From Bernardetiaceae bacterium (GTDB taxonomy: Bacteria; Bacteroidota; Bacteroidia; Cytophagales; Thermoflexibacteraceae), in contig JANWWZ010000017.1 in assembly GCA_025057115.1 (NCBI GenBank), positions 1 to 56,210 on the forward strand: a DNA stretch of 56,210 nucleotides, in the 5' to 3' direction. Position 1 is the stretch's first letter. Each line of letters opens with the position of its first letter. A model generated the notes under the pieces. That model was not told the origin of the DNA and made no database searches. It saw nothing but the letters and a program-made list of their open reading frames with translations. The position numbers were made by a program, and so were the translations under genes. Positions 1 to 56,210 of this stretch are shown here, piece by piece.

Positions 1-286
1 GTACCATTCAGGAATTGAAATATGTTATTGTGATGATTGCCAAAGACCCTGTAAAAGTTTTAATCGTACCATTCAGGAATTGAAATACGACACGAAAGTA
101 GCTTTGACGCCACGCAACAAGCATTTTAATCGTACCATTCAGGAATTGAAATGATGCAGCAAGTTGCTGGGCGTGCCCTTTATGTTTTTAATGCTTACGC
201 TTTTGCATGATTTTAATTCCGTCATTCAAGAAATGAAACTAGATAGAAGTTGAATTTCCTCAAAACATTTATTCAGGAATGGAATG
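1..286 (+). CRISPR. CRISPR array, leader-distal end with decaying repeats
   Basis: The unit is 30 bp, beginning GTTTTAATCGTACC and ending ATTCAGGAATTGAAAT. Copies: 1-21 (cut by the window edge), 57-86 (full), 123-152 (one change at base 1), 210-239 (about 9 changes) and a remnant at 266-285 keeping ATTCAGGAAT. The two clean spacers are 35 nt (22-56) and 36 nt (87-122). The repeat 3' end ATTGAAAT resembles the 8-nt handle common in type I-B and type III repeats, so the leader should lie left of base 1 and this is the old, trailing end. The decay of the right-hand copies agrees with that. No cas gene lies in the window, so the type is not decided. Confidence 0.93.
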
Positions 287-709
287 TTGCGTGATGATAT
301 CGATAGGATTTTGCAAAGTTTTGTGGATAGGGCAGGCATTAGCTATTTCTAATAATCGGTTTTGTTGTTCTTGAGTTAGGTCGCCTATAAATTGAATATG
401 GCGGTAAATAATATTTTTGTTTGCGTGCTTGTCATATTGCATAGAAACAGAAACTTGTATTTCTTCAAGAAGCCAACCTTTTCTATCTGCATACATGCGC
501 AAAGTAATACCTGTACAAGCCGCTAGCGAACCTATGAGTAACTCTATGGGACTTAAACCTAAATCACTACCCCCTAATTCAGCAGGCTCATCAGTAATAA
601 TTTCATGCTTGCCATTGGTCAATATGCTGCGATAATGTTCACGTCTAATATGAAAAATCACTTTTTCCATCGCATACAGTTGCTTCAACGCAAAAGTATA
701 TCTTGCCAT
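269..709 (-). CDS. OsmC/Ohr-family protein
   Basis: OsmC-family protein of 146 residues; the family are thiol-dependent peroxide reductases or related redox proteins of the cytosol. The two family cysteines are visible: Cys65 in SLAACTG after the GLSPIELL helix, and Cys126 in NACPIHKTL. The form resembles the YhfA-like subgroup. The start is uncertain: Met14 (MEKVIFHI, start codon at 668-670) fits the usual length better than the first ATG at 707-709. The gene follows the methyltransferase by 9 nt and is probably cotranscribed. Odd point: the last five codons (HSIPE) and the stop lie in a degenerate CRISPR repeat, so the C-terminus seems to have been extended or replaced by array sequence. 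Substrate unknown. Confidence 0.88.
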   Translation of the reverse strand: MARYTFALKQLYAMEKVIFHIRREHYRSILTNGKHEIITDEPAELGGSDLGLSPIELLIGSLAACTGITLRMYADRKGWLLEEIQVSVSMQYDKHANKNIIYRHIQFIGDLTQEQQNRLLEIANACPIHKTLQNPIDIITQHSIPE

Positions 710-718
710 GATAAAAAA

Positions 719-1399
719 TTAGGCTACATTGCCTTGACAATGTTTTTGGGCAACCAGCAATAAGGAAATGGGTTGCTGCGTAACTAAGCAAAGAGGCTCT
801 TCTATTCTCACCAGTTGAAAACCACTGTTCAAGACAAGATGAATCCAGTCGCTAATTGTACGGGCATACCATGGGGGAGTGATTCTAAGCAAGGCAGGCA
901 ATGTTTCATCAAACTGACTTTCCCAATGACTTTGGTAGGGTTGATTGAAATTCCAACGAAAAGGATGCAAGGTCTGTATCAGTAAATGTCCTTTGTGATT
1001 AAGGAGGGAGGGTAGATAAGCTAGCAGTTTTTCAGTGAGTTCTTTTTCCAAGAGCGAAAAGTTAAATACTATAGCATCATAAGAACGTTTATTGAGCCTT
1101 CCTGCAAGGACTTCTTCATAAGAAAGTAAAAAATAATGTTCTGTGCAGTCCTTTGCAGTTGCGCAGTGAATATACTCAAGCGTTCTGTCTAAGCCGTCTG
1201 CTGCAACACCTTGACTGCGCAAAATCCTTACTAGCCAGCCTTCTCCGCAACCCATGTCTAGTAACGTACTGGGATTGAGTTGCTGGATTGCTTCAAGAAT
1301 TGCCCTACTGGTAACTAACTCGCGATTTGCTAATTCACTTTGCTCGATAGCTCGAATCCAGCCAGCAGCATTGACTTTCCAAGAAGGCGTAACACCCAT
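719..1399 (-). CDS. class I SAM-dependent methyltransferase
   Basis: A Rossmann-fold methyltransferase of 226 residues. The SAM-binding motif I is seen as LLDMGCGEGWLVRIL near residue 45-60, followed by an acidic residue at the end of strand 2 (DGLDR), and a motif-IV-like stretch YDAIVFNFSLLE. The substrate cannot be told; the fold and the TLHPFRW segment resemble small-molecule or UbiG-like methyltransferases. Upstream lies a terminator for the barrel gene, so its promoter must be in the short interval 1400-1470 or shared by readthrough; the OsmC gene follows after 9 nt on the same strand. Confidence 0.85.
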   Translation of the reverse strand: MGVTPSWKVNAAGWIRAIEQSELANRELVTSRAILEAIQQLNPSTLLDMGCGEGWLVRILRSQGVAADGLDRTLEYIHCATAKDCTEHYFLLSYEEVLAGRLNKRSYDAIVFNFSLLEKELTEKLLAYLPSLLNHKGHLLIQTLHPFRWNFNQPYQSHWESQFDETLPALLRITPPWYARTISDWIHLVLNSGFQLVRIEEPLCLVTQQPISLLLVAQKHCQGNVA

Positions 1400-1403
1400 A
1401 CAC

Positions 1404-1443
1404 GAGTAAAAAAATTAAGGGATTAGTTTGGCTACTAATCCCC
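1404..1443 (-). terminator. intrinsic terminator of the barrel gene
   Basis: Read on the minus strand, GGGATTAG and CTAATCCC form a perfect 8-bp stem (1419-1426 with 1435-1442) with an 8-nt loop, followed by TTAATTTTTTT. It lies 28 nt after the stop of the outer-membrane barrel gene and just before the methyltransferase start. Confidence 0.8.
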
Positions 1444-1470
1444 AGGTGTGTGAATATGTGTTTCTCTGGC

Positions 1471-2259
1471 TTATAGCTTAAATCCAAGACCTACTTGAAT
1501 GCTTAGTCCACGTGTGCGAATATCTTGATTACCAAGGCTTAGAGGATATCCGATGCTGGGGCTATTGCTGCCGATGAAATTAGCCGATTGACCATAAGCG
1601 TTGTTGATATCAGTAAAGCCATGGCGGTAACGTGCATCAAGGAACAAGGTAGCCCACTTGAGGTCGAAATCAACGCCGGCGCCTACAATCATGCCAATAT
1701 CAATAGACTTAAATTGGTTAGTGGCATCAACGCGGTACTTGGTAGGAGCGCCGAAACGATATCCTTCTACGTTGTTGGTAGCATGCACGTTGAAGTCGAA
1801 GGAAGGACCTACAAAAACTCTAGGCTCATACACTGAAAGTACGGGCAGCTTGAAGTAGGACAGCAAATTAGCTTGGATATTGCTAAGGCGATAATCATTT
1901 AAATTGCCACCCGCTATTGAATTGGCTGTACCAGGTTGTGCATGAACAAAACCTGCAGTAGGAGAGAACCGTGCTGCACCACTTTGTGAAAAGCCTGCTT
2001 CCAGTGAAACACCTACCCAGCTATTGAAGTTGTACATAGCAAAGGCGGTGGCTTGCGCGCCTGCCAGTGAGGTAGTGGACTTGGTAGTTCCGGACACTGA
2101 AAAATCGTTTACATTCACTCCTGTGCGCACGCCCACGATGAGGCTGCTCTGCTTGCCCGGCGTAGCCGCGTCAGGTGGATTTTGTGCGTTAGCGCCAAAT
2201 GCAAAAGCGCCCACGGCGAGAGTTGCCAACAGAGTAGCTTTTTTCAAATCGTTTTTCAT
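1471..2259 (-). CDS. outer-membrane beta-barrel protein (PorT-like)
   Basis: Predicted outer-membrane barrel of 262 residues. I place the start at 2257-2259 because MKNDLKKATLLATLAVG followed by AFAFGANA-Q is a clear signal peptide, whereas the upstream in-frame Met would bury it. The mature part has alternating hydrophobic strands with Gly/Phe/Tyr (for example VGVRTGVNVNDF, SWVGVSLEAGFSQSG, VFVGPSFDFNV, GAGVDFDLKWATLFLDARY) and ends in GLSIQVGLGFKL, a typical barrel end. It matches the general PorT / outer-membrane-barrel family of Bacteroidota, which are structural or of unknown role. A TAnnTTTG promoter element lies 43 nt upstream and a terminator follows, so it is probably monocistronic. 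Confidence 0.85.
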   Translation of the reverse strand: MKNDLKKATLLATLAVGAFAFGANAQNPPDAATPGKQSSLIVGVRTGVNVNDFSVSGTTKSTTSLAGAQATAFAMYNFNSWVGVSLEAGFSQSGAARFSPTAGFVHAQPGTANSIAGGNLNDYRLSNIQANLLSYFKLPVLSVYEPRVFVGPSFDFNVHATNNVEGYRFGAPTKYRVDATNQFKSIDIGMIVGAGVDFDLKWATLFLDARYRHGFTDINNAYGQSANFIGSNSPSIGYPLSLGNQDIRTRGLSIQVGLGFKL

Positions 2260-2301
2260 AGATTGTAAGTGTTTTCTTAAGTTTATTAAATATATTTCGC
2301 A

Positions 2302-2309
2302 CAAAACTA
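2302..2309 (-). promoter_or_regulatory. Bacteroidota -7 element (TAGTTTTG)
   Basis: TAGTTTTG on the minus strand fits the TAnnTTTG consensus of the Bacteroidota housekeeping sigma factor. It lies 43 nt before the barrel start at 2259, giving a leader of about 35 nt. The -33 TTG is poor here. Confidence 0.5.
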
Positions 2310-2433
2310 AGCATCAGTATGCTAATTTGAAAGTCTAAAGCCTACTTTCGCTTAATTTTCTGCCCGTAGTCGTAGGCAAATCTATAAAATAATTTCAAAT
2401 CGCAAGGTTTTTACCCAAAAACTTTTAATTAAG

Positions 2434-4479
2434 ATGGAGTTCCAACTACATTCAGAGTATCAGCCTGCCGGTGACCAGCCACAAGCAATTGAGAAACTCG
2501 TAGCAGGTGTACAAGCGGGAGAGCGTGCCCAAATCCTCTTAGGGGTTACAGGCTCAGGGAAAACTTTTACTATCGCCAATGTAATTGCCCGCCTTAAGCG
2601 TCCTACGCTGGTGCTGAGCCATAACAAAACCCTAGCAGCTCAACTTTACGGCGAACTTAAGCAGTTCTTTCCCAATAATGCAGTGGAATATTTTATTTCC
2701 TACTACGACTACTACCAACCCGAAGCATACCTCCCTACTACCAACACCTATATAGAAAAAGACCTTTCCATTAATAAGCAAATTGAAAGATTGCGGCTAA
2801 GTGCTGTCTCTGCACTCATATCAGGTAGGCGAGACGTCATCGTAGTGGCTTCAGTTTCTTGCATCTACGGCATCGGCAATCCCCACGAGTTTAAAGAACA
2901 CATCCTTCAACTCACTAAAGGGCAAGTAATATCGCGCAATAAACTTTTATCTCAGCTGGTGCATATTCTTTACAACCGAACAGAAGTTTATGTTGAAAGA
3001 GGGAGTTTTCGCGTCAGGGGTGATACAGTAGATGTTTTTCCTCCTTACGTCGATTTTGCTTACCGAATCATTTTTTGGGGTGATGAAATAGAAAACATTC
3101 AGCGCATCGATCCATCCATTGGCATGAAAATATCTGAAGAACATAAAATTTCTATTTTTCCTGCTAATTTATTTGTCGTAGGAAAAGATCTACTCCAAAC
3201 CGCTATTAAAGAAATCCAAGATGACTTAGTGGCGCAAATCAAATTGTTTGAGTCGGAAGGCAAGTACATAGAAGCTCAGCGAATCAAAGAACGCACTGAG
3301 TCTGATTTGGAAATGATTCGCGAACTGGGCTACTGCAATGGAATAGAAAACTACTCTCGCTATTTTGACCGCCGACCCCCTGGAGCAGCGCCTTTTTGCT
3401 TGTTGGATTATTTTCCAAAGGATTACCTAATGATTATCGACGAAAGCCATGTTACAGTGCCACAAATTAGAGCCATGTGGGGCGGAGACCGCTCGCGGAA
3501 AATTACCTTGGTGGACTACGGTTTTCGCTTACCTTCCGCTTTGGACAATCGCCCTCTTACCTTTAACGAGTTCGAAGAAAAAATTAACCAAGTCATTTTC
3601 GTAAGTGCCACGCCAGGAGAGTATGAACTCACTCTTTGCGAAGGCGTTGTAGTAGAGCAAATTATACGTCCTACTGGGCTGATAGACCCCGAAATTAGCG
3701 TGCGACCATGCAAAAATCAGATAGAAGATCTCATAGAAGAAATTGATGACCACATAAAACGCGGTGGAAGAGTACTAGTAACTACGCTCACCAAGCGCAT
3801 GGCTGAAGAGCTTACTAAGTATCTTGCTCGCTTAGGGATCAAAACCCAATACATTCACTCAGAAATACAAGCCCTCAAGCGCGTAGAAATTTTGCGGCAA
3901 CTAAGGCTAGGAATGTTTGATGTACTAGTAGGCGTAAATCTCTTGCGCGAAGGGCTCGACTTACCTGAGGTTTCTCTAGTAGCCATCATGGATGCCGACA
4001 AAGAAGGTTTTTTGCGCAGCCAACGCTCTCTCATTCAAACCATTGGACGGGCAGCTCGCAACGTGGAAGGCAAGGTAATCATGTATGCCGATACTATTAC
4101 CCAGTCCATGCGAGAGGCTATCGAGGAAACTAATCGCCGCCGCAAGATTCAACAAGCCTACAACGAAGCCCATGGAATTACTCCAAAAACTATAAGAAAG
4201 TCCAAAGAAGCTATTATGAAACAAACCGCTGTAGCAGATGCTAGAAAGCCTCACGCGGAATTGAAATTCTACCAAGATCCAGAGGATATATTTGAAAGCC
4301 TCATTGCTGAACCTGTCATTGCTGCTATGGATGCCAAGCAGTTAGATAAACTCATTCAACAAACGCAGAAAAATATGGAAAAAGCAGCTAAAGAACTGGA
4401 CTTCATTCAAGCGGCGCGCTTGCGAGACGAGCTAATAGCCCTTAAAAAACGCAGAGAAGAGTTATTAGGTATCGGTTAA
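2434..4479 (+). CDS. uvrB: UvrABC system protein B
   Basis: UvrB, the damage-verifying helicase-like subunit of nucleotide excision repair, acting in the cytosol with UvrA and UvrC. The 681 residues are a normal length. Visible in order: Walker A GVTGSGKT near residue 38-45; the beta-hairpin YYDYYQPEAYLP near 92-103; the Walker B region DESH (LMIIDESHVTVPQI); helicase motif VGVNLLREGLDLPEVS; arginine-finger motif QTIGRAARN; and a C-terminal UVR domain (KNMEKAAKELDFIQAARLRDEL) that binds UvrC. Monocistronic by spacing; flanked by a divergent barrel gene and a convergent OmpA gene. Confidence 0.98.
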   Translation: MEFQLHSEYQPAGDQPQAIEKLVAGVQAGERAQILLGVTGSGKTFTIANVIARLKRPTLVLSHNKTLAAQLYGELKQFFPNNAVEYFISYYDYYQPEAYLPTTNTYIEKDLSINKQIERLRLSAVSALISGRRDVIVVASVSCIYGIGNPHEFKEHILQLTKGQVISRNKLLSQLVHILYNRTEVYVERGSFRVRGDTVDVFPPYVDFAYRIIFWGDEIENIQRIDPSIGMKISEEHKISIFPANLFVVGKDLLQTAIKEIQDDLVAQIKLFESEGKYIEAQRIKERTESDLEMIRELGYCNGIENYSRYFDRRPPGAAPFCLLDYFPKDYLMIIDESHVTVPQIRAMWGGDRSRKITLVDYGFRLPSALDNRPLTFNEFEEKINQVIFVSATPGEYELTLCEGVVVEQIIRPTGLIDPEISVRPCKNQIEDLIEEIDDHIKRGGRVLVTTLTKRMAEELTKYLARLGIKTQYIHSEIQALKRVEILRQLRLGMFDVLVGVNLLREGLDLPEVSLVAIMDADKEGFLRSQRSLIQTIGRAARNVEGKVIMYADTITQSMREAIEETNRRRKIQQAYNEAHGITPKTIRKSKEAIMKQTAVADARKPHAELKFYQDPEDIFESLIAEPVIAAMDAKQLDKLIQQTQKNMEKAAKELDFIQAARLRDELIALKKRREELLGIG

Positions 4480-4629
4480 TTTTGCTTGGCACGGATCTGA
4501 TTGAGATAGGTAGTTTGGCTAAGGAAAAGCGTTAACCCTATAAAGATTTTGTTTTTCTCTGTTCTCAGATTTACTGCACTCAAGAAGTTGAACCTGTTCA
4601 AGTGAAGAGGTAATTTGCTTTGGGAAAAT

Positions 4630-4665
4630 CAAAAAGCCTTGAGGGGTAAAATCCTCAAGGCTTAC
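4630..4665 (-). terminator. intrinsic terminator between uvrB and the OmpA gene
   Basis: AAGCCTTGAGG (4634-4644) pairs perfectly with CCTCAAGGCTT (4653-4663). On the minus strand the stem is followed by TTTTTGATTTT, a good terminator for the OmpA/PD40 gene. On the plus strand it is followed by ACTTTTAG, so it may also serve uvrB. Confidence 0.82.
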
Positions 4666-4686
4666 TTTTAGCTACAACAAAGCCAC

Positions 4687-6621
4687 TTAGTTGCAACGCT
4701 GTCCGTCAGAGCCTTTTTGTATGATTTTGAACTCTACGCGGCGGTTCAAAGCCATGTTAGCATCGTTAGGTTTGCCATTTACTTCGTTAGGCACCAGTGG
4801 CGAGGTTTCACCAAAGCCCTTGGTTTGGATGCGGTTTTCAGCAATGCCCTTGCTTACTAAGTATTGTTTTGCCGCTGCTACGCGCCGCTCAGAGAGACCT
4901 TGGTTATAGCTATCGCTACCGCGATAGTCGGTATGACCCTCGATGCTAATGCTTACAAATGGATAGTCTTGCATGAACTTAACTACCTTGTTAAGCTCTT
5001 CGATGGATTTAGGCAAGAGAGAAGCAGCGAGTTCTTTGGGCGTCATGTTGCGCGGACGCGCTGTAGCAAAGTTGATATTATCAAATGCGATCTTGGTCAG
5101 GTCGAATAGGAAGATTTCGCGATAAAGGGTATCGCCAGGCTGCTTTTTGGTCAAGTCCAATGTAATAGTAGCTGGAATGTACTGGTCGGCTGTACCTTCA
5201 GCGCAGTAGGTAGTTCCTGGAACGAGAATAGCTTCATATTTTCCAGGACCAATTTTCTTTTGGTCTTTTACTTTGCCTTTAGATACGTCATTAGGCTTGA
5301 TACCTACTACTCCTTGTTCTATGGGTTCGCGAGTGAGACCATCTATTACTGCTACAATTGCCTTAACGCCTACGCGCTTCATTGCAAAGTTTGCGCAGCA
5401 GCAGAAATTCATGCCGTTGGTATAGTCAAGCTCCTGTTCTATAGGCTCGTAGTCTTCTAATTCTACGGTGATTTTGTATTTGTTGCCTTCGGTCAAAACG
5501 GTTTTGATTTGACCATTTTGGCTTTTCATCACGTAGCTAAGAGAAGTACGAGTTTGGTTATCTACCTTTACAGTGGCCTCCAGAGGTTCACCTGTGGCAG
5601 CGTCAGTAACTTTGCCCACAAACTGACAAGTGCGCTTCGGCTTCATGCCATCAGGCACTGGCGTGGTGAACAGTTCATATGAGGCACCCATATAAGCGGT
5701 AAAGTACGCCAACACGTGGGGATCGTCGTTAGGGGCTACAGAAACCAACAAGTCAGGCTGATAGGAGTACATGGTATTTTTTACGAAAGGTGCAATATCT
5801 GCTGGAACGGGTTCGCTCCACGTATTGCCTGGTTGTAATTCTGAATAGTAAAGGTCAAAATCTTGGGAGTTTTTAGGGCTTCCTCCGCGGCGAGTAGTGG
5901 AGAAGAATACCGATTGGTTATCAGGCATGATGCGCAAATGCTTTTCACAACCGGCATTCAAAGGAGCAGGCAACTCTTCTGGGGTGCCCCATGACCCGTC
6001 CAAGTTGCGCTTAGAAACCATCAATTTATAGCATTGCGTATTGTTTTTAGTAGTTTCCCCTTTGCGAACAAAATACAGGCGCTGACCATCGGAAGAGATA
6101 GAGGGGAATCCTTCGTAATCCCCTGTATTTACTGCTCCAGGTACGGGCACTGGGTCGCCCCATTTGCCATCGGGACCGCGCTGCGACATGTAGATATCTT
6201 CGTTGCCACCGCCTATTTTAGCAAAAAAGTAGAGCGTATTGCCATCATAAGAAAGCGAAGGACCTCCTATAATATCTCCCTCTCCTGCTTTGCTGTTAAT
6301 AGACTCAATAGGCTGGGGCTCAAGCCAAAATCCCGTTACCGTGTCGCGTTTTGCTTCCCAGAGGCGGTAGTACTGCCATGAATTTCCCCCGCGATTAGAT
6401 TGGTACACTAATGTGCGACCATCAGGACTAATAGCAGGCGCATATTCATCATGGAGCAGCGTGTTAATGATGTTGGGCATTCGTTCGCGCTTAGGCTGAA
6501 CATCTGCCTTGTAAATCCTGTCGGTTATCAGATTGGTGATTTGGCGCTGGGCATGGACAGCACTCCCAGCAAACAAACCAAGCGCAATCGCCAGACCTAC
6601 ATAGTGCGCGTTTTGTTTCAT
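4687..6621 (-). CDS. OmpA-family protein with PD40 propeller and CarboxypepD-reg-like domains
   Basis: Exported 644-residue protein that should sit in the periplasm and bind peptidoglycan. The signal peptide MKQNAHYVGLAIALGLFAGS ends at AVHA-Q. Residues about 50-320 hold repeated PD40 (WD40-like) blades such as YAPAISPDGRTLVYQSNRGG, GGPSLSYDGNTLYFFAK and GFPSISSDGQRLYFVR. Residues about 335-400 form a carboxypeptidase regulatory-like beta sandwich (GKVTDAATGEPLEATVKV), with a second similar unit after it. The C-terminal 110 residues are an OmpA domain (SISIEGHTDYRGSDSYNQ, LSERRVAAAKQYL). The architecture is that of the PorE-like OmpA proteins linked to type IX secretion or gliding, but no TPR segment is seen, so that role is inference. 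Confidence 0.9.
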   Translation of the reverse strand: MKQNAHYVGLAIALGLFAGSAVHAQRQITNLITDRIYKADVQPKRERMPNIINTLLHDEYAPAISPDGRTLVYQSNRGGNSWQYYRLWEAKRDTVTGFWLEPQPIESINSKAGEGDIIGGPSLSYDGNTLYFFAKIGGGNEDIYMSQRGPDGKWGDPVPVPGAVNTGDYEGFPSISSDGQRLYFVRKGETTKNNTQCYKLMVSKRNLDGSWGTPEELPAPLNAGCEKHLRIMPDNQSVFFSTTRRGGSPKNSQDFDLYYSELQPGNTWSEPVPADIAPFVKNTMYSYQPDLLVSVAPNDDPHVLAYFTAYMGASYELFTTPVPDGMKPKRTCQFVGKVTDAATGEPLEATVKVDNQTRTSLSYVMKSQNGQIKTVLTEGNKYKITVELEDYEPIEQELDYTNGMNFCCCANFAMKRVGVKAIVAVIDGLTREPIEQGVVGIKPNDVSKGKVKDQKKIGPGKYEAILVPGTTYCAEGTADQYIPATITLDLTKKQPGDTLYREIFLFDLTKIAFDNINFATARPRNMTPKELAASLLPKSIEELNKVVKFMQDYPFVSISIEGHTDYRGSDSYNQGLSERRVAAAKQYLVSKGIAENRIQTKGFGETSPLVPNEVNGKPNDANMALNRRVEFKIIQKGSDGQRCN

Positions 6622-6891
6622 AGGTTTGGTAAGATTAGGTTAATTCCACGATATTTGAGCATGGATGCAAAATAAATCAGTTTTCTTTTCTGTTCCCTTT
6701 TTTCTGCGTACAATTTTATGAAATAGGCTTGGGAATTCCAAAAAACTTTGCTTCTCCTCCCTTAAAGTTTATCTCCCAAACCCACTCAGTTTCCCCTATT
6801 CTTGCCTGAGGGCTGGTAAATAAGCCTGCTCAAGTTCATTTGCTTTGAATATTCAACTAGCGTAACTTGTCGCACTAACTCACCAGTAGAT

Positions 6892-8649
6892 ATGGAACCT
6901 CGACGTGCTTTTGACCTTCTTTACTACCAGCGCCAACACTATCCTAAGCCCGATGCCATAGCAGGCAAGCAAAATGGGCAGTGGATAAAGTACAGCACTG
7001 AAGATGTGATTCATATTTCCAGTTGGATTAGCTTAGGGCTGCTCAAGCTGGGCATTGGTAAGGATGACAAAATAGCTATTATCTCCCCCAATCGCCCAGA
7101 GTGGAATTTTGTTGACTTTGCCATACAGCAAATCGGGGCGGTCAGCGTGCCGATGTACCCCACCATTACCATAGAGGACTACCGCTATATTCTTACCGAT
7201 GCAGAAGTAGAGCTAATATTTGTAGCCGACCAAGCCCTTTACCAGAAAGTCAAAAAAGCTACCGAAGGCATGAAGATCCCAATTTACTCTTTTGACCCCT
7301 TGCCTAAGGTACCCCACTGGAAAGAAATAGAGGCTCTTGGCAAAGACGAAGAATTCAGCCGACTAGAGCTCTACATGGAGTCTGTAAAAGAAACTGACCT
7401 GCTCACTTTAATCTACACTTCTGGCACCACAGGGCGACCCAAAGGCGTAATGCTATCTCACAAAAACGTAGTGAGCAATACTCTTTCTGTTTGCAAAAAT
7501 TTCACCCATATTCCTAATGGCACTTCAAGGGCGCTGAGTTTTTTGCCCCTTTGCCATATCTACGAAAGAACGGGGTCGTATGTGTATATCTACAAAGGCG
7601 TTTCAATTTACTATGCCGAAAGTTTAGACACTATCGCCGCTAATTTGCAGGAAGTAAAACCTGACACGTTCAACACAGTGCCACGACTGCTGGAAAAAGT
7701 GTACGACCGCATTGTTTCCAAAGGGTTAGAGCTTTCGGGTGTTAAGCGAAAACTATTTTTCTGGGCTTTGGACTTAGCCTTAAAATACGATCCTGCCAAA
7801 GACATGGGAGTTACTTATAATTTGCAACTCAACCTTGCTCGCAAGTTAGTTTTTAGTAAATGGAAAGAGGCGTTAGGGGGCAACATTAAGTCCATTCAGT
7901 CAGGGGCAGCAGCGCTTCAACCTCGCTTGACGCGCGTATTTTGGGCAGCGGGTATTCCCATCTGTGAAGGCTACGGGCTCACTGAAACTTCGCCTGTGAT
8001 TTCTTCCACCCCCGCCATTGCTTCCGAAGTGCGAATTGGTTGCGTGGGAAAAATTATTGACGGAGTAGAAGTAAAAATTGCCGAAGATGGCGAAATACTT
8101 TGCAGAGGTGATAATGTAATGATGGGCTACTACAAACAGCCTCAACTCACTGCCCAAGTGCTCAAAGAGGGTTGGTTCCACACGGGAGATGTAGGGCAAC
8201 TGATAGAGGGCCAATACCTCAAAATCACTGACCGCAAAAAGGAAATGTTTAAAACTTCGGGGGGTAAATACATCGCTCCTCAGCCAATGGAAAACAAGTT
8301 TAAAGAATCGCGTTTGATTGAGCAAATCATGGTGGTGGGAGAAGGAAGAAATTTCCCTTCAGCCCTTATCGTACCTTCGTTTGACAATCTCCGCCAGTGG
8401 TGCAAAGCAATGGAAATCCCTTACACTACCGATGAAGAAATGATTAAGCACCCCCGCGTAATAGCTCGTTTTGAGCAAGAAGTAGAAGAATACAACGACC
8501 ATTTTGGTCAATGGGAAAAAATCAAAAAGTTTAGATTGCTTTCCAAACCTTGGAGCATTGATTCTGGCGAGCTAACACCTACCTTAAAACTAAAACGAAA
8601 AGTTATTGAGCAAAAATACGCTTCCTTCATCGAGGAAATGTATGCTTGA
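6892..8649 (+). CDS. long-chain acyl-CoA synthetase (AMP-forming)
   Basis: An ANL-superfamily enzyme of 585 residues that activates a fatty acid with ATP and couples it to CoA, probably at the inner membrane face. Key motifs: the P-loop-like TLIYTSGTTGRPKGVMLSH near residue 172-190, the adenylation motif GYGLTETSPV near 359, the ATP-binding TGDV and the hinge DRKKEMFKTSGGKYIAPQ near 448-465. The length and the N-terminal form (YYQRQHYPKPDAIAGKQNG) fit the FadD15/LC-FACS group. It stands alone between a divergent OmpA gene and a convergent glycosidase operon. Chain-length preference cannot be read. Confidence 0.93.
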   Translation: MEPRRAFDLLYYQRQHYPKPDAIAGKQNGQWIKYSTEDVIHISSWISLGLLKLGIGKDDKIAIISPNRPEWNFVDFAIQQIGAVSVPMYPTITIEDYRYILTDAEVELIFVADQALYQKVKKATEGMKIPIYSFDPLPKVPHWKEIEALGKDEEFSRLELYMESVKETDLLTLIYTSGTTGRPKGVMLSHKNVVSNTLSVCKNFTHIPNGTSRALSFLPLCHIYERTGSYVYIYKGVSIYYAESLDTIAANLQEVKPDTFNTVPRLLEKVYDRIVSKGLELSGVKRKLFFWALDLALKYDPAKDMGVTYNLQLNLARKLVFSKWKEALGGNIKSIQSGAAALQPRLTRVFWAAGIPICEGYGLTETSPVISSTPAIASEVRIGCVGKIIDGVEVKIAEDGEILCRGDNVMMGYYKQPQLTAQVLKEGWFHTGDVGQLIEGQYLKITDRKKEMFKTSGGKYIAPQPMENKFKESRLIEQIMVVGEGRNFPSALIVPSFDNLRQWCKAMEIPYTTDEEMIKHPRVIARFEQEVEEYNDHFGQWEKIKKFRLLSKPWSIDSGELTPTLKLKRKVIEQKYASFIEEMYA

Positions 8650-8654
8650 CCACC

Positions 8655-8688
8655 TCCTGCCAGCTAGTTTGTGCCACTGCTGGCAGGA
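8655..8688. terminator. stem-loop in a convergent intergenic region
   Basis: TCCTGCCAGC (8655-8664) pairs perfectly with GCTGGCAGGA (8679-8688) around a 14-nt loop, between two convergent stop codons. No U-tract follows on either strand, so termination is inferred from position only. Confidence 0.4.
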
Positions 8689-8736
8689 AAATGAGCTAAT
8701 GTTTTGCCAAGAGCTGCTAAGTGCTTTTGTATTGGT

Positions 8737-10875
8737 TTACTTAATTTCTATCATCTGATGCCCTTTAAGGATAGGCAATGTAAACACTACCCTGCCATTT
8801 TGCTGACGAAAAGATAATTTTTGCCCTTGTGGGACGGTGGTAATTTGCTTAGGAAGACGTGGCAGGCGCAAACTCACAGTGAGATTATTCACTGGCAATA
8901 CATCCTCAATAATGTCAAAATCATTGCCACGGCGTTCAGGGACGTAGTGCAACAGATGCAGTACATAGCGGTTTTGGGCTTTCTGTTCGTTGAGAGCGGC
9001 GATGGTAGCCGTAGGAGCCTCAGGCAATCGCACTAATGGTTCAGGTAGTAAAATTTTGATAGCGTTTAGCACCATTTCACGGCACCAACGGGGCGCATTG
9101 CGAGCATATTGCTTAAACACGGGATGGGCAAAGTAGATTACTTTTCCTTGTTGAGTAACGGCAGGGTAACCCAATTTCCCCGAAGAAGGCGTATGTTTAT
9201 GCGAACTAAAATGCTCCCAAGTGCGATTGAAGTAAGGCACGTGAGTCATTAATAAGGGCTGGGCTTGAGTAATTTCCACCTCCGTTCCTTTCATGTACAT
9301 AACTAGTTCAGTAGCGGGCAGCCCTTCTCCGATTCCCTTTCCATCTAATGCAATAAAATCAGGACTGTAAGGGGCATCTCCTTTAAAGCGAAGACCAAAT
9401 TGAGGAAGGGCAAAGGCTTTGTAGTCAGGAGTGAGACCTGCATAATGGGAAGCAATAATGCCGCCGCCTTGTTCGAGAAAGCGCTCTAGCTTAGTTTTGA
9501 GAGCACTATCAACAGGAATGCGGTCAGGCAAAATAAGCACTTTGTAAGCAGAAAAATCGCTCTGGCTATCTATGACATCAAATTGATGTTTCCCCTCCTG
9601 AAGCATTCGCACTGCGCCCATCATGGTTTCAGGAGTACGCGAGGATTCCCCTTGGGTCTCTTTCATATCAAATTCTTCCGTGCTCAAAAGACCAATTTCA
9701 GTAACGGCGGTGGCTCCGTAGCACCAAGGTTCCTTTTGAGCTACTTGACTATATACTTTGCCGATTAAATCGTAAGTAGCCGCATCTAGCACGCCACGAG
9801 GATGCAACTGGTCGCCGATGGAGCATTTGGCATTCATAGCCAGCATCATAAAGCATTCATATTCAAGAGCGGCTTGGTTTTTAAGAGAATGAAAATCGCC
9901 CCACGAGGTGTGAAATTTCCCAGTCATGCCCATGACATCCTTGCCTACGGTACGAGCATAGCGCACTGTAAGGGGGAAATGCAAATACCCCCACCCTCCT
10001 GAAGGAAGGGACTCTATTTCTAAGTGAGTATAAGCGGGCAAAGTGCTGCGGATAGCAGGTCCAATATGTCCGCCGTTGAAGAATATGAGGCAATTTTTAT
10101 CCATTTGCCTGATAAAGGCGGTCATATCGTGCTTGTAGTTTTCCATGACTTCTTGGTAATAAGCCAAGCGGTTAGCGGGTTTGCTGGCGTCAATGCCTTT
10201 TTTGCGCATGCCAGCTAGACAGGCTTCGTTTGCATTGGGAAATACGTGATGAATATCCAAGAACAAGCCTTGTACGGGCACTTTCTCAAAGAGCTCTTTG
10301 AGATAGGCTTTTAAAAAGTCCAAGTAGGGGGTATGGATGCAGAGATGTTCATAAAATCCTGGGTCAAAAGTGCCGTTGCCAAAGGCAAAAGGTCTGCCCT
10401 GTTCGTCGCGCATGAGCCATTCGGGATGTTCGCGGGCAGTAAATTCATCCCATTGAACAGTTACATAAATGGGAGTGCGAATATTGCGCTTATGGCAAGC
10501 TGCAATTTGCTCTTCCAGTAGTTTAGGGTGTTTGTTGTGAGGATGTCGGCGCTCTGGAAATTGGTCCGTTTGGTGGTAAATGTAGCCATGGTGGCAGCGT
10601 CCAAAAAGGGTTACTGAATTTACATTGGCTTTTTTGAGCGTATCCGCAAAGCGCTCAGGATCAAAATCAGCAGCCACATCGGGGATATGTCCACTGGTGT
10701 GAAAATCTAAATGCACTTGGCGAAATCTCAAAGGCAATCCTTGTTCCAAAGGTGTTTCTTGCACTTGGTGAAAGGCTTTTAAGTTGCCTGCTGTGGTGGG
10801 CAAGGATTGTCCAGCCAGTACAATGGCACCTGCAGCGGTAAGAGAGGATTTTTGCAAGAAGTCTCTTCTTTTCAT
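8737..10875 (-). CDS. GHL6/GH151-like glycoside hydrolase with beta-galactosidase trimerisation-type domain, Tat-exported
   Basis: Large exported enzyme of 712 residues. It opens with a twin-arginine signal (MKRRDFLQKSSLTAAGAIVL). The N-terminal part is a TIM-barrel-like domain of the GHL6 type: DFHTSGHIPDVAADFDPERF, NSVTLFGRCHHGYIYH, YVTVQWDEFTAREHPEWLMR, and a strand GLFLDIHH whose Asp could be catalytic. Residues about 395-580 look like a GATase-like beta-galactosidase trimerisation domain (KVLILPDRIPVDSAL, LEQGGGIIASHYAGL). From memory this architecture is that of family GH151, which includes alpha-L-fucosidases, and the GH95 neighbour supports a fucose-containing substrate; the exact activity is inference. 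It is last in a four-gene operon, 75 nt after GH95. Confidence 0.75.
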   Translation of the reverse strand: MKRRDFLQKSSLTAAGAIVLAGQSLPTTAGNLKAFHQVQETPLEQGLPLRFRQVHLDFHTSGHIPDVAADFDPERFADTLKKANVNSVTLFGRCHHGYIYHQTDQFPERRHPHNKHPKLLEEQIAACHKRNIRTPIYVTVQWDEFTAREHPEWLMRDEQGRPFAFGNGTFDPGFYEHLCIHTPYLDFLKAYLKELFEKVPVQGLFLDIHHVFPNANEACLAGMRKKGIDASKPANRLAYYQEVMENYKHDMTAFIRQMDKNCLIFFNGGHIGPAIRSTLPAYTHLEIESLPSGGWGYLHFPLTVRYARTVGKDVMGMTGKFHTSWGDFHSLKNQAALEYECFMMLAMNAKCSIGDQLHPRGVLDAATYDLIGKVYSQVAQKEPWCYGATAVTEIGLLSTEEFDMKETQGESSRTPETMMGAVRMLQEGKHQFDVIDSQSDFSAYKVLILPDRIPVDSALKTKLERFLEQGGGIIASHYAGLTPDYKAFALPQFGLRFKGDAPYSPDFIALDGKGIGEGLPATELVMYMKGTEVEITQAQPLLMTHVPYFNRTWEHFSSHKHTPSSGKLGYPAVTQQGKVIYFAHPVFKQYARNAPRWCREMVLNAIKILLPEPLVRLPEAPTATIAALNEQKAQNRYVLHLLHYVPERRGNDFDIIEDVLPVNNLTVSLRLPRLPKQITTVPQGQKLSFRQQNGRVVFTLPILKGHQMIEIK

Positions 10876-10950
10876 ATGCGTGTTATTTTTAGGCTTAAAA
10901 TGTTCATGAATAGAAAAGTAAGCGGAGATCGGGTCATAGTTGAATAGTTT

Positions 10951-13323
10951 TTAACGCACTTGTTTCCATTTGCCGCCTTCAAAGCTAAATTGCAACACTA
11001 CTTGGGGCTTTGTAGACTTGCGAATGATGTGGTTGCCGTACTTGAGTTGTAAAGGTGTGCCTAGTTTGGAAAGGACGGTTACTTTCTGCAGTGTTCCGTT
11101 GTCCCAACTAAAAGCTAGTTCAAAACCACCTCGTGCGCGCAAGCCCGATACGTGTCCTTTTGCCCATGCTTTCGGCAGAGCAGGGAGGAGCTCAATGGTG
11201 CCTGTATGGGATTGCAGTAGCATTTCGGCGACGCCTGCTGTAAATCCAAAATTTCCATCAATTTGAAAAGGGGGATGGTTGTCAAATAAATTATTTAGGA
11301 TCAGTTTTCGTTGCATTTCTAATAGAGTTTGCCTGGCAGCTTCTCCGTCGTAGAGGCGCGCATAAAAGTTGATGAGCCAAGCCATGCTCCAACCTGTTAG
11401 AAAGCCTTCGCCTTTGGCAGCGTGCTCTACTCGGCGAGTAATGGTGCGGCGTGCTGCTTGAAATAGTTCAGCTGTGGCAGGAGTAATTTCCTCCCCCGGA
11501 TAAAGACCAAATAACTGGGAAATATGTCGGTGTCCAGGTTCTGCTTCTTGATAATCTTCTATCCACTCTTGTATGATGCCGTAGCGCTGACTGACGCGGG
11601 TAGGGGGCAAAGCAGCAAGCGTTCGGCGACATTGCGCTAAAAATGAATCGCTTTCTCCTATTATCGTTCCTGCTTGTACACAGGCTTTTAGCAGAGCGCG
11701 AATAATTTGAATGTCTATTGTAGACCCATAGGTGAGCATGTGTTTTTCGCCATTGGGCAAAAGGTAGGTATTTTCAGGGGAGTGAGAAGGGGCAGTTACA
11801 AGGTAGCCATGTTTGTCCTTTATCAGAAAAGAGAGTATAAACTCAGCGGCTTCGCGCATGGCAGGATATGCTTGTTGTTGAAGATAGTTTTTATCTCCAC
11901 CGAATCGATAGTGTTCCCACAAATGCAAGGTAAGCCATGCGGCAGCCATAGGAAAAATGCCCCAGCGAACATTATCAGAAATGGAAGTATGTCCGAAAGG
12001 ATTGGTTAAATGATGGAGGGTCCAACCGTTGGCTCCGTAAGTTTTGCGCGCTGTAATGCGTCCTGGTTCGCGCAAGCGATTGATAAAATTTGATAAGGGC
12101 AATACTGTTTCAGGCAGGTTAGTTACTTCTGCATGCCAGTAATTCATTTGTAAGTTGATATTGGTGTGAAAATCGGAGTTCCATGCTGCCACGAAATCTT
12201 GGTTCCAAATGCCTTGTAAGTTGGCAGGCAATACCGCAGGAGGACGAGAACTGCCCATGAGCAAATAGCGCCCATATTGAAACAGAAGCACTATAAGCCC
12301 TACATCTTCTGCCCCTTGCCTTACTTTCTCTAGCCGTTCGTCAGTGGGCAACTCTGGATAGCTTTCCCCTGCTAAGTCTAATTTGACGCGGTTAAACAAG
12401 GCGGCATGCTCAGCAATGTGTTCTGAGCGTATCTGGGCATAACTTTTTTTGCTCAAGGCGTTGAGCATCTCGCTGCAGCGCTGTTGGGGATTAATCTCAC
12501 GGTCAAAATCCAGCAACGAAGGATTGTAGTCCGTAGCAGCTACTAAGTAAAACGTGGCTGTGTCGGCTTTGGTAACCCAAAAGCTATTGTTAATTGTTTG
12601 CATAGCGCCTCCTTGACACTGTCCCCAAACACGAGCTGCAAAGCGCATGTGCGGTCCTTCAGGTGTGGCATCTTTGGCAGGTAGGTCTATGATTTGCCCT
12701 GTCATTAATAATTGGTCATCGGCAATGGGTTGTACGATGGCGTCTTGCAAGCGGCTTAGAGAGAGCCGAAAAGTCAGCGATTGAGGACGCGAAGCCGTAA
12801 GGCGGATTACGATGGCATTATCAATTGCCGAGGCAAATACTTCACGTGTGAAAGTAATACCTTGATAGCTGTAAACAGTAGTAGCAATGCCAGTAACGAG
12901 GTCTAACTGACGGCGATAGCTTTCCAAAGGCGGTAAACTTCGGCGGTGGGTAAAAAAATCAATTGTCAAATCGCCTAAAGGTTGATAAGAACGAATGCGC
13001 AAATAACTGCCACGCAAGTGTTTCTCAGCCAGCTCCACAGCACTTTGGAGGTTCCCCTCTAACAACTCGCGTTGTATAAGAGGCAAATGAGCGGCGGCAT
13101 CTGCGTTGCCCTCTACCTTTGAGCCTGCCCATAGAGTTTCTTCATTGAGCTGAATGCGCTCACTGACCACATCACCAAAAACCATAGCACCCAATCTTCC
13201 ATTTCCTACAGGAAGGGCTTCATTCCAGTGGGTAGCTGGGTGCCTATACCACAACAGATGTTCTTGGGCTACCGCTGGCAAGTAAAACAATATCAACAAG
13301 CTCAATAGCATTGCCTTGTTCAT
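10951..13323 (-). CDS. GH95-family alpha-L-fucosidase (or alpha-L-galactosidase)
   Basis: GH95 enzyme of 790 residues with a signal peptide ([20 protein letters not shown]). The family hydrolyses alpha-1,2-linked L-fucose, or in some members L-galactose, by inversion. The N-terminal beta-sandwich begins [20 protein letters not shown]. In the (alpha/alpha)6 domain the catalytic set is intact: the TNIN Asn pair in [14 protein letters not shown], the acid Glu in [18 protein letters not shown] and the Asp in [14 protein letters not shown]. It overlaps the stop of the upstream gene by 4 nt (ATGA), indicating translational coupling. Periplasmic, acting on glycan fragments imported by a SusCD-type system. 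Confidence 0.93.
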
Positions 13324-15662
13324 CGTTTCGGTATGACAATAGTTTGACGCGTATGTGGCGGTATTGTTACCAAGCGAAATTTTTCAGGTTGGTCAAGCGA
13401 AGCGGCTTGATTTTCGACAAAAATTTTCACTTTGGCTTCAAACTCAGTGGGGTTGTATAGTTCAAACGTCCAGGCGTTTTTTTTAGTGGCAATTAAATGC
13501 GCTTCTATGTGATCAAATGAGAACGATTTTCCAGTTGCATCGATGTACAGCCCAGGCAACTGCCCTGTGGTGAGAAGGTTGGCGATTTGTGCCCAGGTGT
13601 TCTCGCTAAAAACTTCTCCGATGCCTTCTAGCCAGTCAGTGGTGTTACAACGCTCATTAACAGCGCCTTGAGGCAAATTGGCAATCAAGTGTCCTTTACG
13701 AGAAATATACTGTACCGAGTGGAAGGCAATGTCTTTTAATAGCTCGGCATAAAAAGGATTGCGCGTATAGTGGTAAAGTTTAAGCAACGCCAGTCCGCTA
13801 TGCGTGCAAATATTGGGGGCACCGTGTTTGTTCTGGGTATTTGCCCAAACCGCTCCTGTAGTGCGAATTTTCAATTTGCCGAAAGTAGAATGAGGAGGAA
13901 ATTGATAATCATAAGGCATGACCCAAGTGGCAAACTGAAGAGCTACTTGTTCTGCCAGTTGCAGCCATTTAGTATTTTTCGTGGCTTGATAAAGGGCAAT
14001 TGCTGATTCCAAAAGGGCATAAGTGGACTCGCTGTCAGGGTTTTGCATGGCATCGCCAGGACCACCTGTACAGTAGCCTTTTTGAATAAAAGCTGTGTCG
14101 TAATAAGTCATTACCTCACTGGCCACTGCAAGATAAGCAGGCTTGTTAAAGTACTGGGAAGCTAGGACCAATCCTGCAGGCACCAGAGCCCCACTGGCTG
14201 AACCACCTACGATAATTTCCCCTGTATAGGCGTCTGTGAATTGTCCTAGTTGTTTTTCTTTTTGCCAGTTGCGCACAAAAGCTTCTGCTACTCCTTGCAG
14301 GTTGCTTTCCCATTGAGTTACCTCGGCAAAGTCTTTTCGCCAATAAGGTTTGGTACGGTTGAGATAGTCTAGTAAGCGCAAAGCATAATACAATCCGTCA
14401 GCACTTTTGCGGACTAAATGCCATCTTCGCGTATGCGGACGGCGATAGTCTCCTGCTGTGGGCATGCCTTGGCTATAGGCTTCCCAAAAAAATCCCGAAG
14501 GAGAGATGCCTTTGGTAAGAGCAAATTGCAACTCTCGAAGTACGCGACGATAAGTAGTAGTATCTTCAGGCTGGTTGAGTAGCATGGCGTAGCCAATTTG
14601 GAACCCTCCTGTCCAACCTGGGGACCAGCGGCGCCACGAGCCTACGGAATAAAACCCTTGAGTTGGGTCCCATCCTTCATGGTTCATGTGTTGGCTCATC
14701 CAATGAGCAGCCATGGAAAAGGGTAGAGAAGGTTGGTAAGAGGTGGGAGGAAAAGGCAACTTTCGCAAAAGGGCAAATTGATGAAATAACTTTTGGAGAT
14801 GCTCAGCAGGTGAATCGTGCAACCAAATGGAAAGGGTAAAAGCGGTTCCTTCGGTGAAATGGAAAGCAGTATCTAAAGAAGGTGCTCGAGTGGTAGTTAT
14901 AGTATAGCGATATCGTTGGCGCACTACAGGAACTGTAAAACTTATCCAAGCTCGGCGGCGGTCTTTAGACTCTTCTATGCTAATGCCCGTATCTCCTAAC
15001 GAAGTGCCTTGCAAAGTCATGAGCCAGCATGCGCGGCGTTGGGCAGGTGAAAAAATGCCTATTGCTGGCGAGCTCATGTCTCCACTGCGAAACTGAATCC
15101 AGCTAACCCCTTCCCCGATTTCCAATCGCGGTACGTCGCTTATGATAGGGGGCACATGCTTGCCAATATCCGCTGGAACATCTTTGAGCGAGTCGGCAGC
15201 AGTGCGGTAAAATCGGGCATAATAAGGCAATTTAGGCGAGTAATTCACCGAGCGCGACTCAAACCGGTTGCCATTGTAAACAGCCGCAGGCATGATGACA
15301 TAGTTTTCCGTTTGCCATTGGTTGAATTCAAATACAAGTCCTACAGCGGCATGGCGCGCTTCTCCTTTGGTAACTCGGCAATGAAGTAGCACATGCACCA
15401 GATCAGGACTGAGGTGGTGCTCTTGGTAGCTAATCTGCCAGCCAGCTCCTAAAGCATGGTAAATAACAGAGTCGCCAGAGGTGGAGGGCAGCGCTGCTTG
15501 TTCTGACTTAATCAATTGGGCAAATCGAGTAGGGTCGTACTGATTGAATTGTACGTGGGCTTTTACCTGCCATTGGTCAAGCCATCTTTGGAGCCTTTGA
15601 GCAAAGCTGTGTTTTGTCCAGCACAACGGTAAGCTAATAAGACAGCATATGACGGGTTTCAT
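13320..15662 (-). CDS. unrecognised exported protein, possible (alpha/alpha)6 glycosidase
   Basis: I do not recognise this 780-residue protein. It has a short signal peptide ([22 protein letters not shown]). The first ~300 residues look beta-rich, like the N-terminal sandwich of many toroid glycosidases. From about residue 310 the pattern is helical with Trp/Tyr/Gly-rich turns: [92 protein letters not shown]. That suggests a six-hairpin fold. The C-terminal ~100 residues are again beta-rich. It overlaps both neighbours by 4 nt, between GH95 and the FAD oxidoreductase, so a role in the same glycan's breakdown is likely. Candidate acids are in the NPDSE and WEAYSQ segments but none is proven. 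It could be a new glycosidase or lyase family. Confidence 0.6.
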
Positions 15663-17533
15663 AGTGCAGTTGTAAATAATTTCATAGCCACTTGGGCTCT
15701 GCTGAAGGTTTCAGGTGCTTTGGCAAGTTCTTGCCACATAGGAATAGCCTGCCAGGGTAGCAACGGTTTCCACAATTCTAGCAAAGATTTATCTGCTGGC
15801 TTTTCAGGTTCGAAGAAATGGCCAGGGAAGGCTTCAAAATACTGGCTTTCTATGTTTTTTCCATAAATACCGCGATGAAATTCACCTTTGTCAGCAGGAG
15901 GGGGACAAAGTCCATGTAATCCTCCTAGAGAGCCTATCCACTGGACGGCTTCGAAGGCTTCATGCTCAGGAGGTACATCAGAGACGTAAATGGTAGCTGA
16001 TTTGTGTTTGTGTAAAGTGCGCTGCAATTGTTTTACATCAATTTTGGAAAGGGGTTGCTTTGTATGAAAAGACTGGGCAACGGCAAGACCTGCCGCCTGC
16101 CCTAAAGCACACCAAATAGGCTCGTATCGAATGGCGCAAAATCCAATTTGGCTGCTAGAGCATGCCACAGGCACTACCAAGTTATCAATTTCTTTGGGCA
16201 GTAGCACGCCGTAAGGAATCTGGTAAGGAGGGGTATGCAAATAATACTCGCCCGTGTGCTTTCCTCCGTAAAGAGGTCCTTCGTGTGCGGTTCCGTGGCA
16301 ATTAGGACCATAGTCGCCAATGGCAATGCTATCGGGGTGAAATATGCAACGGGCATCGCCATTTACGCGGTTAGTATCGTTTTGAGTGAAGATGTACCGT
16401 CCTTGCATGCGCCTTGCCTCGCGCACGTATAGTTGGTCAGGGAGGTGATTGTCTTCGGGGAACTCGTCTTTGCACAGCCCCCATGAAAGAGCCTCTTGGC
16501 GAATGTGAGGAGGAACGGCTTCATCGTGTTGCAAAAACCACAAGAGTCCTATATTATAGTAAAGGTGTTTTTTGAAGATGGCTTGTCGCTGGGCTTTATT
16601 GCCTTCTGGCCAGGCTAGGTTTTCTCCTGGCAAGGACATGCGAACTAACCCGTTAGAAACGTCATTTACGTCAAATTTTTTATTCGGCAAGGGGTTGTAA
16701 TACGGTTGGTTTTTATAGATACAGTCGGGAGTCAGCCCGAAAACGCGCTTAATTCTCCCATCTTGGAGTAAAGGCAGGATGTCGACAAAGTCTTCTCTTC
16801 GGTAGCCTTCTGGTTGTGGGATAGGAGCTCGGTTTTCGGGTTGTTGAGTCATTGTAAGGCGAAAATTATAAGCTTGTAGTTGTTGGTTGGCAAACAAGGG
16901 GGCTAGGGTTTCACCAAATTCGCTTTGGGCTTCGCGACCTATTTTGTAGTTCACTCCCGCCATTGCCAGCAAGTCGCCCTCGTAGGAAGCATCTGCAAAG
17001 TAGCGGGCATGTAGGGATTGTTTGCGGTTTTGGATATTTACCTCTATCTGTTGGATGTTTTTATGATTGGTACCCACAGCGTGCAACTCTGCAAAAGTGA
17101 GGACTTGTACACCTGCTTGTGTGAGCATTTGCTCAAAGATAAGTTGATTGACGTGAGGTTCAGCATGCGTGCCGCGCATAGTTACTTTATGCCAGTTTTC
17201 TGAGGTGCCGTATTTGTTCTGGTAGTAGCTCACGATGCGGTGGCAGAATTCGGCATAAAGTCCTGTAAGGCTTTCATAGGTTCTAAAATCAGTGTGGGAG
17301 ATACCATTGGAGAGCATACCGCCTACGCGTTTGGTAGGTTCTACAAGCAAGGTGCGCAATCCAGCACGGGCTGCTGCTACTGCGGTCATAATGCCTCCTG
17401 GGGTACCTCCGTATACTATTAAATCCCACCTATTTTTCTTGTCCGTAGAGGCAAAGCTAGTTAAATTCTCAGCTAGCAGCATCACGCCCGCTGAACAAGC
17501 GATGCTTTGCCTGAAAAAATGCCTGCGGTTCAT
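15659..17533 (-). CDS. Tat-exported FAD-dependent oxidoreductase
   Basis: FAD-dependent oxidoreductase of the FAD_oxidored type (PF12831), 624 residues from the start I prefer at 17531-17533. That start exposes a Tat signal (MNRRHFFRQSIACSAGVML); the longer reading would precede it with a spurious tail. The dinucleotide-binding fold follows as WDLIVYGGTPGGIMTAVAAA with VEPTKRVGGMLSNG after it. Further family blocks are ARYFADASYEGDLLAMAGV, YVREARRMQGRYIFTQND and the C-terminal FAD contact PIWCALGQAAGLAVAQ. It is first in the operon and overlaps the next gene by 4 nt. Proteins of this type are often found in glycan clusters of Bacteroidota and Planctomycetota, but the substrate is not known. 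Periplasmic. Confidence 0.85.
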   Translation of the reverse strand: MNRRHFFRQSIACSAGVMLLAENLTSFASTDKKNRWDLIVYGGTPGGIMTAVAAARAGLRTLLVEPTKRVGGMLSNGISHTDFRTYESLTGLYAEFCHRIVSYYQNKYGTSENWHKVTMRGTHAEPHVNQLIFEQMLTQAGVQVLTFAELHAVGTNHKNIQQIEVNIQNRKQSLHARYFADASYEGDLLAMAGVNYKIGREAQSEFGETLAPLFANQQLQAYNFRLTMTQQPENRAPIPQPEGYRREDFVDILPLLQDGRIKRVFGLTPDCIYKNQPYYNPLPNKKFDVNDVSNGLVRMSLPGENLAWPEGNKAQRQAIFKKHLYYNIGLLWFLQHDEAVPPHIRQEALSWGLCKDEFPEDNHLPDQLYVREARRMQGRYIFTQNDTNRVNGDARCIFHPDSIAIGDYGPNCHGTAHEGPLYGGKHTGEYYLHTPPYQIPYGVLLPKEIDNLVVPVACSSSQIGFCAIRYEPIWCALGQAAGLAVAQSFHTKQPLSKIDVKQLQRTLHKHKSATIYVSDVPPEHEAFEAVQWIGSLGGLHGLCPPPADKGEFHRGIYGKNIESQYFEAFPGHFFEPEKPADKSLLELWKPLLPWQAIPMWQELAKAPETFSRAQVAMKLFTTAL

Positions 17534-17726
17534 GATAATTGAAGAAGTTGTCTCCTGCAACCTGCAATAAAAAAGGATACAAATTATTAGTGCGTATAAT
17601 GACCAAAGATTGATGAAATTTTGTTACATTCACACCTGGTAAGGTAGCAAGAATAATTTTTACCAACAAGCAAACAAGTTGATAGTTAAGGATTAAATTG
17701 ACACTCAAAGCACATATGCTTAACCT

Positions 17727-18293
17727 ATGGAAATGGGATTGGTGAGCATGGAGACGGACAATCTCGCACAGGCGTGGCAACAAATTAAAAAGGGCGATAT
17801 CAAGTCCTATGAATGGTTGTTCAAACGACTGGCGAGTAAACTTTACAGTTATGGCTACCGAATTGTTCCCAACCGCGCTATTGTAGAAGATGCACTGCAA
17901 GATTTGTTTGTCCAACTATGGGAACATCGCCAAGAATTATCGGATGTTAGATTGGTAAAGCCTTATCTATACAAGTCTATCCGAAGCCGCCTATTGCGTG
18001 TAGCAAATGGCAATCATCTTTTTTCAGAGGAGGAACTCTATTTTATTAGCACTGCCCCCTATGAAGAATCGATTATTGAACAGGAAAACGATCAGCAGTT
18101 AAATGCACACCTTTACAGTTGTCTGGGCAAATTGACACCACGCCAACGGGAGATAATTCACCTGAAGTTTTACCAACAGCTTGAATACGAGGAAATTGCA
18201 AATGTTCTTAACATGGTTTATCAAGCGGCAGTCAATTTATGCTTTCGCGCCATTAGCAGCCTTCGCCAATGTTTAAAGAATCACATTAGTTGA
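17727..18293 (+). CDS. RNA polymerase sigma factor, ECF type (FecI-like, SusCD-linked)
   Basis: ECF sigma factor of 188 residues; a start at 17748 (METDNLAQAWQQIKKGD) would give 181 and is as likely. Region 2 is seen in YGYRIVPNRAIVEDALQDLF with LWEHRQEL, and region 4 in LGKLTPRQREIIHLKFYQQL with EYEEIANVLNM. It stands first in a run with FecR, SusC and SusD, the standard Bacteroidota arrangement in which a SusC with an N-terminal signalling domain senses substrate, FecR relays it across the inner membrane and the sigma factor is released. It is divergent from the fucosidase operon, which is an obvious candidate target. Confidence 0.93.
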   Translation: MEMGLVSMETDNLAQAWQQIKKGDIKSYEWLFKRLASKLYSYGYRIVPNRAIVEDALQDLFVQLWEHRQELSDVRLVKPYLYKSIRSRLLRVANGNHLFSEEELYFISTAPYEESIIEQENDQQLNAHLYSCLGKLTPRQREIIHLKFYQQLEYEEIANVLNMVYQAAVNLCFRAISSLRQCLKNHIS

Positions 18294-18356
18294 AAAAAAA
18301 ATTTTTTTGTCTTATGTGATTATATCAGCAAGTTCTCGTTCTCTTTGAGTCAGAAA

Positions 18357-19421
18357 ATGACAGATATGGAAAGGCTTCAGTATTCGGTAGAAGACTTCCT
18401 GGCAGATCCTACTTTTCAGCGCTATGCATGGGCTCTTTTGGGTCAAGAAAGCGCTGAAAATATTGAAGCCAGGCAGTTTTGGGAAAGATGGATAGAAGCG
18501 CATCCTGAGAAGGAGGAACAAGTCCAGCAAGCTCTCGAACTAATCAAACAACTCCAAAATCTGGAAGCACGCCCTGCTCTCACGCCTTTGGAAGTGAGTA
18601 GAATGTGGGAAAAAGTGCAAATGCGCTTAGTACAAGTACAAACCAGCACACCCGCCCAAGTAACGCTTCAAGCCTCTTGGCGCAGAATGTGGTACTATGC
18701 CGCCTCGGTGGTAACAATACTTGCTGCAACGGCTGGTTTGTTGTATTGGTACTGGCTTGTGCCAGTTGAAATTGCTACTGAAGTAGGAAAGAATTACACT
18801 GTTGTACTTCCGGACAGCTCTACGGTTGTGCTTAGCGGTAACAGTAAGTTGCGCTATGCTCGCTACTGGTTCAAAGAGCGCCCCCGCGAAGTTTGGCTAA
18901 CAGAAGGGAAAGCGTACTTTAACGTCAACCATGCTGCAAGCGATAAACATTCCTTTATCGTTTATGCAGGCAAAGCACGGGTAGAAGTGGTAGGAACTAC
19001 TTTCGATGTGGTTAACCGGGATAAATCAGTAAAAGTAGTACTCAAAAGCGGCGCCCTGAAAATGCAAGTAATGGAGGAGAAAGAGGAAAGTCCTGCTGTT
19101 ACTACAATGCTTCAACCTGGTGAAGAAGCAGAGTTACCTGCAAACGCGCAAGTAATCACCAAGAGAAAGGTGCGCAGTATAGAGCGCTCAATGGACTGGG
19201 TTCAACAAAGGTTCTTGTTCGACAACACGCCTTTTGAAGAAGTAGCCAAAGCTATAGAGGAAAATTGTGGAGTGAAAATAACTATTCGCAATTCGGCATT
19301 GCGTACTCGCCGCATCACTGCTCAATTAGACTCCAAGAACCTCGATCTGTTTCTAACAGGAATTGCCAAGCTATTTGATGCTAAAGTTAAGCGCAAAGGA
19401 GAATCTGTAATATTCTATTAA
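18357..19421 (+). CDS. FecR-family anti-sigma / signal-relay protein
   Basis: Inner-membrane FecR protein of 354 residues. I begin at the ATG 18357 (MTDMERLQYSVEDFLADP); an upstream TTG is in frame. The cytosolic N-terminus (residues 1-110) should bind the sigma factor; a single membrane helix lies near residue 115-135 (MWYYAASVVTILAATAGLLY). The FecR domain follows (EVGKNYTVVLPDSSTVVLSG, EVWLTEGKAYFNVNH, FIVYAGKARVEVVGTTFDV), then the DUF4974-type C-terminal domain (FDNTPFEEVAKAIEENCGVK) that contacts the SusC signalling domain. The gap to SusC is 25 nt, so they are cotranscribed. Confidence 0.93.
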   Translation: MTDMERLQYSVEDFLADPTFQRYAWALLGQESAENIEARQFWERWIEAHPEKEEQVQQALELIKQLQNLEARPALTPLEVSRMWEKVQMRLVQVQTSTPAQVTLQASWRRMWYYAASVVTILAATAGLLYWYWLVPVEIATEVGKNYTVVLPDSSTVVLSGNSKLRYARYWFKERPREVWLTEGKAYFNVNHAASDKHSFIVYAGKARVEVVGTTFDVVNRDKSVKVVLKSGALKMQVMEEKEESPAVTTMLQPGEEAELPANAQVITKRKVRSIERSMDWVQQRFLFDNTPFEEVAKAIEENCGVKITIRNSALRTRRITAQLDSKNLDLFLTGIAKLFDAKVKRKGESVIFY

Positions 19422-19446
19422 ACTCACAGTCAATTTAACCACAAAT

Positions 19447-22400
19447 ATGATTATGAAAGCAATCCACACTACATTGGTTGTTCTGGCGTTGTGGGCTGTA
19501 ATTCCGCAGCTTCAGGCGCAGGCACTCCTTGCCCGCCACCATACACAACGCACTACTGGCCATCAAAAACTATCTCTAAAAGAAGCTCTCAAGAGCATTG
19601 AGAAACACCATAATGCTAGTTTCATGTACGAAACCAGCATTGTAGAGGGCAAGCAGGTCAATGCAAGCAATTTGCAATTGCAAAAGCCTCTTCAGCAAGT
19701 TCTCAAAGAACTGCTGGAGCCTTTTAGCCTTACTTTTGAACCTGTTGGCAGCAACTTATGGCTGATTAAAAAAGAAACAAAAAAAGAACCACTCGTAGAT
19801 TTGAAAATAATTCAACTTATTACTCCTACCTTGTCGCTACCGCAGCCCGTAATCCCCCAGCCTAAGATAGTCGATCGACGCATTACAGGAAAAGTAACCT
19901 CTGCTTCAGACCAATCTCCTCTGCCAGGAGTGAATGTAGTAGTAAAAGGAACTACCATCGGCACCGTTACTGACGTAGAAGGAAAGTATTCTATCAACGT
20001 GCCAGATAATGCTACTACATTAGTGTTCTCCTATGTAGGATATGTAACCCAAGAAATAGCCATTGGTAACCAAACTGAAATAAATGTCGTTTTGCAAGAA
20101 GATGTAAGAAGTTTGCAAGAAGTAGTAGTAGTAGGATACGGTGAACAGCGCAAGCGCGATGTAACAGGTGCTGTAGCCAGTGTAAAAGCTGAACAAATTA
20201 AAGCTGTTCCCGTGATGGGTGCAGACCAAGCACTACAAGGACGCGTTTCAGGTGTGCAAGTAATTCAGAGCAGCGGCGCTCCGGGAGGTGCTGTGCAAGT
20301 GCGGATTCGCGGCGTAAATACTACTTCAGGAGGAGGTGCTAACCAGCCTTTGTATGTTATCGATGGTATTCCAATAGCTTGGAAGGAGCGCAATAACAGT
20401 TTAGGCGTAGGCAATGAAGGCGAAAGTGGTGGTGCTGCTTCTAACAACTCTAGTCCACTGGCAAGTATTAACCCTAATGACATAGAGTCGATTGAAGTAT
20501 TAAAAGACGCCTCTGCTACCGCTATCTATGGTGCTCGTGCTGCCAACGGCGTAGTATTGATTACTACCAAGAGTGGCAAGCTAGGAAAAACACAGTTTAA
20601 CTTCGACGCCTACTACGGAATCCAATCCTTGCGCAAGCAAATCCCTACTATCAATGCACGTGAGCGTGCCGCCATGGTGTTCGAACACCGCCGCAATGCA
20701 GGTACTCGCGGTTTAGAAAGTTTTGACATCTGGCCTGTTAACCCATTCTTGTTGGATGAGGGAACTAACTGGCAAAAAGAAATTTTCCGAACCGCACCTA
20801 TTCAAAATTACTCCCTTTCTGCTAGTGGAGGTATCGAAAGGCTTAAATACGCCGTCAGCACTGACTATTTTAACCAGCAAGGAATCGTAATCAATACAGG
20901 TTCACAACGGGTTTCCCAACGCCTTAATTTAGACATACAAGCTACCGAAAGGCTCAAGTTTGGTACGCGCACCATGTTGAGCTATCAGAGAACAAAGGGA
21001 ATAGACACAGATGAATTCTTCCAAAGTCAACTGCTGTACGGTCCGTTAGCTTCTCCCATGGGATTGGCATATGATAGAGAAGGCAACTTTGCAGGCCGTC
21101 CTAATACAGTAGTAAGCAGTAATTTAGTTACTAATGGAGCAGACAACCGCGTAGCAGCTATCTATGACAACACTCGCCTTACTAGCCGCTATCGGGTAAT
21201 TTCTAATGTCTATGGCGAGATTAAGCTATTTGAAGGGCTTAAGTTCAAGTCGTTAGTTGGTGTGGATTATTTATTTAGTGAATTGCGCAGCGTAAATCCC
21301 GTCTGGGTACGCGGCGTAGATGTAAACACTACTCAAACTGTATTTGAAAGCCGTCCAAGAAGCATTAACTGGCTAGCAGACCAAATCCTAACCTATGACA
21401 AGAATATTGGCGACCATTTGATTAATTTAGTAGCAGGCTTTTCTGCCCAGCAGTTCATAGACGTTACTATGGGAGCGCAAGCACAAGGCTCCCCTAGCAA
21501 TATTTTGAACCAGTTAGGCAACCAACCTACACCTACCTTGGTGTTTGGTGGAGAAACAAGATCGGCTATTGTATCGCAATTCATTCGCGGAAACTATTCT
21601 TATAAAGACCGTTATTTGTTTACTGGTACTATTCGCCGCGATGGTTCTTCTCGCTTCGGTAAGAATAACAAATACGGTTTCTTCCCTTCCTTCTCTGTAG
21701 GCTGGCGCATATCTGAAGAGAATTTTCTCAAGAGCGTGGACTTTATCCAAGATTTGAAAATACGCACTAGCTATGGTGTAACGGGTAACCAAGAAATTGG
21801 CGACTTCCTCTACTCCGCTCTAATGGTAACAGCTAACGCTGCGTTCGGTGATGCAATTGTAACGGGAAGTGCCCCTGTTCGTTTTGAAAACCCGGATATT
21901 CGCTGGGAGCGCAATAAACAGTTAGACGTAGGAATCGATCTGAGTGTATTAAGAGGGCGCCTCAACTTTACCATTGACTACTATAGCAAACTAACAGACG
22001 GATTGTTAGGTCCTGCTCCACTTTCTGTTATCTCTGGAGTAGGTAACTCATATACTACTAATATTGGTAAAATTAGCAATCGCGGATGGGAGTTTGCTGT
22101 CAACGGCATTATAGCTGACAAAAATGGATTTCGCTGGGAAGCAGACTTTAACATCTCTAGCAACGTTAATGAAGTAAAAAGCATAGGCAATTTACCATTC
22201 ATCAATGGAGCAACCGTATGGCGTGCTAATGCCTTCATTAACCGCACAGAAGTAGGTCGCCCCATCGGTGCTTTTTATGTGTTGCAAGAACGTGGACAAT
22301 ATCAAACTTGGGAGGAAGCATCGCGGGCACCACGCATTACGATTGTAAACCAGCCTTATTTTGCTCCTGGAGACTTTATCCCGGTTGACCAAAACGGCGA

Positions 22401-22941
22401 TGGAATTATCGATGATAGAGATCGCGTCTGGGTAGGTTCACCATTCCCGAAATTCTTCGGTGGATTTGGTACTACATTATCCTATAAGGGTTTGGGCTTA
22501 AATATTGTAGGCAATTTCCAACAAGGAAACTTGTTATGGAATCAACCTCGCCTACAGTCAGAGACCTTTGAAGCAGGGGCTTGGCGCGTATCTTACGATA
22601 ACCGCTGGCTGCCTAGCCAACCTGGAAGAGTTACTTCCGTACCCGTTCCAAGAAACAACAACCCCATTTTACCTTCTGATCGCTTCTTGGAAGATGCTTC
22701 CTTCTTGCGCATTCGCACCATTACTCTTAGCTATGAATTGCCTCGCGACTTGATTAGTAACGCCAAACTCAATCGAGCTCGCGTGTACGCACAAGCTACT
22801 AACTGGATCACTTTCACTAAATATTCAGGTTGGGACCCTGAGGTCAATAGCTTTGGTTCAAACGTAGTTACCAACGGTATTGACATAGGTGCTTATCCAA
22901 TTTCCAAGTCTATCATATTCGGTGTAAATCTTGGTTTTTAA
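19447..22941 (+). CDS. SusC/RagA-family TonB-linked outer-membrane transporter with STN signalling domain
   Basis: TonB-dependent transporter of 1164 residues that imports glycan fragments with its SusD partner. Order: signal peptide to about residue 25; secretin/TonB N-terminal (STN) domain about 40-105 (LSLKEALKSIEKHHNASF), which marks it as a transducer for the FecR/ECF pair; CarboxypepD_reg-like domain about 145-225 (GKVTSASDQSPLPGVNVVVK); the TonB box/linker LQEVVVVGYGEQRKRDVTG; the plug with PLYVIDGIPI and DIESIEVLKDASATAIYGAR; and a 22-strand barrel ending SIIFGVNLGF. The gap to SusD is 29 nt. The substrate is inferred, from the nearby fucosidases, to be a fucosylated glycan. Confidence 0.97.
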   Translation: MIMKAIHTTLVVLALWAVIPQLQAQALLARHHTQRTTGHQKLSLKEALKSIEKHHNASFMYETSIVEGKQVNASNLQLQKPLQQVLKELLEPFSLTFEPVGSNLWLIKKETKKEPLVDLKIIQLITPTLSLPQPVIPQPKIVDRRITGKVTSASDQSPLPGVNVVVKGTTIGTVTDVEGKYSINVPDNATTLVFSYVGYVTQEIAIGNQTEINVVLQEDVRSLQEVVVVGYGEQRKRDVTGAVASVKAEQIKAVPVMGADQALQGRVSGVQVIQSSGAPGGAVQVRIRGVNTTSGGGANQPLYVIDGIPIAWKERNNSLGVGNEGESGGAASNNSSPLASINPNDIESIEVLKDASATAIYGARAANGVVLITTKSGKLGKTQFNFDAYYGIQSLRKQIPTINARERAAMVFEHRRNAGTRGLESFDIWPVNPFLLDEGTNWQKEIFRTAPIQNYSLSASGGIERLKYAVSTDYFNQQGIVINTGSQRVSQRLNLDIQATERLKFGTRTMLSYQRTKGIDTDEFFQSQLLYGPLASPMGLAYDREGNFAGRPNTVVSSNLVTNGADNRVAAIYDNTRLTSRYRVISNVYGEIKLFEGLKFKSLVGVDYLFSELRSVNPVWVRGVDVNTTQTVFESRPRSINWLADQILTYDKNIGDHLINLVAGFSAQQFIDVTMGAQAQGSPSNILNQLGNQPTPTLVFGGETRSAIVSQFIRGNYSYKDRYLFTGTIRRDGSSRFGKNNKYGFFPSFSVGWRISEENFLKSVDFIQDLKIRTSYGVTGNQEIGDFLYSALMVTANAAFGDAIVTGSAPVRFENPDIRWERNKQLDVGIDLSVLRGRLNFTIDYYSKLTDGLLGPAPLSVISGVGNSYTTNIGKISNRGWEFAVNGIIADKNGFRWEADFNISSNVNEVKSIGNLPFINGATVWRANAFINRTEVGRPIGAFYVLQERGQYQTWEEASRAPRITIVNQPYFAPGDFIPVDQNGDGIIDDRDRVWVGSPFPKFFGGFGTTLSYKGLGLNIVGNFQQGNLLWNQPRLQSETFEAGAWRVSYDNRWLPSQPGRVTSVPVPRNNNPILPSDRFLEDASFLRIRTITLSYELPRDLISNAKLNRARVYAQATNWITFTKYSGWDPEVNSFGSNVVTNGIDIGAYPISKSIIFGVNLGF

Positions 22942-22970
22942 CAATCTCCAAAATTCAAACCTGAATAAAT

Positions 22971-24530
22971 ATGAATAAGAAAACAACACTCCGGACTTTG
23001 CTCATCGCTGGACTTATCTTAGGAACTAATACGGGATGCCAGCGGATGTTAGAGCCTCAGCCTATTGGACAGCAAGTAGTCGATGCCGCTTTCACCGATT
23101 TTGCAGGTACACTTGCCGCTGTCAATGGCTTGTACAACATACTGTCTGGTAGAAATCTTTACCGCGGCAATAACAATCTCCTTTACATGGATTATGCTAG
23201 TGATGATGTGATGGGCTCTATGAGTCGCGTTACAGGTACTGCATACCATGTTCTGGACTATTTCGAAATCGTTGCAGATAATCCTATTTCTTTCCAGTTA
23301 TGGGATGACTTATATCGCTTAATCTACCGCGCTAATGTAATTATTGAACGCACTCCGAATGTAAATATTCCTCTTGGTCAAAGTCGCAACTCTGCAGGGT
23401 TACTCTTCAAAGACCAGTTTATTGGGGAAGCTAAATTCATGCGCGCTTTTGCCTACTTTAACCTGGTGCGCATCTTTGGAGATGTACCCCTGCACGTAAA
23501 AGAAATAAAGAGTGCCGCTGAGGTGAATATACCGCGCACTCCTGTAGCTCAAGTATATGCTCAGATAGAACGCGACTTAATAGAAGCTTCTACGCAATTG
23601 CCGCCTTTCTATTCTGGTTCTGGTTTGGGTAACGAAATTGGACGAGTAACAAGGTGGTCAGCCTTGGCCATGCTTGCAGATGTATACCTCACTCAACGCA
23701 AGTTTGCTGAAGCTCGTGCTACTGCATTGAGAGTAATCACTGAAAGCGACCGCGTCCTGCTACCCAACTACCGCGATAACTTTGCCGCTCGGGGTGGTCA
23801 AGAAAATAATCGTGAAAGTCTTTTTGAGATCCAATTCGCTGCACCAGGTATTAGTCCAGGTAGCCCAGGAGTAGCTTCTTTGGGTAACAATTATGGCTTC
23901 ATCATGGATGCAGCTAATGTAATCGTCGGGGGAGTAGCTAGCCTGGCAGCCTATCGACCTACCGATGATGCTGATACTGAAAATGAAGTGGGTTTCACGG
24001 GAGGCTTAATCCAAGCATTTGAAGAGGGAGATCTGCGGCGCGAGGTATGTTTTACTCGCGGACAAGGAGCCACAGGAAGGGAAAAATGGCTTACGTGGAA
24101 GCATCATATAGTAAGATCGGGTGGAAATAATCCGATTAATTTTCCAGTATATCGCTTAGCAGAAATGCTGCTCATTTATGCAGAGGCACAAAATGAGCTA
24201 GGAGGACCTGACGCACAAGCCTATGAATTTATCAATCGCATACGCCGCCGCGCATTCGGTTTACCGTTAAATCAACCCTCGCCACGCGACTTACCTCCTG
24301 GGCTTTCTCAAGCTGCTTTCCGTGAAGCAGTACGCTTGGAACGCCGACGTGAGCTAGCAATGGAAAACAAACGCTGGTTTGATCTCCTCCGCTATGGATT
24401 TGAGTTCGCCGACCAAGTGTTACGCGTAAACCAAAAACGCACTGATTTCAATAGAAACAAAATGTTGTTACCTATTGCACAAGTAGAAATCGTAAATAAC
24501 CCACTTTTAACTCAAAACCCAGGCTACTGA
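22971..24530 (+). CDS. SusD/RagB-family outer-membrane lipoprotein
   Basis: SusD-like glycan-binding lid for the SusC channel, 519 residues. The lipoprotein signal ends at GTNTGC (Cys near residue 23), which should be lipidated and surface exposed. The TPR-like N-terminal part (FAGTLAAVNGLYNILSGRNL, QLWDDLYRLIYRANVIIERT, GEAKFMRAFAYFNLVRIFGDV) and the C-terminal RagB signature (VRLERRRELAMENKRWFDLLRYG, ending LTQNPGY) are typical. It is followed after one base by the DUF4397 lipoprotein, so the three genes form one unit. Confidence 0.96.
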   Translation: MNKKTTLRTLLIAGLILGTNTGCQRMLEPQPIGQQVVDAAFTDFAGTLAAVNGLYNILSGRNLYRGNNNLLYMDYASDDVMGSMSRVTGTAYHVLDYFEIVADNPISFQLWDDLYRLIYRANVIIERTPNVNIPLGQSRNSAGLLFKDQFIGEAKFMRAFAYFNLVRIFGDVPLHVKEIKSAAEVNIPRTPVAQVYAQIERDLIEASTQLPPFYSGSGLGNEIGRVTRWSALAMLADVYLTQRKFAEARATALRVITESDRVLLPNYRDNFAARGGQENNRESLFEIQFAAPGISPGSPGVASLGNNYGFIMDAANVIVGGVASLAAYRPTDDADTENEVGFTGGLIQAFEEGDLRREVCFTRGQGATGREKWLTWKHHIVRSGGNNPINFPVYRLAEMLLIYAEAQNELGGPDAQAYEFINRIRRRAFGLPLNQPSPRDLPPGLSQAAFREAVRLERRRELAMENKRWFDLLRYGFEFADQVLRVNQKRTDFNRNKMLLPIAQVEIVNNPLLTQNPGY

Positions 24531-24531
24531 T

Positions 24532-25317
24532 ATGAGAACAATATACGCTTTCACGCTGATAATTATTGGCTTGGCAGTATTAACTGCTTGCCAAAAAGAA
24601 ATAGTAGGCTTAGGCGAAGAAAAAGATAAAGCCAAGATCCTGTTCGTGAATGCAGCTTTTAATGCTTCTCCAGACCCTAACCAAGCGCCTCGTGAAATAG
24701 CTATTTATCCGTATTACAATGGCGTGCAGTTTAATAACCATCCTATTAGGTTTCCATGGACTAATGGCTATAAAGCCTTTTTACCAGGCACTATGAACAT
24801 GCGTTTCGATACCGCTCAATCCCAAGCAAATGACCCTCCAGGTCCTGCGGGCAAAGTGTTAGAGTTCTCTTTCCCCACTCAAGCGGATAAGTACTACACT
24901 GTATTTGCCGTAGGTACGTTGAGAAATTCAGCCCATAATCTGGAGGCTCTAATAATAGAAGATGATCTTTCTCTACCTTCCCCAGGTAAAGCAAAGGTCC
25001 GTGTGTTAAACTTATCACCTAATGCAGGCGGTATCGACGTAGTTACTTCTACGGGTATCACCTTGGCTTCCAACCTGCCCTTTAAAGGAAGACGCGATTT
25101 CTTTGAAATCGATCCAGGCATTTACACTGTTCAGGTTCGTCCTGCGGGTACCACGACCAACTTAGTAAGTAGAGGTAACGTCATTATCGACCCTGCTAGT
25201 TGTTACACAATCTACATTACTGGTTGGAGACCACCTTTGCCTTCAGCTAGAACCTTTGGAGGATACTCTTTAGGTATTCAGTATCACGCTAATCGATGGA
25301 CTAATCCCTTGAAATAA
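24532..25317 (+). CDS. DUF4397-domain lipoprotein
   Basis: Lipoprotein of 261 residues with signal MRTIYAFTLIIIGLAVLTAC. The mature part has the repeated beta units of DUF4397: KILFVNAAFNASP near residue 35, KVRVLNLSPNAGGIDVVTST near 155, then FFEIDPGIYTVQVRPAGTTT. It begins one nucleotide after the SusD stop, the position where polysaccharide-utilisation loci usually carry an extra surface glycan-binding lipoprotein, so that role is a reasonable inference, not a known function of the family. A strong terminator follows. Confidence 0.85.
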   Translation: MRTIYAFTLIIIGLAVLTACQKEIVGLGEEKDKAKILFVNAAFNASPDPNQAPREIAIYPYYNGVQFNNHPIRFPWTNGYKAFLPGTMNMRFDTAQSQANDPPGPAGKVLEFSFPTQADKYYTVFAVGTLRNSAHNLEALIIEDDLSLPSPGKAKVRVLNLSPNAGGIDVVTSTGITLASNLPFKGRRDFFEIDPGIYTVQVRPAGTTTNLVSRGNVIIDPASCYTIYITGWRPPLPSARTFGGYSLGIQYHANRWTNPLK

Positions 25318-25369
25318 GGTAAAGATATAAACCAAATCTGCAATTATTGCTTTTCATGTTCATGTGGAC

Positions 25370-25408
25370 AGAGCCGCTCTACTTTGTGGAGCGGTTCTTT
25401 TTAAATTT
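25370..25408 (+). terminator. intrinsic terminator of the sigma-FecR-SusCD unit
   Basis: AGAGCCGCTC (25370-25379) pairs with GAGCGGTTCT (25389-25398) with one G-U pair and a 9-nt loop, followed by TTTTTAAATTT. It closes the sigma/SusCD transcription unit. Confidence 0.9.
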
Positions 25409-25438
25409 AGAAAGGTAAAATTAAGCAAGATATTGCCC

Positions 25439-26986
25439 ATGTGGTACTTGTTCGTAGTAGCATTTTTTTTGATTGAACTTAATTTAACCGCCCAAAGAAA
25501 TTACTACTTAGCTGCCAATGGCAACGACAAGGCTGATGGCAAAATCCCCCAATCCGCTTGGAAAACCCTTGCCAGGCTAGCTACAGTACATCTTAAACCC
25601 AAAGATAGCCTCTTCTTTAAAAGAGGTGACACCTTCCCAGGAGCTCTTTGATATTAAGAGGCATTGGTACTGCTCATAAGCCCATTGTTTAATAACATCT
25701 TACGGAGAAGGCGCTCTTCCTTTGATCAAAAGAGCATTGGAACGGTGCTACCCTGCACATACGACCTGTAGATTGGGTGTACGAAATACGTCAAGTAGTG
25801 GTCTACGCACAGAAAGCAATTAGAATAGGCAAATAAAATTGCTACCCAATAGAACAAGGATTTGAGAACCGTTGCGACAATGGTACAACCTTAATGTATC
25901 TCCTTCAAAAGAACTATGGCTTTTACTTAGAGAGTCCTTTAGCGTTAGATACGGTTGGTGAACGGGCATGGCAAAATGGAAAATTAACTTTGTAAATTGC
26001 AAACTATGATGATCTTGAATGTTAAAGCAGTAGTGCATTCTGTTGGCATTCAGTCGCTTTCATTAGCCTAATGCGTACATATTAGTCATCTTGCTTTTGC
26101 CTATTACGAAAAAGCAGGCATTTACGTCTCTCCTCTTGCTCACTATAATAAAATTGTTGGCAGTCAAATAGACAGTTGTGGTTATAATAGCATACGCATA
26201 GATGAGCATCACAATCTGGTAGAATTTAACCGCCTCGAGTACTGTAGCTTAACTCTTAACGACGGCGCCAATCTGTATTGTTATGATAAAGCACCTCACA
26301 TTACTTATGGCTCCATTTTCCGAAAATAATTTAATCCGTTACAGCATTGGCAATAGTATAGCTATCCCTAGCAATCCCAATTTAGCCTTTGGGATTTACT
26401 TGGACAATAATTCACATAACATAGCAGTGGAAAACAATATCGTAGTGGGCATAGGAGCGGCAAGGATTTTAATTAATGATGCTTCTTTTAACAACTATGT
26501 CAAAGATAATCTGATTTATGATTGCAGAAAAGGTATTTCGTTTTCAAAATGGGCAAATGTAGATAAAATTTACAACTGCATAGTAGAAGGCAACACCATA
26601 GTAGCGATCTGGCAAGGGCAACAAGTAGTTAACTTGACTAACTGGATTGCTCCACGCTTGGAGCCAGGTCATTTTAGAAACGATCTCTACTATCACTCAC
26701 AAACATCCGCTCCTTTTTGCATTACTTCTAAAGAATTTCCCGAACCTATCTATTTAGATTTATCCTTTTACCAATGGCAACGCCTTACGGGAGAAGAAGG
26801 AAGCAAAGCAATCACACCTCCTGATAAGCAAACAAGTGATTACGAGCTTTTTTGTTAGTTAATCACACTCCTGATATCCAGATGATTTACTTTAATCAAC
26901 CGCATGTTCTTTTAACAGAAAAACCTGCTCGGAGTAGTTACGAATTAACTCCCTATAATGCTATAGTGATCCTAAAAAAGCGTTGA
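25439..26986 (+). pseudogene. decayed right-handed beta-helix (pectate-lyase-like) protein
   Basis: A broken gene. Pieces in different frames join into one protein: start at 25439 (MWYLFVVAFFLIELNLTAQ, a signal peptide, then NYYLAANGNDKADGKIPQSA and RGDTFPGAL) ending at TGA 25649-25651; then ILRGIGTAHKPIV one frame over, stopping again at TAA; then ITSYGEGALPLIK from 25692; then EHWNGATLHIRPVDWVYEIR from 25732. The long tail piece 26283-26858 holds helix rungs (FGIYLDNNSHNIAVENNIVV, NNYVKDNLIYDC), and a further shift leads to DIQMIYFNQPHVLLTEKPA, ending at TGA 26984-26986, three bases before the next start. The original was probably a secreted polysaccharide lyase or similar, cotranscribed with the glycosidase. 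Confidence 0.88.
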
Positions 26987-26988
26987 CG

Positions 26989-28893
26989 ATGAAGAGAGTA
27001 AAAATATTTTTCACAGCACTAGCTTGCTTAGTGGGCTATGTTGCCATCGCTCAGAGTCCCCTTGCTGATAGCTTGATCTATCGGCAAATGCAGCGACAAA
27101 TGGCTAGAGGATGGAATACGTGGAATACGCATAGCTTATTAAGTCATGTATGGCTGCCAGAAGGGTTGACAATTAATCTTTGGTTTAAAAGCGGAGGACT
27201 GACGCCCAATCGTTACTTGCACGAAAGTTACTTCCATGCAGGTCAGCCGCGCCCTGAAAAAATGACTGCTGGTTATCATGCTTACGATGGCAGTTACACA
27301 GAGCTTTTTTTGCAGTGGGAAGGACTAGAGGCAAGGGTAGAAACTGCCTCCGAAGGAACCTCCTTGTACATTTTGGTAACACCTATAAAGCTGCCTAAAA
27401 TAACGCCTTACTTTGCCGTTGAAGCAGGGATGATTTGGAATCGTCCAGGATTTACGCAAAGAAAAGGAAATCAATTAGAAGCTAAAGCAGGCAAAAACAC
27501 TTGGATTATTGCTGCTACTGCTCCCACTGTGATTGATTTTTTGCCTCTTACAGCTCCTTACTTGAGTTTTCGTCTTGGCGAGCCCATTGGAATCAGCGTA
27601 AGTAACCTGCCCAAGACGCTACCAGAAATTAAGCAAGTGATTGCCCAGAAACGCATTGCCTTTGAAAAATCGCTTGACAAATACGGCGAGGATAAAGAAA
27701 CTTATCTAGCCATCCAAAGCGTATTGGCTTGGAACGTAATTTACGACCCAGAAAGGCAAGCCGTTTTTGCCCCCGTAAGCCGACACTGGAATACCACTTT
27801 CGGCGGGCATTACGTACTCTTTGACTGGGATACTTATCTCTCGGCTTTGATGGCTGCCCGCGATTACAAGCAACTGGCTTACGCCCAAGTAGTAGAAGTA
27901 AGCCTTTCAATAGACGATTGGGGGATGGTGCCTAATTATCGGGCCGCTCATGGGCTTGGCTCTCCCGACCGCTCTCAGCCACCCGTAGGCGCTTTAGTAG
28001 TGTATGAACTCTACAAACAATACAAAGATACTTGGCTGATTAGTTTACTTTTCGACCGTCTGTTGCGCTGGAATCGCTGGTGGATAAAGCACCGCCACAA
28101 GGTAGTAGGTGATGTATCTTATTTGTGTTGGGGTTCTGACAATCTTCCTCCTGATGAGGCAGCCCATTCATGGCAAGGGGCAGCCTATGAGTCAGGTATG
28201 GATAATTCGCCTATGTTCGATGGGGTACCTTTTAACAAACAAACCAATCTCATGGAGCAGGCTGACGTGGGACTGATTTCGCTCTATGTGGCAGATTGTC
28301 AAGCCCTTGCGGCCATGGCAAATATTCTCCATCGGCCTCAAGAAGAAAGAGAGCTAATGGAACGCGCTGCTGTCTTTAGCAAGGCGCTTCAAACCCTGTG
28401 GAATGATCACGAAGGAATTTTTCTCAACCGCCGCACTGATACGGGCAAGTGGAACTACCGCCTTTCTCCTACGCTTTTTTATCCTCTCATTGGCAAGGTA
28501 GCTACCCAAGAGCAAGCAGAGCGCATGGTAAAAGAGCACTTGCTCAACCCAGAGACGTTTGCCGGAAAATGGATGTTGCCTTCTGTACCGCAAAACGACC
28601 CCGCTTTTACAGAACAAAGCTACTGGCGAGGTCGCATTTGGGCGCCCTTGCATGCTTTGGTTTACATAGGTTTGAGAAATTACCACCTTGCTGAAGCCCG
28701 CCAACGACTAACTCAGAATGCCAATGAACTGTTATTGAAAAACTGGCGCGAAAGCAGAAGTGTGTACGAAAATTATCATGCCATTAACGGCGATGGTACG
28801 CCTTGTGCGCGCAACTGTTTTGGAGGAGGAGATAGGTTCTACCACTGGGGAGGATTGTTAGGCCATATCTACTTGTGGGAAAAGGGGAAATAA
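26989..28893 (+). CDS. GH63/MGH1-like exported glycoside hydrolase
   Basis: Exported glycosidase of 634 residues; start at ATG 26989, giving the signal peptide MKRVKIFFTALACLVGYVAI-AQ (a TTG two codons earlier is in frame). N-terminal beta domain to about residue 220, then an (alpha/alpha)6 barrel. Family blocks: VLFDWDTYLSALMAA, DDWGMVPNYRAAHG, YESGMDNSPMFDGVPF with the probable acid Asp, YWRGRIWAPLHALVYIGL, and VYENYHAINGDGTP with the probable base Glu. These match the GH63/mannosylglycerate-hydrolase (MGH1) group, related to GH37 trehalase; the substrate is an alpha-linked sugar that cannot be named. The start lies 2 nt after the stop of the decayed beta-helix gene, so the two once formed an operon. 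Confidence 0.85.
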   Translation: MKRVKIFFTALACLVGYVAIAQSPLADSLIYRQMQRQMARGWNTWNTHSLLSHVWLPEGLTINLWFKSGGLTPNRYLHESYFHAGQPRPEKMTAGYHAYDGSYTELFLQWEGLEARVETASEGTSLYILVTPIKLPKITPYFAVEAGMIWNRPGFTQRKGNQLEAKAGKNTWIIAATAPTVIDFLPLTAPYLSFRLGEPIGISVSNLPKTLPEIKQVIAQKRIAFEKSLDKYGEDKETYLAIQSVLAWNVIYDPERQAVFAPVSRHWNTTFGGHYVLFDWDTYLSALMAARDYKQLAYAQVVEVSLSIDDWGMVPNYRAAHGLGSPDRSQPPVGALVVYELYKQYKDTWLISLLFDRLLRWNRWWIKHRHKVVGDVSYLCWGSDNLPPDEAAHSWQGAAYESGMDNSPMFDGVPFNKQTNLMEQADVGLISLYVADCQALAAMANILHRPQEERELMERAAVFSKALQTLWNDHEGIFLNRRTDTGKWNYRLSPTLFYPLIGKVATQEQAERMVKEHLLNPETFAGKWMLPSVPQNDPAFTEQSYWRGRIWAPLHALVYIGLRNYHLAEARQRLTQNANELLLKNWRESRSVYENYHAINGDGTPCARNCFGGGDRFYHWGGLLGHIYLWEKGK

Positions 28894-29069
28894 ATTGAGG
28901 ATTGAAGTGAAAAATTTTAACTACGTAGAGAGATTTAGCAATATTTTGTAAAAAAAGTTCGCTTTTATAAAAAGTGATGAAAATCGTAGAAAAGATGACG
29001 AAATAATTTTGAAAGCTATGAGCAGATACTAGGCTATAGTTTTGGCAATTGTCGTCCCTATTTGGTTGA

Positions 29070-29520
29070 AAGGACAACAAACTGACGAATTTGCTAAAAT
29101 TGGGACAAGGGCTTACCGATATTGCACTTTTCTGCTTCAAGAAAATCCCCCTCCTCATTGAACAACTGAACCCTAAGGCAGTTTTTCGTCCTATGCCGCT
29201 ACTCCCATCAATATACTGCGGGATTATTAGAAATGATTTTCGGAATTGGTATCCCAGTGAAAAGGGTTACTTTGCCCCTTTGTTGGACTGAATTATGATA
29301 GGTCAGGAGTGGCAGCCCATTCTAATGTTAGGCAATGCCGACTGGCATAGAAAATTTTCCGAAGCCTTTGCAATGGCGGAGAAAAAATTCGGCAAGGGCA
29401 CTTTCCTAATTTCTCAACCTCACTGGAATAATCGCCTGCAGGACAATCCCGCCATTAAATGGTTTGGGATACAAGTGCTGAAAAATAACGCACTTGAGAA
29501 TAAAGCCCTTGCAAGGGTAA
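29070..29520 (+). pseudogene. C-terminal remnant of an unidentified, possibly glycosidase, gene
   Basis: Within 28894-29534, a stretch with no intact gene, one frame reads LGQGLTDIALFCFKKIPLLI and GIIRNDFRNWYPSEKGYFAP, meets a TGA at 29289-29291, and continues in the same frame as GQEWQPILMLGNADWHRKFS and KFGKGTFLISQ..LQDNPAIKWFG. The last part resembles the GKG-(I/V)-x-x-(S/T)-Q...DNPAA end of GH2-type and related glycosidases. An overlapping frame just upstream (GQQTDEFAKIG) suggests a frameshift near 29100. No N-terminal part is present. 28894-29069 shows nothing recognisable. Confidence 0.55.
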
Positions 29521-29534
29521 CTTCTCCTAACTCT

Positions 29535-30209
29535 CTAAGTACTATACTTATACCTATGCACTATTTCAGCGATGGTGAAATCGATTTCTTCATCGATGTC
29601 AAGGGCTTCGTGGCGAGGAATTTCTAGCATGTAGGGGCGCTCTCCAATGCGATTATGCCGCCGAATTAAGGTTTGTTTGTCAAATAAGTAAAGGCAAGAG
29701 TTCTCTTCGTATACGGGTGGCAAATCTTGTGTGCGAAGTAAAATATTGGCATTGTGGTTCATAGGTCGGGCTAGTTGGTCCCATAGCCGTGTTTGTAAGC
29801 GCGTTACCGAGAAAAGTGAGTCGTAAATAGGGTAATGATTCAAAAAGACTTCTACTGCCTTTTGGATGGTGGCAACCCTTAGCAGTGGATTAGTGCTATG
29901 AGTTTGTAGATAAAAATCGGCATGTATTTGATTGACTACGTTAAGTAGCACATCGTTCATTGGTATAGAACCATCGCGCAGGTGTTCAGGGCGCTCCAAA
30001 AGTACTACTGTAGGGAAATGTGCTCTGGCATAGTCCATGATAACAGGACTGTCGGTATCTATTACCACTTGGTTAATGGCATTCACCTGCAGTAAAGTAT
30101 GAATGATGTAGTGAAAAAGCGGTTTACCGTTAAAAGGGCGGTAGTTCTTACCTGGTACGCGCTCGCTATGATGGCGCATGGGAACAATAGCAGCAATGGA
30201 GTAGTTCAT
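29535..30209 (-). CDS. acylneuraminate cytidylyltransferase-like (CMP-sugar synthetase) protein
   Basis: Nucleotidyltransferase of 224 residues, NeuA/KdsB-like, which would use CTP to activate a nonulosonic or related sugar in the cytosol. The N-terminal motif IAAIVPMRHHSERVPGKNYR corresponds to the family nucleotide-binding PARGGSKxxPxKN segment, followed by FNGKPLFHYIIHTLL. Later blocks are NQVVIDTDSPVIMDYAR, FYLQTHSTNPLLR and the C-terminal ALDIDEEIDFTIAE, where the Asp pair would bind metal. The true sugar substrate is not shown. Its start overlaps the sprE stop by 4 nt (ATGA), so it is translated from the sprE mRNA. Confidence 0.85.
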   Translation of the reverse strand: MNYSIAAIVPMRHHSERVPGKNYRPFNGKPLFHYIIHTLLQVNAINQVVIDTDSPVIMDYARAHFPTVVLLERPEHLRDGSIPMNDVLLNVVNQIHADFYLQTHSTNPLLRVATIQKAVEVFLNHYPIYDSLFSVTRLQTRLWDQLARPMNHNANILLRTQDLPPVYEENSCLYLFDKQTLIRRHNRIGERPYMLEIPRHEALDIDEEIDFTIAEIVHRYKYST

Positions 30210-32386
30210 GGCTGTTTATTTTCTTGAATTTTTTGCAGCAGGGTTTTTGCCATTTCTATGAGTTCATTTTGGCGAGCAGTGCTAATAAATGCCTCTAATT
30301 GGCTTACTGCTTGGCTGGAGTTGGGAGCTAAGCCAAGCTGTGAGAGAATTTTTAGCATACTCACCTGTTCCCCAAAGGGATTATCGGCATATTGTTTTTC
30401 AATAGCACTAAAGGCTTCTAACGCTTGCTGATAGTACCCAGTTTGGTAAAGTTCATAAGCAGCAGCGTAATCTTTTAGCAATGCTGTGCTCACTTGTATG
30501 GCTGCTTGGCTGTTGCTTGCAGTAGCATCCTGAGCCTTGTCCTTGCGCAGAAGTTGAGCATAAGCCGACTGCGGGTATTTTTCTAGAAGTAGTTGTGTGT
30601 ATTCTTCTGGCTGGCAGCGAGCTGTTTCTGTATCGCAAATTCTGGCAAGGGTGTAGAGCACTTCGGGTACTTTGGGGTGAGTAGGCGCCAATTCAAGGAA
30701 GCGCAATAGATCGGCGCGAGCTTTTTGAGGTTCATCTAAAAATTGAAAATACATTTTACCAGTATGGTAAAGCCCCTCTGCCATTTTTTGTTTTAATTGC
30801 TCTGCTTCTGCTTCTGTAGAGGGAATTTCTGCTAATCGGCTTTCGATAGATTGGACAGAAGCGTATTTGTCGGCTTGTGGGCTGGCGGTGGAGTTATCTT
30901 TTGGGTTGGAGGCTGCTGAATAAGAGTTAAGATCGTCTGCTAATGCATCGCGGACCTTATCTGAAAGTCGCCAGTAATCTGCCAGTGGGATGTTGCCCCA
31001 CGTACGGACAAAAGCCGTCTTTCCGTTGGCAACTGTTTGTGCGTTGTAAAAGTACCACGTACTGCCCCCCGACTGAGTAGGAAAAGGTTCGGAAGTATTC
31101 TTAGGAGCTATTGGTTTATTAGCCGAAGCAGTGGAATTTTCCTTTAGCTGTTTATCAATTGCGGCTTTTTCTTCCTGAATTTCTTTTTGAAGAAATTGGT
31201 GCCGTTGTTCTTGGTTCATTCCATACAGCTTGAGCAATCTTTCGGCTTGTTCTACTTGGCGGCGCTTAGCGGCAAATTCCTTTAATATTTCTGACCGCTT
31301 CTTTACTAGCTCATAATTAGAGGCAGAAGGAGAAAGGGTTTGTGCAGCACTGTCATAATACGAAGAGGCTTTTTCGTAGTCTTGCAATTGTTCATAGTAT
31401 GCTTGCGCGAGTTGCAAGTAAGCGGCAGCTTTTTGCTGAGGTTGGGTGGCAGAGGCAATGGACCGTTGCCATGCTGAAATAGCCTTTTCTATATTGCCGC
31501 ACTGCAATTCAAAATTGCCAGCTTCGTACCATATGCGAGTGGCATATTCGGCATTTTTGGGATCTTTCAGCATGCTGCGAAAAGATTTTTGCGCCTTCTC
31601 TACAGCAGTGGCATCGTTGAAGTCCACTGCACTGGCAAGGTGTAACTGGGCAAGGAAGAGCATTTCATAAGGAGGGTTATGCCGTATGAGCTGGCTGTAA
31701 TACTGGTGAGCTTTTTGGATTTGTCCTAGTTGTTGGCTTATCTGAGCAACGATAAAAAGAGCTCTAATGCGCATTTCTTTGTTGACAATGTAAGGCAAGG
31801 ATTTTTCCAAATAGGCAGCAGTGCGCGGCAAATCCTGTTTGAGGCGGTAGTAATGAGCCATGTTCAAGTAAAAATCTCGCGCATTGGCGTTACTAACTGG
31901 ATAGTCCTCCTTGCTTAAGTATTCAGCTACGTAAAGGGCGTCTTTGTCATTGCCTTGCTCGATGAAAAGTCTTTGCAACCAAACTAATGCCGCATGTCTT
32001 GCATTGGGATCAGTGCTTTTGGTGTTGATGTATTTAAATGTGTTGGCAGCATTGCGAAAATCCCCCAGGTAAAGGCGTGCTTTGCCGATGAGGAGGTAAC
32101 AATCATCTACCCATTTGCTGCGTTCATGGAGCTTTATGGGCAAGGAAGCCTTTTCTATTACATACTCCAGTGCTGACTGATGAGCTACCCCAGAAGCCGA
32201 ATCTATCCGCGGAAATACTTGCAGGATTTGGGTATAATCATCAGAAATAGCCGAGAGCATGGCTGCCTCTACCTCCTTCATCTTCTCTTGGGCTAAAAAG
32301 TGGGCATTGAAGCGCGAGGTAGTGTCATGATACAACTGGCATGCTTGAAAAAGCAGTAGAAGGTATATAGCGATGAATGTACGCAT
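30206..32386 (-). CDS. sprE: gliding motility / type IX secretion lipoprotein SprE (PorW)
   Basis: TPR lipoprotein of 726 residues. I start at ATG 32384-32386 because MRTFIAIYLLLLFQAC is a lipoprotein signal (Cys16) and a TAnnTTTG promoter sits 20 nt upstream; the longer open frame is untranslated leader. SprE hallmarks are present: YHDTTSRFNAHFLAQEKMKE right after the Cys, TPR units from residue about 75 to 410 (for example LYLGDFRNAANTFKYINTKS, AAAYLQLAQAYYEQLQDYEK), and the central block TWYFYNAQTVANGKTAFVRT with WGNIPLADYWRLSDK. A second TPR group fills the C-terminus. In known systems SprE/PorW helps link the secretion motor to the outer-membrane translocon. This gene implies type IX secretion and perhaps gliding. 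Confidence 0.93.
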   Translation of the reverse strand: MRTFIAIYLLLLFQACQLYHDTTSRFNAHFLAQEKMKEVEAAMLSAISDDYTQILQVFPRIDSASGVAHQSALEYVIEKASLPIKLHERSKWVDDCYLLIGKARLYLGDFRNAANTFKYINTKSTDPNARHAALVWLQRLFIEQGNDKDALYVAEYLSKEDYPVSNANARDFYLNMAHYYRLKQDLPRTAAYLEKSLPYIVNKEMRIRALFIVAQISQQLGQIQKAHQYYSQLIRHNPPYEMLFLAQLHLASAVDFNDATAVEKAQKSFRSMLKDPKNAEYATRIWYEAGNFELQCGNIEKAISAWQRSIASATQPQQKAAAYLQLAQAYYEQLQDYEKASSYYDSAAQTLSPSASNYELVKKRSEILKEFAAKRRQVEQAERLLKLYGMNQEQRHQFLQKEIQEEKAAIDKQLKENSTASANKPIAPKNTSEPFPTQSGGSTWYFYNAQTVANGKTAFVRTWGNIPLADYWRLSDKVRDALADDLNSYSAASNPKDNSTASPQADKYASVQSIESRLAEIPSTEAEAEQLKQKMAEGLYHTGKMYFQFLDEPQKARADLLRFLELAPTHPKVPEVLYTLARICDTETARCQPEEYTQLLLEKYPQSAYAQLLRKDKAQDATASNSQAAIQVSTALLKDYAAAYELYQTGYYQQALEAFSAIEKQYADNPFGEQVSMLKILSQLGLAPNSSQAVSQLEAFISTARQNELIEMAKTLLQKIQENKQP

Positions 32387-32405
32387 GATCCAATGCGCAT
32401 TTGTG

Positions 32406-32413
32406 CAAAGATA
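32406..32413 (-). promoter_or_regulatory. Bacteroidota -7 element for sprE (TATCTTTG)
   Basis: Minus-strand TATCTTTG, an exact TAnnTTTG match, ends 20 nt before the chosen sprE start. No good -33 TTG at the expected distance. It supports the short sprE reading. Confidence 0.6.
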
Positions 32414-32459
32414 GGCAAATGCCTTGCAGAAATACTTCGCAAAAGTTAGCGCAAATACA

Positions 32460-32467
32460 TAGCTTTG
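32460..32467 (+). promoter_or_regulatory. Bacteroidota -7 element for the M23-bactofilin-atp run (TAGCTTTG)
   Basis: Plus-strand TAGCTTTG matches TAnnTTTG and ends 20 nt before the TTG start of the peptidase gene. A TTC at 32436-32438 stands at about the -33 position (21-nt spacing). Confidence 0.6.
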
Positions 32468-32486
32468 CTGAAAATTACGTACTTTC

Positions 32487-33332
32487 TTGGATAAGAAAAC
32501 GCTTAACGACTGGCTTTCCCAGCGGTTTTGGTTAGTGTTGCGCGACGAGGAGACACTAGCCCCCCGTTTTAGTCTACGCGTCACCCGCGCCCTAGGACTG
32601 GTAGCGGCGAGCATTGTGCTTATAGCATGTTTTTTCATAGCAGGGGGATTTTATCAACTTATCGATTATTTCAAAGCCAAGCAAAGCTCCCAGGCTGACC
32701 TCAACCGCAAAATTTTAACCCTTTCCATGAGCATCGATTCCCTTGCTGAGGCTATCCAAGCGCGCGACCAATACATTGACAATCTTAGAAATGTCTTACA
32801 AGGGCGACCTCCTTTACAACCCCCAGCTACTAAGCCAAAAGAAAGTAACATTACCGTGCAAGAAGTTCGGCAAATTTCTCCTGAAGATTCTGCTTTTCGC
32901 AAACAGTTTGAGTTAGAAACTCTTTCGTTAGCCAGCCGAAATGAGAAGCAAATCCGAATGAGCCATACTGTTCTTTTTCCTCCCTTGCGCGGAGTATTGT
33001 TAGGAAAGTTTGAACCAGAAAGGCGTCATTTTGGAATTGATATTGTTGCCCGCAAAAATGAACCTATAAAAGCTATCGCTGATGGAACGGTCATTATTGC
33101 TTCATGGACCCAAGATTCAGGATATACTATTGGCATACAGCACAAAAATGAAATGATTTCCTTTTATAAACACAACTCTACGCTGCTTCGCAAGCTAGGT
33201 GATGTGGTCAAGGCAGGAGATGTGATTGCTATTATTGGCAACTCAGGAGAATTGACTGACGGTCCACATCTGCATTTTGAACTATGGCTCAATGGCAGAC
33301 CCGTTAATCCAGAAAATTATATCGTTTTTTAA
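32487..33332 (+). CDS. M23-family peptidase (LytM-type), membrane-anchored
   Basis: Peptidoglycan endopeptidase-like protein of 281 residues. The start is a TTG at 32487, chosen because no ATG precedes the membrane helix (LGLVAASIVLIACFFIAGGF, about residues 36-55) and a promoter element lies 20 nt before it. A coiled-coil-like stretch follows (DLNRKILTLSMSIDSLAEAI). The M23 domain occupies about 170-278: RRHFGIDIVARKN (HxxxD ligands), GTVIIASW, and the HLHFELW motif near residue 262-268. It heads a run with bactofilin at a 5-nt gap; the pairing suggests a shared job in cell-wall shaping. Confidence 0.92.
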   Translation: MDKKTLNDWLSQRFWLVLRDEETLAPRFSLRVTRALGLVAASIVLIACFFIAGGFYQLIDYFKAKQSSQADLNRKILTLSMSIDSLAEAIQARDQYIDNLRNVLQGRPPLQPPATKPKESNITVQEVRQISPEDSAFRKQFELETLSLASRNEKQIRMSHTVLFPPLRGVLLGKFEPERRHFGIDIVARKNEPIKAIADGTVIIASWTQDSGYTIGIQHKNEMISFYKHNSTLLRKLGDVVKAGDVIAIIGNSGELTDGPHLHFELWLNGRPVNPENYIVF

Positions 33333-33337
33333 CTTTC

Positions 33338-33763
33338 ATGAACATGTTTGACAACTTGCGAAAAGAAAAACGCCTGCCACAAGATAATATTAGCTCAGTT
33401 GCTAATATTATCGGCAAAGGCACTCAAATCGTAGGTGAAATAGATACACCAGGCAATATTCGCGTAGATGGATACATTAAGGGGAATATTAGATGCAAGC
33501 AAAAGCTTGCCACCGGACAAGGCTCGCTAGTAGAAGGCAACATCCATGCACAAAATGCAGAGATAGAAGGCGAAGTGAAAGGAACGCTAGAAATTAGCGA
33601 AACTCTTATTTTAAAATCTACTGCTGTAGTTACAGGAGAAATATACACTTCTAAACTGATAGTAGAAAGCGGTGCCTTGTTTAATGGTACGTGCAAGATG
33701 GGTGAGAAAATTAAAGCAGCTACGGAAAATGGCGCCGTTAAACAAACCACAAAAACCTCTTAG
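33338..33763 (+). CDS. bactofilin (polymer-forming cytoskeletal protein)
   Basis: Bactofilin of 141 residues, which assembles into nucleotide-free filaments under the membrane. The central DUF583 beta-helix runs from about residue 25 to 120 with regular rungs: IGKGTQIVGEIDTPGNIRVD, GYIKGNIRCKQKLATGQGS, VEGNIHAQNAEIEGEVKGTL, VVTGEIYTSKLIVESGALF. Short disordered ends flank it. It starts 5 nt after the peptidase stop, and the end of its frame overlaps the start of the AtpZ gene by 35 nt. M23-bactofilin pairs are common in bacteria and act on cell shape. Confidence 0.95.
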   Translation: MNMFDNLRKEKRLPQDNISSVANIIGKGTQIVGEIDTPGNIRVDGYIKGNIRCKQKLATGQGSLVEGNIHAQNAEIEGEVKGTLEISETLILKSTAVVTGEIYTSKLIVESGALFNGTCKMGEKIKAATENGAVKQTTKTS

Positions 33764-33947
33764 TAACTATCTCAAGTACACCAGCATGGCATTTGAAATG
33801 ATAGGCGCCCTGGCGTTAGGCTATCTCATCGGCAGGTGGATAGATCGCCAATGGTCAGTGCCTAAGTCGCTAGGAACAATAGCAAGCATGATGATATTTC
33901 TTTTTGCTACCCTTTTTCGCATTTTGTATAGCCTTACAAAAAGTTAG
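33729..33947 (+). CDS. AtpZ/AtpI-family membrane protein of the ATP synthase operon
   Basis: Small membrane protein of 72 residues (AtpZ, PF09527). I start at ATG 33729 (MAPLNKPQKPLSNYLKYTSM); a longer frame from 33672 would lie wholly within bactofilin coding sequence. Two helices are seen: MAFEMIGALALGYLIGRWID and SLGTIASMMIFLFATLFRIL. Homologues precede the F0 genes in many bacteria and have been linked to c-ring assembly or to magnesium/calcium transport. The overlap with bactofilin ties the atp genes to the upstream pair. Confidence 0.85.
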   Translation: MAPLNKPQKPLSNYLKYTSMAFEMIGALALGYLIGRWIDRQWSVPKSLGTIASMMIFLFATLFRILYSLTKS

Positions 33948-33956
33948 TTGATACTA

Positions 33957-34343
33957 ATGCCTATGAAATTTTTTCTCCGCCAACTTTTGTGGCTTACCTT
34001 TTTGCTTGCTGGAGTGATGCTCCTGCTAAGCCTATGGAAAACGTGGCTTATCGCACCGCATTCGTGGTATTTGTTGATATACTTTTTCGTTATTACTCTC
34101 TCAAATTACTACCTGCTTTACAAAGGCATTAAATCGCCCCTGGATTTTTCCAGCTATACTTTAGGAGCAACGGCTGTGCGCCTGCTAATTTCTGCCGCAA
34201 TAGTAGGAATTTTCTTTTGGCTGGAAAAAGACCGCTTCACTCGTTGGCATTTTATAGTAACTTTTTTTGTGATGTATTTTCTTTTTACGGTTTTTGAAAT
34301 TCACTCGTTGGTGTCTAACTTGCGCCGAAATTGCGGAAGATAG
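33957..34343 (+). CDS. small membrane protein at the AtpI position
   Basis: Hydrophobic protein of 128 residues with four predicted helices: QLLWLTFLLAGVMLLLSLW, WYLLIYFFVITLSNYYLLY, LGATAVRLLISAAIVGIFFW and WHFIVTFFVMYFLFTVFEIH. It stands between AtpZ and atpB and starts 9 nt after the AtpZ stop; the ATG at 33963 is an alternative. By position and topology it is the likely counterpart of ATP synthase protein I, but the sequence match is weak. Confidence 0.75.
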   Translation: MPMKFFLRQLLWLTFLLAGVMLLLSLWKTWLIAPHSWYLLIYFFVITLSNYYLLYKGIKSPLDFSSYTLGATAVRLLISAAIVGIFFWLEKDRFTRWHFIVTFFVMYFLFTVFEIHSLVSNLRRNCGR

Positions 34344-34352
34344 CTCAAAAAC

Positions 34353-35396
34353 ATGTCAAGAATTATACTAAACTTGCTGATAATCAAGTTGTTGCTTATT
34401 TTTTCGCCCTACGCCTTCTCGCAAGGAGAGCACGCAAGCCAGCAAGAGTTTTCTGCCAAGGACATGATTATGCACCACATTGCAGATGCTTATGACTGGC
34501 ATTTTTTTGATTACCATAAAAGCGATAGCACGGTGGTGCATGTATCTCTTCCTTTGCCTGTTATCCTGCTAACTGAAGGGCATTTGGATATTTTCCTTTC
34601 CAGTGAGTTTCATCATGGTGAGCATCAAGTAGTTCGTGGCGATCGCGTATATCGCCTTGTGGATGGTCATATCCAAGAAGCCAACGGCAAAAAAGTAATC
34701 GACCTTTCCTTTACTAAGAACGTAACTTCAATGTTTATTGCTTGCATCATTTTAGTGAGCATCTTCCTTTCAGTTGCTAAAGACTATCAACAACGAGCAG
34801 GGCAGGCACCACGAGGCTTACAAGCATTTATAGAACCTATTGTGCTCTTCATTCGAGATGACGTGATTATTCCCAACGTAGGCGAAAAAAAGTATAAAAT
34901 TTACCTGCCTTATTTGATGACGCTATTTTTCTTCATTTGGATCAACAACCTGCTTGGATTAATTCCCACGGGGGCTAATGCTTCGGGCAATATTGCATTT
35001 ACTTTTACCTTAGCAGCATTTACAGCCATTATCACCAACGTTTCTGGAACTAAAGACTACTGGAAGCACATTTTTGCCATGCCTGGGGTTCCCAAACCAA
35101 TGCTGCTGATCATGATACCAGTAGAGCTAATTGGTATTTTAACAAAGCCTTTTGCCTTAATGATACGTTTGTTTGCCAATATTACAGCCGGTCATATCGT
35201 CATTCTTTGCCTTGTGAGCTTTATTTTCATCTTTAAAAATGTATTGTTAGGCTTGCCTGTAGGGTTGGTAGTAATTGCTATTACTTTTTTGGAGCTTTTT
35301 GTTGCAGCGCTGCAAGCCTATATATTTACTTTGTTGTCTTCTCTCTTTATTGGGCTTGCTGTAGAGGAGCACGAACATCATGCAGCACATCATTGA
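34353..35396 (+). CDS. atpB: ATP synthase F0 subunit a
   Basis: Subunit a, 347 residues, which forms the two proton half-channels next to the c-ring. It carries a cleavable signal peptide (MSRIILNLLIIKLLLIFSPY, cut near FS-QGEH) and a soluble N-terminal segment of about 100 residues (VHVSLPLPVILLTEGHLDIF, VVRGDRVYRLVDGHIQ), both typical of Bacteroidota. The essential Arg is in FALMIRLFANITAGH. Helices include YLMTLFFFIWINNLLGLIPT and the last ALQAYIFTLLSSLFIGLAVE, then a His-rich tail. Follows the AtpI-like gene by 9 nt. Confidence 0.96.
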   Translation: MSRIILNLLIIKLLLIFSPYAFSQGEHASQQEFSAKDMIMHHIADAYDWHFFDYHKSDSTVVHVSLPLPVILLTEGHLDIFLSSEFHHGEHQVVRGDRVYRLVDGHIQEANGKKVIDLSFTKNVTSMFIACIILVSIFLSVAKDYQQRAGQAPRGLQAFIEPIVLFIRDDVIIPNVGEKKYKIYLPYLMTLFFFIWINNLLGLIPTGANASGNIAFTFTLAAFTAIITNVSGTKDYWKHIFAMPGVPKPMLLIMIPVELIGILTKPFALMIRLFANITAGHIVILCLVSFIFIFKNVLLGLPVGLVVIAITFLELFVAALQAYIFTLLSSLFIGLAVEEHEHHAAHH

Positions 35397-35436
35397 AAAA
35401 CTTCCTTTGTAACTATTCATAAACACTAAACTTTAA

Positions 35437-35691
<255 letters not shown>

Positions 35692-35773
35692 TCAAGTAAA
35701 AGCCGTCTAGCAGATTGTGCGGGCGGCTTGCTTGAAAATCTAAGCTGGCTTGAAATAATTAAAAATATACGCA

Positions 35774-36268
35774 ATGGAACTGGTTACTCCTAGTGTAGGT
35801 CTCATCTTTTGGACGACGCTGTTTTTCCTCATTGTACTTTTCTTGTTAAAAAAATATGCATGGAAAGTAATTTTAGATAGCGTCGACCAGCGCAACAAAT
35901 CGATTGAAGAGGCTTTGCAAGCTGCCGAACGGGCTCGGCAGGAAGTGCGGCAGCTTCAGGCGCGAAGTGAAGAATTGTTGCAAGAAGCCCGTGCCGAGCG
36001 AGAAAAAATCCTTCGCGAAGCAAGAGCTACTGCTAACCGCCTTATCGCTGAAGCGCAAGAGAAAGCAACAGCAGAAGCTGAGCAACTCATCAAGCAAGCA
36101 CAAGAAACTATTCGCAATGAAAAAAGCGCTGCTCTTACAGAACTGAAAAACCAAGTAGCCACGCTTTCTCTTGAACTGACAGAAAAAATCTTGCGCCATC
36201 AGCTAAGCAATCGCCAAGCACATGAGGAATTGATAAAGCAGTACATGAATGATTTAAAAGTGAACTAA
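35774..36268 (+). CDS. atpF: ATP synthase F0 subunit b
   Basis: Stator subunit b of 164 residues: one membrane helix near residue 8-27 (VGLIFWTTLFFLIVLFLLKK) and then a long charged coiled coil (AAERARQEVRQLQARSEELL, AREKILREARATANRL in spirit, EQLIKQAQETIRNEKSAALT) that reaches to the delta subunit. It sits 82 nt after atpE and 4 nt before atpH. Confidence 0.96.
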   Translation: MELVTPSVGLIFWTTLFFLIVLFLLKKYAWKVILDSVDQRNKSIEEALQAAERARQEVRQLQARSEELLQEARAEREKILREARATANRLIAEAQEKATAEAEQLIKQAQETIRNEKSAALTELKNQVATLSLELTEKILRHQLSNRQAHEELIKQYMNDLKVN

Positions 36269-36272
36269 AGCA

Positions 36273-36830
36273 ATGTCGGAGTTTAGAGTAGCTACGCGAT
36301 ATGCTAAGTCATTAGCTGATTTGGCTAAGGAAAAAGGGGTGCTCGCTGCGGTACACGATGATATGATGTTCTTCAACAAGGTGTGCCAGGAAAATAGAGG
36401 TTTACGCCTCTTGCTGCGCAATCCTATTGTTAATCGCGAAATTAAACTAAACATTATCAGTAGGATATTCGGTGGCCGCGTAAATCCTCTTACCCTTAGC
36501 TTTTTTGAAATTACCGTCAAAAAAAATCGTGAAGAACTATTGGAAATAATCGCCCTTGAATTTCATCGGCTTTATAATCGCTTGAGTAACGTAGAAGAAG
36601 GCGAATTAGTGCTAGCAGCCCCTATTAGCGAAACGCTACTTAGCCAACTGCAACAAAAAGCTAATCTTCTGGCAGGGAAGCAAGTGGAACTAAACGTCAA
36701 GATCGACCCTAACCTCATTGGGGGGTTCGTGCTCACTGTAGGAGATAAGCAATTAGATGAATCCGTGCGCAGCCAGCTCAACAAACTGCGCCAAGTGTTT
36801 GCCTATAATCCTTATGTAAGAGAAGTATAA
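36273..36830 (+). CDS. atpH: ATP synthase F1 subunit delta
   Basis: Subunit delta of 185 residues, which fastens the b stalk to the top of the alpha/beta head. N-terminal six-helix domain starts FRVATRYAKSLADLAKEKGV with RNPIVNREIKLNIISRIFGG after it. The C-terminal domain carries the family signature VKIDPNLIGGFVLTVGDKQL followed by DESVRSQLNKLRQVF. Fifth among the atp genes (AtpZ counted first excluded), 4 nt after atpF and 33 nt before atpA. Confidence 0.95.
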   Translation: MSEFRVATRYAKSLADLAKEKGVLAAVHDDMMFFNKVCQENRGLRLLLRNPIVNREIKLNIISRIFGGRVNPLTLSFFEITVKKNREELLEIIALEFHRLYNRLSNVEEGELVLAAPISETLLSQLQQKANLLAGKQVELNVKIDPNLIGGFVLTVGDKQLDESVRSQLNKLRQVFAYNPYVREV

Positions 36831-36863
36831 AACTGAAAATACTCACCTTAAGCATAATAGAAC

Positions 36864-38444
36864 ATGGTTCAAATACGACCTGATGAGGTTTCAGCCATCT
36901 TAAGAGAACAACTTTCCAACTTCAAAACTGAAGCCGAACTGGAAGAAGTCGGCACAGTATTGCAAGTAGGCGATGGCGTTGCTCGCATCTATGGCTTGAC
37001 GAAGGCACAAGCAGGCGAGTTGCTAGAGTTCTCCAACGGCGCTCGTGGACTGGTGCTCAACTTGGAAGAAGATAACGTAGGTGCGGTAATCTTGGGCACC
37101 ACTACAGGAATTAAAGAAGGAGATACAGTAAAGCGCACTCGCCGCATCGCTTCCATCTTAGTAGGAGAGGGCATGCTAGGGCGCGTAGTGAATACTTTGG
37201 GTCAACCCATAGATGGCAAAGGACCTATTACGGGAGAGTTATACGAAATGCCCTTGGAACGCAAAGCTCCCGGAGTAATCTATCGCCAGCCTGTAAATGA
37301 ACCGCTGCAAACGGGCATCAAAGCCATTGACTCTATGATTCCTATCGGTCGCGGGCAGCGGGAGCTTATTATCGGAGACAGACAAACGGGCAAAACAACC
37401 ATCGCTATCGACACTATTTTGAACCAAAGGCAGTACTACGAAAAAGGACAACCCGTTTACTGTATTTATGTAGCAGTGGGGCAAAAAGCCTCTACTATCG
37501 CCCAAGTAGTGGTAGCCCTTGAAAAGGGAGGAGCGCTGCCTTATTCCATCATAGTGGCCGCTTCAGCCTCCGACCCTGCTCCTATGCAATTTTATGCCCC
37601 TTTTGCAGGAGCTGCTATCGGTGAGTACTTCCGCGATACAGGTCGCCCAGCTCTAGTAGTGTACGATGACCTTTCTAAGCAAGCAGTTGCTTACCGAGAA
37701 GTATCCTTGCTCTTGCGCCGACCTCCAGGACGAGAAGCTTATCCAGGAGATATTTTCTATCTGCATTCCCGTTTACTGGAGCGAGCAGCTAAACTCAACC
37801 AGCAAGATTCAGTAGTGCAGCAAATGAACGACTTGCCTCCTTCTTTAATAGGCAAGGTAAAAGGAGGAGGATCGCTCACCGCTTTGCCCATCATCGAAAC
37901 CCAAGCCGGTGACGTATCTGCCTACATTCCTACTAATGTCATTTCCATTACTGATGGGCAAATATTTTTGGAATCCAACTTGTTTAATGCTGGCATTCGC
38001 CCTGCTATCAACGTAGGTATTTCTGTTTCGCGGGTAGGAGGAGCAGCACAAATCAAATCCATGAAGAAAGTAGCTGGCACACTTAAGTTGGATCAAGCGC
38101 AGTTTCGGGAGTTAGAAGCCTTTGCCAAGTTCGGCTCCGACCTCGATCCAGCTACCAAACTGACTATTGAGCGCGGACGCCGAAACCAAGAAGTGCTCAA
38201 GCAAAATCAATTCTCCCCCGTTCCAGTAGAAAAGCAAATTGCTATCATTTATGCTTCTACCAACGGATTTTTGGATAACATTCCCGTAAACCGCGTGCGA
38301 GAGTTTGAACAGCAATATACCTCTTACCTAGAAACGCATCATCCCAATACCCTCAAGGGACTGGCAGAAGGTAGGTTGGACGATGAAATTACTGACGTGC
38401 TCAAAAAAGTGGCAATAGAACTGGCTAAAGGATTTACTAAATAG
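36864..38444 (+). CDS. atpA: ATP synthase F1 subunit alpha
   Basis: Subunit alpha, 526 residues, the non-catalytic nucleotide-binding part of the F1 head. Walker [16 protein letters not shown] is near residue 172-186; the Walker B strand is [15 protein letters not shown]; the arginine-finger signature appears as [17 protein letters not shown] near 375-391. N-terminal beta-barrel [20 protein letters not shown] is normal. It pairs with subunit beta, whose gene is not in this cluster. Confidence 0.98.
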
Positions 38445-38467
38445 GCAATTATTAAACCTTTACAGGA

Positions 38468-39364
38468 ATGCCGAGTTTAAAGGAGGTTAGAAATAGAATC
38501 AACTCAGTACGCTCTACTCAACAGATTACTAAGGCTATGAAGATGGTGGCAGCTGCTAAGTTGCGGCGTGCTCAAGATGCCATCATTCAAATGCGTCCTT
38601 ACTCGCGGCAATTGCAAGAAGTGCTTAGCCATATCATGGAAAGCGCTTATGCCGAAGAAGAGCTCATAGGACCTTTTTTCGAAACTCGACCTGTAGAAAG
38701 AGTGCTTATCGTCTGCATAACCTCTGACCGCGGACTTTGTGGGAGCTTTAACTCCAACGTTATTAAAGCCTGCAACACTTTGATAAACGAGAAATATGCC
38801 AAGCAACACCGCGCAGGACGCGTTGCATTGATGCCTATCGGCAAAAAGGGAAGAGACTTCTTCAAGCGCAAAAACGTGCCTTTGATAGAAGATTTTACAG
38901 AACTTTTTGCTAAACTTTCCTTTGACAAAGTACGCCCTGCAGCTGAGTTCGTTATGAACCAGTTTGCAAATAAAAAATACGACGTGGTAGAATTAGTTTA
39001 CAATGAGTTTAAAAACGTAGCCACTCAAATTGTACGTGTTGTGCCTTATTTGCCACTACAATTGCCTGCTGAGGAAACAAAGGAAAAACGCGCCATAGTT
39101 GCGGATTTTATCTATGAACCTGATAAAACAAGCATTATAGCAGAGTTGCTTCCCAAGACGTTGAAAATCCAATTCTACAAAACTTTGCTAGAGTCCAATG
39201 CTGCCGAGCACGGTGCCCGCATGACAGCCATGGACAAAGCCACCGAGAATGCAGGGGAATTGCTCAAGCAACTTCGGCTTATTTACAACCGCACGCGGCA
39301 AGATGCCATTACTAAAGAAATTCTTGAAATTGTAGGAGGTGCAGAAGCGCTTACCAAAGGTTAG
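38468..39364 (+). CDS. atpG: ATP synthase F1 subunit gamma
   Basis: Rotor shaft subunit gamma of 298 residues. The N-terminal helix (SLKEVRNRINSVRSTQQITK, AMKMVAAAKLRRAQDAI) and C-terminal helix (EHGARMTAMDKATENAGELL, then YNRTRQDAITKEILEIVGGA) form the coiled coil that turns inside the head; both match the family signature. It is the last gene of the run, followed by a strong terminator rather than by atpD and atpC. Confidence 0.97.
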   Translation: MPSLKEVRNRINSVRSTQQITKAMKMVAAAKLRRAQDAIIQMRPYSRQLQEVLSHIMESAYAEEELIGPFFETRPVERVLIVCITSDRGLCGSFNSNVIKACNTLINEKYAKQHRAGRVALMPIGKKGRDFFKRKNVPLIEDFTELFAKLSFDKVRPAAEFVMNQFANKKYDVVELVYNEFKNVATQIVRVVPYLPLQLPAEETKEKRAIVADFIYEPDKTSIIAELLPKTLKIQFYKTLLESNAAEHGARMTAMDKATENAGELLKQLRLIYNRTRQDAITKEILEIVGGAEALTKG

Positions 39365-39394
39365 TAGCGCTTAAAGTCGATAGGGGGAAGACAA

Positions 39395-39433
39395 AAACGC
39401 CGCAGGACATTGCGTCCTGGGCGTTTATTTTTT
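39395..39433. terminator. bidirectional intrinsic terminator between atpG and hppD
   Basis: AACGCC..CAGGAC pairs with GTCCTG..GGCGTT (one bulged G) over a 5-nt loop. The plus strand continues TATTTTTTG and the minus strand TTTTTGTC, so it can stop both convergent units. It closes the atp operon after atpG. Confidence 0.9.
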
Positions 39434-39446
39434 GCAATTGTGCGGG

Positions 39447-40580
39447 TCAAAGAGTGCCGCGTAGCATTTGTTCTCGTTCAATGGCTTCAAAAAGAGCTTT
39501 GAAATTGCCTTTGCCAAATGATTTGGCTCCCTTGCGCTGAATAATTTCAAAAAACATTGTAGGGCGAGGCTCCACAGGACGAGTGAAAATCTGCAGCAGA
39601 TAGCCCTCTTCATCTCTATCTACTAAAATGCCTAATTCTTTTAAAGGTGCTAAATCTTCATCTATTTGACCTACCCGTTCTAAAACAGTCTCGTAGTAAG
39701 TAGGCGGTATGTGTAAAAACTCTACTCCTCTATCTCGCAGTTGAGTAACGGTTTGGATGATGTTATCAGTGGCTACGGCAATGTGTTGCACTCCTGGTCC
39801 GCCATAAAAATCTAAAAATTCCTCTACTTGGGATTTTTTCTTGCCTTCTGCAGGTTCGTTGATGGGAAATTTAATCCTGCCATTGCCGTTGCTCATTACC
39901 TTGCTCATCAGGGCAGTGTATTCAGTGGAAATATCTTTGTCGTCAAATGAAATTAACTGCGTAAAGCCCATGACGCGAGCATAAAAGTCAGCCCATCGGT
40001 TCATTTCATTCCATCCTACATTCCCTACCATATGGTCGATATACTTCAAGCCTACTTCTGCAGGGCGATAGCGCGGATTCCATGGCCTAAAGCCAGGCAG
40101 AAAAGGACCTCTGTACTGACTGCGATCAACGAAGATATGCACGGTTTCCCCGTAAGTGTAGATGCCTGAACGAGTAACCTTGCCGAATTCATCTTCTTCT
40201 GTGAGGGGTTCCATATAAGGCTTTGCGCCGCGTTGAACCGTTTCGTAAAAAGCAGCTACTGCGTCATCGACCCAAAGAGCGATTACTTTTACCCCATCTC
40301 CGTGAAGGTCGATGTGACGGCTTATTTCTGTTCCCCCTTTGAGGGGAGAAGTAAGAGCTAGCCTGATTTTTCCTTGCTGTAAAACGTAGGTTTCTCGATC
40401 TCGCACTCCTGTTTCAAGCCCAGCGTATGCAAGCGGCTGGAAACCAAATGCAGTTTGGTAATAGTGAGCAGCCTGTTTGCAATTGCCTACGTATAGCTCT
40501 ACGTAGTCAGTGCCATTGATAGGCAGAAAATCAACAGTTGAGGTAGAAAGTACTTTTTCAGTGGTAGCAAGCATAGGCAT
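39447..40580 (-). CDS. hppD: 4-hydroxyphenylpyruvate dioxygenase
   Basis: HPPD of 377 residues, an Fe(II) enzyme that turns 4-hydroxyphenylpyruvate into homogentisate in tyrosine breakdown. Two vicinal-oxygen-chelate domains are seen. The iron ligands are in YIDHMVGNV (first His), PGVQHIAVATDNI (second His) and MFFEIIQRKGAKSFGKGNFK (Glu). The inhibitor/substrate loop GKGNFKALFEAIEREQ at the C-terminus is complete. It is divergent from phhA, whose product feeds the same pathway, and a Bacteroidota -7 box lies 30 nt before its start. Confidence 0.97.
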   Translation of the reverse strand: MPMLATTEKVLSTSTVDFLPINGTDYVELYVGNCKQAAHYYQTAFGFQPLAYAGLETGVRDRETYVLQQGKIRLALTSPLKGGTEISRHIDLHGDGVKVIALWVDDAVAAFYETVQRGAKPYMEPLTEEDEFGKVTRSGIYTYGETVHIFVDRSQYRGPFLPGFRPWNPRYRPAEVGLKYIDHMVGNVGWNEMNRWADFYARVMGFTQLISFDDKDISTEYTALMSKVMSNGNGRIKFPINEPAEGKKKSQVEEFLDFYGGPGVQHIAVATDNIIQTVTQLRDRGVEFLHIPPTYYETVLERVGQIDEDLAPLKELGILVDRDEEGYLLQIFTRPVEPRPTMFFEIIQRKGAKSFGKGNFKALFEAIEREQMLRGTL

Positions 40581-40609
40581 TTTGTGTTAGCGCTTGTGTT
40601 GTGGTGTAG

Positions 40610-40639
40610 CAAATATACAAATAATAGTTGTTTTACTAA
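40610..40639 (-). promoter_or_regulatory. hppD promoter with operator-like element
   Basis: Minus-strand TATATTTG (40610-40617) is an exact -7 element. TTA stands at 40637-40639, the -33 place, with 19-nt spacing. The first copy of the 17-bp repeat (40623-40639) fills the spacer, where a bound protein would block RNA polymerase. Confidence 0.65.
40623..40639 (+). repeat. 17-bp direct repeat, copy 1 (hppD side)
   Basis: AATAGTTGTTTTACTAA, identical to 40823-40839 and exactly 200 bp from it. The core TAGT-N6-ACTA is a short dyad, as expected for a dimeric regulator's site. Confidence 0.85.
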
Positions 40640-40747
40640 ATATTATTATGCAAATAATTTGCCTTGCAGTGATAGTTTTTGTTAGAAATCAGTATACTTA
40701 TAGTACAACCTCGCACCACTTTATTAATTTGACGATGGAAAGACAAG

Positions 40748-40778
40748 AGCTGCCCTTGCTAAGGGCGGCTTTTATTTT
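40748..40778 (+). terminator. terminator-like hairpin upstream of phhA
   Basis: AGCTGCCCTT (40748-40757) pairs with AAGGGCGGCT (40761-40770), one G-U pair, 3-nt loop, then TTTATTTTC. It points toward phhA but no confirmed gene precedes it on the plus strand, so it may be a leader attenuator or the end of a small RNA. It lies inside a possible 17-codon frame at 40735-40788. Confidence 0.65.
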
Positions 40779-40822
40779 CTTGAGATAAATTAGGAAATGT
40801 GAGACTAATTAGTTAACTTAGC

Positions 40823-40839
40823 AATAGTTGTTTTACTAA
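40823..40839 (+). repeat. 17-bp direct repeat, copy 2 (phhA side)
   Basis: Second copy of AATAGTTGTTTTACTAA, ending 9 nt before the phhA start codon. The palindrome ACTAATTAGT lies 10 nt upstream at 40804-40813, sharing the TTAGT/ACTAA halves. Confidence 0.85.
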
Positions 40840-40848
40840 CTTATAGCC

Positions 40849-41589
40849 ATGATGCAAAAACAAGATTATAGCCGCTATACTGACGAAGATCGCTTAGTTT
40901 GGCAATTGCTCTTTGATCGGCAAATGGCGCAGCTTCCCGGGCTTGCCTGTAGCGCTTACATGGAAGGAGTTAGGAAAATAGGCTTTCGCCGCGACCGCAT
41001 TCCCAACTTTGAGGAAGTAAACGCAGTGTTGGCTGCTTATACTGGATGGCAGTTAGTAGTTGTTCCTGGATTGATTGATAACAAACCATTTTTTGAACTT
41101 TTGTTGAATAAAAAGTTTCCAGCTACTACATGGCTTCGCAAACTTTCTGAGCTGGACTACTTGGAAGAACCCGATATGTTCCACGATGTTTTTGGGCATG
41201 TACCGCTGCTGACTAATCAAGATTTTTGCAATTTTCTCAGTGGTTTAAGCAACATTGCATTAGAATACATCGACAACGAATGGGCAATAGAACTCATCTC
41301 AAGGCTTTATTGGTACACTGTGGAATTTGGGCTCATCAACGACCCTGTAGAAGGATTGCGCATTTACGGTGCAGGTATTCTCTCTTCAAGTGGCGAATCA
41401 GTTTACAGCTTAAAAAGCGATAAACCTTTGCGCGTTCCCTTCGATGTAGAACACATTATCGAAACCCCTTACATCAAGGATAAATACCAAGAAAAGTACT
41501 TTGTCATAGATTCATATCGCCAACTTTATGACTCCTTGCCTGAAGTGGCACGGGTAGTTAGAAAGCACGTAGCCCTGAGCGCAGCTTAG
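40849..41589 (+). CDS. phhA: phenylalanine 4-monooxygenase (monomeric type)
   Basis: Phenylalanine hydroxylase of 246 residues, catalytic domain only, as in other bacteria; it uses iron, oxygen and a tetrahydropterin to make tyrosine. Iron ligands are visible: the two His of EPDMFHDVFGHVPLL and the Glu of YWYTVEFGLI. Pterin and substrate contacts fall in GLRIYGAGILSSSGES. Two ATGs lie in tandem at 40849 and 40852. With divergent hppD it forms a phenylalanine-to-homogentisate module. The queD-like pterin gene at 49476 is unlikely to be its cofactor source but could be considered. Confidence 0.96.
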   Translation: MMQKQDYSRYTDEDRLVWQLLFDRQMAQLPGLACSAYMEGVRKIGFRRDRIPNFEEVNAVLAAYTGWQLVVVPGLIDNKPFFELLLNKKFPATTWLRKLSELDYLEEPDMFHDVFGHVPLLTNQDFCNFLSGLSNIALEYIDNEWAIELISRLYWYTVEFGLINDPVEGLRIYGAGILSSSGESVYSLKSDKPLRVPFDVEHIIETPYIKDKYQEKYFVIDSYRQLYDSLPEVARVVRKHVALSAA

Positions 41590-41593
41590 GAAG

Positions 41594-41640
41594 CTAACCT
41601 AATCCGACGCAAATCGGGTTATGCAGTCGGGTTAGGTTAG
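41594..41640. other. long stem-loop after phhA
   Basis: CTAACCTAATCCGA (41594-41607) pairs with TCGGGTTAGGTTAG (41627-41640) with one G-U pair; a competing shorter hairpin forms between AATCCGA and TCGGGTT at 41614-41620. No U-tract on either side, so it could protect the mRNA 3' end or end the transcript with help. Confidence 0.6.
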
Positions 41641-41743
41641 TGTCAAAAAAACATATTGTCATTCAGGTTTGCGGAAGGTTGCTTTATATGTAAGCAAAAG
41701 TAAAGTTCAATCCATAGTGTAAACAAGTTGCGCCTGAAAGTTT

Positions 41744-42892
41744 TCATGCTCGTTCTTGGAAATTGTTTTGCAAGAGTTTTATGGCAGGAGCTTGGCTTGT
41801 TTTCGGTGCAGCGGCATTCCTTTTTACTTGATAGTGGAGTTGTTGCAATATGTAAGTTAGCAAAACAGCTACTGAAATGCCCCCGATGATGAGGATATTA
41901 TCATCGTATCCTTGCAATAACAGCGAAGCAATAGTAAAGATAATATTTGTAGCCACAATAATGATTGTGGCAACTACGTGGGGCAATTGCATGTCAATGA
42001 GCAAGTGATGAATATGATTCCGATCAGGGGTAAAAGGTGAAATACCTGCTGCTACTCGTTGAGTAAATGCGCGAATAGTGTCAAAAAGCGGATAGGAGAG
42101 CAGGCAACTGGCAAACATTACTGGACTTTCTAGATGATGAGGGGCAGAGGGGGGCAAAGTGGCATTATCGCTTAAAAATTTAATAGTTGCCACAGAGGCC
42201 AAAAAACCCAACTGAAGCGAGCCAGAATCTCCCATAAAAATTTTAGAACGATAGTTGAAAAGCAAAAAGGCAAGTACTCCACCGATAAGGCTAAAGCATA
42301 AAGCAGCTGTAGCCATATCGTTGTTGAGGTAAAACCAATATCCATAGCCGCCAAATACCAAAACTGCTATCGTGCCAGCTAGTCCATTGATGCCATCAAT
42401 CAAATTAAACGCATTAGTGATTACTACGATAGTGAAAATGCTCACTGGGTAACTGATATAAATGGGTATTTCTCCGACACCTAAAAGTCCATGCAAAGAA
42501 TTTAAACGCACATCGCCGAAAAAAATGACAATCAGTGCTCCTGCTATTTGTGCCAGTAGCTTAATACTTGCCCGAAGCGGAAGAAAATCATCCCGAAAGC
42601 CAACAATTACAATACCAGTGGTAGCTGTTACGATAGGAAGGCTGAATAATTCGCGGTGCCAAAAAGACCATAGAAGCATAGTGATAATTAGGCTCATGAA
42701 AATGGCTAACCCTCCAAATCTAGGAATGCGTTGAGAGTGAATTTTGCGTTCATTGGGAAGGTCGTGGATTTGATAGCTGTGTGCTACCTTGATAATCTCG
42801 GGAACAAGGGCTAGCGAAACAGCAAAGGCAAATAGTATACAGCAGAAAAGTTTAATCATCATTGCAAGGGGGTTGTAAAATAATAGCATCAA
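41744..42892 (-). CDS. MraY/WecA-family undecaprenyl-phosphate sugar-1-phosphate transferase
   Basis: Polytopic inner-membrane enzyme of 382 residues that moves a HexNAc-1-phosphate from UDP-sugar to undecaprenyl phosphate, the first step of O-antigen, capsule or wall-polymer synthesis. Family motifs: HDLPNERKIHSQRIPRFGGL near residue 42-61, GFRDDFLPL, the Asp-rich NAFNLIDGINGLAG, KIFMGDSGSLQLGF and the His motif PDRNHIHHLL. About 10-11 helices. WecA-like (GlcNAc-1-P) is most likely; MraY is less so as no mur genes are near. The ATG at 42890-42892 overlaps the nuoA stop (TGATG), though MMIKLF at 42862 is an alternative start. Confidence 0.9.
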   Translation of the reverse strand: MMLLFYNPLAMMIKLFCCILFAFAVSLALVPEIIKVAHSYQIHDLPNERKIHSQRIPRFGGLAIFMSLIITMLLWSFWHRELFSLPIVTATTGIVIVGFRDDFLPLRASIKLLAQIAGALIVIFFGDVRLNSLHGLLGVGEIPIYISYPVSIFTIVVITNAFNLIDGINGLAGTIAVLVFGGYGYWFYLNNDMATAALCFSLIGGVLAFLLFNYRSKIFMGDSGSLQLGFLASVATIKFLSDNATLPPSAPHHLESPVMFASCLLSYPLFDTIRAFTQRVAAGISPFTPDRNHIHHLLIDMQLPHVVATIIIVATNIIFTIASLLLQGYDDNILIIGGISVAVLLTYILQQLHYQVKRNAAAPKTSQAPAIKLLQNNFQERA

Positions 42893-43341
42893 TTTTGTTG
42901 CCGTTTATTAAAGCTCTCGTAGATAGAACGATGGACGGGGGAATTAGTTGCACTTATAGGAGAAAATTTTGACTTTCCCCAGTTAAAATGACCCTTGCGC
43001 CATACATAAGCCAGCCCTATTGCTAAAAGGAAAACAAATAAAAAAATTTCAGCAGTAAACCACCATGCCGCTGCAGTAGGGGGAGAGCTAAAAACTGCTA
43101 CCGCCCACGGAAAAAGAAACATTAGTTCAGCTTCAAATAGCAAAAACACCAGTGCTATGACGTAGAAACGACTATTAAAAAGACCATGAGCACTTCCTAG
43201 GGGTTCTTCTCCACACTCATAAGCTATTTGTTTGCTCTTGTAAGGTCGGTCAGTGCGAAGTAAACGCCATATGCCAAAAGCAAGTGCAATAAAGCCCGTA
43301 GCGCCTCCTGCAAAAATGAGAACAGGTACAAGTAACTCCAT
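42889..43341 (-). CDS. nuoA: NADH-quinone oxidoreductase subunit A
   Basis: NuoA of 150 residues, a small membrane-arm subunit of complex I. I start at ATG 43339-43341 (MELLVPVLIFAGG); the TTG two codons earlier falls in a promoter-like box. Three helices are seen, and the conserved loop and second helix KQIAYECGEEPLGSAHGLFN with FLLFEAELMFLFPW are typical (acidic residues intact). Odd: no other nuo gene lies nearby; the next gene is wecA-like and overlaps the stop. The C-terminal tail (KSKFSPISATNSPVHRSIYE) is longer than usual. Confidence 0.93.
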   Translation of the reverse strand: MELLVPVLIFAGGATGFIALAFGIWRLLRTDRPYKSKQIAYECGEEPLGSAHGLFNSRFYVIALVFLLFEAELMFLFPWAVAVFSSPPTAAAWWFTAEIFLFVFLLAIGLAYVWRKGHFNWGKSKFSPISATNSPVHRSIYESFNKRQQN

Positions 43342-43394
43342 GTGCAAAAATAGCTATCAACTAAAGGCATTGCCAAAAAGTCTAACTTTGCACC
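43342..43394. promoter_or_regulatory. 53-bp divergent promoter region, nuoA/rlmD
   Basis: TATTTTTG (43345-43352, minus) and TAACTTTG (43383-43390, plus) both match TAnnTTTG and lie only 3 and 4 nt from the nuoA and rlmD start codons. For nuoA a TTG lies 21 nt farther upstream. If real, the transcripts would be leaderless or nearly so. Confidence 0.4.
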
Positions 43395-44828
43395 ATGGCA
43401 AAAACTAAACAGATCGACCTATTGCTAGAGCAAGTTCCCATTGAAGAAATGACTACGGAAGGCAAGGGACTAGCTCGCCATGAGGGCATGGTAATTTTCG
43501 TAGAGGGGGCGGTAATAGGGGACATAGCAGATATCCAAGTATATCAACGGAAAAAGAATTTTTTAGAAGCGCGTTTGGTCAATTTGGTCAGTCCTTCTCC
43601 TTATCGGCGCACGCCGCATTGTTCGCATTTTGGCTATTGCGGCGGATGCAAGTTGCAACATATGACTTACGAAGCACAGTTGCGCTGGAAAGAAAAACAC
43701 GTCCGCGATTGCCTTGAGCGCATTGCAGATGTGTTTATTCCAGAATATAGACCTATCTTGCCTTCTGAAAAAATTATCCGTTATCGCAATAAATTGCAAT
43801 TTTCTTTTTCAAATAAGCGATGGTTTCCTCCTCATATGCTCGACCAAGCCCCGTACATGGAGCAGAATGCAGTCGGTTTTCACGTGCCTAATACATTTGA
43901 CAAAGTAATTGACATTGAATATTGCTACCATCAAGAGGAACCCTCCAACGCCATTCGCAACCAACTCAAAGCTTTTGCCCTTCAAAAAGGCTACACTTTT
44001 TTTGACATTTGGATGCAACAAGGATTTTTGCGCAACCTTACTATTCGCAACACTACTTTAGGGCAATGGATGGTCATTGTGCAATTTTACGACAACTTGT
44101 CCGAGCAAATAGAAGAAACTATGCAATTCATTGCCAACAGTTTTCCCGAAATTACTTCGCTCTTCTACGTGGTCAATCAAAAAGGCAATGACACTTTTGA
44201 CGACTTGGAGCTAACCCTCTACAAAGGACAACCCTACATCGAAGAGCAAATGGAACACATGCGTTTCCGCATCGGACCCAAATCATTTTTTCAGACCAAT
44301 ACTCGGCAAGCCATAGAACTGTACAAAGCTACTCGCCAACTAGCAGGGTTGACAGGGGAAGAAATAGTATATGACCTTTACACGGGTACGGGTACCATTG
44401 CCTGCTTTGTAGCTAACCGCGCTAAAAAAGTAATTGGCATAGAATACGTAGAATCTGCTGTGCAAGATGCTTGGCTAAATGCTCGGGTTAATCAAGTACA
44501 CAATGCTGAGTTTTATGCTGGGGATATGGCTTTGATTTTCAAAGAAGAATTCATGCAGCGGCACGGTTACCCCGATGTGATTATTACCGATCCGCCGCGC
44601 TCAGGCATGCATGAGCTAGTAGTGGAATCCATTAAACACAGTCAGGCTAAAAGGGTAGTTTATGTTAGTTGCAACCCTGCTACGCAAGCCCGAGATATTG
44701 CCCTCATGGCTGACCACTACGTCCCGTTAGTATGCCAACCAGTGGATATGTTTCCACAAACAACACACGTGGAAAATATTGTTTTACTAGAGCGTAGAGA
44801 TATTGTAGAACAGCGCTTACAATTGTAA
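43395..44828 (+). CDS. rlmD: 23S rRNA (uracil-C5)-methyltransferase, RlmD/RumA family
   Basis: RNA m5U methyltransferase of 477 residues. N-terminal TRAM domain (about 8-65, EGKGLARHEGMVIFVEGAVI); an iron-sulphur cysteine set in TPHCSHFGYCGGCKLQHMTY with the fourth Cys in IDIEYCYHQEE; SAM motif I in IVYDLYTGTGTIACFVANRA; and the catalytic Cys in RVVYVSCNPATQARD, preceded by TDPPRSGMHE. RlmD/RlmCD-type; which uridine (1939, 747) is modified cannot be read. The next gene starts 30 nt on. Confidence 0.93.
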   Translation: MAKTKQIDLLLEQVPIEEMTTEGKGLARHEGMVIFVEGAVIGDIADIQVYQRKKNFLEARLVNLVSPSPYRRTPHCSHFGYCGGCKLQHMTYEAQLRWKEKHVRDCLERIADVFIPEYRPILPSEKIIRYRNKLQFSFSNKRWFPPHMLDQAPYMEQNAVGFHVPNTFDKVIDIEYCYHQEEPSNAIRNQLKAFALQKGYTFFDIWMQQGFLRNLTIRNTTLGQWMVIVQFYDNLSEQIEETMQFIANSFPEITSLFYVVNQKGNDTFDDLELTLYKGQPYIEEQMEHMRFRIGPKSFFQTNTRQAIELYKATRQLAGLTGEEIVYDLYTGTGTIACFVANRAKKVIGIEYVESAVQDAWLNARVNQVHNAEFYAGDMALIFKEEFMQRHGYPDVIITDPPRSGMHELVVESIKHSQAKRVVYVSCNPATQARDIALMADHYVPLVCQPVDMFPQTTHVENIVLLERRDIVEQRLQL

Positions 44829-44858
44829 AATTGACAACTTAATCTAAACTCAAGGGTC

Positions 44859-46193
44859 ATGAAAAGCTGGATTTATCGCTTGATGTGCTTAGGAGTAGTG
44901 GGACAGTTATTAAGTTGTAGCAACGAGAACTACCGCGAACAGGTAGCCAATCCCGATTGGCTGCATCGTTCCGTACAACAACTCACTGATGTGATTGTGC
45001 ATGACATATTCTCTCCCCCCGTTGCTTCGCGCATTTATGCTTACTCTTCTATTGCTGCATACGAGGTAGTGGCATTGAGCAATCCCGAGTACCGCAGTTT
45101 AGCTGGGCAACTTAATGAGCTTCAGCCAATTAACGTAAATATTCCCAGTCAGTACTACATGCCACTGGCAGCAGTGCATGCCTATTTAACAGTGGGCAAG
45201 AAATTAGTTTTTTCAGAAGATCGCATAGAAGCATTTCAGCAAAGGCTTTATAAAGAAATCGAGGAGATAGGCATGCCTAAGCAAGTTTATAAAAATTCTC
45301 TTGCAGTAGGTCAGGCAGTAGCGGAGCATATCATAGCCTGGGCTGACAAGGACCATTATAAAGAAACCAGAAGCGCGCCAAAGTTTACAGTAACTACAGC
45401 GGCTGGTCGCTGGCGACCTACTCCCCCTGCTTACATGGATGCAGTAGAACCCCATTGGAATCAAATACGTCCTTTCCTGCTCCAAAGAGCAGACCAATTT
45501 GCTCCCCCTCCGCCACCAGCATTTAGCACCGATACAGCAAGCCTGTTTTATAAAGAAGCCTATGAAGTATACCGCATAAGCAAGCAACTTACTGAAGAGC
45601 AAAAAGAAATCGCCAACTTTTGGGACTGCAATCCCTATAAGGTGGATTTGAATGGGCATGTGATGTATGCCACTAAAAAAATTACTCCTGGAGGTCATTG
45701 GATAGGCATTGCCTCTATTGCTAGCCGAACAGCAAAAGATAGTTTTGAAAAAGCCGCCGAAACTTACGCATGGGTGGCTATCGGGCTTGCAGATGCATTT
45801 ATAAGCTGTTGGGATGAAAAATATCGCAGTGTGCTACTGCGCCCAGAAACCTACATCAATGAGTACATCGACAAATCCTGGGTACCTTTACTGCAAACTC
45901 CACCTTTTCCAGAATACACCAGTGGACACAGCGTAGTTTCTGGAGCAGCAGGCGAAATACTTACCCATCTCTACGGAGACACTTTTTTCTATACCGATAC
46001 TACAGAAGTTCGCTATGGTTTACCTGCTCGTAGTTATAATTCATTCCGTCAGGCATCTTCTGAGGCTTCCATAAGTCGCGTTTACGGCGGCATTCACTAC
46101 ACGCCTGCCGTTAGGAATGGGCTAGAGCAAGGCAAGCAAATAGGGGCTTATATCATCGCTCATTTGCAGACCCGCAGCAGAAAAAGGCAATAG
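44859..46193 (+). CDS. vanadium-dependent haloperoxidase / PAP2-type lipoprotein
   Basis: Lipoprotein of 444 residues (MKSWIYRLMCLGVVGQLLSC, Cys20) with the vanadium-haloperoxidase/acid-phosphatase fold. The phosphate/vanadate site is complete: KYRSVLLRPET (Lys, Arg), PPFPEYTSGHSVVSGAAGEI (Ser-Gly-His) and SRVYGGIHYTPAVRNGL (Arg, His). Helical repeats precede it (LTDVIVHDIFSPPVASRIYA, YAYSSIAAYEVVALSNPEY). In Bacteroidota such proteins are widespread but mostly uncharacterised; phosphatase or haloperoxidase activity cannot be told apart by motif. It is followed after one base by a methyltransferase gene. Confidence 0.88.
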   Translation: MKSWIYRLMCLGVVGQLLSCSNENYREQVANPDWLHRSVQQLTDVIVHDIFSPPVASRIYAYSSIAAYEVVALSNPEYRSLAGQLNELQPINVNIPSQYYMPLAAVHAYLTVGKKLVFSEDRIEAFQQRLYKEIEEIGMPKQVYKNSLAVGQAVAEHIIAWADKDHYKETRSAPKFTVTTAAGRWRPTPPAYMDAVEPHWNQIRPFLLQRADQFAPPPPPAFSTDTASLFYKEAYEVYRISKQLTEEQKEIANFWDCNPYKVDLNGHVMYATKKITPGGHWIGIASIASRTAKDSFEKAAETYAWVAIGLADAFISCWDEKYRSVLLRPETYINEYIDKSWVPLLQTPPFPEYTSGHSVVSGAAGEILTHLYGDTFFYTDTTEVRYGLPARSYNSFRQASSEASISRVYGGIHYTPAVRNGLEQGKQIGAYIIAHLQTRSRKRQ

Positions 46194-46194
46194 A

Positions 46195-46962
46195 ATGGAA
46201 AGAAAGTTTTATGAAGAATACTACACCCTCGAGCGCACCAACTGGTGGTTTAAAGTGCGCAACCAAATTCTCATGGACCGAATTGCACAAACCACTAGCC
46301 AGGGCAATTTGTTGAAAATCCTCAACATCGGTGCTGGTACAGGGTGTACTTCTGAACTATTGCAACAGTTTGGAGAGGTTACTTCCATAGAGTACGATGA
46401 CTATTGTGTTACTTTCATGCAAGGCAAACTGCCTTTTGAAATTCAGCAAGGCTCTATTTTGGATTTGCAATTTGAAGATGGTTCGTTTGATTTAGTGTGC
46501 GCTTTTGATGTAATTGAGCACGTGGAAGATGATGCCACAGCAGTGCGCGAAATGAAACGAGTATGCCGCTCAGGAGGGTACATCATCGTCAGCGTTCCAG
46601 CATTTGAGTTTCTTTGGAGCTATCACGATGTGGTAAATCATCACCATAGGCGCTACACCTTGAGCAGGCTAAAAAAAGTCTTTGAAGAAAATTGCCTTGC
46701 AGAACGTTCTTCGGGAAAGTTGGTTTACTGTACTTATTTCAACAGCTTGCTTTTCCCGCCCATAGCAGTTTTTAGACTCATTTCAAGTTGGCTTCCTCAA
46801 AAGCTCATTAGGCGCGGCTCTGGAGCTGACAACCATGTAGTGCCTGCTGGAAGTCCTGTAAACAAATTGTTAGAAAAAGTTTTTGCCATAGAACGACCGC
46901 TTCTGCAGCGTGGTTGGCGCTTCCCCTTTGGTGTTTCGGCTATGCTCGTCTGGCAAATGTAG
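46195..46962 (+). CDS. class I SAM-dependent methyltransferase
   Basis: Methyltransferase of 255 residues. Motif I is LKILNIGAGTGCTSELLQQF near residue 39-58, with ITSIEYDD-like strand 2 (TSIEYDDYCVTFMQ), motif IV FDLVCAFDVIEHVEDDATAV and GGYIIVSVPAFEFLWSYHD. That last block and NWWFKVRNQIL at the start match methyltransferases found in glycan or lipid modification clusters. A hydrophobic segment near 180-200 (YFNSLLFPPIAVFRLISSWL) may touch the membrane. It begins one base after the haloperoxidase stop, so they are cotranslated; substrate unknown. Confidence 0.87.
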   Translation: MERKFYEEYYTLERTNWWFKVRNQILMDRIAQTTSQGNLLKILNIGAGTGCTSELLQQFGEVTSIEYDDYCVTFMQGKLPFEIQQGSILDLQFEDGSFDLVCAFDVIEHVEDDATAVREMKRVCRSGGYIIVSVPAFEFLWSYHDVVNHHHRRYTLSRLKKVFEENCLAERSSGKLVYCTYFNSLLFPPIAVFRLISSWLPQKLIRRGSGADNHVVPAGSPVNKLLEKVFAIERPLLQRGWRFPFGVSAMLVWQM

Positions 46963-46968
46963 GTAGAA

Positions 46969-46999
46969 CTCCCTGCGGGTGTAAGTGCCTCGCAGGGAG
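46969..46999. terminator. stem-loop between convergent genes
   Basis: CTCCCTGCG (46969-46977) pairs perfectly with CGCAGGGAG (46991-46999). GATTAATTATTTC follows on the plus strand, a weak U-rich tail. Its place between convergent stop codons makes termination likely. Confidence 0.6.
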
Positions 47000-47005
47000 G
47001 ATTAA

Positions 47006-48166
47006 TTATTTCATGATTAAAATTCCTTCGCGGTTTTCTATGGCAATCTTTCTCTTAGCATTGCCTTCGTTCCATACAAGGCGAACATGTCCTTTCAAAC
47101 CCTCAAAAGGTTGTCTTTCTAGACGCAGTAGCCTTTCAGGGGCTTGCCATTTTTCGGGTTTTACAACAATGTCGTAATGGGTATCGGAAGGCAAGTGTTC
47201 TAACTTTACGTTAGTAGCTCGCGCCATTACGTCCAAAGTAGTGCAAGAGGGAAGTAACTTTTGCACAGTTAGATTGCCGAAATGGGTCTCTAGGTTGCTT
47301 TCTAAACCCAGCTGACCGACATCTAAATTAGAAAACTGCATTTTTCCGTTGAGCTTTCCTGCCCTTTTAATTGTGGCAACGTCGTTTCTGGAGTCTAGCC
47401 AAAGGCTGGCTATGGAATCTATTTCTAAGGTAGTGCTACTGGATTGGAGGTTTAACTCTCCTGCGCGTTCTATTTTGATAGAACTTTGCCTAAAGTTAGC
47501 TGTTGCTTTGCTTAAGTGCTTGAAATGTGCCTCGCCGTAACTTACTTCAAGCTGCCCATAAGGGAGTTTCTCAGCTTTCAGATTGCCGTAAAACAAGTGA
47601 GCAGTGAGCTTGCCGGTGAAATTGCCGTTGAGCTCTAAACTACCGTAGCGGTTTTCAATCTGTTGAATAGCCCCTTGAGGGAGGCGTATGTGAATGAGGA
47701 TTTTTAAGTTATGTTGATCGATATCTGCGCTAGTGCTGTGAGTAGGAGCGGGGTTGCTTATTAAAGATTGCACGAGCCCATTCATGATATTGCCTAACGG
47801 ATTGTCATTTTTCTTGGCTATTTGCTGCTGTGATGCAATTTCTAGCTGCATGTGAAGTTTTTGAGGAGTGTAGTCATAGCCAAGGGTAACTCGCTCTAAA
47901 ATCCGATTGGCTTCTGTTAAAGCCATTCCGGTGGCAATAATTTCTGCCTCTACTTTCACGGAGTCTTTTGCCCATCCCATTACAGCAATGTGGGCATATT
48001 TTAAGGCGAGATAGATGTGAATCTCTGGTGATGCTTTGAAATCAAAAGCAATTTTTTTAGATACTCGCACTTCTTGTGGGTCGGTTGCCTGTCTATGAAA
48101 AGCATTTCCCTTGCTTGTCCAGCACCACCACAGAAGGCAACCTGTTAATATTTTATAGTTCCACAT
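47006..48166 (-). CDS. DUF4097-type putative adhesin, exported
   Basis: Exported protein of 386 residues with a signal-like start (MWNYKILTGCLLWWCWTSKG). From about residue 90 the sequence follows the DUF4097 pattern of short beta rungs: IQQIENRYGSLELNGNFTGK, LTAHLFYGNLKAEKLPYGQL, EVSYGEAHFKHLSKATANFR, LEIDSIASLWLDSRNDVATI. Its function in Bacteroidota is unknown; it is usually found beside an ECF sigma and anti-sigma gene, as here. It overlaps the upstream gene by 14 nt. Confidence 0.82.
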   Translation of the reverse strand: MWNYKILTGCLLWWCWTSKGNAFHRQATDPQEVRVSKKIAFDFKASPEIHIYLALKYAHIAVMGWAKDSVKVEAEIIATGMALTEANRILERVTLGYDYTPQKLHMQLEIASQQQIAKKNDNPLGNIMNGLVQSLISNPAPTHSTSADIDQHNLKILIHIRLPQGAIQQIENRYGSLELNGNFTGKLTAHLFYGNLKAEKLPYGQLEVSYGEAHFKHLSKATANFRQSSIKIERAGELNLQSSSTTLEIDSIASLWLDSRNDVATIKRAGKLNGKMQFSNLDVGQLGLESNLETHFGNLTVQKLLPSCTTLDVMARATNVKLEHLPSDTHYDIVVKPEKWQAPERLLRLERQPFEGLKGHVRLVWNEGNAKRKIAIENREGILIMK

Positions 48167-48677
48167 TGTCTTGTTGTTTTTGTTCTAGTTGGTTGAGAAT
48201 GCGTTCTAAAAGTTGCAAACGGCTGCGATAGTTGGCAATCATGGCTTGGATGATTTGCCGATTGTCAGCATGATCTTGCAAATCTTTGGCTAATGTTTGG
48301 TAGTCTTTTTCCAGCAAAGCAAGATCCTCAAGCAAGAGATTGAGCAGGTCTTTGTCTCCAATTTGCTCTATGCGGCGCATTTTAGCAGCAATAATAGGCT
48401 TAAAGTATGCTTCTGCTTGCTTAAGTTCAGGATAAGCGGCCTGGAGGGTGTTTTCACTTGTCAGTTGCCTTTGATACAACACCAGGAAAGTTGCCGAAAC
48501 CAAAATCAAGACAATGCTAGCCGCTATGCGCACGTAAGCATTTTTCCACCAATATTGGCGCGTTTTCTCTTGTCTATCCAACTGGGCTGCGATGCGCTCC
48601 CAGAGAAACTCAGGAGCCTGAAATACGTCCATTTCTTTGCGGTGTTGTTGTGCCCAGGTTTTTAGTTTATCTTCCAT
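48153..48677 (-). CDS. probable anti-sigma factor, one membrane helix
   Basis: Membrane protein of 174 residues. The cytosolic N-terminus (residues 1-45, MEDKLKTWAQQHRKEMDVFQ, PEFLWERIAAQLDRQEKTRQ) is followed by one helix near 50-68 (IAASIVLILVSATFLVLYQR) and a charged, coiled-coil-rich outer part (LLNLLLEDLALLEKDYQTLA). That topology and the 16-nt overlap with the sigma gene point to an anti-sigma factor. No zinc-finger motif is present. Confidence 0.8.
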   Translation of the reverse strand: MEDKLKTWAQQHRKEMDVFQAPEFLWERIAAQLDRQEKTRQYWWKNAYVRIAASIVLILVSATFLVLYQRQLTSENTLQAAYPELKQAEAYFKPIIAAKMRRIEQIGDKDLLNLLLEDLALLEKDYQTLAKDLQDHADNRQIIQAMIANYRSRLQLLERILNQLEQKQQDNVEL

Positions 48678-49249
48678 AAGGCTGCTTGTTGTTTTTGCTT
48701 TTCTTCTTCAACTATTTGGCGCAACTTTTTACGTGCTTTGCTGTACTGCGCTTTGGAAGTCGATTCAGTAATGCCCAAAATATCGGCAATTTCAGCGTGG
48801 TCGTAACCTTCAAAAAGGTATAAGTTAAGTACTACCCTTGCTCCTTCGGGTAGTTTTTCCATGCATTTCCTTACAAGGTCGATTTCCCAATCGATTTCTT
48901 GGAAGTCCTCTTGGCTATTGGGTTGAGGAATATGGGCAAGTTTTCCTTCTTCGGCATGAATGACTAGTAGTTTGCGTTTTTTCAAAAAGTTAATGCAGCG
49001 ATTGACAACGATTCTTTTAAGCCATGAACCGAAAGGCGCGTCAAAGCGAAAGGTTTTCAACTTGGTGAAGGCATCTACGAATGCTTCCTGTAAAATATCC
49101 TGCGCATCTTCTTCTGTCTTCAACATTCGGCGGCAAACATTATACATCGCATCGGCATACAGTTTATAAATTTGAAACTGTGCCCGACGGTCGTTTTCTA
49201 TACAACGTTCAAGCAAGTAGCGGTGCAACTCGGCTGTGATCGTTTCCAC
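48662..49249 (-). CDS. RNA polymerase sigma factor, ECF type
   Basis: ECF sigma factor of 195 residues with a GTG start at 49247-49249. Region 2: YKLYADAMYNVCRRMLKTEE then DAQDILQEAFVDAFTKLKTF and GSWLKRIVVNRCINFLKKRK. Region 4: MEKLPEGARVVLNLYLFEGY, DHAEIADILGITESTSKAQY, SKARKKLRQIVEEEKQKQ. It overlaps the anti-sigma-like gene by 16 nt. The 226-nt stretch upstream (49250-49475) holds its promoter but no exact TAnnTTTG box that I could find, which would suit autoregulation. Confidence 0.92.
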   Translation of the reverse strand: METITAELHRYLLERCIENDRRAQFQIYKLYADAMYNVCRRMLKTEEDAQDILQEAFVDAFTKLKTFRFDAPFGSWLKRIVVNRCINFLKKRKLLVIHAEEGKLAHIPQPNSQEDFQEIDWEIDLVRKCMEKLPEGARVVLNLYLFEGYDHAEIADILGITESTSKAQYSKARKKLRQIVEEEKQKQQAALWKIN

Positions 49250-49475
49250 GAACTTTGCCCGTTATCACTACTAAGGACAACTAAGCGGCAAAAAGGTTGC
49301 TCAAGGGCTTGCAAAATTTTAGATTTAGAGCCGCTGATGATTTTTAAAACTATTTCCTGTTGGATAGTAGTCTGATAAACTGAAAAGCATGCTAGAGCAC
49401 GGATTGGCTGGAAGGAATTTAGCGCAGGATAAAATTACGGCAACTTTAAAAAAATCATCACTTTGGTGAGCTTAT

Positions 49476-49898
49476 TTACTCCTCGCCCATATACTCTACA
49501 AAGTTGCGCGGTGTTTCATAAAGAGTGAGCTTGTGTAGCCTAGCGTTAGGAGCCTTTTCTCTGATTTTGGGCTCGAGGATTTTCCAAATTTCTTGAATGA
49601 GCACTTCACAACTTGCCATTTTGCCTTGCATAAAATCCACATCTAAGTTGAGATTTTTGTGGTCTAGCTTATCTATCACTTCGCGTTTGATCAGATTGCT
49701 CAAGGCTTTGAGGTCCATGACAAAACCTGTTTCTGGGTCAGGTTTGCCTTTTACCGTTACCACTAGTTCAAAGTTGTGTCCGTGCCAGTTGGCATTGGCG
49801 CAAGGACCAAATACTTCAGCATTCTTTTCGGGGGACCAGTTGGGATTGTAAAGTTTGTGGGCAGCGTTAAAATGTTCCTTGCGGCAAATGTACACCAT
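49476..49898 (-). CDS. queD: 6-carboxy-tetrahydropterin synthase / 6-pyruvoyl-tetrahydropterin synthase family protein
   Basis: Pterin synthase of 140 residues, QueD-like: it would turn dihydroneopterin triphosphate into carboxy-tetrahydropterin in queuosine synthesis. Zinc ligands are His14 (FNAAHKLY), His39 and His41 (NWHGHNFEL); the catalytic Cys33 is in VFGPCANANW. The C-terminal Glu for pterin binding is in KLTLYETPRNFVEY. The alternative is a true 6-pyruvoyl-tetrahydropterin synthase, which would serve phhA; the sequence does not settle it. A good promoter precedes it. Confidence 0.9.
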   Translation of the reverse strand: MVYICRKEHFNAAHKLYNPNWSPEKNAEVFGPCANANWHGHNFELVVTVKGKPDPETGFVMDLKALSNLIKREVIDKLDHKNLNLDVDFMQGKMASCEVLIQEIWKILEPKIREKAPNARLHKLTLYETPRNFVEYMGEE

Positions 49899-49921
49899 GC
49901 TTGTGCATATTGTTCACCTTG

Positions 49922-49951
49922 CAAAATTAGCTGATTTGTTTTGCAGCACAA
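49922..49951 (-). promoter_or_regulatory. queD promoter (TTG-N19-TAATTTTG)
   Basis: Minus-strand TAATTTTG (49922-49929) and TTG (49949-49951) are spaced by exactly 19 nt, the best match to the Bacteroidota consensus in the window. The -7 box ends 23 nt before the ATG at 49898. Confidence 0.75.
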
Positions 49952-50007
49952 GTAAGGCAGCGGTTGTAAGGACCAGATCATTGTTCAACCTTGAGGCAAT
50001 GGGTTGG

Positions 50008-53000
50008 CTATGCTGTTAGTTGGCGCAAATCTACTGGTACAAGACGGGATACTCCTTCTTCAATCATAGTAACTCCGTACATGACATCGGTAGCAGCCAT
50101 AGTGCGCTTATTGTGCGTTACAATAATAAATTGCGTTTGTGTGGAGAATTTGCGTATGATGTTGTTGAATTTGTCAGTATTTGCATCGTCTAAAGGAGCA
50201 TCTACTTCATCAAAGATGCAGAAGGGAGCAGGTCGCAGCAGGTAAATGGCAAAGAGTAAGGCAATGGCAGTTAAAGTTTTTTCTCCTCCTGAAAGTTGGT
50301 TGATAGTAAGGGGGCGTTTCCCTTTTGGCTTGGCGATAATGTCAATGTCGGATTCAAGAGGATTAGAAGGGTCTAACAATACTAAATCGCAAGTATCTTC
50401 CCCCGAAAATAAAGAGCGAAATACCACAACAAAATGTTTGCGAATTTGCTCAAAAGCTTCTAGAAATTGCCGCCGCGCTACCGCTTCCGTTTCTTGAATG
50501 GTCGTTAGCAAAGAAGTTTTGGCTGCTAGCAAATCATTTCTTTGTTCGTTGATGAAATCGTAGCGCGCTTTTATTTCTCGATAGGCTTCCAGTGCCATGG
50601 GGTTGATAGTGCCAATGCGCTCTAGTTGCTCTTTGTGCTTTTGTTGTTCTTGCCGCAAAGATTCCTCGTTGCATTGACTTACATCAAGGCTAGAATCATT
50701 GAGAACAGTTTCCAGGTCAATATCAAACTCAACGGAAAGCCTTTCCTTGATCCCTGTCATTTGCAAGTGAACTTGATTGAGCTGGTGGCTGAGTTGTTGA
50801 ATTAGCTGGCTGTTAATTTCGCGTTGGCGGTGAAGTTGGCGCAATTGTTTATCGATTTCAGCAAGTTGACCGCGCGCTGCAAAGTATTCCTGCTCGGCTT
50901 GAAGGACTGCTTTCTCTAAATCTGCTTTTTGTTGATGAAGTATTTCTATTTCCTTGCTATCTGAAGCGGCGTTATTGCGGAGCAAGGCAATTTCGGAGTG
51001 AATTTGCTCTAGCTCTGTTTTGAATTGCTGGGCGCGATGAAGCGTCGTTTGCAAATCTTGTTGGCGATAAGCGATTTCTTTCTCCACTGCTTCGAGCCGA
51101 TTTTTTATTTGATGGCTTTGCAGTTGGTATTCATTAAAGGCAACTTGCTGGCGTTGAAGTGCTTCGCTAGCCTTTGCCAGTTGGTTACTCAGTTGAGAAA
51201 GTTGACCTTCCAGTTGATGGTATTGTTGCTCTTGTTGCTGCTTTTGCAGGGCAAGTTGGGCAGTTTCTTCTTGCAGAGCTTCCATATGAGTAGTTATGTC
51301 ATTGATTTTGAGGTCATTGATGTTAAGGAGTTCTTCTAACTGCTCCCGCCGAACTCTCATAGTGGCAGCTTCTTGCTTTAAGTGCGCAATTTCGCTTTGC
51401 AGGTGTTCCATTTGGCTTTTTTGGCTTTGGCTCACTTGTTGTTGGATACACTGCTGCAAGGCTTTGAGCCGCTCTTCATCGTGGTTAATTTTTTGTTTTA
51501 TTTCTGCCAGTTGATGGCTGATTTTTTCCAAATTTCTTGCTCTTCCCAATCGCTTGCCTTCAAAAAGTCCTACTGAACCTCCCCAAAGTGCATAGGGGTG
51601 TTTAATAATTTTGCCATCTTGGGTAATGAGGACAATGGGGGGAGGTACTTGGGGAAGTGTCTCTTGCTGGAGAATGTACACATTGCCCAGTAGATAATGC
51701 ACTAAAACGGTAAAACGCGCATCGTACTCTACTACCGAAAGTGCATGGACCGCGTTGGGAATGAAAAGTTTTTCAAAGACAGGCAACTGACTTTGCAACA
51801 GTTCGGACATGACAAAAAAGCCTGCCTTGCCCTTGCCCGATTGACTAAGTAGTTGGATGCCTTCAAAGGCTTGCTGCAAAGTGTCCACTACGTAGTAACT
51901 CATGTAAGGCTGGAGGTAGTTTTCGATGCAGAGTTTGAATGCTTCGGCAGCATTGATGACATCAGAAAGCAAAGTAGCTTTGTGAGAAAAATGCTTGCGG
52001 GTGCGAAGAAATCGGACTGCCTCCGGGAAGCCTTCCAAATTATCCACTAAGGATTTGACGAGCCGATACTCATTTTGGAGAGCGTCAGCGCGGCGCTGGG
52101 AATGAACTATTTCAAGTCGAATTTCTTCGGCTTGTCGCCTAGTGAAGGCAATATTTTCCTCCAAAGAATTTTCTGCTGCTTGTGTTTGGCTTAGTTGATG
52201 TTCTAAATCTGTAATTTGGTCTTGTAGGTCTAGCAAATGATTGTTGAGGTTTTCCAGTTCAAAGCGGCGTCCAGTGCTTTCTGCATGAGTTTTTTCCAGC
52301 TCGAGCCGCAGGCTGTTGTATCTTGCTTGCTTGATTTCCAATAACTTGCTAAGTTCAAAGAACTCTTTTTGCGCCAAAGAGACCTGCTTTGCAATTTGGC
52401 TATGCTCCTGCTGAATTGCCTTTGTATTTTGGTGAGCCTGTTGGTACTCTGTGTTAACTGCTTCAACTGTTGAGGCGATTTCTGCTGCTTGTTGTTGTAA
52501 TTTTCTTTGTTCTTCCTCCAAAGTGGCAAGGCGACTGTAAAGGATAGAAAGGCGGTGTTGTTCTTCTTGCAATTGTTGCTCTAAGGAAGAGGCTCGTTGA
52601 TTGAGAAATTCTAGTCGTTGTTGGGTGAGTTGCTGCTGGTTTTGGCGCTGTCTGATGCATGCCATGTGTTCATTGAGGGCGCGTTGATGCTGTCCCAGAA
52701 GTTTTTCTTTTTCTTCTATGAGCAAATGGGCTTGTTCTATTTGTGCTTCTGTAGCACTAATTTGGTGGGTAAGTTGGTGCAGTTGAGCATTTTCCGCCTC
52801 TAGTTGGACATGAATCTTATTGGCTGCTTCTGTTTGCTGAATGATAATTTTTTTGGCTAATTGAAGGCTTATTTGCCGATATTCTTGCTTGGCTTTGTAA
52901 TATTTTTCGGCTTGCTTTGCTTGCCTTTCGAGGCTAATCATATTTTTCTCAATTTCGCAAAGCAAATCTTCCACGCGGGCAAGGTCAGCTTCGGTATCAG

Positions 53001-53544
53001 CTACTTTTTTAATGGCTTCCTTTTTGCGAGCTTTGAACTTGGAAATGCCAGCAGCCTCCTCGAATAATTCCCTGCGATTGTTGGCTGTGTCGTTGAGGAG
53101 TTCATCAATCATTTTAAGTTCGATGATGGCATAACTATCTGGACCGATGCCGGTATCTATCAACAAATTGTTGATATCTTTTAACCGACAAGTGACGCCA
53201 TTGAGCAAATACTCGCTTTCTCCTGAGCGGTAGTAACGCCGCGTGATTGTAACTTCTGTGTATTCAGTAGGCAAAATATTTTTGGTGTTGAGGAAAGTAA
53301 GCGAAACTTCCGCCATGTGCTGAGGCTTGCGATTTCTGGTGCCGTTGAAAATGATATTTTCCATCTTGTCAGAGCGCAAACTTTTGGTGCTTTGCTCTCC
53401 CAGCACCCAGCGAATAGCATCCACGATATTGCTTTTTCCACAGCCGTTAGGTCCTACAATGCCAGTAACACCTGCGTCAAATTCAATAGTAACCTTATCG
53501 CCAAAACTTTTGAATCCTTTAATTTCTAGTCTGCTTAATTGCAT
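50008..53544 (-). CDS. smc: chromosome segregation protein SMC
   Basis: SMC, 1178 residues, the ATP-driven DNA-loop extruding subunit of the bacterial condensin. N-terminal head: IKGFKSFGDKVTIEF and Walker A GIVGPNGCGKSNIVDA near residue 30-40. Long coiled coils run about 170-490 and 670-1010; the hinge lies near 500-640 (LVDNLEGFPEAVRFLRTRKH, KAGFFVMSELLQSQLPVF). C-terminal head: signature TINQLSGGEKTLTAIALLFA and Walker B PFCIFDEVDAPLDDANT. The coiled coil is Gln-rich. No scpA or scpB is nearby. Monocistronic, with a -7 box 20 nt upstream. Confidence 0.98.
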   Translation of the reverse strand: MQLSRLEIKGFKSFGDKVTIEFDAGVTGIVGPNGCGKSNIVDAIRWVLGEQSTKSLRSDKMENIIFNGTRNRKPQHMAEVSLTFLNTKNILPTEYTEVTITRRYYRSGESEYLLNGVTCRLKDINNLLIDTGIGPDSYAIIELKMIDELLNDTANNRRELFEEAAGISKFKARKKEAIKKVADTEADLARVEDLLCEIEKNMISLERQAKQAEKYYKAKQEYRQISLQLAKKIIIQQTEAANKIHVQLEAENAQLHQLTHQISATEAQIEQAHLLIEEKEKLLGQHQRALNEHMACIRQRQNQQQLTQQRLEFLNQRASSLEQQLQEEQHRLSILYSRLATLEEEQRKLQQQAAEIASTVEAVNTEYQQAHQNTKAIQQEHSQIAKQVSLAQKEFFELSKLLEIKQARYNSLRLELEKTHAESTGRRFELENLNNHLLDLQDQITDLEHQLSQTQAAENSLEENIAFTRRQAEEIRLEIVHSQRRADALQNEYRLVKSLVDNLEGFPEAVRFLRTRKHFSHKATLLSDVINAAEAFKLCIENYLQPYMSYYVVDTLQQAFEGIQLLSQSGKGKAGFFVMSELLQSQLPVFEKLFIPNAVHALSVVEYDARFTVLVHYLLGNVYILQQETLPQVPPPIVLITQDGKIIKHPYALWGGSVGLFEGKRLGRARNLEKISHQLAEIKQKINHDEERLKALQQCIQQQVSQSQKSQMEHLQSEIAHLKQEAATMRVRREQLEELLNINDLKINDITTHMEALQEETAQLALQKQQQEQQYHQLEGQLSQLSNQLAKASEALQRQQVAFNEYQLQSHQIKNRLEAVEKEIAYRQQDLQTTLHRAQQFKTELEQIHSEIALLRNNAASDSKEIEILHQQKADLEKAVLQAEQEYFAARGQLAEIDKQLRQLHRQREINSQLIQQLSHQLNQVHLQMTGIKERLSVEFDIDLETVLNDSSLDVSQCNEESLRQEQQKHKEQLERIGTINPMALEAYREIKARYDFINEQRNDLLAAKTSLLTTIQETEAVARRQFLEAFEQIRKHFVVVFRSLFSGEDTCDLVLLDPSNPLESDIDIIAKPKGKRPLTINQLSGGEKTLTAIALLFAIYLLRPAPFCIFDEVDAPLDDANTDKFNNIIRKFSTQTQFIIVTHNKRTMAATDVMYGVTMIEEGVSRLVPVDLRQLTA

Positions 53545-53563
53545 GCCGTTGGTTTTATGAGGA

Positions 53564-53571
53564 CAAAGCTA
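53564..53571 (-). promoter_or_regulatory. Bacteroidota -7 element for smc (TAGCTTTG)
   Basis: Minus-strand TAGCTTTG matches TAnnTTTG and ends 19 nt before the smc ATG. No TTG stands at the -33 distance. Confidence 0.5.
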
Positions 53572-53788
53572 CGAAGTTGGTTTGTTACCTACTCAGGTGC
53601 AACATGGGTCAAGAAAAAGAGTAAGATCGCATTTTGCAAGCTGTGGCAAGGAAAGCAGATGAAGGAGAAATGAAAGTGGCTTTAAAGCGTTAGAAAAAAT
53701 TAGTCAGCACGGATAATTTTAAGAAAATGGCTTTTGTGAGGCATTTAGATTGAGGGACTTGCCTTAAATTTACAGGTGCTAAAAAAGC

Positions 53789-54433
53789 ATGAAAACTAAA
53801 ATGAGACCCCTTATAGGAATTGTCATAGTGGGAATAGTAGCAGTAAGTTGCGCCCGCGAAGGAGTTCCTTTTGCAGATTTTTCCGTAGAACCCAATCCTG
53901 CTACTGTAGGAAAGCCAGTTACGTTTGTCAATAGGACCATTAACGCCACTGAATTTGAATGGTACGTACAAGGGAATTTGGTTTCTAATCAACAAGAGCC
54001 GAGCTACATTTTTACCTCTAGTGGTACGTTTGTAGTTACCTTAGTGGCACGCAATCCCAAAGGCGTTTCAGGGGGCTCTATTCGCGTTCAAGTTCTCGAC
54101 CCGCGCGACTCTCTGGTAGGTACTTATCGTGGAACGGTAACCGTTACTCTTCCCGATGGAAGGCAAGGCACAGGTAACAGCACTTGTTTTATCCAACATG
54201 CTTTTTTCAATCCATTAGGTTTAGATATTACTTTAACGGGCATTAACGATGCGCCGCCGCGCAATGCTATTGTAGTAGATAGCCATAACTTTAATATCCA
54301 AAACGATATTGCAGGAGTACAAATGCGCGGAACTGGTGTCCGCAATGGACGGCAACTGATGATGAATTATACTGTACGAAGCGCATCAAATAATCAGCTA
54401 CTTGCTACTTACCGATTTGTAGGTTCTAAATGA
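53789..54433 (+). CDS. PKD-domain lipoprotein
   Basis: Lipoprotein of 214 residues: MKTKMRPLIGIVIVGIVAVSC, Cys21 being the lipidation site. Residues about 27-110 form one PKD domain (FADFSVEPNPATVGKPVTFV, TEFEWYVQGNLVSNQQEPSY, IFTSSGTFVVTLVARNPKGV). The rest is a beta-rich domain with no family I recognise (GTYRGTVTVTLPDGRQGTGN, MRGTGVRNGRQLMMNYTVRS), reminiscent of short barrel-like lipid-binding domains. The MFS gene starts 21 nt later and may be cotranscribed, though no link in function is clear. Confidence 0.85.
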   Translation: MKTKMRPLIGIVIVGIVAVSCAREGVPFADFSVEPNPATVGKPVTFVNRTINATEFEWYVQGNLVSNQQEPSYIFTSSGTFVVTLVARNPKGVSGGSIRVQVLDPRDSLVGTYRGTVTVTLPDGRQGTGNSTCFIQHAFFNPLGLDITLTGINDAPPRNAIVVDSHNFNIQNDIAGVQMRGTGVRNGRQLMMNYTVRSASNNQLLATYRFVGSK

Positions 54434-54454
54434 GAAATCAAATTACTTGCAAAA

Positions 54455-55660
54455 GTGGTCTCATCTCGTTCTGATTCTTTACCGACGTTTAATTCTCTTA
54501 CTGTACTGGGAGGAATTAGCCTAGTCCATCTGCTGAATGATTCCATGCAGGCAGTTATTCCTGCCATGTTTCCCATTCTGGAAACTAGTCTTCGGCTGAG
54601 TTATTCTCAGCTGGGGCTAGTAGCCTTTGCCAATAACATGATTGCTTCGTTTTTGCAGCCCATGGTCGGTTTTTATACTGATAAGCGCCCTTCGCCTTAC
54701 TTATTGCCCTTTAGTATGCTTTTCAGCATGGCAGGTATCTTTTGGCTCGGGTATGCTGATAGTGTACTAGAGCTAATGGCTGCCGTTGCATTACTTGGCG
54801 TGGGAACATCTGTTTTCCATCCTGAAGGTTCGCGCTTAGTGGTGATTGCTTCAGGGGAGCGGCGAGGACTAGGGCAGTCCCTTTTTCAAGTACTTGGTCA
54901 GGCAGGGCAGGCTTTAGCTCCTGTGTGGACAGTAGTAGTATTTTCCCCCTTAGGACAGCGCGGCGCATTGCTTTTTGTAGCGGTGGCTTTAATCGCTGTA
55001 GTTATTCTGACTTATTTAGCCAACTGGTACCAAAACAACTTGAATCAATACAAAGTTGCACGCCCTACAGCTATCAAAAAGCTACCTCGTAAACGCAGAG
55101 AGCTCATTTATTACGTTTTTGCTCTTATTATTCTGGTTACTTTTGCCCGCAGTTGCTATCAAGTAGGAATTATCGGCTTTTACTCGTTCTTTCAGACAAA
55201 AGTACTTTCCAGTTCATTAGAGGAAGCCCAGTCATACGTTTTTATTTTTCTGGTAGCTCTTTCTTTGGGAACGCTGCACGGAGGTTCTTTAGCAGATCAC
55301 ATGGGGTTGCGAAATGTACTATGGCTTTCGGCTTCTATTAGTGGACTTTCAGCAGTGCTGTTGCCTTTTACTGATAGTTGGGCGGCTTATGCAATTTTAT
55401 TTGTTTCGGGTTATGCTATTATGGCAGGATTTCCTGTTTCTTTGATTTATTGCTTGGAATTACTGCCAGAGCGCATTGGACTTGTCTCAGGTATAATGTT
55501 CGGACTGGCTTTTGGTTCTGGAGCCTTAGCAGCCGTAGTGCTTGGCATGATAGGTGATTGGCTAGGCATTCAAAACATGATGACCATTTGCTGCTCGCTT
55601 CCTTTATTGGGCTTATTGGTTTTCTTTTTACCGGTGGAACGCAGCCGCCGCCGTCGATAA
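54455..55660 (+). CDS. MFS transporter, fosmidomycin-resistance (Fsr) type
   Basis: Inner-membrane transporter of 401 residues with about 12 helices. The start is a GTG at 54455; the N-terminus TVLGGISLVHLLNDSMQAVI matches the Fsr group (HLLND motif). Other blocks: GVGTSVFHPEGSRLVVIASG (the FHPEGSR signature), GLGQSLFQVLGQAGQALAPV and, in the second half, GGSLADHMGLRNVLWLSASI. Fsr-type proteins are drug or metabolite efflux systems; the natural substrate here is not known. The C-terminal tail is basic. Confidence 0.88.
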   Translation: MVSSRSDSLPTFNSLTVLGGISLVHLLNDSMQAVIPAMFPILETSLRLSYSQLGLVAFANNMIASFLQPMVGFYTDKRPSPYLLPFSMLFSMAGIFWLGYADSVLELMAAVALLGVGTSVFHPEGSRLVVIASGERRGLGQSLFQVLGQAGQALAPVWTVVVFSPLGQRGALLFVAVALIAVVILTYLANWYQNNLNQYKVARPTAIKKLPRKRRELIYYVFALIILVTFARSCYQVGIIGFYSFFQTKVLSSSLEEAQSYVFIFLVALSLGTLHGGSLADHMGLRNVLWLSASISGLSAVLLPFTDSWAAYAILFVSGYAIMAGFPVSLIYCLELLPERIGLVSGIMFGLAFGSGALAAVVLGMIGDWLGIQNMMTICCSLPLLGLLVFFLPVERSRRRR

Positions 55661-55805
55661 ATCTGCTAAAAAATCTTTCTTTTTACCGCTGCCCGCTTTC
55701 AGTACAAGAACCTCAACAGATTGTAAAAGTGTTTAAAGTATGAGTTTGCACTAAGTAAAGTGCAGGGGCAAGTGTTATTTTGTTTGCTTTATTTGCTTTA
55801 TTGAG

Positions 55806-55823
55806 GTTTACAAAGAAGTAAAC
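55806..55823 (+). promoter_or_regulatory. dyad before the AAA ATPase start
   Basis: GTTTAC and GTAAAC form a perfect 6-bp inverted repeat with a 6-nt centre, ending 2 nt before the ATG at 55826. It could be an operator or an RNA hairpin over the ribosome-binding region. A TTTGCTTTA tandem pair lies just upstream. Confidence 0.45.
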
Positions 55824-55825
55824 GC

Positions 55826-56210
55826 ATGAAGAAGCGTTTCAACGTTACGGGTACTTGTCGGAGGGAGGAGCACTACATGATGGATGAGCGACGTCGTGTA
55901 GGGGAGGCGTTGGAGATGATAGAACGAGGAGAGTACTTTGTCATTCATCGCCCTCGCCAGTTCGGCAAAACGACTTTGTTGCGTTTATTAGCCAGCGAGC
56001 TTGGTCGGCGGCAAGAGTATCAAGTTATCCTGCTGAATTTTCAGGGCATAGATGCGCAAAGTCATCAAAGCGATGGTGCGTTTGCCCAAACGGTGGTGGA
56101 AGAGTTAGCGCGGTATTTTGAATTTGCCGACAGGAGCATATATCAGGTAATAGCTTCTGAGTGGGGTGGTGTGAAGAGCATGAATGAGCTTTCCTTGTTC
56201 ATCACGCGAT
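55826..56210 (+). CDS. AAA-family ATPase-like protein, partial (runs off the window)
   Basis: An open frame from ATG 55826 to the window end, 128 codons with no stop. It reads MKKRFNVTGTCRREEHYMMD, then a Walker A segment YFVIHRPRQFGKTTLLRLLA near residue 35-54 and VILLNFQGIDAQSHQSDGAF. That opening is that of the AAA_35-type (PF14516-like) or AAA-ATPase-like proteins, often many per genome in Bacteroidota and cyanobacteria, sometimes with a C-terminal PD-(D/E)XK nuclease-like domain. The rest is outside the window. Role unknown; defence or mobile-element links have been suggested for some relatives. Confidence 0.8.
   Translation, partial: MKKRFNVTGTCRREEHYMMDERRRVGEALEMIERGEYFVIHRPRQFGKTTLLRLLASELGRRQEYQVILLNFQGIDAQSHQSDGAFAQTVVEELARYFEFADRSIYQVIASEWGGVKSMNELSLFITR

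Follow-up and report, generated by a model that had tools for sequence, protein, structure and literature searches.

Genes for phenylalanine and tyrosine breakdown, including phhA, are controlled in Proteobacteria by TyrR/PhhR, whose box is TGTAAA-N6-TTTACA. Transcription factors of Cytophagales are, to our knowledge, little characterized. In Pseudomonas putida, the IclR-family protein HmgR represses hmgABC, and homogentisate acts as its anti-repressor (work cited in the accessible part of PMC5343134). The same part of that paper describes HmgS, a MarR-family protein, as the predicted regulator of hmgAB in Alteromonadales/Pseudoalteromonadales (PMC5343134). Here, we analyzed a 56,210-nucleotide stretch of DNA (the window) from a Bernardetiaceae bacterium of the Cytophagales, in which a repeated sequence lies between hppD and phhA. 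The window genome (G000) was compared with three congeners (G001, G002, and G003), within a family set of 13 genomes (G000 to G012).

An exact search confirmed the direct repeat reported by an earlier, sequence-only reading of this DNA. The 17-mer AATAGTTGTTTTACTAA occurs at 40623-40639 and again at 40823-40839, 200 bp from start to start, and the second copy does end 9 nt ahead of the phhA start, an ATG at 40849. The 3.0-Mb window genome (86 contigs) contains no further exact copy, and a whole-genome search allowing up to two mismatches returned three matches: both exact copies and one with two mismatches. Allowing up to three mismatches, the window itself held three matches against 0.32 expected, a number reached in none of 100 shuffles. 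This is the sole exactly repeated 17-mer in the window besides an array at about positions 1 to 150. That array consists of GTACCATTCAGGAATTGAAAT direct repeats with a 65-66-bp spacing and resembles the end of a CRISPR array, apparently cut by the window edge.

Sites in relatives place the conserved unit in a 22-bp inverted repeat with the consensus AATAGTTGTTATACTAAnTATT. Over 31 sites, paired positions were complementary in 57.5% of cases at centre 11.5 of 22, compared with 40.5% at centre 9.5; the next-best symmetry centre, 16, reached 47.8% with six pairs only. The dyad TAGT-N6-ACTA that had been read in each copy is present but off-centre, as the conserved symmetry lies 2 bp further right and the operator measures 22 bp. 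A nearby palindrome, ACTAATTAGT (40804-40813), is likewise there in the window but, by eye, is not kept in the three congeners. At locus L045 (4936-4957), the phhA operator is identical to the hppD operator of the window.

Table. Features of the hppD-phhA region of the window (R2 is the model of sites from outside the family set, described in the text)
Feature	Coordinates	Strand	Basis
hppD, 4-hydroxyphenylpyruvate dioxygenase, 377 aa	39447..40580	-	open reading frame; Pfam PF00903, PF13669, PF14696
hppD -7 promoter element TATATTTG, Bacteroidota-type, 5 bp downstream of operator	40610..40617	-	perfect TAnnTTTG match
candidate hppD operator AATAGTTGTTTTACTAAATATT, 22 bp; lies within an inverted repeat with 10-nt arms, AATAATAGTT-N8-AAATATTATT, reaching 40620-40647	40623..40644	+	repeat search; kept in G001, G003; R2 E=0.011
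ATTAATTTGAC ahead of hairpin	40723..40733	+	identical in five aligned leaders
terminator-like hairpin in phhA leader, between both operators	40745..40773	+	covarying stem in five aligned leaders
candidate phhA operator, 22-bp AATAGTTGTTTTACTAACTTAT with degenerate right half; its end lies 4 nt ahead of start codon	40823..40844	+	repeat search; kept in G001, G002, G003; R2 (without family sites) E=0.126
phhA, phenylalanine-4-hydroxylase (biopterin-dependent), 246 aa	40849..41589	+	open reading frame; Pfam PF00351 E=3.6e-45

The nearest named relatives of the window phhA come from a 'Bernardetiaceae bacterium' and an 'uncultured Cytophagales bacterium', both metagenome-assembled genomes. The divergent hppD-phhA pair is retained with both sites in G001 and G003. 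In G002, no match to hppD was obtained and a different gene stands upstream of phhA, yet the phhA site is present. In this congener (L005, L162, and L284), phhA, hmgA, and fahA are kept, as are the operators of phhA and hmgA. The DNA between the sites is strongly unlike that of the congeners except for a leader element; the sites themselves vary little. The distance between the two, where both are retained, is 200, 331, and 329 bp (three genomes), and because it varies in this way, we regard the DNA looping suggested earlier as unsupported.

A third site lies about 30 bp upstream of hmgA (homogentisate dioxygenase), on another contig of the window genome. A pattern derived solely from the hppD and phhA sites first revealed it, as one of 13 matches in G000, and all four genomes of the genus (G000 to G003) have it. 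The G000 gene was identified by protein query and by Pfam HgmA_N; the same query detected the enzyme in 12 of 13 genomes of the family set, and Pfam HgmA_C matched only 2 of the 13. The gene for fumarylacetoacetase, fahA, sits on a separate contig in G000, and no site was found upstream of it in G000 to G003, G005, or G009. We therefore rejected fahA as a target in the window's own genome. G007 has a 22.5-bit site 89 bp upstream of fahA, and no fahA was found in G004. The expectation that the repeat would recur before other genes of the tyrosine pathway was thus borne out in G000 for homogentisate dioxygenase but not for fumarylacetoacetase. In these genomes, several genes of a single pathway are thus preceded by a conserved palindrome, which is the arrangement by which we would recognize the operator of a shared factor.

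To cover more distant genomes, a matrix of 15 family sites was used to score 137 regions lying upstream of phhA, hppD, or hmgA. Among 685 shuffled regions, the highest score was 14.4 bits, which served as the cut-off; 4 of 1233 tiles of real DNA scored at least as high, some of them possibly true sites. Beyond the family set, scores above 14.4 bits were reached by sites at phhA in Flexithrix, three Arcicella loci, and three metagenome-assembled genomes (L037, L044, and L045), at hmgA in Larkinella and one Cytophagales genome (L069), and at hppD in G054. This family-only matrix gave the hmgA sites of Flectobacillus and a Cellulophaga-named strain 13.6 and 9.0 bits, under the cut-off, although the first is a nearly perfect palindrome and the second a perfect one. 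Most other regions among the 137 showed no site.

Genome-wide scans with short patterns (two mismatches) proved unspecific, since a reversed control matched equally or more often in most genomes. Their list nonetheless held the phhA and hmgA sites of G004. These scans were superseded by 22-position sequence models. The first model, R1, comprised 29 of the 31 sites (a duplicate, L045, and a weak site, L037, were omitted). Because R1 contains the very sites being tested, we built a second model, R2, from 11 sites belonging to none of the 13 family genomes; every family site was excluded, as were L045 and L037. Resemblance to the family motif had guided the choice of these 11, but the choice was confined to DNA upstream of pathway genes or marR. 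Each scan scored the best 150 of about 1600-8400 first-look candidates per genome (about 2500 in G000 and G001), so that the absence of further matches is not absolute.

Among the best 150 candidates, R1 recovered only hppD, phhA, and hmgA sites at E ≤ 0.12 in G000 to G003, the next matches having E ≥ 0.5. The top matches in G009 were at hmgA and hppD; a third (E=0.313) fell inside the phhA coding match and was not counted as a site. With R2 and a limit of E ≤ 1, the best 150 of about 2500 candidates yielded exactly three matches in G000, at hppD (0.011), hmgA (0.057), and phhA (0.126), and exactly three in G001, at the same three genes. Every match in these two genomes was therefore a pathway site, a specificity that was weaker elsewhere in the family. 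Among the best 150 candidates of each genome at the same limit, G002 gave phhA, then one unrelated match, then hmgA; G003 gave phhA, hppD, and hmgA with two unrelated matches; G004, covered without its hppD upstream region, gave hmgA alone, with phhA not recovered; G005 had phhA at the top of eight, the other seven unrelated; and G009 gave hppD and hmgA. The four matches in G007 included one pathway site, at fahA, and three unrelated ones, and its phhA, hppD, and hmgA sites were missed. G006, G008, G010, G011, and G012 gave 1, 1, 6, 1, and 1 matches among their best 150 candidates, none of these matches being at phhA, hppD, or hmgA. Neither many copies at unrelated places nor a loss of the repeat in relatives, the outcomes against which the sequence-only reading had set its proposal, was encountered. 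The proposal itself, an operator of one regulator for hppD and phhA, is supported by conservation, by the hmgA site, and by the genome searches.

A candidate for this regulator is suggested by gene neighborhoods. A MarR gene is clustered with some or all of hmgA, phhA, hppD, and fahA in Flectobacillus, the Cellulophaga-named strain, Arcicella, and Larkinella; it follows hmgA-hppD in Flexithrix and precedes fahA in two metagenome-assembled genomes. The Pfam MarR/MarR_2 assignment was checked for three of the clustered proteins. The window genome encodes a 54%-identical, Pfam-confirmed homologue of the clustered MarR at G000:C85:71996-72397, unlinked to hppD, phhA, and hmgA. This protein matched the MarR domain PF01047 with 50.9 bits (cut-off, 24.6), and its best sequence match among solved structures was 3oop (named Lin2960 protein; E=3.5e-17), followed by 8xt8 MarR (9.5e-14). 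The motif KDxPTxTR, in a region that we take to be the recognition helix, is common to 19 of 21 aligned MarR proteins; the exceptions are the weak homologues of G006 and G010.

Site and protein occur together. All eight family genomes with sites have a close MarR homologue (E ≤ 2.7e-36), and all five without a site at phhA, hppD, or hmgA have only weak homologues (best, 3.4e-21), giving a Fisher p of 0.0008 over the 13 genomes with relatedness ignored. A scan of named genomes took in 50 further records (L036 to L085, of 80 loci), in which sites of at least 14.4 bits were found in 7 of 9 records with a close MarR homologue versus 1 of 41 without (p=2.8e-6), phhA upstream alone having been examined in most of the 41. 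L036 was counted only via hppD and hmgA sites known from G009; without it, the first fraction is 6 of 9 (p=3.5e-5). Both sets of counts overstate independence because the genomes are related, and they overlap because several records appear to be the same genomes (L036/G009, L038/G007, and others).

The candidate's own gene is less uniform in this respect. At the marR locus of G000, G001, and G002, no site is present (the highest score in the surrounding 12 kb is 6.3 bits), and none was found at the marR gene of G003, G004, G005, G007, or G009; the marR of G021 has a 17.2-bit site. Autoregulatory sites at MarR-family genes are common, not universal. G068 (L045), whose phhA site scores 28.7 bits, has no MarR closer than 31% identity; perhaps this genome bin is incomplete or mixed. 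No site was found at the gene of that weak homologue or of the one in G006 (33%).

The motif also appears away from the tyrosine genes. Six of the 50 genomes have a MarR homologue of 41-44% identity beside an FAD/NAD(P) oxidoreductase (assigned by Pfam in one of the six and by eye in the others), with a ferredoxin-like gene near the pair in five of six loci, again by eye. In all six, the best match to the family-only matrix in the 10-11-kb locus (13.0-25.1 bits) was located either at the start of marR or between marR and the oxidoreductase gene, and in five of the six the site lies at most 8 bp upstream of the marR start or overlaps it. None of these loci had entered a matrix. The result links the motif with the MarR protein without relying on the tyrosine genes. 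The operator was recorded at L269 to L274 (about 4.8-5.7 kb), MarR homologue/oxidoreductase loci of Algoriphagus and other Cytophagales genomes.

Promoters of the Bacteroidota type carry a -33 TTG as the second element beside the -7 box. The -7 sequence of the main promoters of a flavobacterium is given as TAnnTTTG in the accessible part of PMC9723704. At hppD, a perfect TAnnTTTG lies 5 bp from the operator in G000, 6 bp in G001 and G003, and 1 bp in G009. By position, the window's hppD copy does fill the promoter spacer, as had been claimed, but no -33 TTG was found 17-23 bp from the -7 box. In the genus, a -7-like box with a single mismatch coincides with the beginning of the hmgA operator, and the phhA 22-mers stop 4-13 nt short of the start codon, with no -7 box found near them. 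In L039, L044, and L045, the operator spans the -33 TTG and the spacer of a promoter pair with an 18-20-bp spacer, and in L069, L083, L086, and L090, it takes up the spacer and runs into the -7-like box. Seven loci (L010, L015, L031, L037, L094, L138, and L153) have -7-like boxes 12-22 bp upstream of the site, which places the site within the first-transcribed region. Because the sites mostly overlap or adjoin promoter cores or precede the phhA start codon, the regulator would most likely repress by blocking RNA polymerase.

The leader element between the two operators includes a hairpin. We aligned the leaders of G000 to G003 and G005, five related sequences chosen for looking alike; of the 45 cells of the aligned stem, 97.8% pair, and seven of nine pairs changed on both sides, with shuffled and slid controls lower. 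By eye, the hairpin was not seen in G004, G007, or G009. It may attenuate phhA or end a small RNA. No Rfam family reached its gathering score at the four phhA loci of the genus, and a sub-threshold MicF match (31.6 bits versus a gathering score of 79, E=0.29) was taken as chance. A leader peptide with Phe/Tyr codons before the hairpin could be read by eye in the congeners; the window does not retain it, and it was rejected. Tentatively, and with somewhat more doubt than confidence, we suggest that one MarR subfamily and its 22-bp operator may serve two unrelated regulons in different families of the Cytophagales, one for Phe/Tyr (phhA, hppD, hmgA, at times fahA) and one an autoregulated oxidoreductase-ferredoxin regulon, with the hairpin as a second layer of control on phhA in the window's lineage.

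From the sites, their conservation, the specificity of the genome searches, and the site-MarR co-occurrence, all observed directly, we infer that the 22-bp repeats are very probably the operators of a MarR-family repressor coordinating the Phe/Tyr-breakdown genes; binding by this MarR, its dimeric state, repression, and the inducer belong to the inferred part. A dimeric MarR-family factor, encoded elsewhere in G000, would bind the 22-bp inverted repeats. Since the same operator also precedes hmgA, one regulator would coordinate phhA (Phe to Tyr), hppD (4-hydroxyphenylpyruvate to homogentisate), and hmgA (ring cleavage). The bound protein would block RNA polymerase at the promoter core or just before the phhA start codon, and an aromatic acid of the pathway would most likely release it.

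The sign of this control is the point most exposed to doubt. The hppD site stands just upstream of a -7 box, and the search for a -33 TTG there found none; activators that remodel weak promoters also use such a position, so the protein could be an activator, or activator and repressor both, instead of a repressor. We consider this unlikely, given that the genus hmgA sites overlap a -7-like box, which fits occlusion better, and that the closeness of the phhA 22-mers to the start codon fits occlusion or a road-block better. The identity of the binder is a separate matter. It was assigned by genomic association, with co-occurrence computed for MarR; in the window's genus, the MarR gene is not linked to its presumed targets, and L045/G068 has a site without a close MarR. 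A shared Phe/Tyr regulator of another kind (e.g., Lrp/AsnC, IclR, or TetR type) could account for these points, but site and MarR gene co-occur and cluster together in several genera, and the motif marks the MarR homologue's own locus even where the neighbors differ, which makes another binder improbable.

Both of these alternatives keep the repeats as DNA sites. It has little to recommend it that the repeats act instead in mRNA, as an element of the phhA 5' leader: the phhA copy adjoins the start codon of a gene whose leader has a covarying hairpin, but relative to the gene the copies are found on both strands, several of them overlie -7 boxes or are situated upstream of them, they are inverted repeats, and the covarying hairpin excludes the repeat. 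We give practically no credence to a chance repeat in AT-rich DNA; the intergenic stretch has 32% G+C against 44% in the window, but chance is refuted by conservation across genera, and the shuffles and the specificity of the genome searches also speak against it. The candidate MarR-family repressor with its 22-bp operators provides a testable regulator, operator, and target list for an entire catabolic pathway. Its operator sequence stays constant while the neighbors change between families, making it a case for studying regulon rewiring.

Searches of the openly licensed literature yielded no paper on this regulon; the kind of switch is an ordinary, known one, and, as far as those searches reach, the regulon appears to be undescribed. 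Compared by eye with the TyrR/PhhR box, the consensus AATAGTTGTTATACTAATTATT does not match. The candidate's closest NCBIfam models are the MarR-family equivalogs HpaR, SlyA, and BilQ, and it scores far below all of their cut-offs (e.g., 51.7 versus 121.2 bits for HpaR). As far as HmgR is described in the accessible part of PMC5343134, the likeness lies in repression of homogentisate-pathway genes and release by an intermediate, release being only proposed here, and the difference lies in a protein family unrelated to that of the MarR candidate. HmgS, on the same partial description (PMC5343134), is likewise a MarR-family protein assigned to the homogentisate branch of tyrosine degradation by comparative genomics, but it is gammaproteobacterial and was assigned to hmgAB in 3 genomes, whereas the regulon described here comprises phhA, hppD, hmgA, and sometimes fahA in Cytophagales.
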